From the NCBI RefSeq assembly GCF_000161935.1, contig NZ_GG698802.1:1-64000 (forward strand): a stretch of 64,000 nucleotides of DNA, in the 5' to 3' direction. Every line of letters begins with the position of its first letter. The first letter of the stretch is position 1. Both the position numbers and the translations under genes were made by a program. Positions 1 to 64,000 of this stretch are shown here, one piece after another. This DNA is from Limosilactobacillus coleohominis 101-4-CHN (GTDB lineage: Bacteria; Bacillota; Bacilli; Lactobacillales; Lactobacillaceae). The notes beneath the pieces are model-generated. The model was given only the letters and a program-made list of their open reading frames with translations, had not been told where the DNA came from and ran no database searches.

Positions 1-7
1 TTATTAT

Positions 8-80
8 GGAGGATTAGCTCAGTTGGGAGAGCATCTGCCTTACAAGCAGAGGGTCACAGGTTCGAGCCCTGTATCCTCCA
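8..80 (+). tRNA. tRNA-Val (anticodon TAC)
   Basis: Complete cloverleaf: acceptor GGAGGAT pairs with ATCCTCC, discriminator A80, anticodon loop CTTACAA. No CCA is encoded. It is the first gene of a 19-gene array; in this family such arrays usually follow the 5S rRNA gene, which would lie just outside the window. Confidence 0.97.
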
Positions 81-98
81 TTGAGTTGAAAAACTCAT

Positions 99-171
99 GA
101 GCCGTTAGCTCAGTCGGTAGAGCATCTGACTTTTAATCAGAGGGTCGGCGGTTCGAACCCGCCACGGCTCA
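99..171 (+). tRNA. tRNA-Lys (anticodon TTT)
   Basis: Acceptor GAGCCGT pairs with ACGGCTC, discriminator A, anticodon loop CTTTTAA. CCA is not encoded. Confidence 0.97.
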
Positions 172-193
172 TTGGCCGATTGGTCATTCGTTT

Positions 194-267
194 GCCGACT
201 TAGCTCAGTTGGCTAGAGCACCTGTCTTGTAAACAGGGGGTCGGAGGTTCGAGTCCTCTAGTCGGCA
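194..267 (+). tRNA. tRNA-Thr (anticodon TGT)
   Basis: Acceptor GCCGACT pairs with AGTCGGC, discriminator A, anticodon loop CTTGTAA. CCA is not encoded. Confidence 0.97.
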
Positions 268-283
268 TTAGCTAAATATTTAT

Positions 284-355
284 GCGGAAGTAGTTCAGTG
301 GTAGAACATCACCTTGCCATGGTGGGGGTCGCGGGTTCGAATCCCGTCTTCCGCT
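284..355 (+). tRNA. tRNA-Gly (anticodon GCC)
   Basis: Acceptor GCGGAAG pairs with CTTCCGC, discriminator T, anticodon loop TTGCCAT. This is one of two glycine isoacceptors in the array (the other is TCC). Confidence 0.96.
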
Positions 356-376
356 TTGCCAATTCCATAATATTAT

Positions 377-462
377 GCCGGGGTGGCGGAATTGGCAGAC
401 GCACAGGACTTAAAATCCTGCGGTCAGTGATGACCGTACCGGTTCGATCCCGGTCCTCGGCA
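377..462 (+). tRNA. tRNA-Leu (anticodon TAA)
   Basis: Class II tRNA of 86 nt with a long variable arm. Acceptor GCCGGGG pairs with CCTCGGC (one G-U), discriminator A, anticodon loop CTTAAAA. Confidence 0.96.
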
Positions 463-467
463 TTTTT

Positions 468-541
468 GCACCCATAGCGCAATTGGATAGAGTGTCTGAC
501 TACGAATCAGAAGGTTGCAGGTTCGACTCCTGCTGGGTGCA
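468..541 (+). tRNA. tRNA-Arg (anticodon ACG)
   Basis: Acceptor GCACCCA pairs with TGGGTGC, discriminator A, anticodon loop CTACGAA. A34 is presumably deaminated to inosine, as is usual for this isoacceptor. Confidence 0.97.
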
Positions 542-547
542 TTTTTT

Positions 548-621
548 CGGAAAGTAGCTCAGCTTGGTAGAGCACCTGGTTTGGGACCAGGGGGTCGCAG
601 GTTCGAATCCTGTCTTTCCGA
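548..621 (+). tRNA. tRNA-Pro (anticodon TGG)
   Basis: Acceptor CGGAAAG pairs with CTTTCCG, discriminator A, anticodon loop TTTGGGA. Confidence 0.97.
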
Positions 622-651
622 TTTATAGTAAAATATATACTATACTTAATT

Positions 652-725
652 CGCGGTGTAGCTCAGCTGGCTAGAGCGTCCGGTTCATACCCGGGAGGTC
701 GTGGGTTCGATTCCCTCCGCCGCGA
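652..725 (+). tRNA. tRNA-Met (elongator, anticodon CAT)
   Basis: Anticodon loop TTCATAC; acceptor CGCGGTG pairs fully with CGCCGCG (one U-G). It has no C1-A72 mismatch and lacks the GGG/CCC anticodon stem of an initiator. The body matches the elongator tRNA-Met of Bacillus as I remember it, so I call it elongator rather than initiator or Ile2. Confidence 0.9.
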
Positions 726-741
726 TTTGGGTGGTTAGATT

Positions 742-815
742 GGACCTTTAGCTCAGTTGGTTAGAGCAAGCGGCTCATAACCGCCCGGTCGTAGGTTCGA
801 GTCCTACAAGGTCCA
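742..815 (+). tRNA. tRNA-Ile2 (anticodon CAT, lysidine type)
   Basis: CAT anticodon with acceptor GGACCTT pairing AAGGTCC. The body closely matches the tRNA-Ile that Bacillus modifies to lysidine at C34 so that it reads AUA. Sequence alone cannot prove the modification; an automatic caller would label it Met. Confidence 0.82.
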
Positions 816-848
816 TTTACCGAAAGGTAAATGTTGATTATATATTAT

Positions 849-936
849 GGAGGATTACCCAAGTGGCTGAAGGGGGCGGTCTTGAAAACCGCTAGGCCGG
901 GCAACCGACGCAAGAGTTCGAATCTCTTATCCTCCT
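849..936 (+). tRNA. tRNA-Ser (anticodon TGA)
   Basis: Class II tRNA; acceptor GGAGGAT pairs with ATCCTCC, anticodon loop CTTGAAA, long variable arm. The base after the acceptor stem is T936, whereas bacterial serine tRNAs usually carry G73 (as the GCT isoacceptor at 1351 does). Confidence 0.94.
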
Positions 937-946
937 TTTTTATTAT

Positions 947-1020
<74 letters not shown>

Positions 1021-1022
1021 TT

Positions 1023-1097
1023 GGTCCGTTGGTCTAGTTGGTTTAGGACGCATCCCTGTCACGGATGAGATCACGAGTTCGAGTCTCGTACGGACCG
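1023..1097 (+). tRNA. tRNA-Asp (anticodon GTC), copy 1
   Basis: Acceptor GGTCCGT pairs with ACGGACC, discriminator G, anticodon loop CTGTCAC. Identical to the copy at 1625. Confidence 0.97.
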
Positions 1098-1100
1098 TAT

Positions 1101-1173
1101 GGCTCGGTAGCTCAGTTGGTAGAGCAACGGATTGAAGCTCCGTGTGTCGGCGGTTCGATTCCGTCCCGCGCCA
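1101..1173 (+). tRNA. tRNA-Phe (anticodon GAA)
   Basis: Anticodon loop TTGAAGC, so positions 37 and 38 are G and C instead of the usual A-A. Acceptor GGCTCGG faces CCGCGCC, leaving a T4-C69 mismatch. D and T arms are canonical and it is the only Phe tRNA in the array. Confidence 0.93.
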
Positions 1174-1182
1174 TTGTTTTAT

Positions 1183-1253
1183 GCGGGTATAGTTTAGTGG
1201 TAAAACCACAGCCTTCCAAGCTGTTGTCGCGAGTTCGATTCTCGTTACCCGCT
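1183..1253 (+). tRNA. tRNA-Gly (anticodon TCC)
   Basis: 71-nt tRNA; acceptor GCGGGTA pairs with TACCCGC, discriminator T, anticodon loop CTTCCAA. Confidence 0.97.
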
Positions 1254-1273
1254 TCTACCGATATTTTTGGTAT

Positions 1274-1348
<75 letters not shown>

Positions 1349-1350
1349 TT

Positions 1351-1439
1351 GGGGAAGTACTCAAGTGGCTGAAGAGGCGCCCCTGCTAAGGGTGTAGGTC
1401 GCGACAAGCGGCGCGAGGGTTCAAATCCCTCCTTCTCCG
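1351..1439 (+). tRNA. tRNA-Ser (anticodon GCT)
   Basis: Class II tRNA; acceptor GGGGAAG pairs with CTTCTCC (one G-U), discriminator G1439, anticodon loop CTGCTAA, long variable arm. Confidence 0.96.
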
Positions 1440-1465
1440 TTATTGCTCGCGTAATGTGAGTTTAT

Positions 1466-1538
1466 GACCCGTTGGTCAAGTTGGTTAAGACACCAGCCTT
1501 TCACGCTGGTAACGTGGGTTCAAATCCCGCACGGGTCA
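1466..1538 (+). tRNA. tRNA-Glu (anticodon TTC)
   Basis: Acceptor GACCCGT pairs with ACGGGTC, discriminator A, anticodon loop CTTTCAC. Confidence 0.96.
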
Positions 1539-1548
1539 CTTTTATTAT

Positions 1549-1622
<74 letters not shown>

Positions 1623-1624
1623 TT

Positions 1625-1699
1625 GGTCCGTTGGTCTAGTTGGTTTAGGACGCATCCCTGTCACGGATGAGATCACGAGTTCGAGTCTCGTACGGACCG
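1625..1699 (+). tRNA. tRNA-Asp (anticodon GTC), copy 2
   Basis: Base-for-base copy of 1023-1097; last gene of the array, followed at once by a terminator. Confidence 0.97.
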
Positions 1700-1705
1700 T
1701 TAATG

Positions 1706-1738
1706 AAGCATTCCTTAAGTGGAATGCTTTTTTTATTT
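1706..1738 (+). terminator. Terminator of the tRNA array
   Basis: Nine-base stem AAGCATTCC / GGAATGCTT with a 6-nt loop and a T-run, seven bases after the last tRNA. Confidence 0.93.
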
Positions 1739-1759
1739 CTAAATTTAACAAAAATGATA

Positions 1760-1785
1760 AACAAAAAGGCAGCCATTAGGCCGCC
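1760..1785 (-). terminator. Terminator of the ABM-fold gene (minus strand)
   Basis: On the minus strand, stem GGCGGCC / GGCTGCC with loop TAAT is followed by TTTTTG. It sits 9 bp after the second in-frame stop (1794) of the interrupted gene, which suggests that the ancestral gene ran to 1794. Confidence 0.8.
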
Positions 1786-1793
1786 AATAGTAG

Positions 1794-2291
1794 CTATTCT
1801 TCCACTGTTTTAAAAACTTCTGTAAAATTACGTAGTTGTTGATTGGTATAATCCTTTAGCTATGCATAAACAGGACTCTTTAACCACTTTTTCAAATCGT
1901 CTTCAGTTTTCCAAACGGTTAACATGACAAGCGTTTGTGGGTGATCCATTCGTGTTGCAAAGTAACCGCCACTCATTTGATCTTTAAATTGATCATAAGT
2001 TTCGTCTAAGACATGAGGGCCGACTTTCTTTAGCATAGCACGAGTTTCTTTAGCTAAATCAAATGCTTGGAGAAAGAAAAAGCCATCAAAAGAGTCATCA
2101 CCGACATGATGAGTCGTTTCTAATTTAATCGAAGAGCCAAAGATACTTGGTTGATCAGATAGATCCATTAAAATGTAATTATCTTCGGTTGTTAGGTTTT
2201 CCGCCATTACAAACCGCCGATCAGGATTGGCTTTAATTTCATCATCAAAATATGATTTGGAGCCTAAAGCATAGTTAATAACCTTAATCAT
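1794..2291 (-). pseudogene. ABM-fold (HmoB-like) protein interrupted by an in-frame TAG
   Basis: The open part (2291 down to the TAG at 1860-1862) encodes 143 residues. The C-terminal part resembles the antibiotic-biosynthesis-monooxygenase fold, with a TVWKTEDDLKKWLKS segment. After the TAG the same frame stays open for 21 protein-like codons, starting LKDYTNQQLRNF, to a second TAG at 1794-1796. Read through, the product has about 165 residues, near the 166 I recall for B. subtilis HmoB. Loss of one sense codon (for example CAG to TAG) would explain it. I chose ATG 2291 because AAGGAG lies 8 nt upstream and a TATAAT element (2315-2320 on the minus strand) lies further up. The Asn and His needed by IsdG-type haem degraders are not evident, so the substrate is unknown. 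A shortened but functional protein cannot be excluded. Confidence 0.72.
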
Positions 2292-2367
2292 TCCATTCAC
2301 TCCTTTACAGATGTATTATACACTAAAAATAGAATGGTAAAAAATCTGATTATGGTTTTCTGCAAAC

Positions 2368-2395
2368 TTGACTCAGCTAATAGAAAAGGTAAAAT
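2368..2395 (+). promoter_or_regulatory. mecA promoter
   Basis: TTGACT, 16-bp spacer, TAAAAT, about 30 bp upstream of the mecA ribosome binding site. Confidence 0.65.
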
Positions 2396-2432
2396 TAATA
2401 TATTATAAATGTTTTGGGTAGGGGGTGTAATT

Positions 2433-3092
2433 TTGGAAAAACGCCAGCTGGATGAGAATACGATTCAAGTGATTATTAACCAAGATGATTTAGAAGAACG
2501 TGGAATTTCAATGCTTGATCTAATTGGAAACCAAAAGCAAATTGAAGATTTCTTTTATAGTATTCTCGAAGAGGTTGATACAGAACATCAATTTCAAAAA
2601 AATGATTCCGTTACTTTTCAGGCATTACCGATTAAAGATGGTTTGGAATTAATTATTTCGAAAAATGTTAATCGTGGATCTAATTCTGAAATGAATCAAG
2701 TTTCAAAATTAATTGCTGACCAATTGCGGGGACACGATCATCAAAGTTATTCGAGTAATCCTCAGTCTGATAATAATACCGTTCATAGTGATGCCGTTCT
2801 TTCAAATACATTCGTGGTTCGATTTGCAGATTTCGAAAACTTTATTGAGTTAGCTAATGTTTTAACCGATGATAATTTAAATGCCGATCTTTTCCATTAC
2901 CAGAAAAAGTTTTATTTGGTACTGCAAGACCTCAATAATGTCGGAATGTCAAAGGACACAATTCTTAATTACCGAGCTCTTGCCAGTGAATATGGTCAGA
3001 TTGTTGACATTACACCATCATTACTGCAAGAACATGGTAAATTGATCATGCGTCAGTCAGCATTAGAGACAGCAAGATATTATTTCAAGTAG
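2433..3092 (+). CDS. mecA: Adaptor protein MecA
   Basis: Adaptor that feeds substrates to the ClpC AAA+ unfoldase; in Firmicutes it controls competence regulators and other proteins. The 219-residue product has the family layout: an N-terminal substrate-binding part (EKRQLDENTIQVIINQDDL), an acidic linker, and the C-terminal ClpC-binding domain ending in SALETARYYFK. An ATG at 2409 is in frame, but TTG 2433 is preferred because AGGGGG lies 7 nt upstream and MecA proteins normally begin near this point. It has its own promoter and terminator. The competence gene coiA comes next, a common arrangement in this group. Confidence 0.93.
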   Translation: MEKRQLDENTIQVIINQDDLEERGISMLDLIGNQKQIEDFFYSILEEVDTEHQFQKNDSVTFQALPIKDGLELIISKNVNRGSNSEMNQVSKLIADQLRGHDHQSYSSNPQSDNNTVHSDAVLSNTFVVRFADFENFIELANVLTDDNLNADLFHYQKKFYLVLQDLNNVGMSKDTILNYRALASEYGQIVDITPSLLQEHGKLIMRQSALETARYYFK

Positions 3093-3093
3093 G

Positions 3094-3119
3094 AACTTCA
3101 GTGGACACTGGAGTTTTTT
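3094..3119 (+). terminator. mecA terminator
   Basis: Stem AACTTCAG / CTGGAGTT followed by TTTTTTG, two bases after the mecA stop. Confidence 0.88.
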
Positions 3120-3130
3120 GCATTTTTATT

Positions 3131-3152
3131 AACTTTTTTTCGTATTTAAAAT
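3131..3152 (+). promoter_or_regulatory. Putative competence promoter element of coiA
   Basis: A T-tract followed by CGTATTTAAA about 20 nt before the coiA start. A very similar T-tract-CGT element precedes comEA (47424-47440). The similarity is visible; ComX/SigH dependence is inference. Confidence 0.35.
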
Positions 3153-3164
3153 ATGGGTGATAAA

Positions 3165-4220
3165 ATGCAAATTGGAATGAATAGTCATCATGAATTAGTC
3201 CATATTCAACAAGCACGATTTAATGAGCAATATTTCTGCCCTGAGTGTTCACAATCTCTTATTATTAAGAGGTCGAAAAATGAGCGACCTTTTTTTGCTC
3301 ATTATTATCATTCAGAATACTTATGTGGAGAGTCGCAAAGTCATGAACGAGGGAAAAAACAAATTTTTCAATGGGCAAATCAACGTGGCTGGGACCCGCT
3401 GCTAGAAGCGTATTTACCAGCTATTAAACAACGTCTGCGGATTAATAATAAGCAGATTGCGTTGGAATATCAGTGTAGCCCATTGAGCCTAACCAAAATC
3501 AAAGCCCGCAATCGCGGCTATCAAATTCAGGGTATTTCTGTGAAGTGGATTCTAGGCCCTCGTTATCAAAGAAAATTACATTTTAGTAAGATTGCGCAGT
3601 TTACCCAGCAGTATCATAATCAACTTTATCTCTATTTTTGGAACTCGACGACTTGCCGTTTGGTATATCGTAATAATTATGCAACTTGCTCTTTTAATGC
3701 TAATTGGGGACTCATTTGGCAAAAGATTAGACACCAAACAAATCACTTACAACGGCGCCGTTTAATTTCAAATTCATTAATAAATTTAGCTTATCAAAAT
3801 GGTCGTATCGCCAGCTGTTGTCCACTTTTCGTTCATGATATTCAAAAACGTTGGCCTGTAATGCAGCAACCAATTATGAAATGGCGGTTGAAAACGTTAT
3901 TAATGATGGAAAAATGGCCAATTGGTAAACAAGTTACCCTTAAATATTGGCAGCAGTGGTTATTTGAACAGGCCGATTGGCTTGAATTTCCTTGTTTAGA
4001 CTTTCGAATAGTCGAACAATTACGATTTCAAGCAATTAATGACTGGCAAAAATCATTAGTCAAATCCAGGATTATCATTATAGATAGGAAGACAGTAATT
4101 TATCGTCAGATGCCTCATTGGTTTTCAACTATTGAAGAAAAGTATGGTGAAATTCAGCGACTTTCCACAAGAAATAGGCAGACTGATTCAACGTATGATA
4201 GAATGGTGGGGTATGAATGA
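3165..4220 (+). CDS. coiA: Competence protein CoiA
   Basis: CoiA belongs to the late-competence genes; in streptococci it is needed for recombination of incoming DNA rather than for uptake. The 351-residue product has the family N-terminus with a zinc-ribbon-like CPECSQ motif, then FFAHYYHSE and a GESQSHERGKKQIFQWA segment, as in CoiA nuclease-like domains. ATG 3165 is preferred to ATG 3153 because GGGTGA lies 5 nt upstream of the former. It directly follows the mecA terminator and heads an operon with relQ, nadK and rluD; its stop lies just before the relQ ribosome binding site. The C-terminal quarter is basic and poorly conserved, so I cannot judge whether it is fully intact. Confidence 0.88.
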   Translation: MQIGMNSHHELVHIQQARFNEQYFCPECSQSLIIKRSKNERPFFAHYYHSEYLCGESQSHERGKKQIFQWANQRGWDPLLEAYLPAIKQRLRINNKQIALEYQCSPLSLTKIKARNRGYQIQGISVKWILGPRYQRKLHFSKIAQFTQQYHNQLYLYFWNSTTCRLVYRNNYATCSFNANWGLIWQKIRHQTNHLQRRRLISNSLINLAYQNGRIASCCPLFVHDIQKRWPVMQQPIMKWRLKTLLMMEKWPIGKQVTLKYWQQWLFEQADWLEFPCLDFRIVEQLRFQAINDWQKSLVKSRIIIIDRKTVIYRQMPHWFSTIEEKYGEIQRLSTRNRQTDSTYDRMVGYE

Positions 4221-4233
4221 AGGAGGAAGAGTA

Positions 4234-4908
4234 ATGGTTGAGGATTGGCAGCACTTCTTATTACCTTATCAGCAGGCAGTCAATGAATTAAAAGTTAAGC
4301 TGCGGGGAATGCGTAAGCAATATCAGGACCAAGCTCAACACTCACCAATTGAATTTGTCACTGGGCGCGTTAAGCCCGTCGATAGCATAAAGGAAAAAAT
4401 GGTTCGGCGCCATGTTGCCGAGGATCGACTTGAGCAAGATATGCAAGACATTGCAGGTGTGCGGATTATGTGTCAATTCGTTGAGGATATTTATGAAGTG
4501 GTCGATTTATTGCGTGAACGAAGTGACATTAATATTTTGGAAGAACGTGACTATATCAGTAATGTCAAGCCGAGTGGTTATCGTTCATACCACATCGTTG
4601 TTGAATATCCAGTTCAATTGATCACTGGTGAAAAGAAGATCCTCGCAGAAATTCAAATTCGGACGTTGGCGATGAATTTCTGGGCAACAATCGAACATTC
4701 ATTGAATTACAAATATCAAGGAGCTTTTCCGAGTGACCTATCAGCAAGATTGAAGAGTGCGGCAGAAGCGGCCTTTAAACTTGATAATGAAATGTCCGAG
4801 ATTCGCGAAGAAATTCAAGAAGCTCAAAATCTTTTTTCCTATAGTAAAAACTCTGATTGGTCGCAACAGAACTCAACACAAGAAAATCAGCAAGAGAATA
4901 AACAATAG
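4234..4908 (+). CDS. relQ: Small alarmone synthetase RelQ (GTP pyrophosphokinase)
   Basis: Makes (p)ppGpp from ATP and GDP/GTP without a hydrolase domain. The 224 residues match the short SasB/RelQ class: synthetase signatures [36 protein letters not shown] and [14 protein letters not shown], then [20 protein letters not shown], and an acidic, glutamine-rich tail. The frame is open for 34 codons upstream inside coiA, but ATG 4234 is chosen because AGGAGG stands 7 nt before it. The adjacent nadK and rluD reproduce the yjbM-ppnK-yjbO order of Bacillus, where RelQ is a tetramer activated by pppGpp. Confidence 0.95.
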
Positions 4909-4919
4909 TTGGTGATTAT

Positions 4920-5726
4920 ATGAAAGTAGCAGTCTATACTTATTCATCGCCGGAATCCCTGCGATTACGCGATTTGATTATTAAAGGACTAGACGAGTAT
5001 AAAATTGATTACGATGAGGGACATCCAGATATCGTAATTACGATTGGCGGTGATGGGACACTGCTGTCGGCATTTAATAAATATGAGGACCAATTAGATA
5101 CCATTCGATTCATTGGTATTCATACTGGGCATTTGGGCTTTTATACTGATTGGCGTAATTTTGAAGTCCATGATTTAGTTGCCAGTCTTAAAAATGGCGC
5201 CGGACAGTCAATAAGTTACCCATTAATTGAGATGACGGCGAAGTTTTCTGACGGTCAAGTCATGAAAAAAATCTGCTTAAATGAATCAACTGTCAAAAAC
5301 ATTACCAAGACAATGGTGTGCGATGTTTATATTAACCACGAACTGTTTGAGCGTTTCCGTGGAGATGGCCTGTGTGTTTCAACGCCCACTGGTTCCACCG
5401 CCTATAACAAAGCAGTGGGGGGTGCAGTTATGGATCCGCACATTATTGGATTCCAACTGGCAGAAATGGCATCACTTAATAATCGTGTTTTTCGTACGCT
5501 AGGCTCACCTACAATTTTTGGAGCGGATAATATTCTCACGTTGCGGCTAAAAGATGAATCAAGCATTGTTCTGACCTGTGATCGTGAAAAATGGGTCCTT
5601 GATTCTAAACGGCATCATTTAGTTGAGTTAACTTTTGAAGTTTCGAGTAAAAAGATTAAGTTTGCTAAGTACCGTCATACTAATTTTTGGCAGCGGGTTC
5701 GTGAGTCATTCATTGGAGATCTCTAG
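4920..5726 (+). CDS. nadK: NAD kinase
   Basis: Phosphorylates NAD to NADP, the source of the NADPH pool. The 268 residues contain the nucleotide-binding [10 protein letters not shown] motif (about residues 40-50), the conserved NESTVKN, and the glycine-rich [20 protein letters not shown]. Eleven bases separate it from relQ, and its stop codon touches the ATG of the rluD-type gene, so it is translated from the same operon mRNA. Confidence 0.96.
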
Positions 5727-6614
5727 ATGATTTTTACATGGCAGTACCAAGGAACAACTGAACGTAAATTAAGAAGTGTTTTGAAATCATTTGGTGTGAC
5801 CAGTTCACTTTTAAAGGTTGCAATTTTTCATGGCGGTTCATTACAAATTGATCATCAACCAGCCTGGGCGGTGGATAAAGTTTTACCAGGACAAATGGTT
5901 GGTATTGAGCTGCCTGATGAAACCGCCAATCCGCGGATTACGGCCTTCCCGGGCTCATTTCAAATTGCTTATGAAGATGCCGATTTTTTAGTGATTAATA
6001 AGGATGCAGGAGTGGCAACCGTACCTGCTCATAATGTTGCAGTGCAAGATAGTTTAGTTAACCGTGTCAAAAATTATTATTTAGTTCATCAGTATCCAAA
6101 TCAGGTAACTCACGTTGCAACCCGCTTGGATAAGGATACTAGTGGATTGGTAGTTTTTCCAAAGCATCGATTTGCTCATGCTGTTTTGGACCGGCAATTA
6201 AAACGTCATCAAGTAAAAAAAGAATATGTAGCGATTGTTGGTGGTCAATTAAGCAACCACCACGGTTATATTTATGCGCCAATTAGTCGTGATCCGGAGT
6301 CATTTGTGAAACGACAAGTTTGTGATGATGGAAAGGAATCTATAACTGAATATTGGACGGAACGGACTGTCGAACAGTTTTCAGTTGTCCGAATTCGTCT
6401 TCATACGGGGAGAACTCACCAAATTCGGGTGCATTTTAGCTTTTTAGGACACCCGTTAATTGGTGACGATATGTATGGAGGAACAGGTTTATTTATGTCT
6501 CGTCAAGCGCTTCACTGTCGCTATATTAGTTTTTACAGTCCATTTAAAAAACAACAAATTGAGTGTCAGGCACCACTACCTGATGATATGAACAAATTAA
6601 TCGCAAAACTTTAA
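5727..6614 (+). CDS. RluA/RluD-family pseudouridine synthase
   Basis: Isomerises specific uridines in structured RNA (rRNA or tRNA). The 295 residues include the catalytic-loop signature THVATRLDKDTSGLV with its essential aspartate, the RIRLHTGRTHQIRVHF motif and HPLIGDDMYGG. An N-terminal S4-like part (SVLKSFGVTSSLLK) is present. The start codon follows the nadK stop with no gap. It corresponds to B. subtilis YjbO by context; the exact modified position cannot be read from sequence. Confidence 0.92.
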   Translation: MIFTWQYQGTTERKLRSVLKSFGVTSSLLKVAIFHGGSLQIDHQPAWAVDKVLPGQMVGIELPDETANPRITAFPGSFQIAYEDADFLVINKDAGVATVPAHNVAVQDSLVNRVKNYYLVHQYPNQVTHVATRLDKDTSGLVVFPKHRFAHAVLDRQLKRHQVKKEYVAIVGGQLSNHHGYIYAPISRDPESFVKRQVCDDGKESITEYWTERTVEQFSVVRIRLHTGRTHQIRVHFSFLGHPLIGDDMYGGTGLFMSRQALHCRYISFYSPFKKQQIECQAPLPDDMNKLIAKL

Positions 6615-6620
6615 ATTTAT

Positions 6621-6665
6621 AAAGAAACCCTCGAGTTCTTATGCATTGAGCTCGAGGGTTTCTTT
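6621..6665. terminator. Bidirectional terminator between rluD and pgl
   Basis: Perfect 15-bp stem AAAGAAACCCTCGAG / CTCGAGGGTTTCTTT with a 15-nt loop between two convergent genes. Confidence 0.92.
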
Positions 6666-6683
6666 CTTTGGAACATCAGATTA

Positions 6684-7724
6684 TTAATTTTGTTCAAACC
6701 ACTTTTTAACACAAACTGGTTCAGGGCTAATAACATCTTTTTGCATTAAGGTTAACATTCCATTTTCAGTATTCCGCCGATAAAGGGTTAAGTTATCACT
6801 ATTTTGATTAGAAGCGATCAGGAACTTTTCATCGCTATTCAGTTCGAAGTCACGAGGGAAGTCACCTTCGGAAGAGATTGATTGAATATGTTTAACCGTG
6901 TGGTCAGGTTGCACTGCGAAGACAGCAATCGTATTTTCACCACGATTGGATGTGTAAATAAATTTACCATCAGAAGTAATATGAATGGCAGCAGCTCCAT
7001 TATGAGCGGTCCAATCATCAGGAATTGTCTTGATCGTTTGAATATGGGTGAATGATGCGTCCGCCGCATTATATTTAAGGACCGCTAATTTACTACTAAG
7101 TTCGCCTAAAACGTATGCATATTGACCATTCGGAGCAAAGACCATATGACGAGTTCCAAAACCAGGTTCAAACTTAAATTGGTTGGCTGCGGTTAATTTG
7201 CCATCATCACTGATGTTGTAGATAACCAATAGGTCCATTCCTAAGTCACAAACTGCTAACCGACCGTCAGGTGTTAAGTCAGTAAAGTGGGGGTGTGGAC
7301 CATCTGCTTGTTCTGGTTCAGGCCCGTGAGTTCCTTCATGTTTAACCGAATCAGTTTGGACGAATGTGCCATCTGGATTAATCTGATAAACATTGACTTC
7401 TGCCTTATGATAATTAGCCGTAAACATCAAGTGACGTTTAGAATCTAGGCCAACATAAGCTGGTGGAGAACCGGCTGATAATGATTTATCCACTAATGTT
7501 GCCACACCATTTTCGATGTGATAGGATGCTACGCCGCCAAGATTACCTTCTTGACGAATTGAAAACACAAGATGGTTAGGGCCAACCTGTAAGTACGCTG
7601 GCTTTTCAGACTCAACAATGACTCGATCATTAACAAGCTGTCCCTTAGTTGGATCTAAGGTGACAGCGTACATTCCCTTACTAGCTTTTTTGGTATAAGT
7701 CCCAATTAAGAAATTTTCCGCCAT
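6684..7724 (-). CDS. pgl: 6-phosphogluconolactonase (YkgB/Lactonase_7 type)
   Basis: Hydrolyses 6-phosphogluconolactone, step two of the oxidative pentose-phosphate (phosphoketolase) route, which is central in heterofermentative lactobacilli. The 346 residues form a seven-bladed beta-propeller, not the NagB-like fold: MAENFLIGTYTKKASKGMY, GPHPHFTDLTPDGR, GFGTRHMVFAPNGQYAYV and SSEGDFPRDFEL are typical of the family. The start is supported by AGGAGG upstream on the minus strand. It is a single gene convergent with the relQ operon. Confidence 0.9.
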   Translation of the reverse strand: MAENFLIGTYTKKASKGMYAVTLDPTKGQLVNDRVIVESEKPAYLQVGPNHLVFSIRQEGNLGGVASYHIENGVATLVDKSLSAGSPPAYVGLDSKRHLMFTANYHKAEVNVYQINPDGTFVQTDSVKHEGTHGPEPEQADGPHPHFTDLTPDGRLAVCDLGMDLLVIYNISDDGKLTAANQFKFEPGFGTRHMVFAPNGQYAYVLGELSSKLAVLKYNAADASFTHIQTIKTIPDDWTAHNGAAAIHITSDGKFIYTSNRGENTIAVFAVQPDHTVKHIQSISSEGDFPRDFELNSDEKFLIASNQNSDNLTLYRRNTENGMLTLMQKDVISPEPVCVKKWFEQN

Positions 7725-7823
7725 GAGAACGCCTCCTAAATAGAATTGTCTCTATCATAGCAGGTCTCAATAGCTTCTACCAGTTCTTGTGATATGGTAA
7801 ACTATCTAAGAAAGGAATTTGCT

Positions 7824-8678
7824 ATGAAAAAAATTGAAAAAGTTAGTTCTTGGTTATGCGACCATTTGGCACTATTTAACTGCCCAGTTTGTCATGAAAA
7901 ATTTATGCAGGTCAATAATCAACAATTGGTTTGTGTGAACGGTCATCGGATCAATATTAATAAACATGGTTACGTCTATTTTTTGCAAAAGGGTGTTAAG
8001 TCTGAATATGATCGCGAGATGCTTCTTGCAAGACGCCAACTCCTGTCTGCAGGCCTATTTAAGGGAATTATTACGGCAATAAATGAAGAATTAGGACCGA
8101 CTCCACAGAGGATTCTGGATGTTGGTAGCGGTGAAGGAACCCCACTATTCCAACTTCAACAGTTACGAAATCGGCATGATGAAACTTATGTTGGCTTTGA
8201 TATTTCACGTCCAGGGGTGCAATTAGCGACGCAATTAGATTCGGAATTATTTTTCTGCTTGGCAGACCTGCGTCAGCTTCCGTTTCAAAATAACTCATTT
8301 TCCACTATCATTGAACTGTTTTCACCGTCAGATTATCGTGAGTTTCACCGAGTTTAAAAAAACGATGGAAAGATAATCAAAGTGATTCCAACAGGAAATT
8401 ATCTCCATGAAATGCGTGCATTACTTTATCCAGCGGATGATAAACATCAAAAATATGATAATACTGCTGTAAAAAAACTATTCGCCGATCATTTTGGTGC
8501 AACCCACGTAAAGAATGTTCAATATCGGTTTACCATTCCAAAATCACTGCGGTCATCAATGATCGAGATGTCGCCACTTCACTGGGGCAAAAATGCTCGT
8601 CATTTAACGGAAGCTGAAATTAATCAATTAACGACTGTTACCGTTGATGTGGACCTATTAATTGGTAAACAGAATTAG
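7824..8678 (+). pseudogene. rlmA: 23S rRNA (guanine) methyltransferase RlmA, interrupted by in-frame TAA
   Basis: The RlmA(II)/TlrB type N1-methylates G748 in 23S rRNA of Gram-positives. The first part has the zinc finger (CPVCHEKF ... CVNGHRININKHGYV) and the SAM motif ILDVGSGEGTPLFQL. At 8355-8357 a TAA replaces what looks like a Leu codon in the conserved REFHRV-L-KNDGKIIKV context; TTA to TAA would do it. The same frame then continues for over 100 codons (KVIPTGNYLHEMRALL ... DVDLLIGKQN) to the normal end, so only one base appears to be wrong. GTG 8382 could restart translation, but no ribosome binding site is obvious. The N-terminal fragment alone lacks the rest of the methyltransferase fold. 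ATG 7824 follows an AAGAAAGG ribosome binding site. Confidence 0.88.
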
Positions 8679-8681
8679 TTG

Positions 8682-8709
8682 TTGTTCCCGACAAATTATA
8701 TGCTATAAT
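8682..8709 (+). promoter_or_regulatory. Promoter of the trmL leader
   Basis: TTGTTC, 16-bp spacer, TATAAT preceded by TGC (extended -10). Predicted transcription start is near 8716. Confidence 0.7.
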
Positions 8710-8725
8710 AACTATTAGAAATCGT

Positions 8726-8827
8726 TTAGCAAGCGACATCGATCGGGTGAGTTCGTTGGTACTTGCTAAGGTGTACTTCATTAAAGCAGCGTTTCGCCGT
8801 GCCCACACCGAGACCCTGCTTTTTTTA
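8726..8827 (+). ncRNA. Attenuator-like leader of trmL (candidate 23S-methyl RNA motif)
   Basis: Two hairpins between a promoter and trmL. P1: TTAGCAAG (8726-8733) pairs with CTTGCTAA (8762-8769). The 3' hairpin is an intrinsic terminator: AAAGCAG / CTGCTTT, GTTTCG / CGAGAC, GTG / CAC, then a T-run (8783-8827). GGTGT at 8770-8774 can instead pair with ACACC at 8805-8809, inside the terminator, which gives a plausible anti-terminator. The 23S-methyl RNA motif described in Lactobacillales has two hairpins, the second terminator-like, upstream of SpoU-type RNA methylase genes. Layout and neighbour fit; assignment to that family is from memory. Confidence 0.6.
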
Positions 8828-8848
8828 TTTGCAAAAAGAGGAAAAACT

Positions 8849-9358
8849 ATGACAAATCATATTGTATTATTTGAGCCACTATTCCCGGCCAACACTGGGA
8901 ATATAGCGCGGACATGTGCTGGGACAAATACAGTACTGCATTTAATCAAGCCGCTAGGTTTTTCAACGGATGATAAGCATATGCGTCGCGCTGGATTGGA
9001 TTATTGGGATAAAGTGAAGGTGGTTTATCACGATGATTTACCATCGTTTATTCAAACTGTACCAGATTTGAAGCATCTATATATTGTTTCCAAGTTTGCC
9101 ACCCGTGATTATACGGATGTTGATTATACAGAGTCTGGTGACCATTATTTCTTGTTTGGTAAGGAAACAACAGGGTTGCCGGAACCATTTATGCGGAAGT
9201 ATCCTGAATTAGCAATTCGGATTCCACAAAATGATCAAAATATTCGCGCATTAAACTTATCTAATAGTGCTGCAATCATAATTTATGAAGCATTACGGCA
9301 ACAAAGTTTTCCTAATTTGGCGCGTACTCATCGGTACCCATTTGATAAATTAAAATAA
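8849..9358 (+). CDS. trmL: tRNA (cytidine/uridine-34-2'-O)-methyltransferase TrmL (SPOUT family)
   Basis: Methylates the ribose of the wobble base in certain leucine tRNAs in species studied. The 169 residues are a minimal SPOUT methyltransferase: [17 protein letters not shown] at the N-terminus, then the knot motifs [10 protein letters not shown] and [20 protein letters not shown]. The upstream frame is open from 8747 but lies in the terminator region, so ATG 8849 (GAGG 6-8 nt upstream) is the start. Expression depends on readthrough of the 8783-8827 terminator, or on a promoter I cannot see. ftsK follows after 13 bp. Confidence 0.93.
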
Positions 9359-9371
9359 AGGAAGGATTAAA

Positions 9372-11678
9372 ATGGCGAGGAAAGGATCAATGAAAACTAG
9401 AACTAGAAAAAAGCGGACGAGAACTACCCGCGGTAAAAAAAATAATTCACTAGTTGGAAGTCTTTCTGGGGCCTTAATAATCCTTTTGACTTTAACCGGA
9501 ATGTTTCAATTAGGTGTGCTGGGTTCGTTAGTGCTAGGCATCTATAAGATGTTAGTTGGACAAAGTTATCTATTATTAATGATCATTGTCCTACTTTATT
9601 CGCTTGGTCTTGTGATTTATAACCAGTTGGTTCATTTTAGAAAAAATTGGGTATGGGGAATGATTATTTTTTATAGTGGACTATTACTATTTCTTCATTC
9701 ACTCATGTTTCAAGAGTTGAATCAACATGGACATTTTTTTCAAGTAACTTGGAATAACGTAGGACAAAGTATTGTTAATTCTGACCAGACGATGCCCATT
9801 GGTGGCGGATTGATTGGGGCAGGATTATATTCCATTACCAATGTTTTGCTGGGACAAACCGGATCAGTTGCCTTTGCTTGGTTACTGATGATTATTGGAG
9901 TCGTGATCTTTTTTAAATTGCCTTGGCACCAAATAATTGTTAGTGGTCATCAAGCCATATTAGGATGGCTCAAACAAATACGCACCCAACAGCAAACTGT
10001 TAAGCAAAGACATCGTCAAAGTAAATCATTCCCTACGGTTGACAATAAGCAACCGGTAATACATCAATCCGCTGAGCGTTCTGGTGGTTCTGGTAAGAAT
10101 AATCTGGAGCCAGCAGTTGAACCTAAGATTACCGTGGCAGCCCAACCAACACCACTCAAGAAAGAACATAATCCAGTTGGTCAGGATAAAGTGAACACGG
10201 TGAATCAGAAAGATGAGAAAGCGGTTGGCGATTTTGCCACTGCCTCGGGAAATGATGATGAAAATTATCAACTTCCGCCAACCTCGTTGTTGACCAAAGT
10301 GAATGCAACTGACCAAAGTGCGGATCTAAATTCCATTAAGGAGAATACTGCTAAACTCCAATCGACACTGAAGTCGTTTGGTGTTGATGCAACCGTTGAA
10401 AATGTTAATTTAGGACCGTCAGTTACCAAGTACGAATTGAGACCAGCAGTTGGGGTGAAGGTGAGTCGAATTACCCACTTGGCGGATGATTTAGCCTTAG
10501 CTTTAGCAGCAAAAGATATTCGGATTGAAGCACCAATTCCTGGTAAATCTTTGATTGGAATTGAAGTACCAAATAAGAAAGTCGCGACAGTCGGATTTCG
10601 CAATATGATTGAGTCGGTTGCCAGCCATCCTGAAAAGCCGTTAGAAGTACCCCTTGGCCGGACCGTTACTGGGGATGTTATGACTGCCGACTTAACTAAG
10701 ATGCCACATTTACTGATTGCTGGGGCGACCGGTAGTGGGAAGTCAGTTGCCATTAACGTGATTATTACCAGTATTCTTTTAAAGGCCAAACCACACCAAG
10801 TGAAGATGCTCATGATCGACCCGAAAAAGGTCGAACTGAGTGTTTATAATGGAATTCCTCACCTGCTATCTCCGGTTGTTTCAGACCCGAAAAAGGCGGC
10901 GCGAGCGTTAGCAAAAGTTGTTGCTGAAATGGAACGGCGGTATGAATTGTTTGCTAGTTTTGGGATCCGCAACATCAATGGATATAATGAACAATTGCAG
11001 AAAAATTCTTCAACTGACGAGAATCATCCCTACTTACCGTTAATTTTGGTAATTGTTGATGAACTGGCTGACTTGATGATGACGGTTTCTAAAGAAGTTG
11101 AAGATTCAATTGTCAGAATTGCTCAGATGGGACGAGCAGCAGGAATCCATATGATTTTAGCAACTCAACGACCATCGGTTGATGTTATTACCGGCTTAAT
11201 TAAGGCCAATGTACCGTCACGAATTGCCTTCGCCGTTTCGAGTGGGGTAGATTCACGGACGATTATTGATACCAATGGAGCTGAAAAATTGTTAGGCCGG
11301 GGTGATATGCTTTTCGAACCAATTGATCAAAACAAACCAACACGGGTGCAAGGAGCATTCATTTCAGATACAGATGTTGAAAACGTCGTGAAGTTTATTA
11401 AAGATGAGCAGCCAGCCGATTATGATGAAAAAATGGTGGTTAGCGATGAAGAAATTCAGCATGAAGAGGAAGTTACCGATCAGGATGAACTTTTTCCAGA
11501 AGCTTTAAAATTTGTTGTTGATCAACAAAAGGCCTCAACATCTTTGATTCAGCGCCGCTTTCGGATCGGATACAACCGTGCGGCTCGCATCATTGATGAT
11601 CTTGAACAACGCGGTTATATTGGACCGGCGAATGGATCCAAACCACGGGAAGTCTATAAGCAAAAAGATGAAGAATAA
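9372..11678 (+). CDS. ftsK: DNA translocase FtsK/SpoIIIE
   Basis: Septum-bound ATPase that pumps chromosome termini clear of the closing septum. The 768 residues contain a basic N-terminus, about four membrane helices (roughly residues 25-190), a glutamine-rich linker, the motor domain with Walker [17 protein letters not shown] and the Walker B region [16 protein letters not shown], and a C-terminal winged-helix gamma domain ([22 protein letters not shown]) that reads polar DNA motifs. AAGGAAGG lies before ATG 9372. It is probably cotranscribed with trmL. Confidence 0.96.
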
Positions 11679-11679
11679 A

Positions 11680-11712
11680 AAAAGCGCGCCGTGAAAAGCG
11701 CGCAATTTTTTT
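11680..11712. terminator. Bidirectional terminator, ftsK / DUF4044-like gene
   Basis: Stem GCGCGC / GCGCGC with loop CGTGAAAA, flanked by A-run and T-run on either side, so it works on both strands. Confidence 0.9.
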
Positions 11713-11833
11713 AAATTAAGTTAAGTGAAGCCACCGCTCCTAAAATTAATGATCCGAGCATTGCAATCAGCATCAGCCAAACTGCGACCATTGTAATCTT
11801 TTGAAAAGTTGATTTCTTCTTTTTTTGCATCAT
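11711..11833 (-). CDS. Small membrane protein, DUF4044-like (40 aa)
   Basis: A 40-codon ORF on the minus strand: a lysine-rich head (MMQKKKKSTFQKITMV), one hydrophobic helix (VWLMLIAMLGSLILGAV), and stop at 11711-11713, directly at the shared terminator. AAGGA lies 6 nt before ATG 11833. Sequence and size resemble the DUF4044 family of very short single-span proteins in lactobacilli, whose function is unknown; the assignment is from memory. The bidirectional terminator and good ribosome binding site argue that it is real. Confidence 0.75.
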   Translation of the reverse strand: MMQKKKKSTFQKITMVAVWLMLIAMLGSLILGAVASLNLI

Positions 11834-11957
11834 ATTCAGTCCTTATTAATGTTATGTTAGCTTACAGTTTAATCAATCTGGCGATGAAATTCAAATCATC
11901 CAAGCGGAGATATGGTAATATTGTTTAGTAATCAATTGAGGAAAGGGAATTACAAAA

Positions 11958-12317
11958 TTGAATTATCAGCGGGTTCTGATTGAAATATTAATAATTATTT
12001 GTTACTGGTTTGTTGAAAAAATGTTTTTTATGGTGTTTGTGAATGCTAAAAATCGGTCACAAGCCAGAATTCACCACCCAAGTATTTGGGCAATTCTTCT
12101 TCTAATACTGACTTGGTGGAATTTAGGTTATTACTACATTGCTTATCCAATTATCATCATAGCTGGTCTCGGAATCATTTTAGTGATGAAACAGCTAATT
12201 GGTCAGCATGAATTTCTATATCGAATTTTCTGGCCAAGTTTCTGGAATTTAAGTTGTTTGCTGATGATTATTTCATATGTTATATCAATTTTTTGTTATC
12301 AACTCCCCACACCATAA
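11958..12317 (+). CDS. Membrane protein, DUF3397-like, upstream of mraZ
   Basis: 119 residues with about four membrane helices (roughly 8-28, 42-60, 62-82, 95-115) and few charges. Start is TTG 11958, after AAAGGG about 11 nt upstream; no ATG is better placed. In many lactobacilli a DUF3397 membrane protein stands just before mraZ, which is the main reason for the name. Function is unknown. A strong terminator separates it from the dcw cluster. Confidence 0.65.
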   Translation: MNYQRVLIEILIIICYWFVEKMFFMVFVNAKNRSQARIHHPSIWAILLLILTWWNLGYYYIAYPIIIIAGLGIILVMKQLIGQHEFLYRIFWPSFWNLSCLLMIISYVISIFCYQLPTP

Positions 12318-12339
12318 AAGGCTGTCTTACCAGTGTTTC

Positions 12340-12373
12340 AAGGCGTCATCCATTTTGGATGATGCCTTTTTTG
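12340..12373 (+). terminator. Terminator before the mraZ operator
   Basis: 12-bp stem AAGGCGTCATCC / GGATGATGCCTT (one G-U) plus a T-run. Confidence 0.92.
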
Positions 12374-12380
12374 ATTTAAA

Positions 12381-12430
12381 TGGGGTAATTTAGGGATGAA
12401 TGTGGTGGATAGTGGTGGATTGTGGTAAAC
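12381..12430 (+). promoter_or_regulatory. MraZ operator: 10-bp periodic GTGGT repeats
   Basis: Three units of exactly 10 bp (12401, 12411, 12421) read TGTGGTGGAT, AGTGGTGGAT and TGTGGTAAAC; two weaker units (TGGGGTAATT, TAGGGATGAA) precede them in phase. MraZ proteins bind tandem G-rich repeats spaced by one helical turn ahead of their own gene. Binding here is inferred. Confidence 0.75.
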
Positions 12431-12464
12431 TAAAATTTGTAATTGGCAAAAGGGGGGATTAGTC

Positions 12465-12893
12465 ATGTTTATGGGTGAATTTAATCACTCGATTGATAAT
12501 AAGGGCAGACTAATCATCCCTGCCAAGTTTCGTTCTCAACTTGGGGAACGATTTGTCATTACTCGGGGGATGGATAAGTGCTTATCTGGATACTCCATGA
12601 ATGAATGGGACCAACTAAAGCAGCAATTAGAAAAGCTACCGATGACGAAAAAGAATGTTCGACAATTTGTGCGTTTGATTTATTCAGCAGCAATTGAGTG
12701 TGAATTTGATCGTCAAGGACGGGTTAACTTATCTAAAACCCTGATTAACTATGCCAACATTAGTAAAAAGTGTGTAGTAGTCGGTGTGTCGTCCCATTTT
12801 GAAATATGGGATGAGGATGCTTGGCAGAAATATAGTGATCAAGCCGCGGAAGACTTTGACGAGGTGGCTGAAGATATTGATTTTGATTTCTAG
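12465..12893 (+). CDS. mraZ: Transcriptional regulator MraZ
   Basis: DNA-binding regulator of the dcw cluster that forms ring-shaped oligomers of AbrB-like domains. The 142 residues contain two such repeats: MGEFNHSIDNKGRLIIPAKFR and, further on, IECEFDRQGRVNLSKTLINYA. ATG 12465 follows a GGGGGG ribosome binding site. It is the first gene of the division and cell-wall operon, and rsmH follows after 18 bp. Confidence 0.96.
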   Translation: MFMGEFNHSIDNKGRLIIPAKFRSQLGERFVITRGMDKCLSGYSMNEWDQLKQQLEKLPMTKKNVRQFVRLIYSAAIECEFDRQGRVNLSKTLINYANISKKCVVVGVSSHFEIWDEDAWQKYSDQAAEDFDEVAEDIDFDF

Positions 12894-12911
12894 AAGGAGG
12901 GAACAAGTCGG

Positions 12912-13853
12912 ATGAAATTTGATCATGTTACCGTACTCCTCCATGAAGCAGTTGCCGGTTTAAATGTGCAACCAGATGGTCAATATGTAGATGCAACATT
13001 GGGTGGTGGTGGTCACAGTGGCCTGATTTTATCCAAATTGCATGGTGGTCACCTATATGCTTTTGATCAAGATCGAACGGCAATTGAATACAACCAGGAA
13101 CATTTAGCTGATTATTTAGCGCGTCATCAATTAACCTTTATCAAGGATAACTTTAAAAATTTGCAAGTTGATTTGAATAAACTTGGGGTTACTAAAGTCG
13201 ACGGAATTGTCTACGATCTCGGCGTTTCATCACCGCAGTTTGATGATGGGCAACGGGGCTTTAGTTATCAACATGATGCCAAGTTAGACATGCGGATGAA
13301 TCAGGAGCAATCCTTATCAGCGTATGAAATTGTAAATCAATGGCCCTATGACCGATTAGTAAAGATCTTATATCGTTATGGGGAAGAAAAATTTGCTAAG
13401 TCAATTGCACGGGCAATTGAACGCCATCGTGAGGAACGACCCATTACCACTACCTTTGAATTAGTGGATGTGATTAAAGAAGCCATTCCAGCGCGGGCAC
13501 GACGCCACGGCGGTCATCCTGCCAAAAAGACTTTTCAGGCCATTCGGATTGCGGTGAACGATGAACTGGGTGTTTTGGAAGCATCATTAGAACAGGCTTT
13601 TGAAATGCTCAATGTCGGTGGACGAATTAGTGTTATTACTTTCCAGTCTCTGGAAGATCGGTTAGTAAAGACGATGTTTCGTGAACGAACAACCCTTAAA
13701 GATGTTCCGGCAGGCTTACCAGTTATTCCTAAGGAACAGCAGCCTGATTTTAAACTGGTTAATCGAAAGGCAATTGAGCCATCACCACAAGAATTGGCAA
13801 GCAACCATCGTGCACATAGTGCGCATTTACGAGTAATTGAAAAAGTGAAATAG
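12912..13853 (+). CDS. rsmH: 16S rRNA (cytosine-1402-N4)-methyltransferase RsmH
   Basis: Adds the N4-methyl group to m4Cm1402 in the ribosomal decoding centre. 313 residues, with SAM-binding [18 protein letters not shown], the [23 protein letters not shown] core, [16 protein letters not shown] and the C-terminal [25 protein letters not shown] lies before the ATG. Standard second gene of the dcw cluster. Confidence 0.97.
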
Positions 13854-13864
13854 ATTGAAGGATA

Positions 13865-14236
13865 GTGGACAAAATGGATTTTAATACGAATGTTGCCAAA
13901 AAATTAACTGAAACACAGCCGGTTCAACAGCCTCGGCAAGCTACTCAAACTCAATTCCAATCAGTGGCGATTTCTAAATTTGAATATTTATTGACGGGGT
14001 GCTGTGCATTAGTTATTTGTGCAATGATGATTTCCTTAATTTCGGCTAAAATTAGTGTTAATAATTCACAACGCCACTTACAAAATATTCAAACCCAAAT
14101 TAGTAAAGTCAATAATTCCAACATTAGTCAACAACAGGAAATCGGTGATTTGACCAGTCAAAGTAACTTGCAAAAAATTGCCGCTAAGTATAATCTAAAT
14201 GATTCAAATACTAATGTAAGGAACGTTAATAAATAA
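13865..14236 (+). CDS. ftsL: Cell division protein FtsL
   Basis: Bitopic divisome protein that works with DivIB and DivIC. 123 residues: cytoplasmic head, one membrane helix (about 40-62, YLLTGCCALVICAMMISLIS), then a heptad-rich extracellular coiled coil. The start is uncertain: GTG 13865 sits only 3 nt after AAGG, ATG 13874 sits 12 nt after it; they differ by three residues. Its TAA overlaps the pbpX ATG by one base. Identification rests on topology plus position between rsmH and a division PBP. Confidence 0.88.
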   Translation: MDKMDFNTNVAKKLTETQPVQQPRQATQTQFQSVAISKFEYLLTGCCALVICAMMISLISAKISVNNSQRHLQNIQTQISKVNNSNISQQQEIGDLTSQSNLQKIAAKYNLNDSNTNVRNVNK

Positions 14237-16386
14237 TGAAATCTCCTGATCAAAAAAAGCGAACGATGAGTAGTAAAGGGCAACGAAACCATAAACAGTT
14301 CGGTAAATGGCTGTGTTTGGTTACCGCTGCGATCTTTTTATTATTTATCGTTCGTTTTGCATATATTTCAATATTTAAGGATGTTAAAAATCATGACTTA
14401 TCAACGGCCGCTGTACAACGTTACACACATTCACGGATTATCACAGCCCAGCGGGGAAACATTTATGATGATCAAGGAAATCTTTTAGCACGTAATACTA
14501 GTAAGTATACGGTCTATGCGGTTCTTGATAAGAATCAAAAGACTATGAGTGGCAAGCCACTATACGTCACCAACAAAAAAAGAACTGCAAAGGTTTTGGC
14601 AGAGTACCTAGATGTATCAGAAAAGAAAATCTATAAAGCATTGACGCCAAAGAAAAAACTGTACCAAGTCCAATTTGGCACTGCGGGATCAAACATTTCA
14701 GTCAGCAAAATGGAGGAGATTAAAGCACGTCATTTGACGGGAATTAATTTCACTAAAACTCCGGCACGCCAATATCCTGAAGGTGAATTTGCTCGGCAGC
14801 TACTAGGTTCAACAGCGGTTAAGACTAATAGTAAAACGGGGCAGTCTAAATTAGTTGGGCAGATTGGTTTGGAACAGTATTTTGATAAGCAGTTGCGTGG
14901 CCGCGATGGGTTAAAAAAATCAGAAAATGATGTTTATGGCTATCAATTATCAGATTCGCCGCAAAAAGGGCATGCAGTAAAAAATGGTGATGATATTCAC
15001 TTAACCCTGAATAATACGGTCCAACATCAACTAGAAAATTTGGTTACTAGCGCAGATAAGTCTGCTAAGCCTTCCGCAATGACTGCGGTGGTAATGGAAG
15101 CTAAGACCGGGGAAATTATTGCAGCAACGCAGCGTCCAACGATGACTTCAGAGAAGCCAGCGTGGACGAATGCCTTAATTCAAGATACATACGAACCTGG
15201 TTCAACCATGAAGGTCATTGCACTAGCATCAGCCATTGATTCTGGCAACTTTAACCCCAATGCAACCTATAAATCCGGAACTTGGGAAATGGGTGGCGGT
15301 AAAATTACTGACTGGAATACGAGTGGTTGGGGTAATATCACTTTTCGTGAAGCCTTCTATCGGTCCAGCAACGTTGGATTTGCCCATATTGAGCAAAATA
15401 TGGGGGCATCTACTTGGATGAAATATTTGAAGCAATTTGGTTTTTTAAAACCCACTAAAGTTTATGGGATGTCTGGCGAATCTTCTGGAACGACAACCTT
15501 TAAAGGGGCCCTCGAACAAGCTAATACTTCATTTGGTCAGGGAATTACTGTTAACACGATGCAGATGATGCAGGCTTTTACGGCAGTGGCCAACAACGGT
15601 AAGATGATGCGACCGTATATTGTAAACAAGGTAACCAATAGTAAGGGTGAAACCATTAAGACAGTTAAACCAAAGCAAGTCGGCAAACCAATCAGTAGTT
15701 CTGCTGCTAAAGAGACTCGTAAATATATGCAGGGAGTTATTTACGATAAAGTCGGTACTGGACAACTATACAAAGTTAAGGGTTACCGTATTGCTGGGAA
15801 AACGGGAACTGCCCAAATTGGGAGTGCCAATGGTTATGAGCAAGGATCGAATAATTATATTTATTCATTCGTTGGATTTGCGCCAGCTAAAAACCCTAAG
15901 TATATTCTGTACATCACAATGCGGAAGCCAACTTCGACAAATGGTCCTGCGGAAAAGACCATGGCGTCGATTACAACACCGTTAATCAAAACATTACTGG
16001 ATAAACAAAAGAGCAAACAAGCTAAAAAGCAAGGAGTTGTGAAGGTTGTTAATGTTGTCGGTAAGAATGTCAAGGATGCACAAGACATCCTTACGAAAAA
16101 CCATCTTCAAGTGACAGTAATTGGTGATGGAAAGAAAATTCAGCAACAATCGCTGTCTCCGGGGACCAGAGTTGTGATTAACAATCGCATTATCCTGGTG
16201 ACGAGTGGCAAGATTAAGATGCCAAACATTAATGGCTGGAGCCAATCTGACGTTAGTCAGCTAGCCCAGTTGTTGAATTTGCAAGTTGACTCATCCGGGA
16301 GCGGGTTTGCAACTGATCAAAGCATCAAAGAAAATCAAACGGTTAAATCTGGTCAACAATTAACCGTTAAGTTTGAAGAGAAATAG
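14236..16386 (+). CDS. pbpX: Division penicillin-binding protein (PBP2X/FtsI type) with PASTA domains
   Basis: Septal transpeptidase that cross-links peptidoglycan with FtsW. 716 residues: short cytoplasmic tail, membrane helix about 28-46, PBP dimerisation domain ([19 protein letters not shown]), transpeptidase motifs SxxK (EPGSTMKVI), SxN (YRSSNVGF) and KTG ([10 protein letters not shown]), and two C-terminal PASTA repeats (from about 595). All catalytic motifs look intact. It overlaps ftsL by one base and mraY follows after 20 bp. Confidence 0.95.
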
Positions 16387-16406
16387 AAAAGATTCGGAGG
16401 AAGATA

Positions 16407-17378
16407 ATGATGAGCAAAATTTTATTGAGTGGTCTCATCTCATTGGTGATTGCTGGAGGATTGACGTATCTATTAATGCCCTACTTGATTCGCTATTTCC
16501 GAGCGAAAAAGGAGGGTCAGCAGATCCGTGAGATTGGCCCAACCTGGCACGCAAAAAAAGCCGGCACGCCGACCATGGGCGGAATTCTATTTATTGCGGC
16601 AACGGTGATTGCCATTTTACTGGTGGGTATTTTTAATAGATTCCTTTTAACCAACACTATGTGGGCTTTGTTGTTTACATTAGTGGTGTACGGCCTAATT
16701 GGAATGTGGGATGATAGTATTAAGATTTTTCACCACCAAAATGAAGGCTTTAAACCTTGGCAAAAGTTTTTATGTCAGGTGATTGCTGCCATGGTATTTG
16801 CAGTCATTTATCAACATGAAAACTTCCAAATGGGCTTTGGAACAACCTCTATTGGGTGGATCTACGCCTTATTCATTATTTTCTGGATGGTTGGTTTTTC
16901 GAACGCAGTTAACTTAACTGATGGATTGGATGGTTTGGTTACCGGATTGGCGGTCATTTCATTTGGTGCTTACTTTGTCATTGCTTTGTTTCAAAAACAA
17001 ACTGAGGTTGCAGTTTTTGGCTTGACGATTATTGGGGCATTGCTTGGCTTTTTCCCATTTAATCACAAACCTGCCCAAATTTTTATGGGTGATATGGGCT
17101 CTTTAGCCCTAGGAGCGAGTCTAGCTGCTGTCTCACTCTTATTACATCATGAATGGTCGTTACTAATTATCGGCTTAGTTTACGTTCTAGAAACAGCTAG
17201 TGTAATTTTACAAGTTGCATCGTTTAAAACGACTGGAAAACGGATTTTTAAGATGACACCAATCCACCATACTTTTGAAATGATTGGTTGGAGTGAGTGG
17301 AAAATTGACCTCACATTCTGGGGATTCCAGTTGATTTGTGCTATAATCGCAGTTTCAATGATTGTTATTTTTGGTTAA
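16407..17378 (+). CDS. mraY: Phospho-N-acetylmuramoyl-pentapeptide transferase
   Basis: Integral membrane enzyme that makes lipid I from UDP-MurNAc-pentapeptide and undecaprenyl phosphate. 323 residues, about ten membrane helices, with the conserved [23 protein letters not shown] (catalytic aspartates), [14 protein letters not shown] and [27 protein letters not shown] precedes ATGATG. Confidence 0.97.
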
Positions 17379-17397
17379 ATCAAGAAGGGTGACTATT

Positions 17398-18771
17398 ATG
17401 AATAATGTAACAAAGTATAATGGCAAAAACGTATTAGTGATGGGTTTTGGACTGAGTGGTTTAAATGCCGCTCATTTGTTAGTGAAATTAGGGGCAAACG
17501 TGGTTGCAAATGATCAAAAAACTCCTGATGATCCAACCATTGTTGAAAATTTAAAAAAAGATGGTATTAAAGTGATTACTGGTGATAATCCAGTTAGTTT
17601 GGCGGATGAAGATTTCGATTACGTGGTTAAGAATCCTGGGATTCCGTATGATGTTCCGTTGGTTGCGGCCTTTGTTAAAAAGGGCACTCCAATTATTACT
17701 GAAGCTGAACTTGGTTATGAAATTTTCTCAGGACATTTGGTCAGTGTTACTGGTTCTAATGGAAAAACGACAACCACGACATTAATTCAAAAAATGTTGG
17801 ATGCTGGTCTATCCCACATAGCAAAATATGCCGGTAATATTGGGGTGTCCTTTACGAAGACGGCACAAGAATTAAGTGCAGACGACTACCTAGTAACCGA
17901 ATTGTCTAGTTTTCAACTTTTGGGAACTCCTGACCTTCATCCTCATATTGCAGTGATTACCAATATTTTTGCTAATCACTTGGATTATCATAAGACTCGT
18001 GAAAATTACATTAACGCTAAGTTAAACATTACACGCAATCAAACTAAGGACGACTACCTAATCATGAATTGGGATCGTGATGAGTGGCAAGAAATCGCGC
18101 GGCGTTCCTCAGCCACGATTGTGCCATTTTCGCGCCTTGGAAAGAGTAAGGATGGTGCATATGTTGAAGATGGCGTTATTTATTGGCGTGGTGAAAAGGT
18201 AATGCCCACCAAAGATATTCGTTTGATTGGACCACAAAATGTAGAAAATGCGTTAGCAGCAATTGCCGCAGCCAAGTTAAGTGGAGTTGATAATGAAGCG
18301 ATTATTAATGTTCTAACTACCTTTGGTGGTGTTCGTCACCGTCTTCAATACGTAATGGATTATCAAGGACGCCGTTTTTACAATGATTCCAAGTCAACCG
18401 ATATCGAAGCGACTGAAGTTGCCTTACAAGGATTTGAACAACCAGTCATTCTTCTCGCTGGTGGTCTTGATCGTGGTTATACTTTTGAACGGCTAGTTCC
18501 ATATTTCAAGAAACATGTTAAAGCGTTGATTGTCTTTGGAGAATGCAAAGACAAAATGAAAGATGCAGGAGAACAAGCTGTCCTTCCAGTATATGAAAGT
18601 GAGAATGCTGTTACTGCGGTTCCAGAGGCATGGAAATTAAGCGAACCGGGTGATGTGATCCTCTTATCACCTGCCAATGCCAGCTGGGACCAATTCCCAA
18701 GTTTTGAAGTGCGGGGCGACAAGTTTATTGAGGCGGTTGAACAGTTAACCGGTCAAAAGGAGCAGAAGTAA
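17398..18771 (+). CDS. murD: UDP-N-acetylmuramoylalanine--D-glutamate ligase
   Basis: Cytoplasmic ATP-dependent ligase that adds D-Glu to the stem peptide. 457 residues with the Rossmann-like head [17 protein letters not shown], the ATP loop [30 protein letters not shown] and [20 protein letters not shown] 17398 has AAGAAGGG upstream, whereas the frame open from 17362 lies inside mraY. It overlaps murG by one base. Confidence 0.97.
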
Positions 18772-19874
18772 TGAGATTATTAGTTTCAGGCGGTGGTACT
18801 GGTGGTCACATTTATCCAGCACTGGCCTTAATTGAACGGTTGAAACAAGTTGAACCTGATACCGAGGTGTTATACGTCGGTACCACACGGGGGTTGGAAA
18901 ATAAAATCGTTCCGGCTGCCGGCTTAAAACTTAAAACCTTGCACACCCAAGGCTTTAAACGATCACTGTCTTTAGAAAACTTCAAAACGTTATACTTATT
19001 CGTAAAGTCGGTTCACGATGCCAAAAAGATTATTCGTGATTTTCACCCTGATGTAGTTTTAGGAACTGGTGGTTACGTTAGTGGTGCAGTTTTATATGCA
19101 GCTGCTAAAATGCATATTCCAACAGTTATCCACGAACAAAATAGTGTGGTTGGGATTACGAATAAGTTTTTGAGTCGTTATGTTGATGAAATTGCGATCG
19201 CGTTTGAAGCGGCTCGAGCTCAGTTTCCAGCTAATAAAGTTCACATGACTGGTAATCCACGGGCTCAGCAAGTTGCTGCTAATTTAAATTCAGATTATTC
19301 ATGGACGAATGATGGATTACGTGATGATCAACCAACGATGATGATTTTTGGCGGCAGCCAGGGGGCGCCAAAAATCAATCAGAGCGTTGTCGATGCCATT
19401 CCGGAATTTAACAAACGTGATTACCAGGTTATTTTTGCAACTGGTCAAAAGCGCTATCAGAAAGTAATGGAAAAACTACGCAACGTTTCTGTTGGCAAGA
19501 ACGTGAAAGTAGTTCCCTACATTCCGGATATGCCTAAAAAGCTTCCTAAGGTTGCAGCATTAGTTTCACGTGCTGGAGCCACGACAATTGCGGAAATTAC
19601 TGCGTTGGGGATTCCAACCATTTTAATTCCAAGCCCATATGTAACAGCTAATCATCAGGTTAAAAATGCCCAGGCTTTAGTTAAAAAAGGCGCCGCGCTA
19701 ATGATTTTAGAGGATCAGCTCGATGCGCGGACTTTATTACTTCAAGCTGATAAAATTATGGAAAATGCAGCAGTGCGCCAAAAAATGGCGGAGGCCTCTA
19801 AACAAATTGGTAAGCCAAATGCAGCAGATTTATTAATTGATGTTTTAAAGAAAGCAGAGCGTGACCATCAATAA
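18771..19874 (+). CDS. murG: Undecaprenyldiphospho-muramoylpentapeptide beta-N-acetylglucosaminyltransferase
   Basis: GT28 glycosyltransferase that turns lipid I into lipid II at the inner membrane face. 367 residues, with the G-loop [14 protein letters not shown], the second G-loop [33 protein letters not shown] and the UDP-sugar site [15 protein letters not shown]. Confidence 0.97.
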
Positions 19875-19888
19875 AGGAGGGGAGAAAG

Positions 19889-20734
19889 GTGAGTCATCAT
19901 TATGACGACAACGACGATCATCAACGCTATTTGCAACGCCTTAAGAAGCTTGAAAATAGTGGCCTCCATGCCATCAAAGAGATTCGCGATCGTGAAACGT
20001 CATTAAATAATGAGGTCCCCGCTGTTGGTTACCGACAGAAAGTTGGTAATGGTAAACGGGCGGCCAGTATCTTGATTCCCTTTATTTTAGTTTTATTGAT
20101 AGCCATCTACATGCTCTCCCCACTCAGTAAAATTGAGACTGTGAGGGTGGAGGGGAATACAGAAATGACTAGCCGTGAAGTTCAGAAGGCAACGAATATC
20201 CGTTCAGGACGTTATATTTGGTGGATATTTCGGCACCAAGGGGCAACCCTTGAACAAGCGCAGAAGCGAAATCCGCAAATTAAAACTCTCCGAATTAAGT
20301 TGACGGGTCCTCGATCTGTGAGGGTACGGGTCACTGAGTATCCGGTAATTGGAATTATTAATCACGATGGTCGACAACAATTACTCTTATCAAATGGTAA
20401 GTATCGTCCAATCACTGGTAAGATTGATAATTTTCTTCATTATGCAAACTTTAATAATAGTTACACCCATTTAAAGATTGCGGCACGAGAGATTGGAACT
20501 TTGCCAAAGTATATTCGACAAAGTATTTCTGAAGTTAGCTATTCACCGACTAAATTAAATCCAGATCGTCTCAAACTTATTATGAATGATGGTAATACAG
20601 TTTTGGTCCGTGCAGATACGCTTGGTGAAAAGATGAAGTATTATCCTTCAATTGTTTCTAAGATGAAGGGAAACGGAATTATTGACTTGCAATATGGTGC
20701 TTACTCATATAATTACGGTAATAAACAAAAATAA
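19889..20734 (+). CDS. divIB: Cell division protein DivIB/FtsQ
   Basis: Divisome protein with a cytoplasmic head, one membrane helix (about 58-76, RAASILIPFILVLLIAIYML) and an extracellular POTRA domain (IETVRVEGNTEMTSREVQK). 281 residues. GTG 19889 follows AGGAGGGGAGAAAG; no better-placed ATG exists. Position between murG and ftsA is standard for Firmicutes. Confidence 0.93.
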   Translation: MSHHYDDNDDHQRYLQRLKKLENSGLHAIKEIRDRETSLNNEVPAVGYRQKVGNGKRAASILIPFILVLLIAIYMLSPLSKIETVRVEGNTEMTSREVQKATNIRSGRYIWWIFRHQGATLEQAQKRNPQIKTLRIKLTGPRSVRVRVTEYPVIGIINHDGRQQLLLSNGKYRPITGKIDNFLHYANFNNSYTHLKIAAREIGTLPKYIRQSISEVSYSPTKLNPDRLKLIMNDGNTVLVRADTLGEKMKYYPSIVSKMKGNGIIDLQYGAYSYNYGNKQK

Positions 20735-20845
20735 GGTTTTTATAAGTAGTTTTGTGGATTTAGCAGGTGTAACCGCCTAAACTGTGGTAAAATCAAATGG
20801 TAAGTCAAATTATAAATAAAAAAATTTTAGGAGGGTTCCTTGTAA

Positions 20846-22216
20846 ATGAATAATTCACAAATCTATGTTGGTTTAGACATTGGAACCACTTCGATCAAAG
20901 TACTTGTATGCGAAAACGTTAAGGGCAAGCTGAAATTGATCGGTGTTGGCAAACAACCATCTGGTGGCCTGAATCGTGGAGTAATTGTCGACATTGATCG
21001 GACGGCCAATGCTATTAAACAGGCAGTGGCTCAAGCAACTGAAAAGTCTGGTGTCAAAATTAGCAAAGCGGTAATTGGGTTACCCGCTAATTATTTACAG
21101 ATGAATCAGGTTCATGGGATGATCAACCTATCAGATCAGGGGCAACCACGAGAGATTGTTAATCAAGATGTGATTGATGTCGCCCACTCGACACTTTCTC
21201 AAGGGCTACCGCCAGAGCGTGAAGTGATTGATCTGGTACCACGTGACTTTGCGGTTGATCAATTCCGTGGAATAAAAGATCCGCGTGGTATGTCTGGGAT
21301 TCGTTTAGAATTATGGGCAACTCTTTATAGTGGACCGAAGACCATTGTATATAATACACGGAAATCAGTTGAACAGGCTGGCTTGAAGATTGAAGACATG
21401 GTTGTTGACTCGATAGCCACCGGTTCGAATGTATTAAGTGATGGTGAACAGGATTTTGGTACTGTCATCATGGATCTTGGTGCTGGCCAAACCACCACCA
21501 GCATTATTCATGATCACCAGCTTAAATTTGCCTATGTTGATCCTGAGGGTGGTAACTATATTACCAAGGATATTTCAGCCGTTCTGAATACTTCGCAAAA
21601 GAACGCTGAACAATTAAAACGTGACCATGGTTATGCAGATAGTCGGCAGGCGGCTGAGGATGTTCAATTAGCTGTGGATGTTGTCGGCAAGGCCCAACCA
21701 GTTAATTACACTGAAAAGTATTTATCTGAGGTAATTGAAGCACGAATTCGCCAAATTTTCCGTCGAGCGAAGGACAAACTTGATTCAATCAATGCTCCAG
21801 AATTGCCAGGTGGATTGGTACTTTATGGTGGTGTTGCTGCATTACCGGGTATCAAGGAAATTGCTGCTGAATACTTTACAGGGAATGTTCGAGTATTCGT
21901 TCCTAACGAAATGGGAATTCGACAGCCGAGTTATGCGACCGCACTCTCACTTTGTTTATACGAAAGTAGTCTGACGGATGTTGACCGCTTGATTAAGGAA
22001 ACTGTTCATGATGGCAATCTGATTGCTAGTCCTCATCAAAGTCAGCAAAATGAAAATATGGTGATCAACCAGAGCAAACCAAAACGTCAACGCAAAATCC
22101 GCCATTCTAACCCGAAGAATTCAGCACCTGCTCATGAACAAAATCAAGAACGGGAAAGCAAAAAATCTGAAGGAGAAAGTAAAATTAAGAGTTTCTTTAG
22201 CAACTTTTTTGACTAA
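20846..22216 (+). CDS. ftsA: Cell division protein FtsA
   Basis: Actin-like ATPase that anchors FtsZ to the membrane. 456 residues with phosphate-binding YVGLDIGTTSIKVLVC, IDLVPRDFAVD, GTVIMDLGAGQTTTSI and GLVLYGGVAALPGI. After a low-complexity, basic linker the protein ends in KIKSFFSNFF, an amphipathic membrane-targeting helix. AGGAGGG lies upstream. A 111-bp gap ahead contains a possible extended -10 (TGGTAAAAT, 20786-20794), so a second promoter for ftsA-ftsZ is plausible. Confidence 0.96.
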   Translation: MNNSQIYVGLDIGTTSIKVLVCENVKGKLKLIGVGKQPSGGLNRGVIVDIDRTANAIKQAVAQATEKSGVKISKAVIGLPANYLQMNQVHGMINLSDQGQPREIVNQDVIDVAHSTLSQGLPPEREVIDLVPRDFAVDQFRGIKDPRGMSGIRLELWATLYSGPKTIVYNTRKSVEQAGLKIEDMVVDSIATGSNVLSDGEQDFGTVIMDLGAGQTTTSIIHDHQLKFAYVDPEGGNYITKDISAVLNTSQKNAEQLKRDHGYADSRQAAEDVQLAVDVVGKAQPVNYTEKYLSEVIEARIRQIFRRAKDKLDSINAPELPGGLVLYGGVAALPGIKEIAAEYFTGNVRVFVPNEMGIRQPSYATALSLCLYESSLTDVDRLIKETVHDGNLIASPHQSQQNENMVINQSKPKRQRKIRHSNPKNSAPAHEQNQERESKKSEGESKIKSFFSNFFD

Positions 22217-22241
22217 TTAAGTAATCACGGAGGGAAATTTT

Positions 22242-23510
22242 ATGGACAATCCAACGAACGCAAACGATCAAATGGAGATGGAAGGCGCCCGCATTAAAGT
22301 TATTGGTGTTGGTGGCGGTGGTGGCAACGCCGTTAACCAAATGATCAATGAAAAGGTTAAAGGTGTTGACTTTATTGTTGCCAATACTGATTTACAAGCA
22401 CTGGATGGTTCAGCTGCTAAAACTAAGATTCAATTGGGACCTAAGTTGACGCGTGGATTGGGTGCTGGGTCTAATCCAGAGGTTGGTGCTAAGGCAGCTC
22501 AAGAAAGTGAATCGGAAATTACTAAGATCCTTGAAGGTGCCGACATGGTATTTGTAACTGCCGGTATGGGTGGTGGTACTGGAACCGGTGCCGCTCCAGT
22601 GATTGCTAAAATTGCCAAGGATTCAGGCGCTTTAACAGTTGGGGTTGTTACTCGGCCATTTAGCTTTGAGGGAACTCGTCGGGCTAAACTTGCTGCTCAA
22701 GGATTAGCAAATCTGAAGAAGAATGTTGATACGTTAATCATTGTTGCTAATAACCAACTACTTGAAATGATTGATAAGAAGACTCCAATGATGGAAGCCT
22801 TTAAAGAAGCTGATGATGTTTTACGTCAAGGGGTGGAAGGTATTTCTGATCTAATTACTAACCCTGGATACATCAATTTGGATTTTGCTGATATTCGTCA
22901 CACAATGACTAATCAAGGTTCAGCATTGATGGGAATCGGTTCTTCAACGGGCGAAAATCGTGCTGCTGAAGCAACCAAGAAAGCAATTTCGTCACCATTA
23001 CTGGAAGTATCAATTGACGGGGCAGAACACGTCCTAGTAAACGTTACTGGTGGCAAGGACTTATCAATGTTTGAAGCCCAAGAAGCCTCGAGTGTAATTC
23101 GTGAAGCAGCTAATACAAATGTTGACATTACCTTTGGGATGTCTGTAGATGATAATCTTAATGATGAAGTTCGAGTCACTGTAATTGCTACGGGGATTGA
23201 TAAAGGGAAGCAGCAAAATAACGCTGCTCAACGGTCGACGTCTGCAGATGACCGAACTGCTCCATTAAATGTTGGTCAAAGTCAACCACGGAACGCTGCT
23301 TCAAATGACCAAAATCAAGATGATCATCAAGATCCATTTAGCGGTTGGAATGACCCGGGTGATGAAGTCAACCGCCCAAACAATCGGGAAAGCAATTTTG
23401 ATGATGTGAAGAAACCTGATTTCAGTGTTCAAGATGATGATTTAACGAACGTTGATGATGGGGGAGAAGACCTTTCCACGCCTGCGTTCTTTAAAAATCG
23501 GCGTCAATAA
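22242..23510 (+). CDS. ftsZ: Cell division protein FtsZ
   Basis: Tubulin-like GTPase that forms the division ring. 422 residues: [18 protein letters not shown], the GTP signature [15 protein letters not shown], the T7 region [21 protein letters not shown], an acidic spacer from about 320, and a C-terminal peptide ending in [11 protein letters not shown] that would bind FtsA and SepF. AGGGA lies ahead of the ATG. Confidence 0.98.
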
Positions 23511-23513
23511 ATC

Positions 23514-23544
23514 GAGGGTGGAACGTTGTGTTCCTCCTTTTGTT
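23514..23544 (+). terminator. Weak terminator/attenuator between ftsZ and sepF
   Basis: Stem GAGGG-T-GGAAC / GTTCC-T-CCTTT with one mismatch, running into TTTTGTTT, just after the ftsZ stop. It probably lowers expression of sepF and later genes. Confidence 0.65.
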
Positions 23545-23576
23545 TATCTAATTGAAATAAGAAAGGGGAGATTGAC

Positions 23577-23996
23577 ATGGCTGGTAAATTTTTAAATAAC
23601 TTCTTTGGGATGAATGATGATGCCACAGCTACTAATTACTATGATGATCAACCAGCACAACAAACAACCAACAATCGGAAAGTTGTTTCCATTAAGAGTG
23701 TGCAATCATTACATGAAAATGGCAAAATTGCATTATTCGAACCACGGATCTATGGTGATGCCCGCGACATTACGGAACAATTACTAAATGGTCAAGCTGC
23801 TATTATTAACTTTCGGCAGATGGATGCCAAAGTTGCTATCAAAACAGTAGATTTTTTAAACGGTGCTGTCTTTGCAATGGATGGTGAAATTCAGCGGATT
23901 GGTGAGCAAATTTTCTTGTGCACACCGAAGAATTTTGAAGTGACTGGTAAGACAATGTCAGACATTGAAAACAGTCATCCATCGTTTGATGACTAA
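23577..23996 (+). CDS. sepF: Cell division protein SepF
   Basis: Membrane-associated FtsZ-bundling protein. 139 residues: amphipathic N-terminal helix (MAGKFLNNFFGM), a polar linker, and the conserved core (VVSIKSVQSLHENGKIALFEPRIY ... NFRQMDAKVAIKTVDFLNGAVFA). AAAGGGGAG precedes ATG 23577. Confidence 0.95.
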   Translation: MAGKFLNNFFGMNDDATATNYYDDQPAQQTTNNRKVVSIKSVQSLHENGKIALFEPRIYGDARDITEQLLNGQAAIINFRQMDAKVAIKTVDFLNGAVFAMDGEIQRIGEQIFLCTPKNFEVTGKTMSDIENSHPSFDD

Positions 23997-24016
23997 ATGA
24001 AGTTGGAGAAGAGATT

Positions 24017-24283
24017 GTGATTGGATTTATTGTATGGGCAGTGAATAGCCTGATTAACCTGTATGTATTTCTAATTGTTATTTGGTGCTTATTATCTTGG
24101 TTCCCAGGAGCGAGTCAAAGTTCTTTAGGACGCTTCTTGAATCAGTTAGTTCATCCATACTTGTCTGTGTTTGAGCGAATTATTCCACCACTTGGTGGGG
24201 TCAGTTTTGCGCCAATCGTAGCAGTATTGGTATTGTGGTTCGCCCAACGGGGTGTTCAGATGCTCTCCTTGTTGGTAAGGTGA
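24017..24283 (+). CDS. ylmG: YggT family membrane protein (YlmG)
   Basis: 88 residues with two hydrophobic stretches flanking the family motif SWFPGASQSSLGRFLNQLVHPYLSVFERIIPPLGG. GTG 24017 has GGAGAAG upstream. YlmG homologues help organise division or nucleoids in bacteria and chloroplasts; the mechanism is unknown. Located between sepF and ylmH as in Bacillus. Confidence 0.93.
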   Translation: MIGFIVWAVNSLINLYVFLIVIWCLLSWFPGASQSSLGRFLNQLVHPYLSVFERIIPPLGGVSFAPIVAVLVLWFAQRGVQMLSLLVR

Positions 24284-24288
24284 ATAAT

Positions 24289-25074
24289 TTGGTTGATTTA
24301 AACATTAGTCAACATTTTCGACCGGACGAACGAGATTTTCTTAATCAAGTTTTGGATCAAATTGCTACTGCTGCAGGTGAGTACCGTCCAGTATTAACCA
24401 ATTTTTTGAATCCGCGACAGATCTTTATTGCCGAAACGCTTGTTAATCGTGAGGCAGATTTGCGATTTCAAAGTTGGGGTGGTTACCCCGATGCAGAAAT
24501 GCAACGTTTTTTAATTTATCCTGATTATTATCAACCTAACCGTGAGGACTTTCAGATTAACTATTACCAGATTAATTATCCTACAAAGTTTGTTGAGCTC
24601 CATCACCGGCAAATTTTGGGAACACTTCTTGGAAGTGGTTTAACCAGAGGGAGTTTTGGTGACATTTTGAATAATGATTTGGTATGGCAAATAGCAGTCA
24701 GTCGTGAAGTTAGCCAATTTGTGGATCAAGAGTTGGAACGAATTGGCCGAATCAATGTTCAGTTTGAACGAATTAGTCAGGATAAATTAGTTTTACCGGA
24801 TGATGATTGGGAGAAAGTATCAATTACGGTGCCTTCACTGCGCTTAGATGCAGTGATTGCCAACGCCTTTAACTATTCACGAAATCGTGCTAAGGCGGCG
24901 ATTGAACATGGTTTAGTAAGGGTTAATTGGGAAGAAATTGATCGTCCAGATTATCAGATGGCAATTCATGATCTAATTTCTGTTCGGCATGGTGGCAGAA
25001 TTAAACTATTGCAATCTGGTGGCAAAAACCGGAAGAATAATCTTCGACTAGATATACAGTTAATTAAGGCATAA
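24289..25074 (+). CDS. ylmH: YlmH, S4-domain RNA-binding protein
   Basis: About 262 residues: a family-specific N-terminal part (FRPDERDFLNQVLDQI) and a C-terminal S4 domain (SLRLDAVIANAFNYSRNRAKAAIEHGLVRV). Bacillus YlmH (RqcP) acts with RqcH in alanine tailing during ribosome rescue. Two starts are possible: TTG 24289 (AAGGTG 6 nt upstream) and GTG 24280, which overlaps the ylmG stop as GTGA; I prefer TTG. Confidence 0.9.
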   Translation: MVDLNISQHFRPDERDFLNQVLDQIATAAGEYRPVLTNFLNPRQIFIAETLVNREADLRFQSWGGYPDAEMQRFLIYPDYYQPNREDFQINYYQINYPTKFVELHHRQILGTLLGSGLTRGSFGDILNNDLVWQIAVSREVSQFVDQELERIGRINVQFERISQDKLVLPDDDWEKVSITVPSLRLDAVIANAFNYSRNRAKAAIEHGLVRVNWEEIDRPDYQMAIHDLISVRHGGRIKLLQSGGKNRKNNLRLDIQLIKA

Positions 25075-25092
25075 TATTTTGGAGGAATGATC

Positions 25093-25782
25093 ATGACAGT
25101 GAGTGCAGAGGACATTACTAATAAAACATTTGATACTAAAATGCGGGGCTTTAACCAAAGTGAAGTCCGGGATTACTTAAATGAGGTTGCCCAAACCGTT
25201 CAAGAGTTAAACGAGAAAAACCGGGAACTCTCGGAAATGGTTAAAGCAAACGAGGAAAAACTGAAATACTTTACTGATTTAAAAGATTCGCTAAACAAAT
25301 CCATCTTGGTTGCCCAAGAAGCGGCTGATAAAGTTAAAAATAACGCGAAAAAAGAAGCTGAAATTATGGTGCGTGAGGCTCAAAAGCAAGCAACCGATAT
25401 AGTTTCAGAAGCCAATGAAAAAGCTAATGCGGTAATTGAAGAATGTACCAATTCCACCCGTAAACTGACGACGGAAACAAATGATTTGAAGAAGCAAACG
25501 CGGATTTTCCGGCAACGTCTACAAGTAATGTTGGAATCACAATTAGAGGTTGTTAAGAGTAATGATTGGGATGAATTACTTGCTAACACTGACATGAGTG
25601 ATTTTACAGAAATTCAAAAGATTCTGGGCAACAAGGTTGACAATGCTCAACAAAGCAGTGTAAACTCTGACACAACACCAGATGAAAACACTAATTCATC
25701 AGCCACTGCAGATCAACCAGTCGCTAATGATGAAGGGAAAACAGTTGTGATTTTCCCGGATAGTGATAAATCTGATCACTAA
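25093..25782 (+). CDS. divIVA: Cell division protein DivIVA
   Basis: Coiled-coil scaffold that senses negative membrane curvature and recruits partners to septum and poles. 229 residues: DivIVA N-terminal signature ITNKTFDTKMRGFNQSEV, a long central coiled coil (about 30-160), and an acidic, disordered tail. ATG 25093 is 6 nt from GGAGGA; ATG 25087 is too close to it. Last gene of the dcw cluster; no terminator is visible before the ileS T-box. Confidence 0.95.
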   Translation: MTVSAEDITNKTFDTKMRGFNQSEVRDYLNEVAQTVQELNEKNRELSEMVKANEEKLKYFTDLKDSLNKSILVAQEAADKVKNNAKKEAEIMVREAQKQATDIVSEANEKANAVIEECTNSTRKLTTETNDLKKQTRIFRQRLQVMLESQLEVVKSNDWDELLANTDMSDFTEIQKILGNKVDNAQQSSVNSDTTPDENTNSSATADQPVANDEGKTVVIFPDSDKSDH

Positions 25783-25795
25783 TAATTCTAAAATA

Positions 25796-26013
25796 TTGAC
25801 GAGACCACGAGGATACTAGGATGTCGCAGAGAGTCGATGTTTGGTGAAAATCGATGACTTATGAGTGTCCCCATCAGCTCGGAGTGCAGTTTTGAAAATT
25901 GTAGAAACTGCCGGGTCATTCCCGTTATGCAATGCCTAAGGAAGTAATAATTACTTTAAAATAGGGTGGTACCACGAACAGCTTCGTCCCTTGCGGATGG
26001 GGCTGTTTTTTTT
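25796..26013 (+). promoter_or_regulatory. T-box riboswitch of ileS (specifier ATC)
   Basis: The invariant T-box AGGGTGGTACCACG lies at 25963-25976, followed by the terminator AACAGC ... GCTGTT with a T-run (25977-26012). Stem I carries the AGAGAG ... GGTG distal elements. In the 3' side of the specifier region the codon ATC (Ile) stands at 25873-25875, followed by A. Uncharged tRNA-Ile should favour the antiterminator and switch on ileS. Confidence 0.95.
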
Positions 26014-26049
26014 ATTTTAGAATTAATAATCAACTAAGGGGGAAGTAAG

Positions 26050-28845
26050 ATGCGAGTTAAAGATACGCTTAACTTGGGTAAAACCAAATTCCCAATGCGG
26101 GGTCATTTGCCAGAAACTGAAGGGCAACGTGAAAAGCTTTGGGAAGAAAATAAAGTCTACGAACAACGGCAAAAGTTAAATGAAGGGAAACCAACCTTTG
26201 TTTTACATGATGGACCTCCATATGCGAATGGGAATATTCATATTGGACATGCCATGAACAAGATTAGTAAGGACTTTATTGTTCGTTACAAGTCGATGAC
26301 CGGTTATCGAGCACCATATGTGCCTGGTTGGGATACCCATGGGTTACCAATTGAACATCAATTGACTAAGTCTGGCTATGATCGAAAAAAGATGTCGACG
26401 GCTGAATTTCGTGACCTTTGTCGTAAATATGCACTAGAACAAGTGCAAAAACAAATGGCTGGTTTTAAGCGCCTCGGGGTCAGTGGTGATTGGGATCATC
26501 CATATTTAACTTTAGATAAGGAATTTGAAGCAGCACAAATTAAGGTGTTTGGTGACTTTGCTAAGAAGGGGCTCCTGTACCAGGCTAAGAAACCAGTCTA
26601 CTGGTCATGGTCTTCCGAATCAGCACTTGCGGAAGCTGAAGTTGAATACCACGATGTTGTAGCTAAGACCGCATTCTTTGCTGAACAAGTTAAGGATGGT
26701 AAAGGTGTGCTGGATAATGATACCTACCTAGTAGTTTGGACCACCACACCATGGACGGTACCTGCTTCCGAAGCGGTGGCAATTAATCCTGATTTTGAGT
26801 ATGCAGTTGTTAAACCGGCTAATGATGACCGTAAGTTTGTCGTGGCAAGCAGCCGATTAGCTGAAATTGCAGACAAACTTGATTGGGGATCATACGAAGT
26901 TGTTAAGACGGTAAAGGGACAAGAGCTTGAATACGTCACAACGCAGCACCCATACCTTGATCGTGAACTACTGGTCGGTCTAGGTGATTACGTCACTGAC
27001 GATACTGGGACTGGTCTTGTTCACACTGCACCTGGTTATGGGGATGATGACTACTGGTTTGGTAAGAAATATGATTTACCTATTCTTGCACCAATGAATG
27101 ACCAGGGGGTTTTGACTGCCGAAAATGGTCCTGAATTTGATGGCGTCTTCTATCAAAAAGCGGACGATGTTTCCTTGAAGTTGCTAGAGGAAAAGAATGC
27201 CTTACTGCTCGAAGAACCTCTAAAGCACAGTTACCCATTTGACTGGCGAACCAAGCAGCCAATTGTCTTCCGGGCAACTGATCAGTGGTTTGTTTCCATC
27301 GATAAGATGCGTGATGAAATTTTAAAGGCCGTTGATGAAGTTAAGTACTTCCCTGAATGGGGGAAGGTTCGCTTACGCAATATGTTGAAAGATCGTGGCG
27401 ATTGGGTCATTTCTCGGCAACGGGTTTGGGGTGTACCATTACCAATTTTCTATGCAGAAGATGGGACCCCGATTATGACTGAGGAAACCATTAACCACGT
27501 TGCGGATCTTTTACGGGAATATGGCTCAAATGTATGGTTTGAACGGGAAGCTAAGGACTTATTGCCGGATGGCTTTACTAGTCCCCATTCACCGAATGGT
27601 GAGTTTACTAAGGAAACTGACATCATGGATGTTTGGTTTGATTCTGGTTCCTCACACCAAGGGGTCTTAAATGAACGTAGCTACCTGACGTATCCTGCAG
27701 ACCTTTATCTAGAAGGTTCTGATCAGTACCGTGGCTGGTTTAATTCTAGTATGATCACAAGTGTGGTTGTCTCAGGCCATGCTCCATATAAGAGTGTTCT
27801 CTCTCAAGGATTTACCCTGGATAAAAAGGGTAAGAAGATGTCAAAGTCATTAGGAAATGTTATTGATCCTGCCAAAGTTGTTCAACAGATGGGGGCCGAA
27901 ATTATTCGTCTTTGGGTAATGAGCGCTGATACATCTGCCGATGTCCGAGTATCAATGGGGACTTTCCAACAAATTTCTGAGGCATATCGGAAACTTCGGA
28001 ATACTTTCCGGTTCTTATTAGCTAATACAAGCGATTTTGATGCTGATGAAAACACGGTTTCATACGAGAAATTAACCAGTGTTGATCAGTATATGTTAGT
28101 GAAATTTAATCAATTCTTAGCCAAAATGCGGGATGAATTTGATGCCTATGACTTCCTTGATGGTTACAAACTATTGATTAACTTTGTTAACAATGATCTA
28201 TCTGCGTTCTATATGAATGTTGCCAAGGATGTTTTGTACATTCAACCAGCTAATTCATTAGAACGGCGGTCTATGCAAACGGTCTTTTACCAGATTTTAG
28301 TTGGTTTGGTTAAATTGTTAACACCAATTTTGCCACACACGACCGAAGAAGTTTGGGGTTACATGAATGAACCGGAAGAATTTGTTCAGCTAACTGAAAT
28401 TCCAGAAGCACGTCACTTTACTAATGAAGAACAATTGTTAGAACAATGGAATCAATTTATGGAATTACGTTCACACGTTCTCAAGGTACTTGAAGATGCG
28501 CGTAATGATAAATTGATTGGACGGTCTTTGGGGGCACGGGCAGATCTTTATGTCAAGCCAAGTCAAAAGGCAGTTTTAGACGCGTTGAATTATGATGTAG
28601 AATTGCTATTAGGGGTTTCTGATCTGGAAATTCATGCTGCAGATGAAGCGCCGGCAGAAGCCGAACACTTTAATGATGGGGCCGCTGTTCGTGTTCAAAA
28701 AGCGGCTGGTGAAGTTTGTGCACGGTGTCGGATGACAAAAGAGGACGTGGGTAGTGATCCAGCATATCCTCAATTATGTGCTCGTTGTGCACGCATTGTC
28801 CGTGAGCATTTTCCTGAAACTGTAACTGAAGGCTTAGAAAAATAA
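26050..28845 (+). CDS. ileS: Isoleucyl-tRNA synthetase
   Basis: Class I synthetase, 931 residues: HIGH motif in [17 protein letters not shown], editing domain ([23 protein letters not shown]), KMSKS in [12 protein letters not shown], anticodon-binding domain, and a C-terminal zinc finger ([10 protein letters not shown] ... CARCARIV). Regulated by the T-box directly upstream, so expression should rise when Ile-tRNA is uncharged. AGGGGGAAG precedes the ATG. Confidence 0.98.
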
Positions 28846-28871
28846 GAAAAGTTCAAGCTACGGTTTGGTTC

Positions 28872-28900
28872 ATGACAAGCTAAAAGCAGTGGTGTAGAAT
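28872..28900 (+). promoter_or_regulatory. Candidate promoter of the cold-shock gene
   Basis: ATGACA, 17-bp spacer, TAGAAT. The predicted start (about 28907) falls inside the ileS terminator hairpin. Confidence 0.5.
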
Positions 28901-28934
28901 GAATCATAGCAATTCGCTATGATTCATTTTTTAT
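28898..28934 (+). terminator. ileS terminator
   Basis: Perfect 13-bp stem AATGAATCATAGC / GCTATGATTCATT, loop AATTC, then a T-run. It overlaps the -10 of the next gene. Confidence 0.93.
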
Positions 28935-28951
28935 TTGGAGGAATTCCGTTA

Positions 28952-29152
28952 ATGATTATTGGAACGGTAAAAAGTTACGAACCAACCAAAGGCTGGGGTT
29001 TTATTAACTCACCTCATGATGGTGAAATTTTTATGCATACTAAAGGAATTGAAAAAAGCTCTCGTCATCTCATTCAGGCGGGCACGAAAGTTGGCTTTGT
29101 AATTGTCCCTGGTGTGAAGGGATTTCAAGCTGCGCACGTTAAAGTGATTTAA
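28952..29152 (+). CDS. Cold-shock-domain protein
   Basis: 66 residues forming a single cold-shock (OB) domain: RNP1-like KGWGFI and RNP2-like EIFMH. Nucleic-acid chaperone by family. It departs from canonical CspA (G-T-V-K-S-Y instead of G-T-V-K-W-F) so I give no symbol. ATG 28952 has GGAGGA 9 nt upstream; the longer frame starts inside the terminator. Confidence 0.9.
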   Translation: MIIGTVKSYEPTKGWGFINSPHDGEIFMHTKGIEKSSRHLIQAGTKVGFVIVPGVKGFQAAHVKVI

Positions 29153-29167
29153 AGGCAGGTTAAAGCG

Positions 29168-29716
29168 ATGAATTTTCGAGAACGAGTTAAATCATCACAA
29201 ACAATCTATGATGGTCATATTTTACGTTTAGAAAAACAACAAGTAACCACCCCGCGAGGAAAAACAGCAACTCGCGAAATTATTCGTCATGCCGCTGCCA
29301 TTGCACTGTTAATCATTACCCCAGAGCAGGAAATGATTTTAGTAAAGCAATGGCGAGCACCTGTGCAAAAGGTGACGTTAGAAATTCCGGCTGGGAAGGT
29401 CGATGAGCGGGACCACAATGATCTCTTTCATGCTGCACGCCGAGAAATGAATGAAGAAACTCGTTTGCAAGCAACTAATTTAACCAAGGTTGCCACTACA
29501 TATAGTTCACCTGGCTTTACAGATGAACAAATTACGTTATTTTTAGCAACTGGGGTTAGCTCAGTTAAGGATCAATTACCGCAGGATGAAGATGAAAATC
29601 TGCAGATTTTAAAGGTTAGTCGTGATCAAGCCCGTCAAATGGTTGAGAATGGTGAAATTGATGATCAGAAAACCGTAATGGCAGTTTATTATTGGTTGAG
29701 TCAGGAGGATGGTTAA
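29168..29716 (+). CDS. nudF: Nudix hydrolase, ADP-ribose pyrophosphatase type
   Basis: Hydrolyses ADP-ribose or related nucleoside diphosphates. 182 residues with a Nudix box from GKVDER to AARREMNEET; the final conserved Gly is replaced (TR). MILVKQWRAPVQKVTLEIPAGKV matches the NudF/YqkG class. Start of a tight operon nudF-macP-mtnN-DUF1831: it overlaps the next gene by one base. The same Nudix-macP-pfs order exists in Streptococcus pneumoniae as I recall it. Confidence 0.88.
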   Translation: MNFRERVKSSQTIYDGHILRLEKQQVTTPRGKTATREIIRHAAAIALLIITPEQEMILVKQWRAPVQKVTLEIPAGKVDERDHNDLFHAARREMNEETRLQATNLTKVATTYSSPGFTDEQITLFLATGVSSVKDQLPQDEDENLQILKVSRDQARQMVENGEIDDQKTVMAVYYWLSQEDG

Positions 29717-30018
29717 TGTCTGAGGAACATCAAATGACGAGGCGGGAATACCGTGAGCAGCAGGCACATCGGATTCAACAACCATTGCAACATTCAGATA
29801 GTCAAGACCAATCTAATTTAGATGATCGACCATTAATTCAGAAGGATTCAACAAACCAGGAATCACCTTACTTAAGTCGCGAAGAAAGTTTGGCGGCGCA
29901 ACAAGCCACCATCACTGAGGAAAAAACCAATCGGTTGCGAAAAAAATTGAATCACATCATGATTGGATTAGTGATCGCGATCATCTTGGTGTATTTAGTA
30001 TTATTTTTTGTGGGATAG
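29716..30018 (+). CDS. macP: MacP-like single-span protein (PBP2a-activator type)
   Basis: 100 residues: charged cytoplasmic part starting MSEEHQMTRREYREQQAHRI, many Gln and Ser, and one C-terminal membrane helix (about 78-98, IMIGLVIAIILVYLVLFFV). Pneumococcal MacP is a phosphoprotein that activates PBP2a and lies between a Nudix gene and pfs; the same place here plus the topology is the basis for the name. Sequence similarity itself is weak, and ATG 29716 is fixed by the TAATG overlap. Confidence 0.65.
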   Translation: MSEEHQMTRREYREQQAHRIQQPLQHSDSQDQSNLDDRPLIQKDSTNQESPYLSREESLAAQQATITEEKTNRLRKKLNHIMIGLVIAIILVYLVLFFVG

Positions 30019-30028
30019 GAGAAATAAA

Positions 30029-30730
30029 ATGAAATTTGGAATTATTTGTGCGATGCCAGAGGAATTAAAAGAGTTATTAAACCATCTAGAAAACGAGAAA
30101 ATTAATGAAATTGGTGGTAAGAAGTACTATGAAGGAACGATCAGTAATCAATCAGTTGTGCTGGTTGAATCAGGAATTGGCAAGGTTGAGGCAGGAATTA
30201 CGACAGAACATTTAATTACTGACTTTGGTACCGATGTCGTAATTAATTCTGGATCGGCTGGTGGAATTGGTGAACACCAGCATGTGGGTGATATTGTGAT
30301 TTCGACTGAAACGGCATATCATGACGCGGATGCCCGGGCTTTTGATTATGTTTATGGACAGTTACCAGGCAAACCAGCTCGCTTTACTGCTTCTCAAAAG
30401 TGGGGTGATGCACTGGCAAAGGCTGGTGAAAAGACCGGCCTAAAGATTGAAAAGGGATTAATCGTTTCTGGGGATCAATTCGTTGCTAGCAAGGACGCTA
30501 TTGCGAAAATTAAACATTATTTCCCGGATGCTTTGTCAGCTGAAATGGAAGGTGCAGCAGTTGGTCAAGTCGCCACTGATCATGATGTCCCTTACGTTGT
30601 AGTTCGGGCCATGTCCGATACTGGTGACGAAGAGGCGGGGGTTAGTTTTGATGAATTTATTATTCAAGCTGGCCAGCGGTCCGCAAAGATGCTATTGGAA
30701 TTATTCGATGAATTAAAGAAGGCGGCATAA
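30029..30730 (+). CDS. mtnN: 5'-methylthioadenosine/S-adenosylhomocysteine nucleosidase
   Basis: Cleaves MTA and SAH to adenine plus thioribose compounds and so removes SAM by-products. 233 residues: MKFGIICAMPEELKELL, VLVESGIGKVEAG, SGSAGGIGEH, and the active-site region SAEMEGAAVGQVATDHDVPYVVVRAMSDTGDEEA. ATG 30029 has TAGGAG upstream. It overlaps the next start by one base. Confidence 0.97.
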   Translation: MKFGIICAMPEELKELLNHLENEKINEIGGKKYYEGTISNQSVVLVESGIGKVEAGITTEHLITDFGTDVVINSGSAGGIGEHQHVGDIVISTETAYHDADARAFDYVYGQLPGKPARFTASQKWGDALAKAGEKTGLKIEKGLIVSGDQFVASKDAIAKIKHYFPDALSAEMEGAAVGQVATDHDVPYVVVRAMSDTGDEEAGVSFDEFIIQAGQRSAKMLLELFDELKKAA

Positions 30731-31071
30731 TGGAATTTCAAAGAGCAGTCCAATTAACTGGTGATTCGGATACCTATCAAATAAGTGATCGTATTAGGGA
30801 GTATACGTTAATTGATCTTGGTTTTGAGCGGACTAAGCGGGGAAATTATCGTTATTTAGGTTCTCTTGATCGGCAATCACCTTTTAAACCATTTGCGCGA
30901 TTACAGATCACGGTCAACGATGATTTAACCGGGTTTAAGATGTCAACGGTAAGTACGAACGGACTTAGTAACGTTAATATTTTTACACAGGCTCGACGGG
31001 ATGAATTCGTTACTCAACTACATTTTATTTTAAATGAAATGGTTGAACGCGGTATCTTTGACAAAAAGTAA
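30730..31071 (+). CDS. DUF1831 family protein
   Basis: 113 residues, no membrane segment: MEFQRAVQLTGDSDTYQIS, LIDLGFERTKRGNYRYLG, and a C-terminal helix FVTQLHFILNEMVERGIF. It resembles the DUF1831 family of lactic acid bacteria, of unknown function, usually found next to a cysteine desulfurase gene. Here no desulfurase follows; mnmA is next, after 109 bp. The start overlaps the mtnN stop (TAATG). Confidence 0.82.
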   Translation: MEFQRAVQLTGDSDTYQISDRIREYTLIDLGFERTKRGNYRYLGSLDRQSPFKPFARLQITVNDDLTGFKMSTVSTNGLSNVNIFTQARRDEFVTQLHFILNEMVERGIFDKK

Positions 31072-31080
31072 GTAAAACCA

Positions 31081-31109
31081 GTGACCAGCACCGTAACGTT
31101 TGTTATAAT
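31081..31109 (+). promoter_or_regulatory. mnmA promoter
   Basis: GTGACC, 17-bp spacer, TATAAT with TGT before it (extended -10), in the gap after the DUF1831 gene. Confidence 0.65.
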
Positions 31110-31111
31110 AA

Positions 31112-32314
<1,203 letters not shown>

Positions 32315-32319
32315 TGATT

Positions 32320-32352
32320 GGGAGACTGGATTTATGACCAGTCTCTTTTTTA
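32320..32352 (+). terminator. mnmA terminator
   Basis: Stem GAGACTGG / CCAGTCTC, loop ATTTATGA, T-run. Confidence 0.9.
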
Positions 32353-32440
32353 CTAAATAAATTAGATAAAAAGTCGTCATCAGCTCCTTTTTTTTGTTAT
32401 GATAAGACTAAGTAAAATTTCGTAATTGCATGGTGAGAAA

Positions 32441-33097
32441 ATGACGAGAATATTTTTTATTAGACATGGAAAGACACAGTGGAATCTTGCTGCTAAGTAT
32501 CAAGGTGCCCATGGGGATTCACCACTGTTGCCAGAAAGTTATCATGAGATTAAGTTGTTAGCCCATTCCTTAGCGGCGGTTGACATCGCCCATGTTTTTT
32601 CGAGTCCGCTTCCCCGTGCAAAAACCACTGCTGAAAAATTAATTGAAGCTTTGGATCGGCCAATTCCATTAACCATTGATTCGCGCTTAGCAGAATTTAA
32701 TTTAGGGTTAATGGAGGGAATGAAGTTTTCTGCGGTTGCTGATCGGTGGCCAGAAGTCTTGGATAATTTCCGTCATCACCCGGATAAGTATGATCCCAAA
32801 GTGGTTAAAAGTGAGAGCTTTGAATCAGTCATTAACCGAGTTGGCGCAGCAGTGCATGATTATGTGCAACAATTTCCCAACGGCAACATTGTAGTGGTAT
32901 CTCATGGTGCGGCACTCAATGCGGCGATTAATGGGTTGTTAAAAGTTCCGATGAATCATTTAAAAGATCGCGGCGGATTGAGCAATACATCGACCACGAT
33001 TTTGAAAACAACTGATGGTAAAGATTATCAGCTTGAAAAATGGAATGACACTTCTTATCTTCATAAGACCAGTGTTGATCCAACCGATACAATTTGA
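32441..33097 (+). CDS. Histidine phosphatase family protein (phosphoglycerate-mutase-like)
   Basis: 218 residues with the catalytic RHG motif in FFIRHGKTQWNLAAKYQG, the acid residue in LAEFNLGLMEGMKF, and the second histidine in VVSHGAALNAAINGL. This superfamily includes cofactor-dependent mutases and many phosphatases; the substrate cannot be read. ATG 32441 follows TGGTGAG. It is probably cotranscribed with the TPR gene 13 bp later. Confidence 0.88.
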   Translation: MTRIFFIRHGKTQWNLAAKYQGAHGDSPLLPESYHEIKLLAHSLAAVDIAHVFSSPLPRAKTTAEKLIEALDRPIPLTIDSRLAEFNLGLMEGMKFSAVADRWPEVLDNFRHHPDKYDPKVVKSESFESVINRVGAAVHDYVQQFPNGNIVVVSHGAALNAAINGLLKVPMNHLKDRGGLSNTSTTILKTTDGKDYQLEKWNDTSYLHKTSVDPTDTI

Positions 33098-33110
33098 TGA
33101 GGTGATTAAA

Positions 33111-33794
33111 ATGGCCAATGAACGACAAGAAGAACAAAAACAGCAAAGTGAGCAATTAGTACATCGGCTGGTCAAAGCCATTGATGAAGAGCCAAATAAG
33201 TTTAATAATTATTATGATCTGGGTTCGTTATTAACGCGCTTAAACGATTATGTCCAAGCGGAAGAATTATTCCAGAAGGCTTTAGGGATTTTTGAGCAGC
33301 GTGGTGATGAACGAGCTATTAACTTTTTGCAATATGGTTTAGGTAATTTGTATTACACTGTTGGCAAAATTGATGAAGCAATCAAACTATACAATAAGAT
33401 TAATGATGATAAATTAAAAGCGGATGCTTATCTGATGCTGGCGCAAAGTTACATGAAGAAAAAACAGTATAAGCAAGCAGTTGTGTATGGTTTAACTGCG
33501 TATGATTTGTCAGCGGATGATCCTGAGATTAACCAAGCGTTAGGTGATTCTATGTTGGCGCTAGGCGAATTTTCCAAGGCCAAGCAGTATTATGATCAAA
33601 TCTTACTACACCATCCAGGACGAGCGGACACGCAGTTCAATCGGGGACTAGTGGCAATGGCATTAGATGAACCATTTGAAAAGTATTTTGATCAGGCGCA
33701 ACAGCTTGATTTGGATTACTACCAAAAAAGTAAGCAAAAGATTGTGGACATTCAACGCGCTTTGCAAAAGATCAACAAGTCACAATCTAAATAG
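33111..33794 (+). CDS. Tetratricopeptide repeat protein
   Basis: 227 residues of helical repeats: NNYYDLGSLLTRLNDYVQAE, INFLQYGLGNLYYTVGKID, KADAYLMLAQSYMKKKQYKQ and RADTQFNRGLVAMALDEP are TPR units, with a conserved place before recD2 in lactobacilli. No signal or membrane segment, so a cytoplasmic scaffold; the partner is unknown. ATG 33111 follows GAGGTGAT. Confidence 0.85.
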   Translation: MANERQEEQKQQSEQLVHRLVKAIDEEPNKFNNYYDLGSLLTRLNDYVQAEELFQKALGIFEQRGDERAINFLQYGLGNLYYTVGKIDEAIKLYNKINDDKLKADAYLMLAQSYMKKKQYKQAVVYGLTAYDLSADDPEINQALGDSMLALGEFSKAKQYYDQILLHHPGRADTQFNRGLVAMALDEPFEKYFDQAQQLDLDYYQKSKQKIVDIQRALQKINKSQSK

Positions 33795-33802
33795 ATGATG
33801 AG

Positions 33803-33844
33803 AAGTCATTGGTGGAGGCACATCCTTTGTTAATGACTTTTTTC
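33803..33844 (+). terminator. Terminator before recD2
   Basis: Stem AAGTCATT / AATGACTT with a large loop holding a minor hairpin, then TTTTTC. Confidence 0.7.
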
Positions 33845-33877
33845 TATTTAAAACAAAAATCAGGAGGAGAGATTTAA

Positions 33878-36379
33878 ATGGTGGAATATTATCAGCCAGT
33901 TCAGCACCTTGATGGGGTGACCACAACTGGGCCAACATCTTTTATCGGTACGGTTAAGGTCCTGATTTTTGAACGTGGTCTTTTTCGGATTTTATCAGTA
34001 TCTGTAGAAGATGCTAATTTTGAATGGGATCAAGAAAGTATTACGGTTAAGGGGCAGTTGGGCGAAATTGTGGAAGGTGACCGGTACGAGTTTGAAGGAC
34101 GGGTCGTGGATGACCAGCGTTATGGGCTGCAGTTTGCTAGTACTGGCTGTCACGTTGTGATGCCACAGTCAAGTGGCCAGCTAGTAACATACTTAAAGTA
34201 CCACAATGTTCATCTAGCACACCCTAGAAAGAGTAGTCGCCTTGTCTTTGATGCTTTAGGTGGCCAGGCAATGAATATTGTGCTTGATAATCCTGAATGC
34301 TTAGCTGAAATTCCTGAAATCAGTGAAAATGATCGTCAGAAATTAATAGATTTTTTTACTAAATTAGATTTTGGCAACTCAACTGGTCAAATTATCAAAA
34401 AACTACAACAATTTGGTTTTAACGAACGGCAGGTTAATTTGATTTTTGATCAATATGGTGTTCAAACTTTGACCAAAATAGGCCAAAATCCCTATCGGAT
34501 CGCAATTGATTTGTTTACTGATGGTATTCCTTTTCAGAACGTGGATCAAATTGCTCGACGCTTTTACTCGATTGCCCCAGATGATTCCCGACGTTTGCAA
34601 GGAGCCATTCTATATTCATTAAAGGAGCTTATATATCGACAAGGGGGAAGCTATGTTTCGCAGGCTGATTTGTTTGCTGCCACTAATCGGTGCTTAAATT
34701 ATCAACTTGACCAAGCAAGTTTCAACCAACAGTTGAACGAATTGGTTGATCAAGAGCAGATTCAAATTGAGGATCATCAGCATATTTATGAGACGGCATT
34801 TTATAATGCTGAATGGAAAATTGCCCAAAAACTTGTTGAACTAATGAAGTTTTCTGATGATCGTCCAGTCGATCATCAGGATTTTCAGCAGGCGATTAGT
34901 GAAATTGAAGCGGACAAAGGTTATCAGTATGATCAGGTCCAAACGTCTGCCATTAAAGAGGCCTTAGAATCACCAGTCATGCTTCTTACTGGAGGTCCAG
35001 GAACGGGTAAGACAACGATTGTCAATGGACTGGTTGAAACTTACTTAAAATTACATCCGAAATTAAGTGAAGAAGATATCATGCTGGTGGCGCCAACGGG
35101 ACGGGCAGCTAAGCAAATCAATTCGGTAACGGGGATTGAAGCAAGTACCATTCACCGTTTACTGGGATTAACGGCTGATATCAATGATGATCAGCTAATG
35201 CAAATGGACTTTGATCCCCTAGATGCCAAATTATTAATCGTCGATGAAATGTCAATGACTAGTTTAGCGTTGTTTACGGCCCTAATATCCGCAGTTAATC
35301 AGGGAACCCATCTTGTGTTAGTGGGGGATTGTGATCAGTTACCATCAGTTGGACCCGGCCAGGTTTTCTATGATTTATTAGCTGCTGAAGGGATTCCCCA
35401 GCGACGGCTTAAACATATTTATCGGCAATCCAGCCATTCATCAATTATTCCATTGGCTCACCGGATTAATGAGGGAACTGTTACTCAGGAACTGTTTGCT
35501 CCTGAATCGGCCAATCAATATGCTCATCGTCAATTTATTTGCGCGAGTTTAAATAATATTCCGCAGTTAATTACGCAAGCAGTAAAGCTTTATCATGAAA
35601 AACATGACGTACCAATTATGGATATTCAAATTTTAGCTTCCATTCATGGTGGGGTTGCTGGGACGGTTAATATTAATCGTGTTTTACAGGCAACTTTAAA
35701 TCCTGATAAGCCTACCAAGCCGGCGATTCAACTTGGTAGTCGTATTTTGCGAGTGGGTGATAAAGTCATGCAGACAGTTAATGATCCGGATAAAAATGTT
35801 TTTAATGGTGATTTGGGAATTATCAAAACAATTGAAGGGCAAAATGTCATTCATGGAGCGCCAAAGGCTGTTGCAAAGCAGAAAGTTGTGGTTGATTTTG
35901 ATGGTGCAGAAGTAGAGTATTTACGATTAAATGAAATTAATGCTCTCCAATTGGCCTATTGTATGACGATTCATAAGGCACAGGGGAGTCAGGCGCCGGT
36001 GGTGATTATTATCATGACCGATGATTATTTTCCAAGACGGCCAGGAATTCCAACTATTATGCATAGAAATCTGCTATATACTGCCGTTACTCGTTCTTCC
36101 CAAGCGTTACTAATGGTTGGTAGTCCACAAGCCTTTGTTAATTGTGCGCAATCACCAACTAAGTACCGTCAAACAACGTTAACTAAACGGATCACCATGG
36201 TATTGAAAAATGAAATCAATGTAGACGCTCCAAATGAAAAAGAGGAGTTTCGTCAACAGACGGACCATGGTGATGAGAATAAGCAACCGGTTGTTACTAA
36301 GCTTACTCCACGGGTGATTGAAGAAAAGCTCATTGATCCAATGATTGGTATGGCAGGAGTTAAACCCAGCGATTTTTAA
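33878..36379 (+). CDS. recD2: RecD2-type DNA helicase
   Basis: SF1B 5'-3' helicase acting in replication-fork repair without RecBC. 833 residues: N-terminal OB-like region (about 20-110), helix-hairpin-helix-rich part, Walker A LLTGGPGTGKTTIVNGL, LLIVDEMSMTSLALF, and the C-terminal QLAYCMTIHKAQGSQAPVVI and RNLLYTAVTRSSQALLMVG motifs. GGAGGAGAG precedes the ATG. Confidence 0.95.
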   Translation: MVEYYQPVQHLDGVTTTGPTSFIGTVKVLIFERGLFRILSVSVEDANFEWDQESITVKGQLGEIVEGDRYEFEGRVVDDQRYGLQFASTGCHVVMPQSSGQLVTYLKYHNVHLAHPRKSSRLVFDALGGQAMNIVLDNPECLAEIPEISENDRQKLIDFFTKLDFGNSTGQIIKKLQQFGFNERQVNLIFDQYGVQTLTKIGQNPYRIAIDLFTDGIPFQNVDQIARRFYSIAPDDSRRLQGAILYSLKELIYRQGGSYVSQADLFAATNRCLNYQLDQASFNQQLNELVDQEQIQIEDHQHIYETAFYNAEWKIAQKLVELMKFSDDRPVDHQDFQQAISEIEADKGYQYDQVQTSAIKEALESPVMLLTGGPGTGKTTIVNGLVETYLKLHPKLSEEDIMLVAPTGRAAKQINSVTGIEASTIHRLLGLTADINDDQLMQMDFDPLDAKLLIVDEMSMTSLALFTALISAVNQGTHLVLVGDCDQLPSVGPGQVFYDLLAAEGIPQRRLKHIYRQSSHSSIIPLAHRINEGTVTQELFAPESANQYAHRQFICASLNNIPQLITQAVKLYHEKHDVPIMDIQILASIHGGVAGTVNINRVLQATLNPDKPTKPAIQLGSRILRVGDKVMQTVNDPDKNVFNGDLGIIKTIEGQNVIHGAPKAVAKQKVVVDFDGAEVEYLRLNEINALQLAYCMTIHKAQGSQAPVVIIIMTDDYFPRRPGIPTIMHRNLLYTAVTRSSQALLMVGSPQAFVNCAQSPTKYRQTTLTKRITMVLKNEINVDAPNEKEEFRQQTDHGDENKQPVVTKLTPRVIEEKLIDPMIGMAGVKPSDF

Positions 36380-36385
36380 TTCATA

Positions 36386-36413
36386 TTGAAATGTTAGACA
36401 GACCCTGTAATAA
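36386..36413 (+). promoter_or_regulatory. prs promoter
   Basis: TTGAAA, 16-bp spacer, TAATAA (AATAAT one base on), 50 bp before the prs start. Confidence 0.5.
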
Positions 36414-36462
36414 TAAGAATGAAACGTTATGTTAACCACGATTTTGGCGGAAGGATTGAAAA

Positions 36463-37434
36463 ATGACAGAAATAAAGAATGCTAAAGACGTTAAATTATT
36501 TGCTTTAAATTCCAATCAACCGTTAGCGGAAAAAATTGCACAGAAGTTAGGAATTCCATTAAGTAAATGTACCGTAAGCCATTTTGAAGATGGCGAGATC
36601 TCGGTGGTGGTCAACGAAAGTGTTCGTGGACAGGAGGTATACGTAATTCAATCCGTTTCGGATCCTGTTAATACGAACCTGATGGAATTGCTCATTATGG
36701 TCGATGCGCTTCGTCGGGCTAGTGCCAAGAAGATTAACGTTGTTATGCCATACTATGGTTATGCTCGTCAAGACCGTAAAGCTCGTTCTCGGGAACCCAT
36801 TACAGCTAAACTGGTTGCTAACTTATTACAAGATGATAAAATTGATCGATTGATCACGATTGATTTACACGCACCGCAAGTGCAAGGCTTCTTTGATATT
36901 CCGGTAGACCACTTACGTGCTGCAATGACGTTTGTTGATTACTTCAAAGCACATCATTTGAACGAAAATGTTGTCATTGTCGCTCCAGATCATGCTGGAG
37001 TTTCTTTAGTGCGGCGGTTTGCTGAGCATATGGGTGGGGTACCGATTGCTATTGTTGATAAACGTGATAATTCAAGCCGTTTGCATACGGCCGAACGAAT
37101 GCCAGAGGCGCTAATTGGTGACGTGAAAGGTAAGGTTGCCATTATTGTAGATGATATTGTTGATACTGGTACCCGGATTGCTAATTCTGCGGAGTTGTTA
37201 AAGCATGAAGGTGCACAGGAAATTTATGGTGTTGCAACACATCCTGTTCTCTCAGCTGGTGCGGTGGAACGAATTGAACAATCGCCAATCAAGCAAATGC
37301 TGGTGACTGATTCTATCCTGATTCCGCAGGCAAAGCGTTCGCCAAAGATTGTTGAATTAACGGTATCTGATTTAATTAAAGAAGCGATTGCGCGGGTTCA
37401 TAATCAACAATCACTGCAAACACTATTTCATTAA
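36463..37434 (+). CDS. prs: Ribose-phosphate pyrophosphokinase
   Basis: Makes PRPP from ribose-5-phosphate and ATP for purine, pyrimidine, NAD, His and Trp synthesis. 323 residues, with the SHFEDGEISVVVNESVRG flexible loop, MPYYGYARQDRKARSREPIT, the PRPP-binding AIIVDDIVDTGTRI and class I Prs allosteric-site regions. GGAAGG precedes the ATG. Confidence 0.97.
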   Translation: MTEIKNAKDVKLFALNSNQPLAEKIAQKLGIPLSKCTVSHFEDGEISVVVNESVRGQEVYVIQSVSDPVNTNLMELLIMVDALRRASAKKINVVMPYYGYARQDRKARSREPITAKLVANLLQDDKIDRLITIDLHAPQVQGFFDIPVDHLRAAMTFVDYFKAHHLNENVVIVAPDHAGVSLVRRFAEHMGGVPIAIVDKRDNSSRLHTAERMPEALIGDVKGKVAIIVDDIVDTGTRIANSAELLKHEGAQEIYGVATHPVLSAGAVERIEQSPIKQMLVTDSILIPQAKRSPKIVELTVSDLIKEAIARVHNQQSLQTLFH

Positions 37435-37445
37435 ATCTAGAGTAA

Positions 37446-37484
37446 AAAACAACCTTCAGACTTTTTAAGCCTGAAGGTTGTTTT
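37446..37484. terminator. Bidirectional terminator, prs / Spx-like gene
   Basis: Stem AACAACCTTCAG / CTGAAGGTTGTT with 11-nt loop, flanked by A-run and T-run; the minus-strand gene stops in it. Confidence 0.92.
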
Positions 37485-37905
37485 AGGCTAGTTTAATATG
37501 CCCTTGCGGGTGGGTGAATTTGGCTAGCAATTCGGAAAGCTCCAAACGACGTTCACTTTGCGGAATGAAAATGCCCATTTTTTCCTGATCAAACCCTGTA
37601 ATGAGCTTGTTAGTATCAAAAATAATTGGATTTTTTAAGATTCGTGGACTTGTTTGAACAGCTGCTGTAAATTCATTGATAGTGACGCTAGGCCGATTCA
37701 TTTTTAGAGCTTTTGTATCCCGTGAGCGAAGGGAAATTAAATCTTCAGTACCGTTTAACGAGATGCTAAGTAAATGGAGAACTTCGTCAGCAGTCAGTGG
37801 TTGTTTTTCGATATTTCTCTCCATTACTGGAATTTTATGATCTCGGAACCACCGAATCGCCTTTCTTTTTGAAGGATCATTTGTATGAAAATAAAGATAT
37901 ACCAA
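37483..37905 (-). CDS. Spx/ArsC-family protein lacking the CXXC motif
   Basis: 140 residues over the whole length of Spx: KIPVMERNIEKQPLTADEV, NGTEDLISLRSRD and RILKNPIIFDTNKLITGF line up with Spx landmarks. At the N-terminus, where Spx has the redox CXXC, this protein reads FHTNDPSKRKA, with no cysteine anywhere. In B. subtilis Spx binds the RNA polymerase alpha subunit and activates thiol-stress genes; CXXC-less paralogues may act independently of redox. TTG 37905 is chosen because GAGGTG stands 6-7 nt before it. It could be an Spx paralogue with altered signal sensing. Confidence 0.82.
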   Translation of the reverse strand: MVYLYFHTNDPSKRKAIRWFRDHKIPVMERNIEKQPLTADEVLHLLSISLNGTEDLISLRSRDTKALKMNRPSVTINEFTAAVQTSPRILKNPIIFDTNKLITGFDQEKMGIFIPQSERRLELSELLAKFTHPQGHIKLA

Positions 37906-37957
37906 TACTTACACCTCGATTACTAAATCATTTATAATTATTTTAACAATATTTATC

Positions 37958-37989
37958 TATTAAACGATCATTACGGTGATTGTTTAATA
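37958..37989. repeat. 13-bp inverted repeat upstream of the Spx-like gene
   Basis: TATTAAACGATCA / TGATTGTTTAATA (one G-T pair), loop TTACGG, about 55 bp before the Spx-like start. No clear T-run on the minus strand, so an operator is as likely as a terminator. Confidence 0.6.
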
Positions 37990-38017
37990 AAAGTTTATAA
38001 AGAGGTTTTGGTCATTA

Positions 38018-38057
38018 AAACAAAAATGAAACGGAGCAGTGAATATCACTGCTCCGT
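38018..38057 (-). terminator. Minus-strand terminator after the lipid-kinase gene
   Basis: Perfect 11-bp stem ACGGAGCAGTG / CACTGCTCCGT, loop AATAT; on the minus strand followed by TTTCATTTTTG. It lies about 105 bp beyond the stop; the stretch between holds only AT-rich sequence and a TCACAA/TTGTGA palindrome (38080-38094). Confidence 0.75.
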
Positions 38058-38162
38058 AATTATTTCAAATCGCTGCTATCACAAGCTTTGTGACTACTAA
38101 TTTATAATCATCAGTTAGTAATTAAGGTAATCGAACCTGAGTTTAAGTTTTTATTAAGAGCC

Positions 38163-39122
38163 TTAATTATTTTTATCAATTGATTTGACACTTGCAGAAT
38201 TAGATTGCCAAATGTGACAAGGAACGCTTTCCATTGTGACGTCTACAAAGCGGTTACCTAATTCAATGCCGTCTTTTTGAACAAATTCAAGCGAAGAGGT
38301 CGTATAGTGGAACTGCTTGGCGGTTATAAAATGAGCCCACCTAGATTTTGTAATATGACCTGTTATGAGAAGGCAGAGGGTCCAAAAGGTAATGAGCCAA
38401 TTTCGTCGTTCAATAATTAGCAAGGAGAGTTCTGGATTCAATAATGATTGATAGCGTTGTTGACGGGAACCTTCAGGTAAGAAATTGAAGCAGGTTGAAA
38501 TGAAGGTATTAGCGTAAAGCGAATGACGCTGCTTCTCCTGCACCATTAATGAATATGGTTGTTGATTGTAGAGAATTGATCCCGCATTACGCATGAATGA
38601 TAGGGGGCCCATTTTTCGTTGACCTTTTTTCAAACCATTCCGGTGACTGAGGAGCGCCGCATCGAATCCTAATCCCCAAGTATTAATGAAGTAACCATCT
38701 TCATCTTTAATACTTTCATGGTAATGACCAATATTGATGGTCGTGGGTTCACTTGCAACCAGAATTTGCTGAAATGCATCCACTGGTTGAGCCTGAATGC
38801 CCAGTGCTTTTGCAAATTGGTTTTGCCAACCAGCTGGGATAATGGCAATGGGAATTTGATTAACATTTTTTGGATGCTCACGATTGTATAAACCATTAAT
38901 GACTTCATCAACGGTGCCGTCGCCACCGACTGCTATAATCACCATATCTTGGTTTGATTGATTAGCAAATTGGCTAGCAATCTCGGTAGCGTGACCAGGA
39001 TAACGAGTGAAATCACTATGGTATTCAATATTGTTAGTATCGAGATAATTTTTTAAATGGGACCAGGTTGCCTGAGCCTGTCCGCTACGGGCATGCGGAT
39101 TAATGATGAATGAATACTGCAT
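38163..39122 (-). CDS. Diacylglycerol/lipid kinase family protein
   Basis: 319 residues of the DagK/YegS catalytic fold: YSFIINPHARSGQAQATW, the ATP loop VGGDGTVDEVINGL, and C-terminal beta-sandwich parts. Phosphorylates a lipid such as diacylglycerol or undecaprenol in relatives. The usual GTGND motif after the nucleotide loop is replaced by GWQNQ in IPAGWQNQFAKALG, so activity may differ or be lost. ATG 39122 has GAAGGGAAG upstream; the longer frame overlaps the rpoY terminator. It lies downstream of rpoY where RNase J1 stands in Bacillus. Confidence 0.83.
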   Translation of the reverse strand: MQYSFIINPHARSGQAQATWSHLKNYLDTNNIEYHSDFTRYPGHATEIASQFANQSNQDMVIIAVGGDGTVDEVINGLYNREHPKNVNQIPIAIIPAGWQNQFAKALGIQAQPVDAFQQILVASEPTTINIGHYHESIKDEDGYFINTWGLGFDAALLSHRNGLKKGQRKMGPLSFMRNAGSILYNQQPYSLMVQEKQRHSLYANTFISTCFNFLPEGSRQQRYQSLLNPELSLLIIERRNWLITFWTLCLLITGHITKSRWAHFITAKQFHYTTSSLEFVQKDGIELGNRFVDVTMESVPCHIWQSNSASVKSIDKNN

Positions 39123-39136
39123 TGCTTGTCTTCCCT

Positions 39137-39174
39137 TCAAAAATGAAAAACCGGGGCGAGTAAAAGTCCCGGTT
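39137..39174 (-). terminator. rpoY terminator (minus strand)
   Basis: AACCGGG / CCCGGTT stem, on the minus strand followed by a T-run interrupted by CA. Confidence 0.8.
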
Positions 39175-39192
39175 ATCCAGAAAAAGATCTTA

Positions 39193-39405
39193 CTAGAATT
39201 TGGTGATCTTAAAATCGGCGTTTTGCTTTTCATATTCTAGCGATTTTTCATCTAATAATTCGATATATTCAATATTGTATTCAGTATTATTTTCAACTAG
39301 TTGCCGAGCTTCCGCCTCAGATGCCGCTTCTAAATATAGGGAACGAGTGTTTTCCCGACGTGGAGTAGTCTTTTGGCTAGGCTGGAAATAAACTTTGAAA
39401 GTCAT
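39193..39405 (-). CDS. rpoY: RNA polymerase epsilon subunit RpoY
   Basis: 70 residues matching the YkzG/RpoY family of Firmicutes: MTFKVYFQ, then RRENTRSLYLEAASEAEARQ and LVENNTEYNIEYIELLDE. It associates with RNA polymerase near the downstream DNA channel; its role is not firmly settled. ATG 39405 is preferred over the longer frame by length and family N-terminus; AAGGAG lies about 12 nt upstream. In Bacillus it is followed by rnjA; here it has its own terminator and then a lipid-kinase gene. Confidence 0.92.
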   Translation of the reverse strand: MTFKVYFQPSQKTTPRRENTRSLYLEAASEAEARQLVENNTEYNIEYIELLDEKSLEYEKQNADFKITKF

Positions 39406-39533
39406 AAATGTATAAGTCTCCTTTAAGTTATTTGAATAACGTTTAAATACCAATTTATTTTAGCACAAAATCTAAGAGCTGTCGTCCGAGTGTGGTATCC
39501 TGATAATAAATAATTAATTGAGGGAGAATTTGG

Positions 39534-40010
39534 ATGTCTTTAATATGGATCATTATTATTGCTGTGATCATTGTTGGCGTACTTTATGAAGTTGTTCATC
39601 GCTTTTTGATTCGGCGAGCGACCCTGATTGTTCGCCAGCGAGCACAGAAGATTACTGATGCGGTGGTATTTAAGGTGTTGGACGAAGAAGTTGGTTTGGA
39701 TTATTGTGATCAGTCATCTAAATTAGTTTCGGATATTTGGGGGAAAGGGGTCTTTTCCTTTGAGTATAACGTTAATTTGTCATCAGAAAAACAACTGAGA
39801 GAAAAAATAATTTCGCGTGACGGATTGGAACAACGAATAAATGAGGTTGCTCACGAACGTGCAGTTGAATATTATTCGCAAGCTCAACAGGCTTTTAAAA
39901 TTACGGATTGGTGGCAAGGAAAAAAACAGTTTCATATGGATGTAACTTATTTAATAAATGAAGCATCTTATGAATATGTTCATGACTTGCGTAAATTGCA
40001 GGAATCATAA
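39534..40010 (+). CDS. Uncharacterised membrane-anchored protein
   Basis: 158 residues: N-terminal membrane helix (about 3-22, LIWIIIIAVIIVGVLYEVV), then a hydrophilic, mixed charged domain with aromatic segments (WGKGVFSFEYNV, ITDWWQGKKQFHMDVTYL). I do not recognise the family. GGGAG precedes ATG 39534. It has its own terminator shared with def and stands alone on the plus strand between rpoY and def. Confidence 0.75.
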   Translation: MSLIWIIIIAVIIVGVLYEVVHRFLIRRATLIVRQRAQKITDAVVFKVLDEEVGLDYCDQSSKLVSDIWGKGVFSFEYNVNLSSEKQLREKIISRDGLEQRINEVAHERAVEYYSQAQQAFKITDWWQGKKQFHMDVTYLINEASYEYVHDLRKLQES

Positions 40011-40039
40011 AAAGGGATTGGCGGATGCCAATCCCTTTT
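40010..40039. terminator. Bidirectional terminator, hypothetical gene / def
   Basis: 13-bp perfect stem AAAAGGGATTGGC / GCCAATCCCTTTT, loop GGAT. Confidence 0.92.
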
Positions 40040-40598
40040 AGCCAAATAACACTGTATCTTTTGGCGCTTCAAATGGATGTTCTTTGTTAATATGATCATA
40101 GAAAAGAACCCCATGGAGGTGATCGATTTCATGTTGACAAACGATCGCTGGATAGTGCTTTAAACGGATTTGATGTGTTTCACCATCCACGTCTTGATAT
40201 TTCAACGTAATTCGATCATGACGGGGCACGTAACCTGGAATGTCTTTATCCACGGAAAGGCATCCTTCGCCTTCGGTTAGTACACCATATTGTACAGATT
40301 CACTAATGATGACTGGATTAATGATGACATCCTTAAATTGTGGTTTACCGCCTTCCTCATCTGCCGGAACAAGGACTGAAGCCATTTGCTTTGAGACCCC
40401 AACTTGTGGCGCGGCTAAACCAACACCAGCACGGAGTCCGTATTTTTTACATAATTCAGGATCTTGACTAACTTCAAGATATTCCATTAGCTGATGGGCA
40501 AATTCGCGTTCATCGTCGGTTAAGGGAAAGGAAACTTTAGCGGCACGTTGGCGAAGCACAGGGTCACCATCACGCACAATATCTTTCATTAAAAACAA
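40038..40598 (-). CDS. def: Peptide deformylase
   Basis: Metal-dependent enzyme that removes the formyl group of nascent chains. 186 residues with the three motifs [20 protein letters not shown] and [12 protein letters not shown]. Start TTG 40598 is chosen because GGAGGT is 7 nt upstream; the product then begins MFLMKDI, typical of this family in lactic acid bacteria. ATG 40589 would be 16 nt from the ribosome binding site. Confidence 0.95.
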
Positions 40599-40721
40599 TT
40601 CTTTTACCTCCAAACTTCTTTAATATATAAGTCTATCACAAAATATTTCATGGTTGCATTAAAACTAAGGCGTCATTTCAAAAGAAGAATGGTAAAATAA
40701 TAAAAAATAGAGGTGGATAAT

Positions 40722-41006
40722 ATGGCAAATGGTAATTATTCGTATCCAATTGACCCAAGTTGGACAACTACTGAGTTAGAGACGGTGATTGGTTTATTAA
40801 ATAATGTCGAGGCTGCCTATGAAAGCGGAGTGGCGCGTTCAACCCTTTTAAAATCATACCGTGAATTTAAAAAAATCGTGCCAGCCAAATCAGAGGAAAA
40901 GCAGCTGGGACGAAATTTTTATGCGGTAAGTGGTTATCAATTGTATGATGTAATCAAAGCTGCACAAAATAGCAAGCAAAATATTATTAAGCTAGCACGG
41001 GGGTAG
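40722..41006 (+). CDS. UPF0223 family protein (YktA-like)
   Basis: 94 residues: NYSYPIDPSWTTTELETVIGLLNNVEAAYESGV is typical of UPF0223, a helical family of unknown function. ATG 40722 has GAGGTG 6 nt upstream. The inositol monophosphatase gene follows with one base between, as in Bacillus (yktA-yktC). Confidence 0.9.
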   Translation: MANGNYSYPIDPSWTTTELETVIGLLNNVEAAYESGVARSTLLKSYREFKKIVPAKSEEKQLGRNFYAVSGYQLYDVIKAAQNSKQNIIKLARG

Positions 41007-41007
41007 G

Positions 41008-41775
41008 ATGATGCTATCAGAAATTGACCAACGAGTTCAAAATTTAATGTGGGATATCCAAAAGCGTACTCTGCAGCGAATGAAAGAATCCTATGATGTT
41101 GATCTGAAAACAAGCTATAAAGATTTGGTGACAACTGTTGACAAGGAAAATGAACAGTATTTAAATCAACAATTACGAAAAATTGATCCGTCAGCCCAGA
41201 TTATTAGTGAAGAGGGTTATGGGGACCGAGTTAAATCACTGAATGGTCATGTTTTTATCGTCGATCCGATTGATGGAACAATGAATTTCGTTATGCAACA
41301 TCGTAATTTTGCCATTATGGTGGCATTATATGTTGACGGCAAGCCAACCTATGGATACATTATGGATGTTATGAATGGTGAATTGTATCATGGCGGTAAT
41401 GGTACGGGAGTATTTGTTAACGATCGGCAAATTAATGCTCCAGCTAATAATAATCTTCATGATAGCTTAATGGTTGTCAATGCTGGATTGACTATTGATG
41501 GTGGTCATAATGTTCGTGAAGTTGAACGTCAAGCACGGGGGTTACGAATGTATGGAAGTGCCGGTATTGAGATGATTTACGTGGTAACTGGACGAATTGG
41601 CGGTTATCTTTCATACTTAAAGCCGTGGGATTTAGCAGCTGGAATGGTTCTAGCAAAAGAACTAGGATTAGTTGTGAAAGGAATTGACGAGCAGAGCGTC
41701 GATGTGCTATCATCTAACCTTGTATTGGTAGCGACAAAGCAGGTTACAGACGATGTTTTGGAACTTGTGAATTAG
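41008..41775 (+). CDS. Inositol monophosphatase family protein
   Basis: 255 residues of the Mg-dependent IMPase/FBPase-like superfamily: EEGYGD, the metal-binding VDPIDGTMNFV, and LKPWDLAAGMVLAKELG. Substrate may be inositol phosphate, sugar phosphate or PAP; not decidable here. Cotranscribed with the UPF0223 gene. B. subtilis YktC is the nearest relative by context. Confidence 0.9.
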   Translation: MMLSEIDQRVQNLMWDIQKRTLQRMKESYDVDLKTSYKDLVTTVDKENEQYLNQQLRKIDPSAQIISEEGYGDRVKSLNGHVFIVDPIDGTMNFVMQHRNFAIMVALYVDGKPTYGYIMDVMNGELYHGGNGTGVFVNDRQINAPANNNLHDSLMVVNAGLTIDGGHNVREVERQARGLRMYGSAGIEMIYVVTGRIGGYLSYLKPWDLAAGMVLAKELGLVVKGIDEQSVDVLSSNLVLVATKQVTDDVLELVN

Positions 41776-41783
41776 CCGTTGAT

Positions 41784-41810
41784 ACTGTGACGAAGGTCAC
41801 AGTTTTTTTA
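41784..41810 (+). terminator. Terminator after the inositol phosphatase gene
   Basis: ACTGTGAC / GTCACAGT with loop GAAG, then a T-run. Confidence 0.92.
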
Positions 41811-41853
41811 TGAAATCATATTAAATTACTAAGTTTCGAAAGGAAGATTAAGC

Positions 41854-43698
41854 ATGAAATCACGTGATGATATTCGTAATATTGCGATCATTGCACACGT
41901 TGACCACGGTAAGACCACTTTGCTAAATGAAATGCTGAAGCAGTCTGATACTTTACCAGAACACTTTGATATTCAAGATCGGGCAATGGATACTAACGCC
42001 ATTGAACGTGAACGGGGAATTACGATTCTTTCAAAGAATACCGCAGTTAAGTATGGTAAATATCAATTTAACATCTTGGATACTCCAGGTCACGCCGACT
42101 TCGGTGGTGAAGTTGAACGGGTTATGAAGATGGTTGACGGAGTTCTTTTGGTCGTTGATGCCTTTGAAGGGACAATGCCCCAAACGCGGTTTGTTTTAAA
42201 GAAGGCTTTGGAACAACACTTGACACCAATTGTTGTTATTAACAAAGTTGACCGAAAGGGTGCTCGTCCAGAAGAAGTTGTTGATGAAGTTCTGGACCTC
42301 TTTATTGAATTAGGGGCAGATGAAGACCAACTTGATTTCCCTGTTATTTACACTTCTGCAATGAATGGAACATCAAGTTACGGCTCCGATGTTTCTACTC
42401 AAGAACACACTATGAAGCCATTATTTGACACCATTGTCAAGACAATCCCTGCTCCAGTTGACAATTCAGATGAACCACTTCAATTCCAAGTTGCGATTCT
42501 CGATTACAATGACTTTGTCGGTAGGATTGGGATCGGTCGGGTTTTCCGTGGTAAGATCAAGATCGGTGATAATGTTACACTGATGAAGCTTGATGGTTCT
42601 AAAAAGAATTTCCGGGTTACTAAATTATTTGGGTTCTTCGGTTTGAAACGTGAAGAAATTCAAGAAGCTGAAGCTGGAGACTTGATTGCCGTTTCAGGGA
42701 TGGAAGACATCAACGTTGGTGAAACGGTCACTGATCCTAACCATCCGGAAGCAATTACTCCATTACGAATTGATCCACCGACATTGCGGATGACTTTCCG
42801 GACCAATGATTCACCATTTGCGGGGCGTGAAGGTAAATTTGTGACTGCACGTCAATTGGAAGACCGCTTGAAGCGTGAAATGCAGACCGATGTTTCGTTG
42901 AAGGTTGAAAACACGGATGATCCTGGTGCGTGGACAGTATCTGGTCGTGGTGAATTGCACCTCTCAATTCTGATTGAAACTTTACGTCGGGAAGGCTACG
43001 AATTATCAGTATCTCGTCCAGAAGTTATCTATCGTGAAATTGATGGTGTAATGTGTGAACCATTTGAAGAAGTTATTGTTGATACACCTGATGAATACAC
43101 CGGATCAATTATTGATAGCTTAAACAAGCGTAAGGGTGAAATGAAGAACATGGAACCTGATAATAATGGTCAAACTCGTTTGACTTACCTCGTTCCTTCG
43201 CGGGGGTTAATTGGTTACTCAACTGAATTCATGTCAATTACGCGTGGATACGGAATCATGAGTCATACTTTTGAAAAGTACGCTCCGGTAATTAAGAATT
43301 GGAACCCTGGTCGACAAAAGGGAACCCTGGTTTCCATGAATGCTGGTAAGGCAACCACTTATGCAATGATGGGAATTGAAAGCCGTGGGACTTTGTTAAT
43401 TGATCCAGGTACGGAAGTATACGAAGGAATGATTGTTGGTGAGAACAGCCGTGAAAACGATATTACTGTTAACATCACAAAGGGTAAGAACTTAACGAAC
43501 GTGCGGGCCGCTGGTTCTGATGAAATGGCACGGATTAAGACGCCAACTCACTTTACTTTGGAAGAATCACTGGAATTCTTAAATGAAGATGAGTACTGTG
43601 AAGTCACTCCAGAAAATATTCGTTTACGGAAGCAAATTTTGAATACGAATGCACGTGAAAAGGCTGCTAAGCGTCGTAAAGCGGCATCACGAAAGTAA
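41854..43698 (+). CDS. typA: Ribosome-associated GTPase TypA/BipA
   Basis: Translational GTPase used in ribosome assembly at low temperature and under stress. 614 residues: G1 [18 protein letters not shown]2 [12 protein letters not shown]3 [22 protein letters not shown]-like domains and the TypA-specific C-terminus ending in a basic tail. Single gene with its own terminator. Confidence 0.97.
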
Positions 43699-43706
43699 AC
43701 TATTTT

Positions 43707-43741
43707 AATGAGGCTGGGATTTACTCAGCCTCATTTATTTT
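43707..43741 (+). terminator. typA terminator
   Basis: AATGAGGCTG / CAGCCTCATT stem and T-rich tail. Confidence 0.9.
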
Positions 43742-43811
43742 AGACACCAACTTTGCAGAAATAAGTGGTGTATAATATTTTTTGTTAATTTCTTTGTGAG
43801 TGAGGACTACA

Positions 43812-44957
43812 ATGCAAAAAGTGTTAAGAAAAATCAAACAACTCGATCCCTGGATTGCTTTTCCCTATTTAGGGTTATGTATTATTGGTATTATTATGGT
43901 GTACTCGGCGAGTGCTGGTATTGAGATGCAAAACGGGGGGTCACCAACTGGGTACTTAATTCGTCAGGCCATTTTTGTAGTCATGGGGATTACGATTGCT
44001 ATGGTTGTAGCAATGATGCGGTTGGCAATTCTCCGCCACCCGCGGTTATTAATGATTTTTTTTGCTGTGCTCTTAGTAATGTTGTTGTATGTAAAAATAT
44101 TTGGGGCAGCTGTGAACGGGGCTCAAGGATGGATTAACCTTGGTTTCTTCAGTATTCAACCAGCAGAAATTGCCAAATTGTTTTTGATTATGTATTTAGC
44201 AAACCAGTTTGCACACTATAATGAGCAGGTTGGTGTTTACAATATTTGGAGTACACGCTACCCATTAATTATTACGGCGTTGCTCTTAATTTTAATTTTA
44301 ATTCAACCAGATTTTGGTGGTTTTGCGATCAACAGTGCCATTGTGATTGTAATGTTCCTTGGTAGTGAAATTAATTGGCGCAAAGGGGTTCAACTCTTGC
44401 TAGCGTTTTTGGCCGCCATTGTGATTGGCTTACCACTTTTTGCTCGTTTTATTGTTAATCACTTTCATGGTTACCAAGTAAACCGTTTTGTTGCCTATAT
44501 TAATCCATTTGGTAATAATAGCGGGGTTGGTAATCAACTAGTCAACTCCTACTATGCAATTTCAAATGGTGGATTAACTGGTGTTGGCTTGGGAAATAGT
44601 ATTCAGAAGATGGGGTACCTTCCAGAACCTAATACTGACTTTATTTTGGCAATCATTAGTGAAGAAATGGGTTGGCTGATGGTTGCAGTAATTTTAATTT
44701 TAATGATGATTATCGTTTGTCGAACGATTCAATTGGGTGTGCGGGTTAACTCGTTATATCAGGCACTACTGTGTTATGGGGTTGCCACTTTTATTGCTGT
44801 GGAAACCTTCTTCAATGTTGGTGGCGTTTCGGGTCTGTTACCGATTACTGGAGTGACGTTACCATTTATTTCTTATGGTGGCTCGAGTATGTTAGTGTTG
44901 AGTGCGGCAATTGGTTTAGTTCTCAATGTAAGTCGGTTGTATCGTCAACATAAGTAG
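43812..44957 (+). CDS. ftsW: Lipid II polymerase FtsW (SEDS family)
   Basis: SEDS glycosyltransferase that polymerises lipid II at the septum with PBP2X. 381 residues, about ten membrane helices: IIMVYSASAGIEMQNGGSP, GAQGWINLGFFSIQPAEIAKL, IQPDFGGFAINSA, NGGLTGVGLGNSIQKMGYLPEP and GVTLPFISYGGSSMLVL. RodA is the alternative; the NTDFILAIISEEMGW segment and context (before ylbG and rsmD) favour FtsW. ATG 43812 is 6-7 nt from GAGG; GTG 43800 lies before it. A TATAAT at 43771-43776 suggests its own promoter. Confidence 0.9.
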   Translation: MQKVLRKIKQLDPWIAFPYLGLCIIGIIMVYSASAGIEMQNGGSPTGYLIRQAIFVVMGITIAMVVAMMRLAILRHPRLLMIFFAVLLVMLLYVKIFGAAVNGAQGWINLGFFSIQPAEIAKLFLIMYLANQFAHYNEQVGVYNIWSTRYPLIITALLLILILIQPDFGGFAINSAIVIVMFLGSEINWRKGVQLLLAFLAAIVIGLPLFARFIVNHFHGYQVNRFVAYINPFGNNSGVGNQLVNSYYAISNGGLTGVGLGNSIQKMGYLPEPNTDFILAIISEEMGWLMVAVILILMMIIVCRTIQLGVRVNSLYQALLCYGVATFIAVETFFNVGGVSGLLPITGVTLPFISYGGSSMLVLSAAIGLVLNVSRLYRQHK

Positions 44958-44967
44958 GGAGTAAAAG

Positions 44968-45261
44968 ATGGAAACGAAAAACTTATTCAAGATTACAGAT
45001 CGTCAGGGATTAGTTATCTATATTAATAATGGACACGTTCTCCGTCGCCTTCGTCGTTATGGTCATATCATGTATTATTCTAGACGATTACATTATGTAA
45101 TTTTATATGTTGACCAATCCAAGATTGAAGAAGTGAAGGAGAAAATTTTAGCGCTCCACAATGTGACAAGAGCGGAACGTTCAGAGTGGCCAAATATTGA
45201 TCCAACTGTTTTTCGTTTGACAAATGCCAGCGTGTACAAAAAGAACGATGAGGATGATTAG
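44968..45261 (+). CDS. ylbG: YlbG family protein (DUF2129)
   Basis: 97 residues, small and basic: a short N-terminal strand, then RQGLVIYINNGHVLRRLRRYGH, typical of YlbG, whose function is unknown. Followed by rsmD after 2 bp, coaD and ylbL exactly as in Bacillus. Confidence 0.92.
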   Translation: METKNLFKITDRQGLVIYINNGHVLRRLRRYGHIMYYSRRLHYVILYVDQSKIEEVKEKILALHNVTRAERSEWPNIDPTVFRLTNASVYKKNDEDD

Positions 45262-45263
45262 GA

Positions 45264-45827
45264 ATGCGCGTAGTTTCAGGTAAATTTCGTGGTCGCCGGC
45301 TCAATGCAGTTCCAGGGATGGCGACCCGACCAACGACTGATAAGGTTAAAGAATCGTTGTTTAATATTATCGGGCCATATTTTGATGGTGGCCAAAGCTT
45401 AGATTTATATGGTGGCAGTGGTGGACTCAGTATTGAAGCCGTTTCAAGGGGTGTTGAGCATGCGTTCATTGTTGATCGCCAATATGCGGCGATTAAAACA
45501 ATTAAGCAGAATGTTGGGTTCACACATTGCGAACAACAATTTACTGTATTAAAACAGGATGCACATAAGGCACTCCATATATTTGCCGAACAAGAGAAGC
45601 AGTTTGATCTCGTTTTTTTAGATCCACCATATGCGAAGCAGCAGATCGTTAAGGATATTCAAATGATGGTTGACCAGAAGCTATTGAAGCCGGATGCCCT
45701 TGTAGTATGCGAAACAAATCAGGAGGCTGATTTACCCATTGATTTGACTGGGTTCCAGCTCTTTCGTCAACATGAATATGGAATTACAGTTTTGACAATT
45801 TACCAATATCAGGGGGAACATGAATAA
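45264..45827 (+). CDS. rsmD: 16S rRNA (guanine-966-N2)-methyltransferase RsmD
   Basis: 187 residues: VVSGKFRGRRLNAVPG, RPTTDKVKESLFNII, SAM site LDLYGGSGGLSIEAVSRG and catalytic FLDPPYAK. Overlaps coaD by one base (TAATG). Confidence 0.96.
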   Translation: MRVVSGKFRGRRLNAVPGMATRPTTDKVKESLFNIIGPYFDGGQSLDLYGGSGGLSIEAVSRGVEHAFIVDRQYAAIKTIKQNVGFTHCEQQFTVLKQDAHKALHIFAEQEKQFDLVFLDPPYAKQQIVKDIQMMVDQKLLKPDALVVCETNQEADLPIDLTGFQLFRQHEYGITVLTIYQYQGEHE

Positions 45828-46348
45828 TGAAAGTTGCAGTTTTTCCAGGAAGTTTTGACCCATTAACCCTTGGTCATCTTGACCTGATCAAGCGGGGAAG
45901 CGCGTTATTTGACCAGTTGGCGGTTGCAGTGATGGCTAATGAAAGCAAGCACCCATTATTTACACTTGATGAACGGCTAAAACAGGTTAAAGAAGCGGTT
46001 GCGGGCCTAGATAATGTCTCAGTGATTACAAGTCAAGGCCTGACGGTTGATTTAATGAATAAGATTGGTGCTGACTATTTGATGCGCGGATTGCGTAATT
46101 CGAAAGACTTTGAATATGAGCGGGATATAGCAACAATTAACCAGTTTTTGGATGATCAGGTTGAACCAGTCTTTTTCCTAGCTGATCCTAAGTATCAACA
46201 CCTTTCAAGTAGTTTACTTAAAGAGGTCACAATGGCGGGAGGCGATATTTCAGCCTATCTTCCCGCAAACATTAATGCTGCTCTTGAGAAGCGACTCGAT
46301 GAGCGACAAATGAGACAGGTGAAGAAACATAATGAAAAAAGAAGATAA
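45827..46348 (+). CDS. coaD: Phosphopantetheine adenylyltransferase
   Basis: Penultimate step of coenzyme A synthesis. 173 residues: the nucleotidyltransferase motif FPGSFDPLTLGHLDLIKR (T-x-G-H), MRGLRNSKDFEYERDIA and SSSLLKEV. The C-terminus overlaps ylbL by 17 bp in another frame. Confidence 0.97.
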   Translation: MKVAVFPGSFDPLTLGHLDLIKRGSALFDQLAVAVMANESKHPLFTLDERLKQVKEAVAGLDNVSVITSQGLTVDLMNKIGADYLMRGLRNSKDFEYERDIATINQFLDDQVEPVFFLADPKYQHLSSSLLKEVTMAGGDISAYLPANINAALEKRLDERQMRQVKKHNEKRR

Positions 46349-47384
46349 ACGAATATTACGTCGAGTTTTTGCGGCGGTTGCTGTGGTGCTGTTCTTGGGC
46401 TGGTTTGTTTTTTGGCCGCTAAATAAATATATTGAAAGTCCTGGTAGTGCTGACAATTTAAAATCGTATGTCACAATTCCAGGACATCCAGATAAACGGA
46501 AGGGAAGTTTTATGATTACTTCCGTTTACTTACAACAGGCGCGGCCGGTAACATATTTGTGGGCTAAATTAACCCCTAACACAACGATTGAGAATGCCCA
46601 AGATGTCACTGGCGGACAAAGTGGCAAAACATTTGACCGGGTTCAAGATTTTTATATGAAAAGTGCGGTTAATCAAGCCATTGCGGTCGCTTTTAAAGCG
46701 GATCATCGTCCCGTCAAAACTGATTATTTAGGAATTTATGTTCTTCAAGTGCAAAAGAATTCTAAATTTAAGGGAAAAATTAAAGTTGGAGATACGATTA
46801 CCAAAGTTAATGGTCATCATTTTGACACGGCCCACGGTTATCAAAAGTACATTGGTAGACAAAAGCTGGGAAGCTCATTAACGGTAACTTATTTGCATAA
46901 TAACAAGCAACTAACAGCGACGGCACCATTGGTAAAGATTACTAACTCTCGTGTCGGAATTGGCATTATCTTAACTGATAATACAAAGGTCCATACAAAG
47001 CCAAAGGTAAGTGTTGACCCAGGACGGCTTGGTGGCCCATCTGGTGGATTAATGTTTGCTTTACAGATCTATCAGCAAATTAGTGGACGTGACTTACGAC
47101 ATGGTCAGAAGATAGCAGGTACCGGGACAATTAATCGTGACGGTACGGTTGGTGAAATTGGTGGAATTGATAAAAAGGTCGTGGCTGCTCACCGCGCTGG
47201 GGCAAAAGTTTTCTTTGCTCCTTATGTTAAGCCTTCCAAGCTTTTACTGAAGTATGAAGAGGGACACCAAACGAATTATCAAATGGCCAAAGCAACAGCC
47301 AAAAAGTATGCTCCGGGGATGAAAGTTATTCCAGTAACGAGCTTTGAAGATGCTGTCAATTATTTGGAAAATCATACTAAGTGA
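46332..47384 (+). CDS. ylbL: YlbL-type PDZ/Lon-like membrane protease
   Basis: 350 residues: N-terminal membrane helix (about 10-29), PDZ domain (about 130-200, GKIKVGDTITKVNGHHF), and a Lon-type serine-lysine proteolytic domain with Ser in GGPSGGLMFALQ and Lys in GGIDKKVVAAHRAGAKVF. In B. subtilis YlbL degrades the damage-induced division inhibitor YneA. AGGTGAAG precedes ATG 46332. Confidence 0.93.
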   Translation: MKKEDKRILRRVFAAVAVVLFLGWFVFWPLNKYIESPGSADNLKSYVTIPGHPDKRKGSFMITSVYLQQARPVTYLWAKLTPNTTIENAQDVTGGQSGKTFDRVQDFYMKSAVNQAIAVAFKADHRPVKTDYLGIYVLQVQKNSKFKGKIKVGDTITKVNGHHFDTAHGYQKYIGRQKLGSSLTVTYLHNNKQLTATAPLVKITNSRVGIGIILTDNTKVHTKPKVSVDPGRLGGPSGGLMFALQIYQQISGRDLRHGQKIAGTGTINRDGTVGEIGGIDKKVVAAHRAGAKVFFAPYVKPSKLLLKYEEGHQTNYQMAKATAKKYAPGMKVIPVTSFEDAVNYLENHTK

Positions 47385-47411
47385 TGGATTCATAATTCAT
47401 CACTTTTTTTA
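47379..47411 (+). terminator. ylbL terminator
   Basis: 12-bp stem AAGTGATGGATT / AATTCATCACTT (one G-U) overlapping the stop codon, then T-run. Confidence 0.9.
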
Positions 47412-47423
47412 ATGGAAAAAACG

Positions 47424-47440
47424 TTTTTTTTCGTCTCTAT
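47424..47440 (+). promoter_or_regulatory. Putative competence promoter element of comEA
   Basis: Eight T residues then CGTCTCTATA, like the coiA element at 3134-3150 (seven T then CGTATTTAAA), at a similar distance from the start. Function inferred from the shared motif only. Confidence 0.35.
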
Positions 47441-47450
47441 ATTGTAGGGG

Positions 47451-48083
47451 GTGATTAAAATAGAAAAAATAAAAGAATTTTGTTGGTTGCATTGGCGACT
47501 ATTAATCGTTGGTGGATTAGTAGCAACTGTAGTCTTGCTACTGTTAACGCATTCTGCTGGCTTCACGAAACAGCCAACCGATCGATTGCCAGTTCAACCA
47601 GAGTTGGCAAAGAAAAAGGCGGTGGCTAGTACCCAAGCGGAAAAGGGCGGCAAGGTGTGTATTGACATTAAAGGCGCTGTTAACCGTCCAGGTGTTTATC
47701 ATTTGTTGAAAGGATCACGAGTGGAAGAGGCGATTGCTGCAGCTGGTGGTAGTACAAGCCAGGCTGATTTAAATCAGGTCAATTTAGCTAAGGAATTATT
47801 AGACCAACAGGTAATTCAAATTCCACGGTTGGGTGAACAAGTGCTTCCGTTGGGTGACACACTAGGGAATGCTAATAATTCATCTTCATCCACAAAAGTT
47901 AATTTAAATACTGCCACTAAGGAAGAACTAACTAAAATTGATGGGGTTGGAGATAAAAAAGCAGATAAGATTTTAGAATATCGAAATCAACATGGTAGCT
48001 TTAAAACACCTGATGATTTAAAGAATATTACTGGATTTGGTGAGAAGACCGTTGCAAAATTAAAAGATCAATTAGCAGTCTAA
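47451..48083 (+). CDS. comEA: DNA-uptake protein ComEA
   Basis: Membrane-bound DNA receptor of natural competence. About 210 residues: a membrane helix (about 17-36), an SLBB domain (CIDIKGAVNRPGVYHLLKG) and a helix-hairpin-helix DNA-binding region (VNLNTATKEELTKIDGVG, ITGFGEKTVAKL). The start is odd: GTG 47451 adjoins AGGGG with no spacing, while the codon properly spaced from AGGGGGTGAT is ATA at 47460. A mutated ATG is possible. The rest of the gene is intact. Confidence 0.88.
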   Translation: MIKIEKIKEFCWLHWRLLIVGGLVATVVLLLLTHSAGFTKQPTDRLPVQPELAKKKAVASTQAEKGGKVCIDIKGAVNRPGVYHLLKGSRVEEAIAAAGGSTSQADLNQVNLAKELLDQQVIQIPRLGEQVLPLGDTLGNANNSSSSTKVNLNTATKEELTKIDGVGDKKADKILEYRNQHGSFKTPDDLKNITGFGEKTVAKLKDQLAV

Positions 48084-48138
48084 TCTGATGGATAATCAAG
48101 AATTTGGTATACTTAACAACAAAAAAGGGGGATGGAGA

Positions 48139-48627
48139 ATGAAAAAACGAATTGATTGGGACCAATACTTCATGGTTCAAGCTGGTCTTGTTGCGTCACG
48201 AGGAACTTGTCGCCGGCTGTCGGTAGGGGCAATTTTGGTGCGCGATAAGCGAATTATTGGAAGTGGTTATAATGGGGCCGTAGCAGGTGATGATCATTGT
48301 ATTGATGTTGGTTGTTACATGCGAGATGGTCACTGCGTCCGTACCATTCATGCAGAAATGAATGCATTATTACAATGTGCCAAGTTTGGGACCCCAACAG
48401 ATGGGGCTGTTTTATATGTTACAGATTTTCCTTGTTTGCAATGTACAAAAAGTCTTCTCCAAGCTGGCATTAAGCAAATTAATTATTTACGTAATTATCA
48501 TAATGATGAATACGCAATGAAACTCATCCGTCTTAAAAATGTTAAATTACACCAAATTAGGTTAGATTCAAATATTCTTGAGGAAGTTAATCTGGATCAG
48601 TATATTTATCCGGATGACCGAGACTAA
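48139..48627 (+). CDS. comEB: dCMP deaminase family protein ComEB
   Basis: Zinc-dependent deaminase making dUMP from dCMP; it travels with comEA/comEC but is not strictly needed for DNA uptake. 162 residues, catalytic HAEMNALLQCAKFG and zinc cysteines in TDFPCLQCTKSLLQAGI. ATG 48139 has GGGGGAT 7 nt upstream. A TATACT (around 48107-48112) in the preceding gap may serve as its own -10. Confidence 0.94.
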   Translation: MKKRIDWDQYFMVQAGLVASRGTCRRLSVGAILVRDKRIIGSGYNGAVAGDDHCIDVGCYMRDGHCVRTIHAEMNALLQCAKFGTPTDGAVLYVTDFPCLQCTKSLLQAGIKQINYLRNYHNDEYAMKLIRLKNVKLHQIRLDSNILEEVNLDQYIYPDDRD

Positions 48628-48683
48628 TCAGAAATTCTATTTTCTATGCAGCGATTGCTGGAAGCTTATTCAGTGCAATCTTA

Positions 48684-50870
48684 TTGACACAATTGATGTG
48701 GTGCAACGTACTACTATTAATTTTATTCTTAGGAATTTTGTATCGTCGTGCTTGGCAAACGTTCTGTCTAACGGTAATTATTTTGCTGATGGTTGGTGGA
48801 AATTGTGCTCGAATAATGAAGATTGCTAATCATCAAAGGGTGCAAACAGCGTTTGAAACTGAACGGACCATTAGGATTTTGCCAGATCAAATAAGAATTA
48901 ATGGTAATCGAATGCGGGGAGTTACCAGAGCAGATGATGGTCAGCAATATATTGTAACGGTGACATTTTCATCTCGTCATCAACTAAATTGGTTAAAATC
49001 TGCCAGAACTCCTATTCAATTAAAAGTTCGCGGCACTGTTGAACCACTCAAACCAGCGACAAATGAAAATCAATTTGATCTACAACGTTTTTGCTACTCG
49101 CAGGCAGTCGTGAGAAGTTTACGAGGAGATTGTGTGAGCATTAAAGATCTCCCAATGAGGAACATAGACTATTTACATTACTGGCGATGTCGTTTGTTAC
49201 ATTATTTCAGGTCATTTTCCCAGCCGTTAGGGTTGTTTTGCAATCGTCTGTTACTGGGAATTAATGATGAAGAATTTGGTGAAACGCTCCGTCAAGTTAA
49301 AGTGCTGGGGATTATTCATTTGTTTTGTTTATCGGGACTGCATGTTACCGTTTTATGCAATTTAATTCGGCGCTTTTTGGATGCGTTAAATATCCCCAAA
49401 GAATGGATAACGGGTTGCCAGATAATAATTCTGCCAATTTATTGGGTTATTGGTGGTAGTTCAATTAGTTTAACGCGGGCCGTGTTAATGATGGAATTGG
49501 GGTTGTTTGCCCAACTAATTCCTAGACTACGCCATTTAGACAGTTGGTCACTCAGTTTGATAATTCAGCTCGTAATTACTCCCGGAATATTATTGAATTT
49601 GGGAGGACGATTAAGCTATTTACTATCATTTACACTTCAACGGATTAAGTGGCAGAGCAAACTGCATCAAACCATTGGGATGACCATTGTTAGCTTACCA
49701 GTTATTTTAAATGCAACTTATCAAGTTCATTTGCTGACAATTGTGATTAATTGGTTGATGATTCCATTATTTTCCTTGGTTATTACTCCATTGGTGTTGA
49801 TCTGCGCCTTAATGGGTAAGGTGTGTCCTCTCGTAGTTTTAATGGGGAATGGGGGATTGCTATATTTTCAGCGTGTTATTCAATGGCTGGCCAATCTGCC
49901 TGGAACCTTGGTATTTGGTAAATTGAATACTGCACTGACATTTTGGTTAATAATTTCAAGTATTCTTGCAATTGCGGGTGTCAAGCGACGGAAGTTGTTA
50001 AGATGGATTATTATCCTGACGTATGCCAGCACCTTTATTTGGTATCATTACCCTTTAACTGGTGAAGTTACTTTTTTTGATATTGGGCAAGGTGACTCAA
50101 TTTTAATTCGTGAACCGTTTAATCGGCGGATTATGATGATTGATACTGGAGGTCGACCACAGTTTAAAGTTCCCCACTGGAAACAAGCTCGCTATCAAGA
50201 TGACGATGCCCAACGGATTAGTGTTAATTATTTGAAAAGTAAGGGCATCCATCATTTGGACCTACTTTTCTTAAGTCATCGTGATGCTGACCATATTGGC
50301 AATGTCGCGACAATTTGTCGGGAATTAACGGTCAAAAAAATTGTGGTACCAGCCGGAATGGAAAAGTTACCGAAACTAACAAATCAAATTCCAGCTAATA
50401 TTAAAATTCTGCCCATGACTAATCAGTTTAGATTAGTTAATACAAAACTCCAAATTCTCCATCCATTCGGAGTGGGGGAAGGGAAAAATGAAGATTCATT
50501 AGTCTTATATGGACGATTTGGCGGCCGAACATTTATTTTTAGTGGTGATTTAGGTAAAGCAGGCGAACGTCAAATTGTTAAAGAGTATCCCAAAATAAAA
50601 GCAGATATTGTTAAACTTGGTCACCATGGAAGTAAAACTTCTAGTGATGAACACTATTTGCGGCAATTGAATCCACAGTTAGCGATTATTTCTGCGGGAC
50701 GACAAAACCGCTATGGGCATCCTAATCAGGAAACAATTACGACGTTGAACCAACTGCAAATTCCGTTTTGGTCTACGCAAGATTATGGAATGATAAAATA
50801 TAGTTATTATCATCAAAAAGGAAAATTTAAAACGACACTAAAAGGAGATGAATTCGCTTGGATGCATTGA
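48684..50870 (+). CDS. comEC: DNA-uptake channel protein ComEC/Rec2 (N-terminus uncertain)
   Basis: Polytopic protein that brings single-stranded DNA across the membrane. From TTG 48684: 728 residues, an OB-like loop, the competence domain (LGIIHLFCLSGLHVTVL, about seven helices), and a C-terminal metallo-beta-lactamase-like nuclease domain (VTFFDIGQGDSILI, LSHRDADHIGN, KLGHHGSKTSS). The same frame is open back to 48618 and encodes a typical first helix (IFYAAIAGSLFSAILL) before any start codon. ATG 48614 is one base out of frame. No ribosome binding site precedes TTG 48684. Confidence 0.85.
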   Translation: MTQLMWCNVLLLILFLGILYRRAWQTFCLTVIILLMVGGNCARIMKIANHQRVQTAFETERTIRILPDQIRINGNRMRGVTRADDGQQYIVTVTFSSRHQLNWLKSARTPIQLKVRGTVEPLKPATNENQFDLQRFCYSQAVVRSLRGDCVSIKDLPMRNIDYLHYWRCRLLHYFRSFSQPLGLFCNRLLLGINDEEFGETLRQVKVLGIIHLFCLSGLHVTVLCNLIRRFLDALNIPKEWITGCQIIILPIYWVIGGSSISLTRAVLMMELGLFAQLIPRLRHLDSWSLSLIIQLVITPGILLNLGGRLSYLLSFTLQRIKWQSKLHQTIGMTIVSLPVILNATYQVHLLTIVINWLMIPLFSLVITPLVLICALMGKVCPLVVLMGNGGLLYFQRVIQWLANLPGTLVFGKLNTALTFWLIISSILAIAGVKRRKLLRWIIILTYASTFIWYHYPLTGEVTFFDIGQGDSILIREPFNRRIMMIDTGGRPQFKVPHWKQARYQDDDAQRISVNYLKSKGIHHLDLLFLSHRDADHIGNVATICRELTVKKIVVPAGMEKLPKLTNQIPANIKILPMTNQFRLVNTKLQILHPFGVGEGKNEDSLVLYGRFGGRTFIFSGDLGKAGERQIVKEYPKIKADIVKLGHHGSKTSSDEHYLRQLNPQLAIISAGRQNRYGHPNQETITTLNQLQIPFWSTQDYGMIKYSYYHQKGKFKTTLKGDEFAWMH

Positions 50871-51886
50871 CTCTTAAAAAACAACTAAAAACTGCTGCTG
50901 CAGCTCCTGTGTATCTTGTATTAGGTACGCAATCTGTAATGATGGCAGAGACTAGAAAAGCGTTCTTAAATTTAGTTCCCAAGGAAGAACGTGTGATGAA
51001 TGTAGGCTCTTATGATTTAGAAGAAGAATCGCTTTCCACAGCTTTGGATGACGCAATGTCAGCGCCTTTTTTTGGTAAAAGACGATTAGTTTTTTTGAAC
51101 AAACCAGCTTTTTTAACCACTGGTGGAGAAAAGGGAAAGATGAAACAAAACCCTGAATTATTAAAAAACTATTTAACTCATCCCCAATTGTCGACAATCT
51201 TGGTCATCATGGCACCATATGAGAAACTTGATGGACGCAAAGGGATTGTTAAAGAATTAAAGAAGGAAGCAGTCACCGTTGAAGTTCAGCTGCTAAACGA
51301 ACAATCAGCACGCAAAAATATTCAGTCACAGGTTTCAGCTGCTGGTTTTCAGTTCATGCAGGGGGCTTTAGACGAATTGGTAAAAAGAACTAATGCCGAT
51401 TACAGTTTGATGGTTGCTAATTTGAAAAAGTTAATGATCCTTAACTACCAGGATCAAGAGATTACAGTGGCATCGGTTAAGAAGTTAGTTCCACAGTCAT
51501 TAGATAGCAATGTTTTTGATTTGGTAACGACGGTTTTAAATCACCAGCAAACGCAGTCGCTGGATTTATACCGTCAATTGCTAGATAGTGAACAACAACC
51601 ACTGCAAATAAATGCAGTTTTGGTTAGTCAATTCCGGTTGTTATTACAGTTAAAGATTTTAAGCGCCCGTGGGCTTAGCCAAGGAACTTTAGCCAAGCGG
51701 TTAAACGTTCACCCGTATCGCGTCAAATTAGGGTTACAAATGGTTCGAAAATTTTCATTAACGGATTTAATGAATGCATATCTAGGGCTGATTCGTTGTG
51801 AGCGAGCGTTAAAGACGACGAGCCGTTCACCAGAATTATTATTCCAGTTATTCATGCTTCAGTATTCTCAGCAGGTAAGAAAATAA
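50858..51886 (+). CDS. holA: DNA polymerase III delta subunit HolA
   Basis: Clamp-loader subunit that opens the beta ring. 342 residues: APVYLVLGTQSVMMAETRKAF, FFGKRRLVFLNKPAF, RTNADYSLMVANLKKL, with the expected three-domain order. TTG 50858 has AAAGGAGAT 7-8 nt upstream and overlaps the comEC end by 13 bp, as in Bacillus (yqeN). Confidence 0.93.
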   Translation: MDALTLKKQLKTAAAAPVYLVLGTQSVMMAETRKAFLNLVPKEERVMNVGSYDLEEESLSTALDDAMSAPFFGKRRLVFLNKPAFLTTGGEKGKMKQNPELLKNYLTHPQLSTILVIMAPYEKLDGRKGIVKELKKEAVTVEVQLLNEQSARKNIQSQVSAAGFQFMQGALDELVKRTNADYSLMVANLKKLMILNYQDQEITVASVKKLVPQSLDSNVFDLVTTVLNHQQTQSLDLYRQLLDSEQQPLQINAVLVSQFRLLLQLKILSARGLSQGTLAKRLNVHPYRVKLGLQMVRKFSLTDLMNAYLGLIRCERALKTTSRSPELLFQLFMLQYSQQVRK

Positions 51887-51928
51887 TAAAAGAACCGGGT
51901 AAGATATATCTTACCCGGTTCTTTTATT
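51885..51928. terminator. Bidirectional terminator, holA / rpsT
   Basis: A 44-bp perfect palindrome (two 22-bp arms) with A-run and T-run at the ends, beginning in the last bases of holA. Confidence 0.95.
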
Positions 51929-51946
51929 TGATCGTTATGAGATTAA

Positions 51947-52201
51947 TTATTTAGCATAACGTGCAGAAAGACGTGACTTATCACGAGCTGCCTTGTTTGC
52001 CTTGATTAATCCTTTAGCGTGAGCGTGGTCAATAGCTGAAATAGCATCCTTGTAAAGCTTGTCAAGGTCACCTTCACCAGCTAACTTAGCCTTATCAAAC
52101 TTCTTGATTGCAGTCCGCATTGCGCTCATTTGTGAAGCGTTACGAGCAGCAGCCTTTTCATTTACACGTACACGTTCAATGGCTGACTTGATAATTGGCA
52201 T
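51947..52201 (-). CDS. rpsT: 30S ribosomal protein S20
   Basis: 84 residues: MPIIKSAIERVRVNEKA, RNASQMSAMRTAIKKFDKA and a C-terminal basic helix. ATG 52201 is fixed by GGAGGTG 6 nt upstream. Its own promoter (52259-52287, minus) gives a leader of about 50 nt. Confidence 0.97.
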   Translation of the reverse strand: MPIIKSAIERVRVNEKAAARNASQMSAMRTAIKKFDKAKLAGEGDLDKLYKDAISAIDHAHAKGLIKANKAARDKSRLSARYAK

Positions 52202-52258
52202 GAATTTCACCTCCGTCCACCTTTAGGTATTAGTTGACCTGAATTTTCAACATTTGTC

Positions 52259-52287
52259 ATTATACAGAATCATCCGGTGCATTGCAA
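52259..52287 (-). promoter_or_regulatory. rpsT promoter
   Basis: On the minus strand TTGCAA, 17-bp spacer, TATAAT. Confidence 0.85.
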
Positions 52288-52327
52288 CTTTCTTCAGGAA
52301 AAGCTCCAATAAATTCATCAGGTCACC

Positions 52328-52356
52328 TTGCGTTTAGATCAAATTTCAGTTATATT
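52328..52356 (+). promoter_or_regulatory. rpsO promoter
   Basis: TTGCGT, 17-bp spacer, TATATT. The leader to the rpsO start is about 94 nt and holds a GGCGA/TCGCC hairpin (52373 region); S15 often represses its own mRNA, so autoregulation is possible. Confidence 0.75.
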
Positions 52357-52456
52357 GACTAAGGCGAGTTCGCCAAACCCTTTCTCAGTTTAACGATCCT
52401 CACCGACGTTTTACTTAGAGACGGGCAATTTATCTATGAAAGGTGGGAAAATAGCA

Positions 52457-52726
52457 ATGGCTATTTCAAAAGAAAAGAAGGACGCACTCATTAAGCAATA
52501 CGCAACTCATGAAGGGGACACTGGTTCTACTCAAGTGCAAGTTGCTGTTTTGACTGCAGAAATTAACGAATTAAACGCACACTTGAAGGAACACAAGCAT
52601 GATTACAGTTCCCAACGTGGGTTAATGAAGAAAATTGGTCACCGTCGTAATTTGCTTGGCTACTTACGGCGGACTGATTTACCAGCTTACCGTGAATTAA
52701 TCAAGAGCTTAGGACTTCGTCGTTAA
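52457..52726 (+). CDS. rpsO: 30S ribosomal protein S15
   Basis: 89 residues: [40 protein letters not shown] and [13 protein letters not shown] are S15 signatures. ATG 52457 has AGGTGGG upstream; the 52436 frame start is in the leader. Confidence 0.97.
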
Positions 52727-52736
52727 TTTATTTTCC

Positions 52737-52770
52737 AGAACGGACATTAATGTTCGTTCTTTTTTTATTT
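52737..52770 (+). terminator. rpsO terminator
   Basis: 11-bp stem AGAACGGACAT / ATGTTCGTTCT (one G-U), two-base loop, long T-run. Confidence 0.92.
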
Positions 52771-52909
52771 ATTGCGTTATTTTTCACCTTTGCGATAAAT
52801 TATGTTATCATTAAATTTAATAGATTAAGAGTTGAATATTTAGCGGTTAACATCCGGTTAACTGCCATGAAAATTGAATATTCTAAATATGAAAATGAAG
52901 GAGTTTAAA

Positions 52910-54682
52910 TTGAGTAAGATTAATGTAATTCCATTTGGTGGCGTTCGCGAAAATGGAAAAAATATGTATGCAGTAGAAATTAACGAGCAGATCTTTATTC
53001 TAGATTGCGGTTTAAAATATCCAGAGAATGAATTAATGGGGATTGATTTTGTAATTCCTGATTGGTCATATCTGTTGGATCATAAGGATCAAATTGCTGG
53101 TGTCTTCTTGACACAAGGGCATGCTGACTCAATTGGAGCACTACCATACTTTTTGATGGATTTCCGCGTACCGGTTTTTGGCAGTGAGTTAACAATTGAA
53201 CTTGCCAAGTTGGCGGTTAAAAATAACAAGCAAGTTAAAAAATTTAATGATTTCCATGTGGTCGATCCTGACACAGAAATTGATTTTGATGGGGTCGTTG
53301 TTACATTTTTCAGTACTACGCATACCATCCCTCAAACGTTAGGAATTGTTTTACATACTGACGAAGGAAACATTGTTTACACAGGAGACTTTAAATTTGA
53401 CCAAACTGCTCGTGGTGATTACCGGACAGATCTTTCTCAACTAGCTAAAATTGGTGATGAGGGAGTACTACTTCTAATGAGCGATTCAGCAGGTGCTGGT
53501 ATTACTGGTGCAAGTACGAAGGAAAAAGACATTGCTGAATATATTCGCGATACCTTTGATAATTATACAGGCCGGATTGTTGTGGGAAGTGTGGCTTCAA
53601 ATATTATGCGGGTTCAGCAAATCTTGGACGCCGCCGAAAAAACTGGTAGGAAAGTTGTTCTTTCTGGAAGTGACATTGAACAAATTATTGATACGGCGAT
53701 GAAACTTGGCGAAATTAAAGTACCAGATAATACTTTAATTTCAATGGATGAAGCTACTAATCTAGAACCCAACGAAATTGTGATTCTTGTAACTGGGCGG
53801 ATGGGTGAACCACTCAAAGCACTGAATGACATTGCTAATGGTGATGATCCTGATGTCCAACTTGGTGAGAATGATCTTGCATTTATCACGACAACCCCGT
53901 CTTATGCAATGGAAACGATGGAACAAAAGGTTACGGATGCGTTATATCGCGCTGGTGCAGATGTTAAATTTATTTCACAAGACCTCAATCCATCAGGACA
54001 CGCTAACCAAAATGACGAACAATTAATGCTTAATTTCATGCGTCCTAAGTACTTAATGCCAATCCAAGGTGAATACCGTTTGCTGGACCAACATGCACTT
54101 CTGGCTGAGAAAGTGGGAATTCCACGTGAAAATGTATTTATTGTCAATAAAGGGGATGTGTTATCCCTGAAGGATGGCGAATTTTATCTCGGCGATCACG
54201 TTGAAGTTGGGAATACTATGATTGATGGGACCGGTATCGGTGATATTGGTAATATTGTCTTACGTGATCGGCGAATTCTATCTGAAGATGGAATTTTTGT
54301 CGTTGTAGCAACCATTGATCGGAAAAATAAAAAAATTGTAACTCGGCCGCAAATTACGTCTCGTGGATTTGTGTTTGTGAAGACTAACCGTGAACTAATG
54401 AAGCAGAGTGCGGATTTAGTAGAGAAGGTTATTCAAGAAGATCTCGATCAAAAGGAATTTGATTGGAGTCATTTAAAGCAAAATGTTCGAGATAAACTTA
54501 ACCGATTCTTATTTAATCAGACTAAACGTCATCCAGTGATTTTACCGGTTATTATGGAGATTAATCAACATCCAAAAAAGAAGAACCATTCAAAGAAGAA
54601 GGATGAAAATTCAGAAAAGACCAATTCAAAGCAACGGTCTGGTCGTGGTCGGGGACGCAAAAATAATCGTCAAATAAACTAA
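52910..54682 (+). CDS. rnjB: RNase J2 (catalytically degenerate)
   Basis: Metallo-beta-lactamase/beta-CASP protein that partners RNase J1 in mRNA decay. 590 residues, family layout complete. The HxHxDH metal motif reads TQGHADSIGALPY (two of the histidines lost), and the VHGEYR histidine is Q (PIQGEYR). STTHTIPQ and SGHANQ keep theirs. This matches the inactive J2 of lactic acid bacteria, so it is probably structural. TTG 52910 is chosen because AAGGAG stands 6-7 nt upstream. The lysine-rich tail is typical. Confidence 0.9.
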   Translation: MSKINVIPFGGVRENGKNMYAVEINEQIFILDCGLKYPENELMGIDFVIPDWSYLLDHKDQIAGVFLTQGHADSIGALPYFLMDFRVPVFGSELTIELAKLAVKNNKQVKKFNDFHVVDPDTEIDFDGVVVTFFSTTHTIPQTLGIVLHTDEGNIVYTGDFKFDQTARGDYRTDLSQLAKIGDEGVLLLMSDSAGAGITGASTKEKDIAEYIRDTFDNYTGRIVVGSVASNIMRVQQILDAAEKTGRKVVLSGSDIEQIIDTAMKLGEIKVPDNTLISMDEATNLEPNEIVILVTGRMGEPLKALNDIANGDDPDVQLGENDLAFITTTPSYAMETMEQKVTDALYRAGADVKFISQDLNPSGHANQNDEQLMLNFMRPKYLMPIQGEYRLLDQHALLAEKVGIPRENVFIVNKGDVLSLKDGEFYLGDHVEVGNTMIDGTGIGDIGNIVLRDRRILSEDGIFVVVATIDRKNKKIVTRPQITSRGFVFVKTNRELMKQSADLVEKVIQEDLDQKEFDWSHLKQNVRDKLNRFLFNQTKRHPVILPVIMEINQHPKKKNHSKKKDENSEKTNSKQRSGRGRGRKNNRQIN

Positions 54683-54694
54683 GCCAAGAAACGT

Positions 54695-54810
54695 TATTTT
54701 GACTAAAATATGGTCAGCACAGCATCCAATGGGTTTCAGTGTTCGGTAAGTCGAACTCTGGGACCCTATTTGTACTTATTGGGGTCGTATTTCACAGACT
54801 TCTGTCACGC
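54695..54810 (+). other. Structured intergenic region of unknown function
   Basis: GGGTTTCAG (54731-54739) pairs with CTGGGACCC (54758-54766), enclosing GTTCG / CGAAC. GACCC (54762-54766) can alternatively pair with GGGTC (54782-54786). A small ACAGA/TCTGT hairpin follows (54794-54805). No T-run, so not a simple terminator. I do not recognise a known RNA family. Confidence 0.45.
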
Positions 54811-54830
54811 GCTATTTTGAGGAATAAAAT

Positions 54831-55715
54831 ATGGAACATGATAATAAAAAGATAATTCTGGAAGCTGAACGGTTGTTTAGAGAACAAAAAGACGATGAAG
54901 TGATTGAAAGGTTAGCGCCAATCTGTCAGGAAAAGGTACCATGGAAAGTCAATTTGCTGTATGTTAAAGCTTTGTATCGGAAAGGGCAAGCTGTTCGTGC
55001 TTATCAAGAAGCATTACCGTATGAAGAGGAATATTTAATAAAGAAATTTACTTTTTGGGAGCAGCTACTATTAGCTAATCAGTTATTTATTCCGGCGAGA
55101 ATTGCACTTAATATAAAGGGTGCAAAGGAACCATTTTTGACTCAAATCGAGGACGCAGAAAAAATTTTTGAAGCACAGCAAGCTGAAACACTCGAAAAAC
55201 GTTTTAAGAATTTTTATCATTTGGGTGATCAGCCGGATTGGAAACAACAAGAAATTATCCGTGATGCTGATCACTTACCACTAAATAAGTATGTCCAGGG
55301 AGCCAAATTCATATTAAGAGATCCCTTTGTTGGGATAGTTATTCGCAATACCCTTTTAAAGACACTAGCGGCTATTCGATATTCACAATCAGTCACTTAC
55401 ATTGGTGTCGATGGGGGAGAGCATGTTACTGTGCCTGCGAAAATCGAAACAAGTAGCTACCAGAAAATAATTAACGAAGTCGATCAGTTAATTTCCGATT
55501 GCTTTAAAGATAATCCGATTGATCAGCGAAACTATTTACAACAGTTTCATTTACAAGCATTCTGTTTATACCCGATGACCGAAGAAGTAATAACTGATCC
55601 AACAGCTTGGGTGGCTGTGCTAATTGGTAATGACGATCATGAAAGTCAAACAGCCTTGAAAAAGGCAATTAGGTGGCAAAAGGCAATCCAAAAAAGTTTG
55701 ATTAATCTCCATTAA
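54831..55715 (+). CDS. Uncharacterised helical-repeat (TPR-like) protein
   Basis: 294 residues. The first 140 are helical with TPR-like features (KIILEAERLFREQKDDEVIERL, VNLLYVKALYRKGQAVRAYQE); then a charged linker and a conserved-looking C-terminal domain (FILRDPFVGIVIRNTLLKTL). No membrane segment. Found upstream of tuf in lactobacilli as I recall; function unknown. TTGAGGAAT precedes ATG 54831. Confidence 0.8.
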   Translation: MEHDNKKIILEAERLFREQKDDEVIERLAPICQEKVPWKVNLLYVKALYRKGQAVRAYQEALPYEEEYLIKKFTFWEQLLLANQLFIPARIALNIKGAKEPFLTQIEDAEKIFEAQQAETLEKRFKNFYHLGDQPDWKQQEIIRDADHLPLNKYVQGAKFILRDPFVGIVIRNTLLKTLAAIRYSQSVTYIGVDGGEHVTVPAKIETSSYQKIINEVDQLISDCFKDNPIDQRNYLQQFHLQAFCLYPMTEEVITDPTAWVAVLIGNDDHESQTALKKAIRWQKAIQKSLINLH

Positions 55716-55739
55716 TTTAGAAAAAAAGCGGTAAAGACG

Positions 55740-55768
55740 TTTACAAATTAAAAATGAGCTGATATTAT
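55740..55768 (+). promoter_or_regulatory. tuf promoter P1
   Basis: TTTACA, 17-bp spacer, TATTAT. Confidence 0.65.
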
Positions 55769-55779
55769 GATTAAGAATT

Positions 55780-55821
55780 CTTCTAGGGCGTAATTTAATG
55801 CTTTAAATAAAATCCTAGAAG
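55780..55821. repeat. Inverted repeat between the two tuf promoters
   Basis: CTTCTAGG (55780-55787) and CCTAGAAG (55814-55821). The right arm lies within P2's spacer, a place suitable for a regulator. Confidence 0.5.
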
Positions 55822-55830
55822 TAGTACAAT
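55802..55830 (+). promoter_or_regulatory. tuf promoter P2
   Basis: TTTAAA, 17-bp spacer, TACAAT. Confidence 0.55.
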
Positions 55831-55897
55831 TGTAGCAAGGGTGTGTCGGGCTTATTCCGGCATGATACTTGTATATTATTTCAGGAGGGTTTCATTA

Positions 55898-57088
55898 ATG
55901 GCAGAAAAAGAACATTATGAACGTACTAAACCCCATGTTAACATTGGTACTATTGGCCACGTTGACCATGGGAAGACTACTTTAACGGCCGCTATCACTA
56001 AGGTATTGGCTGAAAAGGGTCTGGCTAAGCAAGAAAAGTTTGAAGATATTGATGCTGCGCCAGAAGAAAAGGAACGTGGTATCACTATCAACACAGCCCA
56101 CGTTGAATACGAAACTGAAAAGCGTCACTACGCTCACATCGATGCGCCAGGACACGCTGACTACGTTAAGAACATGATCACTGGGGCTGCACAAATGGAT
56201 GGTGCGATCTTGGTTGTTGCTGCGGATGATGGTCCTATGCCACAAACTCGTGAACACATTCTTCTTGCACGTCAAGTTGGTGTTGAATACATTGTTGTAT
56301 TCCTTAACAAGTGTGACCTTGTTGATGATGACGAATTAATCGACTTGGTTGAAATGGAAGTTCGTGACCTGTTGTCTGAATATGACTTCCCTGGTGATGA
56401 TATTCCTGTTGTTCGTGGTTCTGCTTTGAAGGCTCTTCAAGGTGACCCTGAACAAGAAAAGGTTATCCTTCACTTGATGGATGTTATTGATGATTACATT
56501 CCAACTCCAAAGCGTCCTACTGACAAGCCATTCATGATGCCTGTTGAAGACGTCTTCACTATTACTGGTCGTGGTACTGTTGCTTCTGGTCGTATTGACC
56601 GTGGTACTGTTAAGATCGGTGACGAAGTTGAAATCGTTGGTCTTAAAGACGATGTTCTTAAGTCAACTGTTACTGGTGTTGAAATGTTCCACAAGACTCT
56701 TGATCTTGGTGAAGCTGGGGACAACGTTGGTGTACTTCTTCGTGGTATTTCACACGACCAAGTTGAACGTGGTCAAGTATTGGCTGCTCCTGGTTCAATT
56801 CAAACTCACAAGAAGTTCAAGGGTGAGGTTTATGTTATGACCAAGGAAGAAGGGGGCCGTCACACGCCATTCTTCTCTGATTACCAACCACAATTCTACT
56901 TCCACACTACTGATGTTACTGGTAAGATTGAATTACCAGATGGTGTAGAAATGGTTATGCCTGGTGATAACGTAACATTCACTGTTGAATTACAAAAGCC
57001 AGTTGCCCTTGAAAAGGGTCTTAAGTTCACTATCCGTGAAGGTGGACACACTGTTGGTGCCGGTGTGGTATCAGAAGTGCTTGACTAA
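55898..57088 (+). CDS. tuf: Elongation factor Tu
   Basis: GTPase that carries aminoacyl-tRNA to the ribosome. 396 residues: G1 [43 protein letters not shown], and C-terminal domains II and III ([32 protein letters not shown]). Codon use is strongly biased (GGT, CGT, AAG), fitting very high expression. ATG 55898 has AGGAGG upstream; the frame open from 55841 is leader. Confidence 0.98.
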
Positions 57089-57102
57089 TTCAAGACAATT
57101 TC

Positions 57103-57135
57103 AAAAAGGATCTAGCAAAACTAGATCCTTTTTTT
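57103..57135 (+). terminator. tuf terminator
   Basis: 13-bp stem AAAAAGGATCTAG / CTAGATCCTTTTT with loop CAAAA. Confidence 0.95.
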
Positions 57136-57154
57136 GCTTTTAAACGAGGGTATA

Positions 57155-57715
57155 ATGGCAGAATTTGAAATTTCCCCGATTCGTGAAGGTCGTCCTGTGA
57201 AGATTATAGATGATAAAGAACGGGCTTGTTATGATCTACTAGACAAATTAAAAATCAAGTATCAACGGGTTGACTATAATTTCTATCCCACAACTGAAGT
57301 GGGTAAAGAGCTAATAACAGAAACACTGGGCACATTAGATATTAAAAATTTAGTTTTTAATGACAAACATCATCGTCACTATTATTTGGTTGTGATGCTA
57401 AAAAAACAGCGATTTGATCAAAAGGCCTTTCGCAATGCTTTTCACTTAGGAAAAATCACGATGAGCAGTGCTGATGATTTGAAAAATGTTTTGAATAGCC
57501 ATCCTGGAGCGATTAGTATTACCGAGCTGATGTATGATCAAGCAGGACAGGTAGGAGTTTATTTTCAAAGTGATGTTTTAGCTACAAAGTACTTTCGCTT
57601 TCATCCAAATGAAAATCATGCAACCCTCCGAATAAGTACCGAAGATCTAGTTCATAAATTAATGCCCGGTTTGCATCATGAGATTCACCGCTGGGAGTTT
57701 TCGGGTTGTGGTTGA
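57155..57715 (+). CDS. YbaK/ProX-type aminoacyl-tRNA deacylase
   Basis: 186 residues of the YbaK/EbsC-like fold: LDKLKIKYQRVDYNFYPTTE, LGTLDIKNLVFNDKHHRHYYLVVM, and HPGAISITELMYD. Relatives hydrolyse mischarged tRNA-Pro (Ala-tRNA-Pro or Cys-tRNA-Pro). ATG 57155 has GAGGG 4-5 nt upstream. It stands between tuf and tig, a frequent arrangement in lactobacilli. Confidence 0.85.
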   Translation: MAEFEISPIREGRPVKIIDDKERACYDLLDKLKIKYQRVDYNFYPTTEVGKELITETLGTLDIKNLVFNDKHHRHYYLVVMLKKQRFDQKAFRNAFHLGKITMSSADDLKNVLNSHPGAISITELMYDQAGQVGVYFQSDVLATKYFRFHPNENHATLRISTEDLVHKLMPGLHHEIHRWEFSGCG

Positions 57716-57806
57716 AATTACTGGTCTTCTACGGTAAAATTAGAAAGTATGATATTTGCTAACCATTGGGATTAGCTTTAATTAAGATGTTATTGGAGGA
57801 AATGAA

Positions 57807-59117
57807 ATGTCAGCAAAATGGGAACGCGATAGCGAAGCCAGCAAAGGGACATTAACGTTCGATATTGATGTAGAAACCATTCAAAAGGGAATTGATGATG
57901 CTTTTAAGAAGACACAAAAGCGGATTACTGTTCCTGGATTCCGGAAGGGCCATGTACCTCGGGCAATCTTCAACCAAATGTACGGCGAAGAATCATTATA
58001 TCAAGATGCTTTGAATGATGTTTTGCCAGATGCATATGAAGCAGCAATTAAGGAAACTGAAATCGAACCAGTTGATCAACCAGAAATCAGCATTGAAAGT
58101 ATGGAAAAGGGTGAACCTTGGACAATTAAGGCCGAAGTTGCCGTTAAGCCAGAAGTAAAGCTTGGTGATTACAAGGGTATGTCAGTACCAAAACAAGATA
58201 CTGAAGTATCTGATGCCGATGTTGATGCTGAATTGGAAAATAAACGTCAACAACAAGCTGAATTAGTACTTAAGGAAGATGAACCAGCTGCAAATGGTGA
58301 CACAGTCGTTATTGACTATGTTGGAACTGTTGATGGTGAAAAGTTTGATGGCGGGTCTGCTGATAACTATTCACTAGAACTTGGTTCAGGTTCCTTTATT
58401 CTTGGCTTTGAAGATCAATTAGTTGGTCACAAGGCTGATGAAGATGTTGATGTTAAAGTTACCTTCCCTGAAGATTACCATGCTAAGAACTTAGCAGGTA
58501 AAGAAGCAGTCTTCAACGTTAAGATTCAAGAAGTAAAGGAAAAGCAACTTCCTGAACTTGATGATGAATTTGCTAAGGATGTCGATGAAGATGTAGACAC
58601 TCTTGATGCATTAAAGGATAAGACGAAGAAGCAACTTCAAGAACAAAAGGAAGAAGCTGCTAAGTCAGCGATTGAAGATGCTGCAATTGAAGCAGCAGTT
58701 AAAAACGCTGAGATTGAAGACATTCCTCAAGCAATGCTTGATCAAGATACTGACCGTCAAGTTCAACAATACCTTGCCGGAATGCAACAACAAGGGATTA
58801 ACCCACAAATGTACTTCCAAATCACTGGTACTTCTCAAGATGATTTGAAGAAGCAATTTGCAAATGATGCTGATAAGCGGGTTAAGACAAACTTGGTCCT
58901 TGAAGCAATTGTTAAGGACGCTGACTTGAAAGCTTCTGACGATGACATCAAGAAAGAAATCAGCGATTTGGCTAAGCAATTTGGTATGGAAGAAGATGCC
59001 GTAGAAAAAAGCTTAACTAAAGACATGTTAGCTCATGATATTGAAATTAAGAAGGCAGTAGACTTAGTTGCCGATTTTGCTAAGCAAGATTTACCAGCTA
59101 AGGATGAAGAAAAGTAA
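57807..59117 (+). CDS. tig: Trigger factor
   Basis: Ribosome-bound chaperone with peptidyl-prolyl isomerase domain. 436 residues: ribosome-binding signature [19 protein letters not shown] (about 43-61), the FKBP-like domain ([17 protein letters not shown], about 165-250), and the helical C-terminal domain. TTGGAGG precedes the ATG. Confidence 0.97.
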
Positions 59118-59145
59118 TTATTCATCACTGCAATCTGATTAAAGA

Positions 59146-59184
59146 AGGGAGTTGTAACAGTAATTATTGTTACACCCCTTTTTT
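59146..59184 (+). terminator. tig terminator
   Basis: Stem around TGTAACA / TGTTACA with outer AAGGG / CCCTT pairs, then a T-run. Confidence 0.8.
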
Positions 59185-59218
59185 ATGTATTAAGTAGGAT
59201 AAATTTGGAGGTTAGCGA

Positions 59219-60469
59219 ATGTTCGAAGATACGACAGAACAAAATATCCATTGTTCATTTTGCGGTAAATCTCAGGATGAAGTGAAGAAGATTGTAGCTG
59301 GACCTGGTGTATACATTTGTAATGAATGTGTGGAGCTATGTTCTGAGATTATTAAACAGGAGTTAGCAGAAGACAAGGTTAATAATGGTACGTTTAAGGT
59401 ACCAACTCCTGCGGAAATCATGAAGCAACTGGATGATTATGTTATTGGACAGGGGGAAGCTAAGAAGACCTTGTCCGTTGCAGTATATAATCACTATAAA
59501 CGGGTTAATGCCATGGTAACTGGTGACAACAATGATACAGAGCTGCAAAAGTCCAACATTGCAGTGATTGGACCGACTGGGTCTGGGAAGACTTACTTGG
59601 CACAATCATTAGCACGGATTTTAAATGTACCGTTTGCGATTGCTGATGCTACTACCCTGACAGAAGCTGGATATGTTGGTGAAGACGTTGAAAACATCAT
59701 TTTAAAGTTACTCCAGGCTGCAGATTATGACGTTGAGCGTGCTGAAAAGGGAATTATTTATATTGATGAAATTGATAAGATTGCGAAGAAGAGTGAAAAT
59801 GTTTCCATTACCCGAGACGTTTCTGGTGAAGGGGTTCAGCAAGCGTTACTGAAAATTCTTGAGGGGACGATTGCTAACGTTCCACCGCAGGGTGGTCGTA
59901 AACATCCACAACAAGAATTTATTCAAGTTGATACTAAGAATATTCTATTTATCGTGGGTGGAGCCTTCGATGGGATTGAGTCGATTGTTAAAGAACGACT
60001 TGGTGACAAGACCATTGGGTTTGGTACGGATTCCAAAGAAGCTGATCAAGTCAACGAAAAGAATATTTTGCAACATGTCATTCCTGAAGATCTACTTAAA
60101 TTTGGGCTAATCCCAGAATTTATTGGTCGATTGCCAGTAATGACAGCTCTTGAGAAGTTGGATGAAGATGATTTGGTTCGGATTTTAACGGAGCCAAAGA
60201 ATGCTTTAGTAAAACAATATCAAGAATTAATACGACTAGATGGCAGTAAGTTACGCTTTACAGATGGCGCACTACGAGAAATGGCTAAGTTAGCAATTGC
60301 CCGTAATACAGGAGCTCGTGGCCTGCGTTCCATTATTGAAGGGGTAATGCGAGATGTTATGTTTGACTTACCTAGTCGCCAAGACGTCAGCGAAGTAGTC
60401 ATCGATAAAAACTGTGTTGAGCACCATACTGAGCCACGGTATGTTTTAAAAGATGATCAAGCATCATAG
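59219..60469 (+). CDS. clpX: ATP-dependent Clp protease ATP-binding subunit ClpX
   Basis: AAA+ unfoldase for ClpP. 416 residues: N-terminal zinc-binding domain with two CxxC pairs ([19 protein letters not shown]), Walker [16 protein letters not shown], Walker [11 protein letters not shown], and sensor-2/IGF-containing C-terminal parts. GGAGG precedes the ATG. Next to tig, as in most bacteria. Confidence 0.98.
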
Positions 60470-60487
60470 AAAAGGTGAGGTTTCAGA

Positions 60488-61078
60488 ATGAATGTAAATC
60501 ATGTTGACTTAACCATCAGCGCGGTACATCCTGACCAATATCCAAGTACCGATTATCCAGAAATTGCATTGGTTGGTCGGTCTAATGTTGGTAAATCATC
60601 ATTAACTAATGCTTTGATTAATCGAAAAAACTTTGCGCATACTTCAAGTCAGCCTGGCAAAACCCAAACCTTAAATTTTTATAATGTCGAGGATAAACTG
60701 TATTTTGTTGATGTTCCAGGATATGGTTATGCTAAGGTTTCTAAAAAGCAGCGTGAAGAATTTGGTCAAATGATTGAAAATTACTTAACGCAACGGAGTC
60801 AGCTGCGCGGAGTGATTATGTTAGTTGATGGCCGGCATGCGCCAACAGCTGATGATGTGCAAATGTACCAATGGTTGGCTTATTATGAGCTTCCAATTTT
60901 AGTAGTCGCAACTAAAATTGACAAAGTCAAGCCAAGCCAATTTACGAGGGTTCAAAAGTTGGTTAAAGATAAACTTGAGTTTCAAGAGAAACAGCCACTC
61001 GTTCTTTTTTCGGCAATGTCGAAACGTGGCAAGGAAGATGTTTGGCGTTGGATTGAAGAACAAACGGGGGTAAGTTGA
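60488..61078 (+). CDS. engB: Ribosome-biogenesis GTPase YsxC/EngB
   Basis: Essential GTPase for 50S assembly. 196 residues: G1 LVGRSNVGKSSLTNAL, G2 TSSQPGKTQTLNFYN, G3 VDVPGYGYAKV, G4 TKIDK. Overlaps the next gene (TGATG). Confidence 0.97.
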   Translation: MNVNHVDLTISAVHPDQYPSTDYPEIALVGRSNVGKSSLTNALINRKNFAHTSSQPGKTQTLNFYNVEDKLYFVDVPGYGYAKVSKKQREEFGQMIENYLTQRSQLRGVIMLVDGRHAPTADDVQMYQWLAYYELPILVVATKIDKVKPSQFTRVQKLVKDKLEFQEKQPLVLFSAMSKRGKEDVWRWIEEQTGVS

Positions 61079-61377
61079 TGGAATTTAATGAATATCAAGA
61101 GGCAGCAAAACGGACTCTATATGGTAATGAGCAGGTTTTAACTAATTGTGCACTGGGACTCGCTGGTGAAACCGGTCAGGTAGTGGACTTAGTTAAGAAC
61201 TATACATTTAAAGGTAAATCACTAAATCGTGATGAATTGATTCATGAAATGGGGGATGTGCTCTGGTACTTATCACAAGTGGCAGAATGGGCAGATATTC
61301 CCTTTGATGAAGTTGCTAAAACGAATATCGAAACCCTAAATAAGCGGTATCCCCACGGTTTTATAATTGAAAACTAA
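61078..61377 (+). CDS. MazG-like nucleotide pyrophosphohydrolase
   Basis: 99 residues: MEFNEYQEAAKRTLYGNEQ, GLAGETGQVVDLVKNYTFKG, LIHEMGDVLWYLSQVAEWADI; the E-x-x-E-x(12-28)-E-x-x-D metal motif is largely present (one Glu is Gln). House-cleaning of non-canonical NTPs is the usual role. ATG 61078 overlaps the engB stop, with GGGGG before it. Confidence 0.88.
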   Translation: MEFNEYQEAAKRTLYGNEQVLTNCALGLAGETGQVVDLVKNYTFKGKSLNRDELIHEMGDVLWYLSQVAEWADIPFDEVAKTNIETLNKRYPHGFIIEN

Positions 61378-61385
61378 AGTTTCTG

Positions 61386-61413
61386 TTTGAAGCAAGCAAT
61401 AAAGTGGTATAAT
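61386..61413 (+). promoter_or_regulatory. Promoter of the surface-protein gene
   Basis: TTTGAA, 16-bp spacer, TATAAT with TGG before it (extended -10). Start is 36 bp downstream. Confidence 0.7.
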
Positions 61414-61448
61414 GTTTAAGGTAAGTTAAATTTAAAGGAGTAAAAATT

Positions 61449-62969
61449 ATGGTTAGCAACAATAATCGTGAATTAATTCAGAATCGAATGTCACAACGGT
61501 ATACTAAATGGGCACTGCGCCGGTTGACTGTTGGCGTTGCCTCAGTCACCATTACTACCGGATTTTTCTTTATGGCAGGGGGGGGTCTGACCACCCCGGT
61601 CACAGTTCATGCGGCAACTAATATTGATGAACAAGTCGCAGCTTCAGCTGATCATCAATCGACAACTAAGGAACTTGGTAAGAATGCAGATTTAAGTATC
61701 TTACCTGATAATATTAATTGGACATCCCCTCGGCATGATAAGCCGTTAAACGGGGGCAATGAAAATGACTTCAATAAAGGGGAAGATCAAAAACCAGGCG
61801 CCATTATTTATGATCCAATTCAACAACAAGGTGGCGATGGTTATAATGTCAAATTACCAACCAACAATGACCAGTTTGGGTACACAATTGATGGTAAGGT
61901 AGGAATTAGTAAGACTGGCGAAGCCATTAATGATGGAACTGGTACTTCTGGGATTATTAACCCCGACAATAAAGATAATATTATCTGGTTAGGTAAGTAT
62001 GGTGAACCAACCAGCGGGAATCTTAGTGATTATCTTGATATCATTGGTAATAAAAATGAGCTACCTAAGGGGACCAAATATGAGTATGTAGGTGGGTGGT
62101 TTAAGCCCCAGGGTAATGATAAATATCCATTCTTACATGTTCCTGCCCAAAAAGGAGAAGCGGGAGCTAAGTATTTTCACCCATTCAGTGGGCAAACATT
62201 CAGAGTGTACCGAGTCATTGATAAAATTACTTATCCTAATGGCAAAACTTTTTATATCCCTATTCGGATAGCTTTTGGTTCGGCTTGGAATTTAGGGATT
62301 CACAAAGATATTGCTGTAAAATCTGGTGAAAAATTGGAGATTACTCCAACTTGGGTAAGTAACGGGAATGTTAATGGACAAGATCAATTAAAGATGGTTA
62401 TTTACGATGCGGATGACCCACAAAACCAGAGCTTATATAACGCCTATGCTACGCCCAATCCATTAGCAACCTTTACGACGGAAAGTAATACTGGTAAGCA
62501 AACGTTTAAATTTGTTGTCCCAAAAGGGGTTGCAAAGTTAAGAGTGTCATTTTTGCCAGCTAACACTACTGTAAACCACACTGGATTAACTAATAACAAT
62601 GATATCCTGGTTTCTGGATTTACGGGGGTTGCAATTCATCAAGTTACTGATGCCGATAGACAAAATCCAGTTGGCAAACCAATTAATACAGAAGTTGGCA
62701 AAACGCCGGATCCTTCCAAGGGAATCAGTAATTTTCCTGATTTACCTGATGTGACCAAGTATTCTTGGAAAGAAGTACCAAGTATTACCGAGTCAGCGGT
62801 TAACGCGCCAACAAAGGCTACTAATACGCTGGCTGAAAATAATAACGTAACAAAACAAACTCTACCCCAAACAGGGAACATAAATGAACAGGGTACTGTT
62901 CTGTTAGGTGTAATTTCTGCCTTGCTAGCTCTATTTGGATTGGCAAAACGAAGAAAAATAAATCTTTAA
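61449..62969 (+). CDS. LPXTG-anchored surface protein with YSIRK-like signal
   Basis: 506 residues. N-terminal signal resembling the YSIRK-G/S type (RYTKWALRRLTVGVASVTIT), which directs secretion at the septum, with a likely signal-peptidase cut after VTVHAATN. A 400-residue domain, rich in Asn, Gly and aromatic residues, follows; I do not recognise it (IINPDNKDNIIWLGKYGEP, GGWFKPQGNDKYPFLHVPA). Then a Pro/Thr-rich stalk, and the sortase signal LPQTG, hydrophobic segment and RRKINL tail (472-506). No repeats. Likely an adhesin or binding protein on the cell wall. AAGGAG lies 9 nt before ATG. Confidence 0.9.
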   Translation: MVSNNNRELIQNRMSQRYTKWALRRLTVGVASVTITTGFFFMAGGGLTTPVTVHAATNIDEQVAASADHQSTTKELGKNADLSILPDNINWTSPRHDKPLNGGNENDFNKGEDQKPGAIIYDPIQQQGGDGYNVKLPTNNDQFGYTIDGKVGISKTGEAINDGTGTSGIINPDNKDNIIWLGKYGEPTSGNLSDYLDIIGNKNELPKGTKYEYVGGWFKPQGNDKYPFLHVPAQKGEAGAKYFHPFSGQTFRVYRVIDKITYPNGKTFYIPIRIAFGSAWNLGIHKDIAVKSGEKLEITPTWVSNGNVNGQDQLKMVIYDADDPQNQSLYNAYATPNPLATFTTESNTGKQTFKFVVPKGVAKLRVSFLPANTTVNHTGLTNNNDILVSGFTGVAIHQVTDADRQNPVGKPINTEVGKTPDPSKGISNFPDLPDVTKYSWKEVPSITESAVNAPTKATNTLAENNNVTKQTLPQTGNINEQGTVLLGVISALLALFGLAKRRKINL

Positions 62970-62987
62970 CGAGTGAATTGTTACAGG

Positions 62988-63030
62988 AAAGTCATGAATT
63001 ACCATTTCGGTAGTTTGTGGCTTTTTGTGG
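62988..63030 (+). terminator. Terminator of the surface-protein gene
   Basis: 16-bp stem (62988-63003 with 63009-63024; several G-U pairs) and a T-run. Confidence 0.8.
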
Positions 63031-63047
63031 CTATTCGTCAAGAAGTA

Positions 63048-63105
63048 GGCTCTATGATATTCAGTACTGATAGATGTTTTTTCATCTGTCGGTACTGTTT
63101 TTGTA
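63048..63105 (+). repeat. Remnant IS end or miniature element
   Basis: Begins GTAGGCTCTATG, like the IS end at 63106, and holds a 15-bp hairpin (63062-63076 with 63083-63097, loop TTTTTT) and a T-run (terminator-like). 58 bp later the proper IS end starts. Probably left from an older related element. Confidence 0.5.
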
Positions 63106-63143
63106 GGCTCTGTGTCAAATTCTGTTGATGCAAGCTAATAGAA

Positions 63144-63176
63144 CAGTATCAAGTTTTTAAACTTGGTACTGCTTTT
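63144..63176. terminator. Hairpin at the end of the transposase gene
   Basis: 13-bp stem CAGTATCAAGTTT / AAACTTGGTACTG. On the plus strand it is followed by CTTTTTT, which would stop transcription entering the element from the flank. Confidence 0.8.
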
Positions 63177-64000
63177 TTGTTCTCATCATTCGTAGATTAA
63201 TTCTTGCTAGTAAGTGATTGAAGTTGCTCAGACCGAAGGCCGTGCGTTGAATTTGCTTAATCATACGGTTAGTACCTTCTAGTGGACCATTAGACTGCTC
63301 ATTTTCTGCTGCGTTTAACACAATTTCGAGGTGTTTGCGTAAGGTTTTAATGACCGTAGCCATTGGCTTACTAAGTTGATCATAATGGTAACTAAAGAGG
63401 GTTTCAGCTAAGCGATCCTTATTTCGCTGCGCTAAGTAATTCATAACATCATGCATAACGACGTAGTCGTTATTTAGTTTTAAATCTAATGCCAGTCCTA
63501 AGCCAATTCGCTCTCCAGCTGTTACTTTTTGATGAATATGTCGATCATAATATTCTTTTGCATCAGAAAGCTGCTGGTCATTTTTAAGATATAAACGCCA
63601 AGAAAACTTGAGGAGCTTATACTCATGTGATTGATACTTGTAATGTTTCATCAACTGACTGCGGTATTGATTGAAGGCGCGGGTCATCATAGCAATGATA
63701 TGAAACTGATCGATGACGATTTTGGCATTGGGAAAGAGTTGGGAAACGATATCTTGATAATAACTGTTTAGATCCATCGTAATAGTTTCCACATTTTCCC
63801 GAGCGGATCGATCAACGCCTTCAAAATACCTAATAATTGATGATTTGAAGCGATTCGGTAAGATTTTAATAATTCGATGTGTATTACCGCCATCAATGCA
63901 GATAAAGTGCAGTTGATGATGAACCCCACGAAACTCATCAAAGGCTAAATGTTTCGGCAAACGGTCCGGAAAAACTGGATATAGTTCGCGATGATCATCC
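63157..64000 (-). CDS. ISL3-family transposase, C-terminal part
   Basis: The last 281 codons of a DDE transposase; the frame is open to the window edge (DDHRELYPVFPDRLPKHLA precedes a TTG that is not the true start). Motifs: first Asp in HLAFDEFRG, second in ETITMDLNSYYQ, Glu in NGPLEGTNRMIKQIQ, and the family-typical VIDQFHIIAMMTRAFNQYR. No interruption in the visible part, so it may be active. The N-terminal zinc-binding part lies outside. Confidence 0.92.
   Translation of the reverse strand, partial: DDHRELYPVFPDRLPKHLAFDEFRGVHHQLHFICIDGGNTHRIIKILPNRFKSSIIRYFEGVDRSARENVETITMDLNSYYQDIVSQLFPNAKIVIDQFHIIAMMTRAFNQYRSQLMKHYKYQSHEYKLLKFSWRLYLKNDQQLSDAKEYYDRHIHQKVTAGERIGLGLALDLKLNNDYVVMHDVMNYLAQRNKDRLAETLFSYHYDQLSKPMATVIKTLRKHLEIVLNAAENEQSNGPLEGTNRMIKQIQRTAFGLSNFNHLLARINLRMMRTKKQYQV

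Follow-up and report, generated by a model that had tools for sequence, protein, structure and literature searches.

Positions 8717-8827 of the forward strand of a 64,000-nucleotide stretch of Limosilactobacillus coleohominis 101-4-CHN (contig NZ_GG698802.1; hereafter the window) belong, judged by sequence, to the 23S-methyl RNA family (RF01065), and we give about an even chance to the reading that this RNA acts as an attenuator-type leader of the tRNA methyltransferase gene trmL. The Rfam covariance model matches the plus strand at 8722-8827, scoring 59.2 bits where the gathering threshold is 50, spans model positions 1-102 of 102, i.e. its full length (E = 6.2e-7 in a search over the entire window), and belongs to a family of Rfam type Cis-reg. 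The first-pass annotation had proposed this membership and had described a hairpin, a 16-bp multi-part terminator, a GGTGT segment and a methyltransferase gene as the parts of an attenuator-like arrangement; the model search bears out the membership, all of these parts are present in the sequence, and the terminator does lie immediately 5' of trmL. The hairpin P1, the linker and the bulged terminator follow one another in this order, and the features of the locus are:

7824-8678, plus strand: rlmA-like 23S rRNA guanine-N1 methyltransferase gene, upstream neighbour of the element
8682-8709, plus strand: promoter of the RNA, by inspection (TTGTTC at 8682-8687, a 16-nt spacer, TATAAT at 8704-8709)
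8717-8723, plus strand: AGAAATC, the RNA 5' end region, present in relatives of several genera
8725-8770, plus strand: hairpin P1, 8725-8742 paired with 8753-8770, with internal mismatches and variable loop length
8771-8782, plus strand: linker, with a conserved ACUUCAYUAA that extends into the terminator
8783-8826, plus strand: bulged intrinsic terminator, AAAGCAG-GTTTCG-[CC]-GTG-CCCA-CAC-CGAGAC-CTGCTTT, then a T run
8797-8798, plus strand: 2-nt CN bulge (here CC) between G8796-C8809 and G8799-C8808
8849-9358, plus strand: trmL, tRNA (position 34) 2'-O-methyltransferase gene, with TIGR00185 and PF00588 matches

RF01065 elements are described as lying upstream of a methyltransferase gene, and the likely source of the motif is a 2007 paper by Weinberg. 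Such a gene is confirmed here, its start lying 22 positions beyond the last base of the element. The RNA methyltransferase gene of the first-pass annotation is identified as trmL by the matches of its product to TIGR00185 (188.7 bits, just below the cut-off of 190.6) and PF00588 (92.2 bits); the nearest named TrmL loci belong to Limosilactobacillus, and Candidatus L. excrementigallinarum is the nearest of all, with 99% protein identity. The TrmL match speaks against a gene product that would act on 23S rRNA, as the family name implies; this implication concerns the name and has no place in the Rfam model itself. In the rlmA-like gene upstream, an in-frame stop at 8355-8357 splits the gene into two stretches of the same frame, and relatives have intact copies. 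A leader frame open into trmL (GTG at 8747) was considered and rejected, since relatives differ in the spacing between terminator apex and trmL start and the frame is not kept.

Transcription of the RNA probably starts at about 8716-8717. The claim that it has its own promoter is sustained by the relatives, and in the window by inspection. When the best sigma-70-type score within the 52 nt before the element was compared with that of control windows further upstream, scores of at least 9.5 were found directly before the element at 89 of 156 loci versus 36 of 1560 control windows, with medians of 9.5 and 7.5, respectively. In the examples inspected, families f1, f2, f3, f7 and f9 repeatedly show a TTGCAA/T box followed, after 17 nt, by a TATATT-like box. 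The -35 box of the window, TTGTTC, agrees with the consensus at only 3/6 positions, and a simple consensus scan listed neither this promoter nor the terminator.

The two-hairpin layout of RF01065, with covarying pairs, is found in both of its parts. P1 comprises 9 outer pairs followed by an inner stem with mismatches, and in the genus 7/15 of its pairs have changed on both sides while 100% of the cells stay paired. The terminator stem has 7+6+3 = 16 pairs (8783-8822) closed by the loop CCCA, with T7 at 8820-8826; across the order, 13/17 pairs show two-sided changes (alignment A1, 72 sequences), and G25, C26, G28, C37, C38 and G39 round the bulge are invariant in 72/72 sequences. A linker-like flank is common across families. 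The fold of the element's sequence by itself is only mildly unusual (z = -1.79; 11/200 shuffles as good). The genus values come from 32 distinct sequences (alignment A2) out of 44 examined, after removal of 8 duplicates and of 4 sequences that failed the extraction pattern; of these, L298 and L311 carry the terminator with an incomplete pattern, and L320 and L326 lack the apex. Within this set, 15/16 terminator pairs never vary, A59-A64 and A67-A69 of the linker are invariant, and mean pairwise identity is 97.9% for linker plus terminator (columns 60-109), a frozen state that is partly built in by the extraction pattern, against 71.9% for P1; for trmL, computed from 29 of these 32, mean identity is 75.4%, and 45.6% at third codon positions. 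AGAAATC, TTCGCC and CTGCTTTTT are invariant in the genus set because the pattern demanded them, so that the constancy of AGAAATC reflects how the sequences were chosen (L298 was missed by that pattern). The invariant letters round the bulge look like apex recognition by some factor. Since the letters of P1 are free while its pairs are kept, and linker and terminator are near-frozen, a recognised terminator is favoured over an alternative RNA fold.

Because trmL starts 22 positions past the element, with no space for another promoter, its transcription must, on this layout, cross the terminator. Most transcripts would then terminate at about 8826, giving a short RNA of ~110 nt, and a minority would read through and set a low or regulated level of TrmL. 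Readthrough, in turn, might be set by a factor that recognises the linker and the bulged apex, for example a termination protein or a tRNA-related protein. The leader reading draws on the RF01065 score, the promoter enrichment, the covariation of the terminator in the order and of P1 in the genus, and the presence of trmL or queG as the next gene in 142/156 loci. The northern-blot detection of an enterococcal sRNA, as given in excerpts of PMC7724050, fits termination at the end of the leader. Against it stand the lack of a conserved antiterminator in the genus, 14/156 loci with neither trmL nor queG next, some of them with a gene on the opposite strand, and 17 searched genomes that have trmL and no listed RF01065 match.

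The family is widespread in the order, with RF01065 matches in 275/395 genomes (250 over the family cut-off) and 51/80 genera, as well as in 48/56 close genomes; among 14 control genomes, only Lactococcus lactis has one. Genomic context was counted at 156 loci from 50 genera, a non-random sample in which many loci are the best-scoring matches per search. From 159 loci (158 plus the window), L112 (contig end, misread by the script), L136 (cut by the contig) and L137 (a second copy) were left out. Genera are labelled g1 (Limosilactobacillus), g27 (Pediococcus), g28 (Lactiplantibacillus), g30 (Ligilactobacillus), g32 (Levilactobacillus) and so on, and families likewise, f3 being by our guess Enterococcaceae and f8 Listeriaceae. 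The gene next 3' of the element is trmL at 122 loci, queG at 20 and another gene at 14, and an rlmA relative lies directly upstream in 122/156 loci. The exceptions fall in g28 (4/4), g23 (2/2), g17 (4/4), f5.g12 (2/5), f3.g11 (1/4) and f3.g3 (1/2). At L199 (g28), a gene on the opposite strand begins 117 nt downstream of the element and trmL lies 2.4 kb off; at L204 and L205 (g23), an opposite-strand gene stands between element and trmL; and at L200 (g17), the element is succeeded by three genes of its own strand, namely a Ddl-like gene (by eye), queG and trmL. The context was read as far as trmL in one of the four g28 loci (L199) and one of the four g17 loci (L200). In some genera, the RNA persists without its usual gene next to it.

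These exceptions bear on the main rival explanation, possible in our view if rather doubtful, that the element is an independent small RNA that acts in trans or binds a protein, and whose place before trmL is ancestral and not functional. In its favour, the enrichment in relatives suggests a promoter of its own, and the RNA is still found where opposite-strand genes separate it from trmL (L199, L204, L205) or where another gene comes next, as at the 14 loci. In enterococci, moreover, sRNA_111 of E. faecalis and sRNA_106 of E. faecium are a homologous RNA reported in PMC7724050 as validated by northern blot. However, trmL or queG is next in 142/156 loci, 32 of which have no rlmA upstream, and the apical loops show no conservation in the order-wide alignment. 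The detached g23 elements score 47.3 and 38.8 bits, below the RF01065 cut-off, which suggests decay. Likewise, a scan of the window's own genome with the 15-nt apex (≤2 mismatches) gave a single other site, where ~3 are expected by chance. This site (L419, 1501-1515, 2 mismatches) lies inside a cysteine-desulfurase-like gene (by eye), on the other strand and in an orientation able to pair; given that estimate of ~3 sites, it is no evidence for pairing in trans. An antisense or rRNA-mimic role of the apex was rejected on the same pattern scan, which gave the element itself and this site, i.e. chance level.

The converse case, trmL without the element, was found in a search of 20 genomes. The gene is present in 19, two of which (G272, G341) have the element; in the remaining 17, neither a listed RF01065 match nor an apex immediately before trmL was found, and the element is therefore dispensable for having trmL. 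One chance-like apex string occurs 1 kb upstream of trmL at L376. In Limosilactobacillus itself, the element precedes trmL in a genome of L. reuteri (L302). At L320, of Limosilactobacillus gastricus, only an altered hairpin with a similar terminator base stands before trmL, perhaps a decayed element, and in G018, a member of the genus without the element, trmL lies directly behind an apparent ftsK end (L369, by eye). Some element-less trmL loci have the end of an rlmA-like gene just upstream (by eye). Lineages with trmL and no element, some of them with such an rlmA-like end just before trmL, would suit a second rival, which we consider very improbable: that a strong promoter and a terminator merely insulate rlmA from trmL, with no regulation. 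Terminators of the same bulged shape, which we do not know to be switched, also end tRNA units. Nevertheless, the covariation and conserved mismatches of P1, the near-frozen linker and terminator and the promoter enrichment exceed what insulation needs.

The first-pass annotation had further proposed that GGTGT (8770-8774) can break the terminator by pairing with ACACC (8805-8809). This part is not borne out. The first G of GGTGT is already paired in P1, and among the 32 distinct genus sequences ACACC occurs in 32 and GGTGT in 2, its site being otherwise GGAGT (16), AGAGT (6), AGAGC (4) or one of four single forms. Taken as a structure, the pairing has 68.1% of its cells paired, and none of its pairs covaries, 4/5 departing solely via unpaired cells; forcing it raises the predicted fold of the RNA from -32.2 to -21.8 kcal/mol, a cost of about 10 kcal/mol. 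Of the two observations on which the annotation had staked its proposal, the Rfam hit is thus present and the covariation of GGTGT/ACACC absent. Within the genus, no other pairing between the P1 arm and the terminator is conserved. If the RNA is truncated ahead of the terminator's 3' arm, P1 stays intact in 28/32 sequences, and arm-terminator pairs form in 2/32, L291 and the sequence from the window. An RNA-only antiterminator conserved in the genus is, on the sequences compared, not there, and the analysis removes one proposed switch. Of the earlier interpretation as a whole, the family, the own promoter and the terminator before trmL stand, whereas the GGTGT/ACACC switch and the mimicry of a methylation target find no support.

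A different two-state switch, improbable in our estimate, would have the 3' arm of P1 pair with the linker and the first three terminator bases (P2) and so loosen the closure of the terminator. In f3 and f9 this arm does pair well with linker plus AAC (e.g. GUUAGUGAA/UUCACUAAC), with fragment fold z-scores reaching -6.2, and in f9 the actual partners give -8.00 kcal/mol versus a mean of -6.41 for within-family swaps (n = 10). Over all 71 sequences, the actual value of -5.51 kcal/mol is better than that of cross-family swaps (-4.83) but is no gain over within-family swaps (-5.47). In f3 there is likewise no gain over within-family swaps (-9.46 kcal/mol both), and in f5 and f7 swapped partners pair better than the actual ones. 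The window has no P2 (z = 0.0), arm-terminator pairs with a half-made terminator are confined to 2/32 genus sequences, and forcing P2 in one f3 sequence gives -30.0 against -35.6 kcal/mol, a cost of 5.6 kcal/mol. P2 is therefore a lead for families f3 and f9, and not for the window. A further candidate helix, P0, would join the 5' end to the linker. Its mean is -3.18 kcal/mol versus -2.50 for within-family and -2.57 for cross-family swaps; the difference is more distinct in f2 and f7, is not seen in f3 (-2.06 versus -2.33), and the predicted fold of the window's RNA gives only a 3-bp hint of the helix.

Autoregulation by TrmL through target mimicry, the earlier suggestion that the hairpin imitates the substrate so that excess enzyme closes its own gene, is scarcely credible. 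The adjacency of trmL to the element in 122/156 loci would agree with it. The target of TrmL is the 7-nt anticodon loop of tRNA-Leu. No conserved anticodon-like loop of 7 nt was found in the element: the 72 aligned terminator loops measure 3-6 nt and comprise 41 different sequences, and the loop region of P1 measures 2-11 nt, neither loop being conserved in sequence. Moreover, the element is kept where trmL is no longer its adjoining neighbour.

The apex of the element's terminator is also found elsewhere. New here is that a CN-bulged terminator apex is common to RF01065 and to the ends of tRNA-Lys(CUU) and tRNA-Gln units; one narrow literature search on the terminator apex found no paper. The window element (L418) fits this class of bulged-apex terminators, in which a G[CN]G...CC bulge is set 2-4 pairs beneath the loop. 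R1, a model built from the terminator module by itself, was searched against 56 genomes and, with more permissive settings, against 18. R1 or RF01065 found terminators behind tRNA-Lys(CUU) in g28 and g23, behind a tRNA operon of g10 (family f2) that ends in tRNA-Gln and, free of a bulge, behind tRNA-Gly(UCC) before queG-trmL in family f8; the weaker R1 matches printed are terminators without the apex. The tRNA-Gln terminator L137, an RF01065 match below the cut-off, is one of the 72 A1 sequences and hence in R1, so that the tRNA-Gln finding in that genome is partly circular. A further tRNA-Gln case with the apex was found in G080 (L422). In G112 (L420), the same apex is found at the end of a contig, where no tRNA is visible, and a single pattern match in G092 appears to be coding sequence and to lack a stem of this kind.

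For tRNA-Lys(CUU), 71 Lactobacillaceae genomes were searched and 30 loci read. The CN-bulged apex was seen by eye at 11/30 (in g21, g23, g24, g26, g27, g28, g36 and g90), a 2-nt bulge of other letters at 2/30 (g86) and no bulge at 17/30; the window genome's own tRNA-Lys(CUU) locus (L260) has no apex bulge. The two g21 genomes that show it (G087, G165) have no RF01065 match, so that a local copy of the element does not account for the apex there. When terminator-like hairpins from 420 sequences were screened, the apex was found in 12/38 behind tRNA-Lys(CUU), 0/11 behind other tRNAs and 117/1088 elsewhere, counts that miss the tRNA-Gln terminators L191 and L192, which bear the apex by eye and are absent from the motif matches of the script. 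The 117 comprise 82 at the RF01065 places of L001-L158, 34 more that are RF01065 elements by eye, and L196. At L196 (about 2606-2691, minus strand), a 3' remnant of tRNA-Lys and a bulged terminator lie near an integrase-like gene (by eye); the setting resembles the attachment site of a mobile element, and exchange of this kind could spread tRNA terminators. In the window, positions 8-1699 hold a dense cluster of tRNA genes, followed after 1699 by an ordinary-looking terminator without the bulged apex. In three genomes of family f8 (L188, L189 and L190), tRNA-Gly(UCC) and its similar but bulge-free terminator stand immediately ahead of queG-trmL, where other families carry the 23S-methyl RNA. 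In the fetched flanks of trmL loci from outside the order, a tRNA gene was found in 0/24, and descent of the element from a tRNA is therefore not claimed.

A tentative extension, which we think unlikely, is that the CN apex with its AYUAA-like flank marks factor-recognised terminators of Lactobacillales, one factor coupling tRNA supply and tRNA modification. With the same small probability, that class would span tRNA-Lys(CUU) units, the tRNA-Gln-ended operon and the leader of trmL or queG-trmL. If a factor does read the apex, tRNA supply and tRNA modification would be linked through termination.

The element may finally be set beside the known systems that it resembles. In the literature searched, no other experimental treatment of the 23S-methyl motif was found, and PMC7724050, in its excerpts, lists the motif only as an sRNA; a term search of the main text of PMC2864571 found nothing. 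The RNA is thus common in the order, yet reported experimentally only as an sRNA in the paper found. T-box leaders (RF00230) share with it the form of a leader RNA with a terminator. A T-box at this place was rejected, with no RF00230 match at 8600-8950 up to E = 5; a T-box leader does occur elsewhere in the window, at 25787-25994 (100.2 bits). Classic attenuators, as a general class, likewise have a terminator in a leader immediately before the gene, but theirs alternates with a mutually exclusive antiterminator, of which no conserved counterpart was found in this genus. To RF01065 itself the likeness is close: a full-length match above the gathering score, two hairpins with a terminator, and a methyltransferase gene 3' of them. 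However, the family name, which implies methylation of 23S rRNA, probably misleads here, the downstream neighbour being the tRNA methyltransferase gene trmL (in other genera, queG-trmL), while the relative of a 23S methyltransferase gene, rlmA, lies on the upstream side and is, in this genome, interrupted. The terminators of tRNA-Lys(CUU) and tRNA-Gln units resemble the element in their AYUAA-like 5' flank and in the 2-nt CN bulge between G-C pairs; they differ in having no P1 and in following a tRNA gene, and the letters of the apical stem differ between element and tRNA-unit terminators (GUG/CAC, GCG/CGC, GCU/AGC, GCC/GGC).
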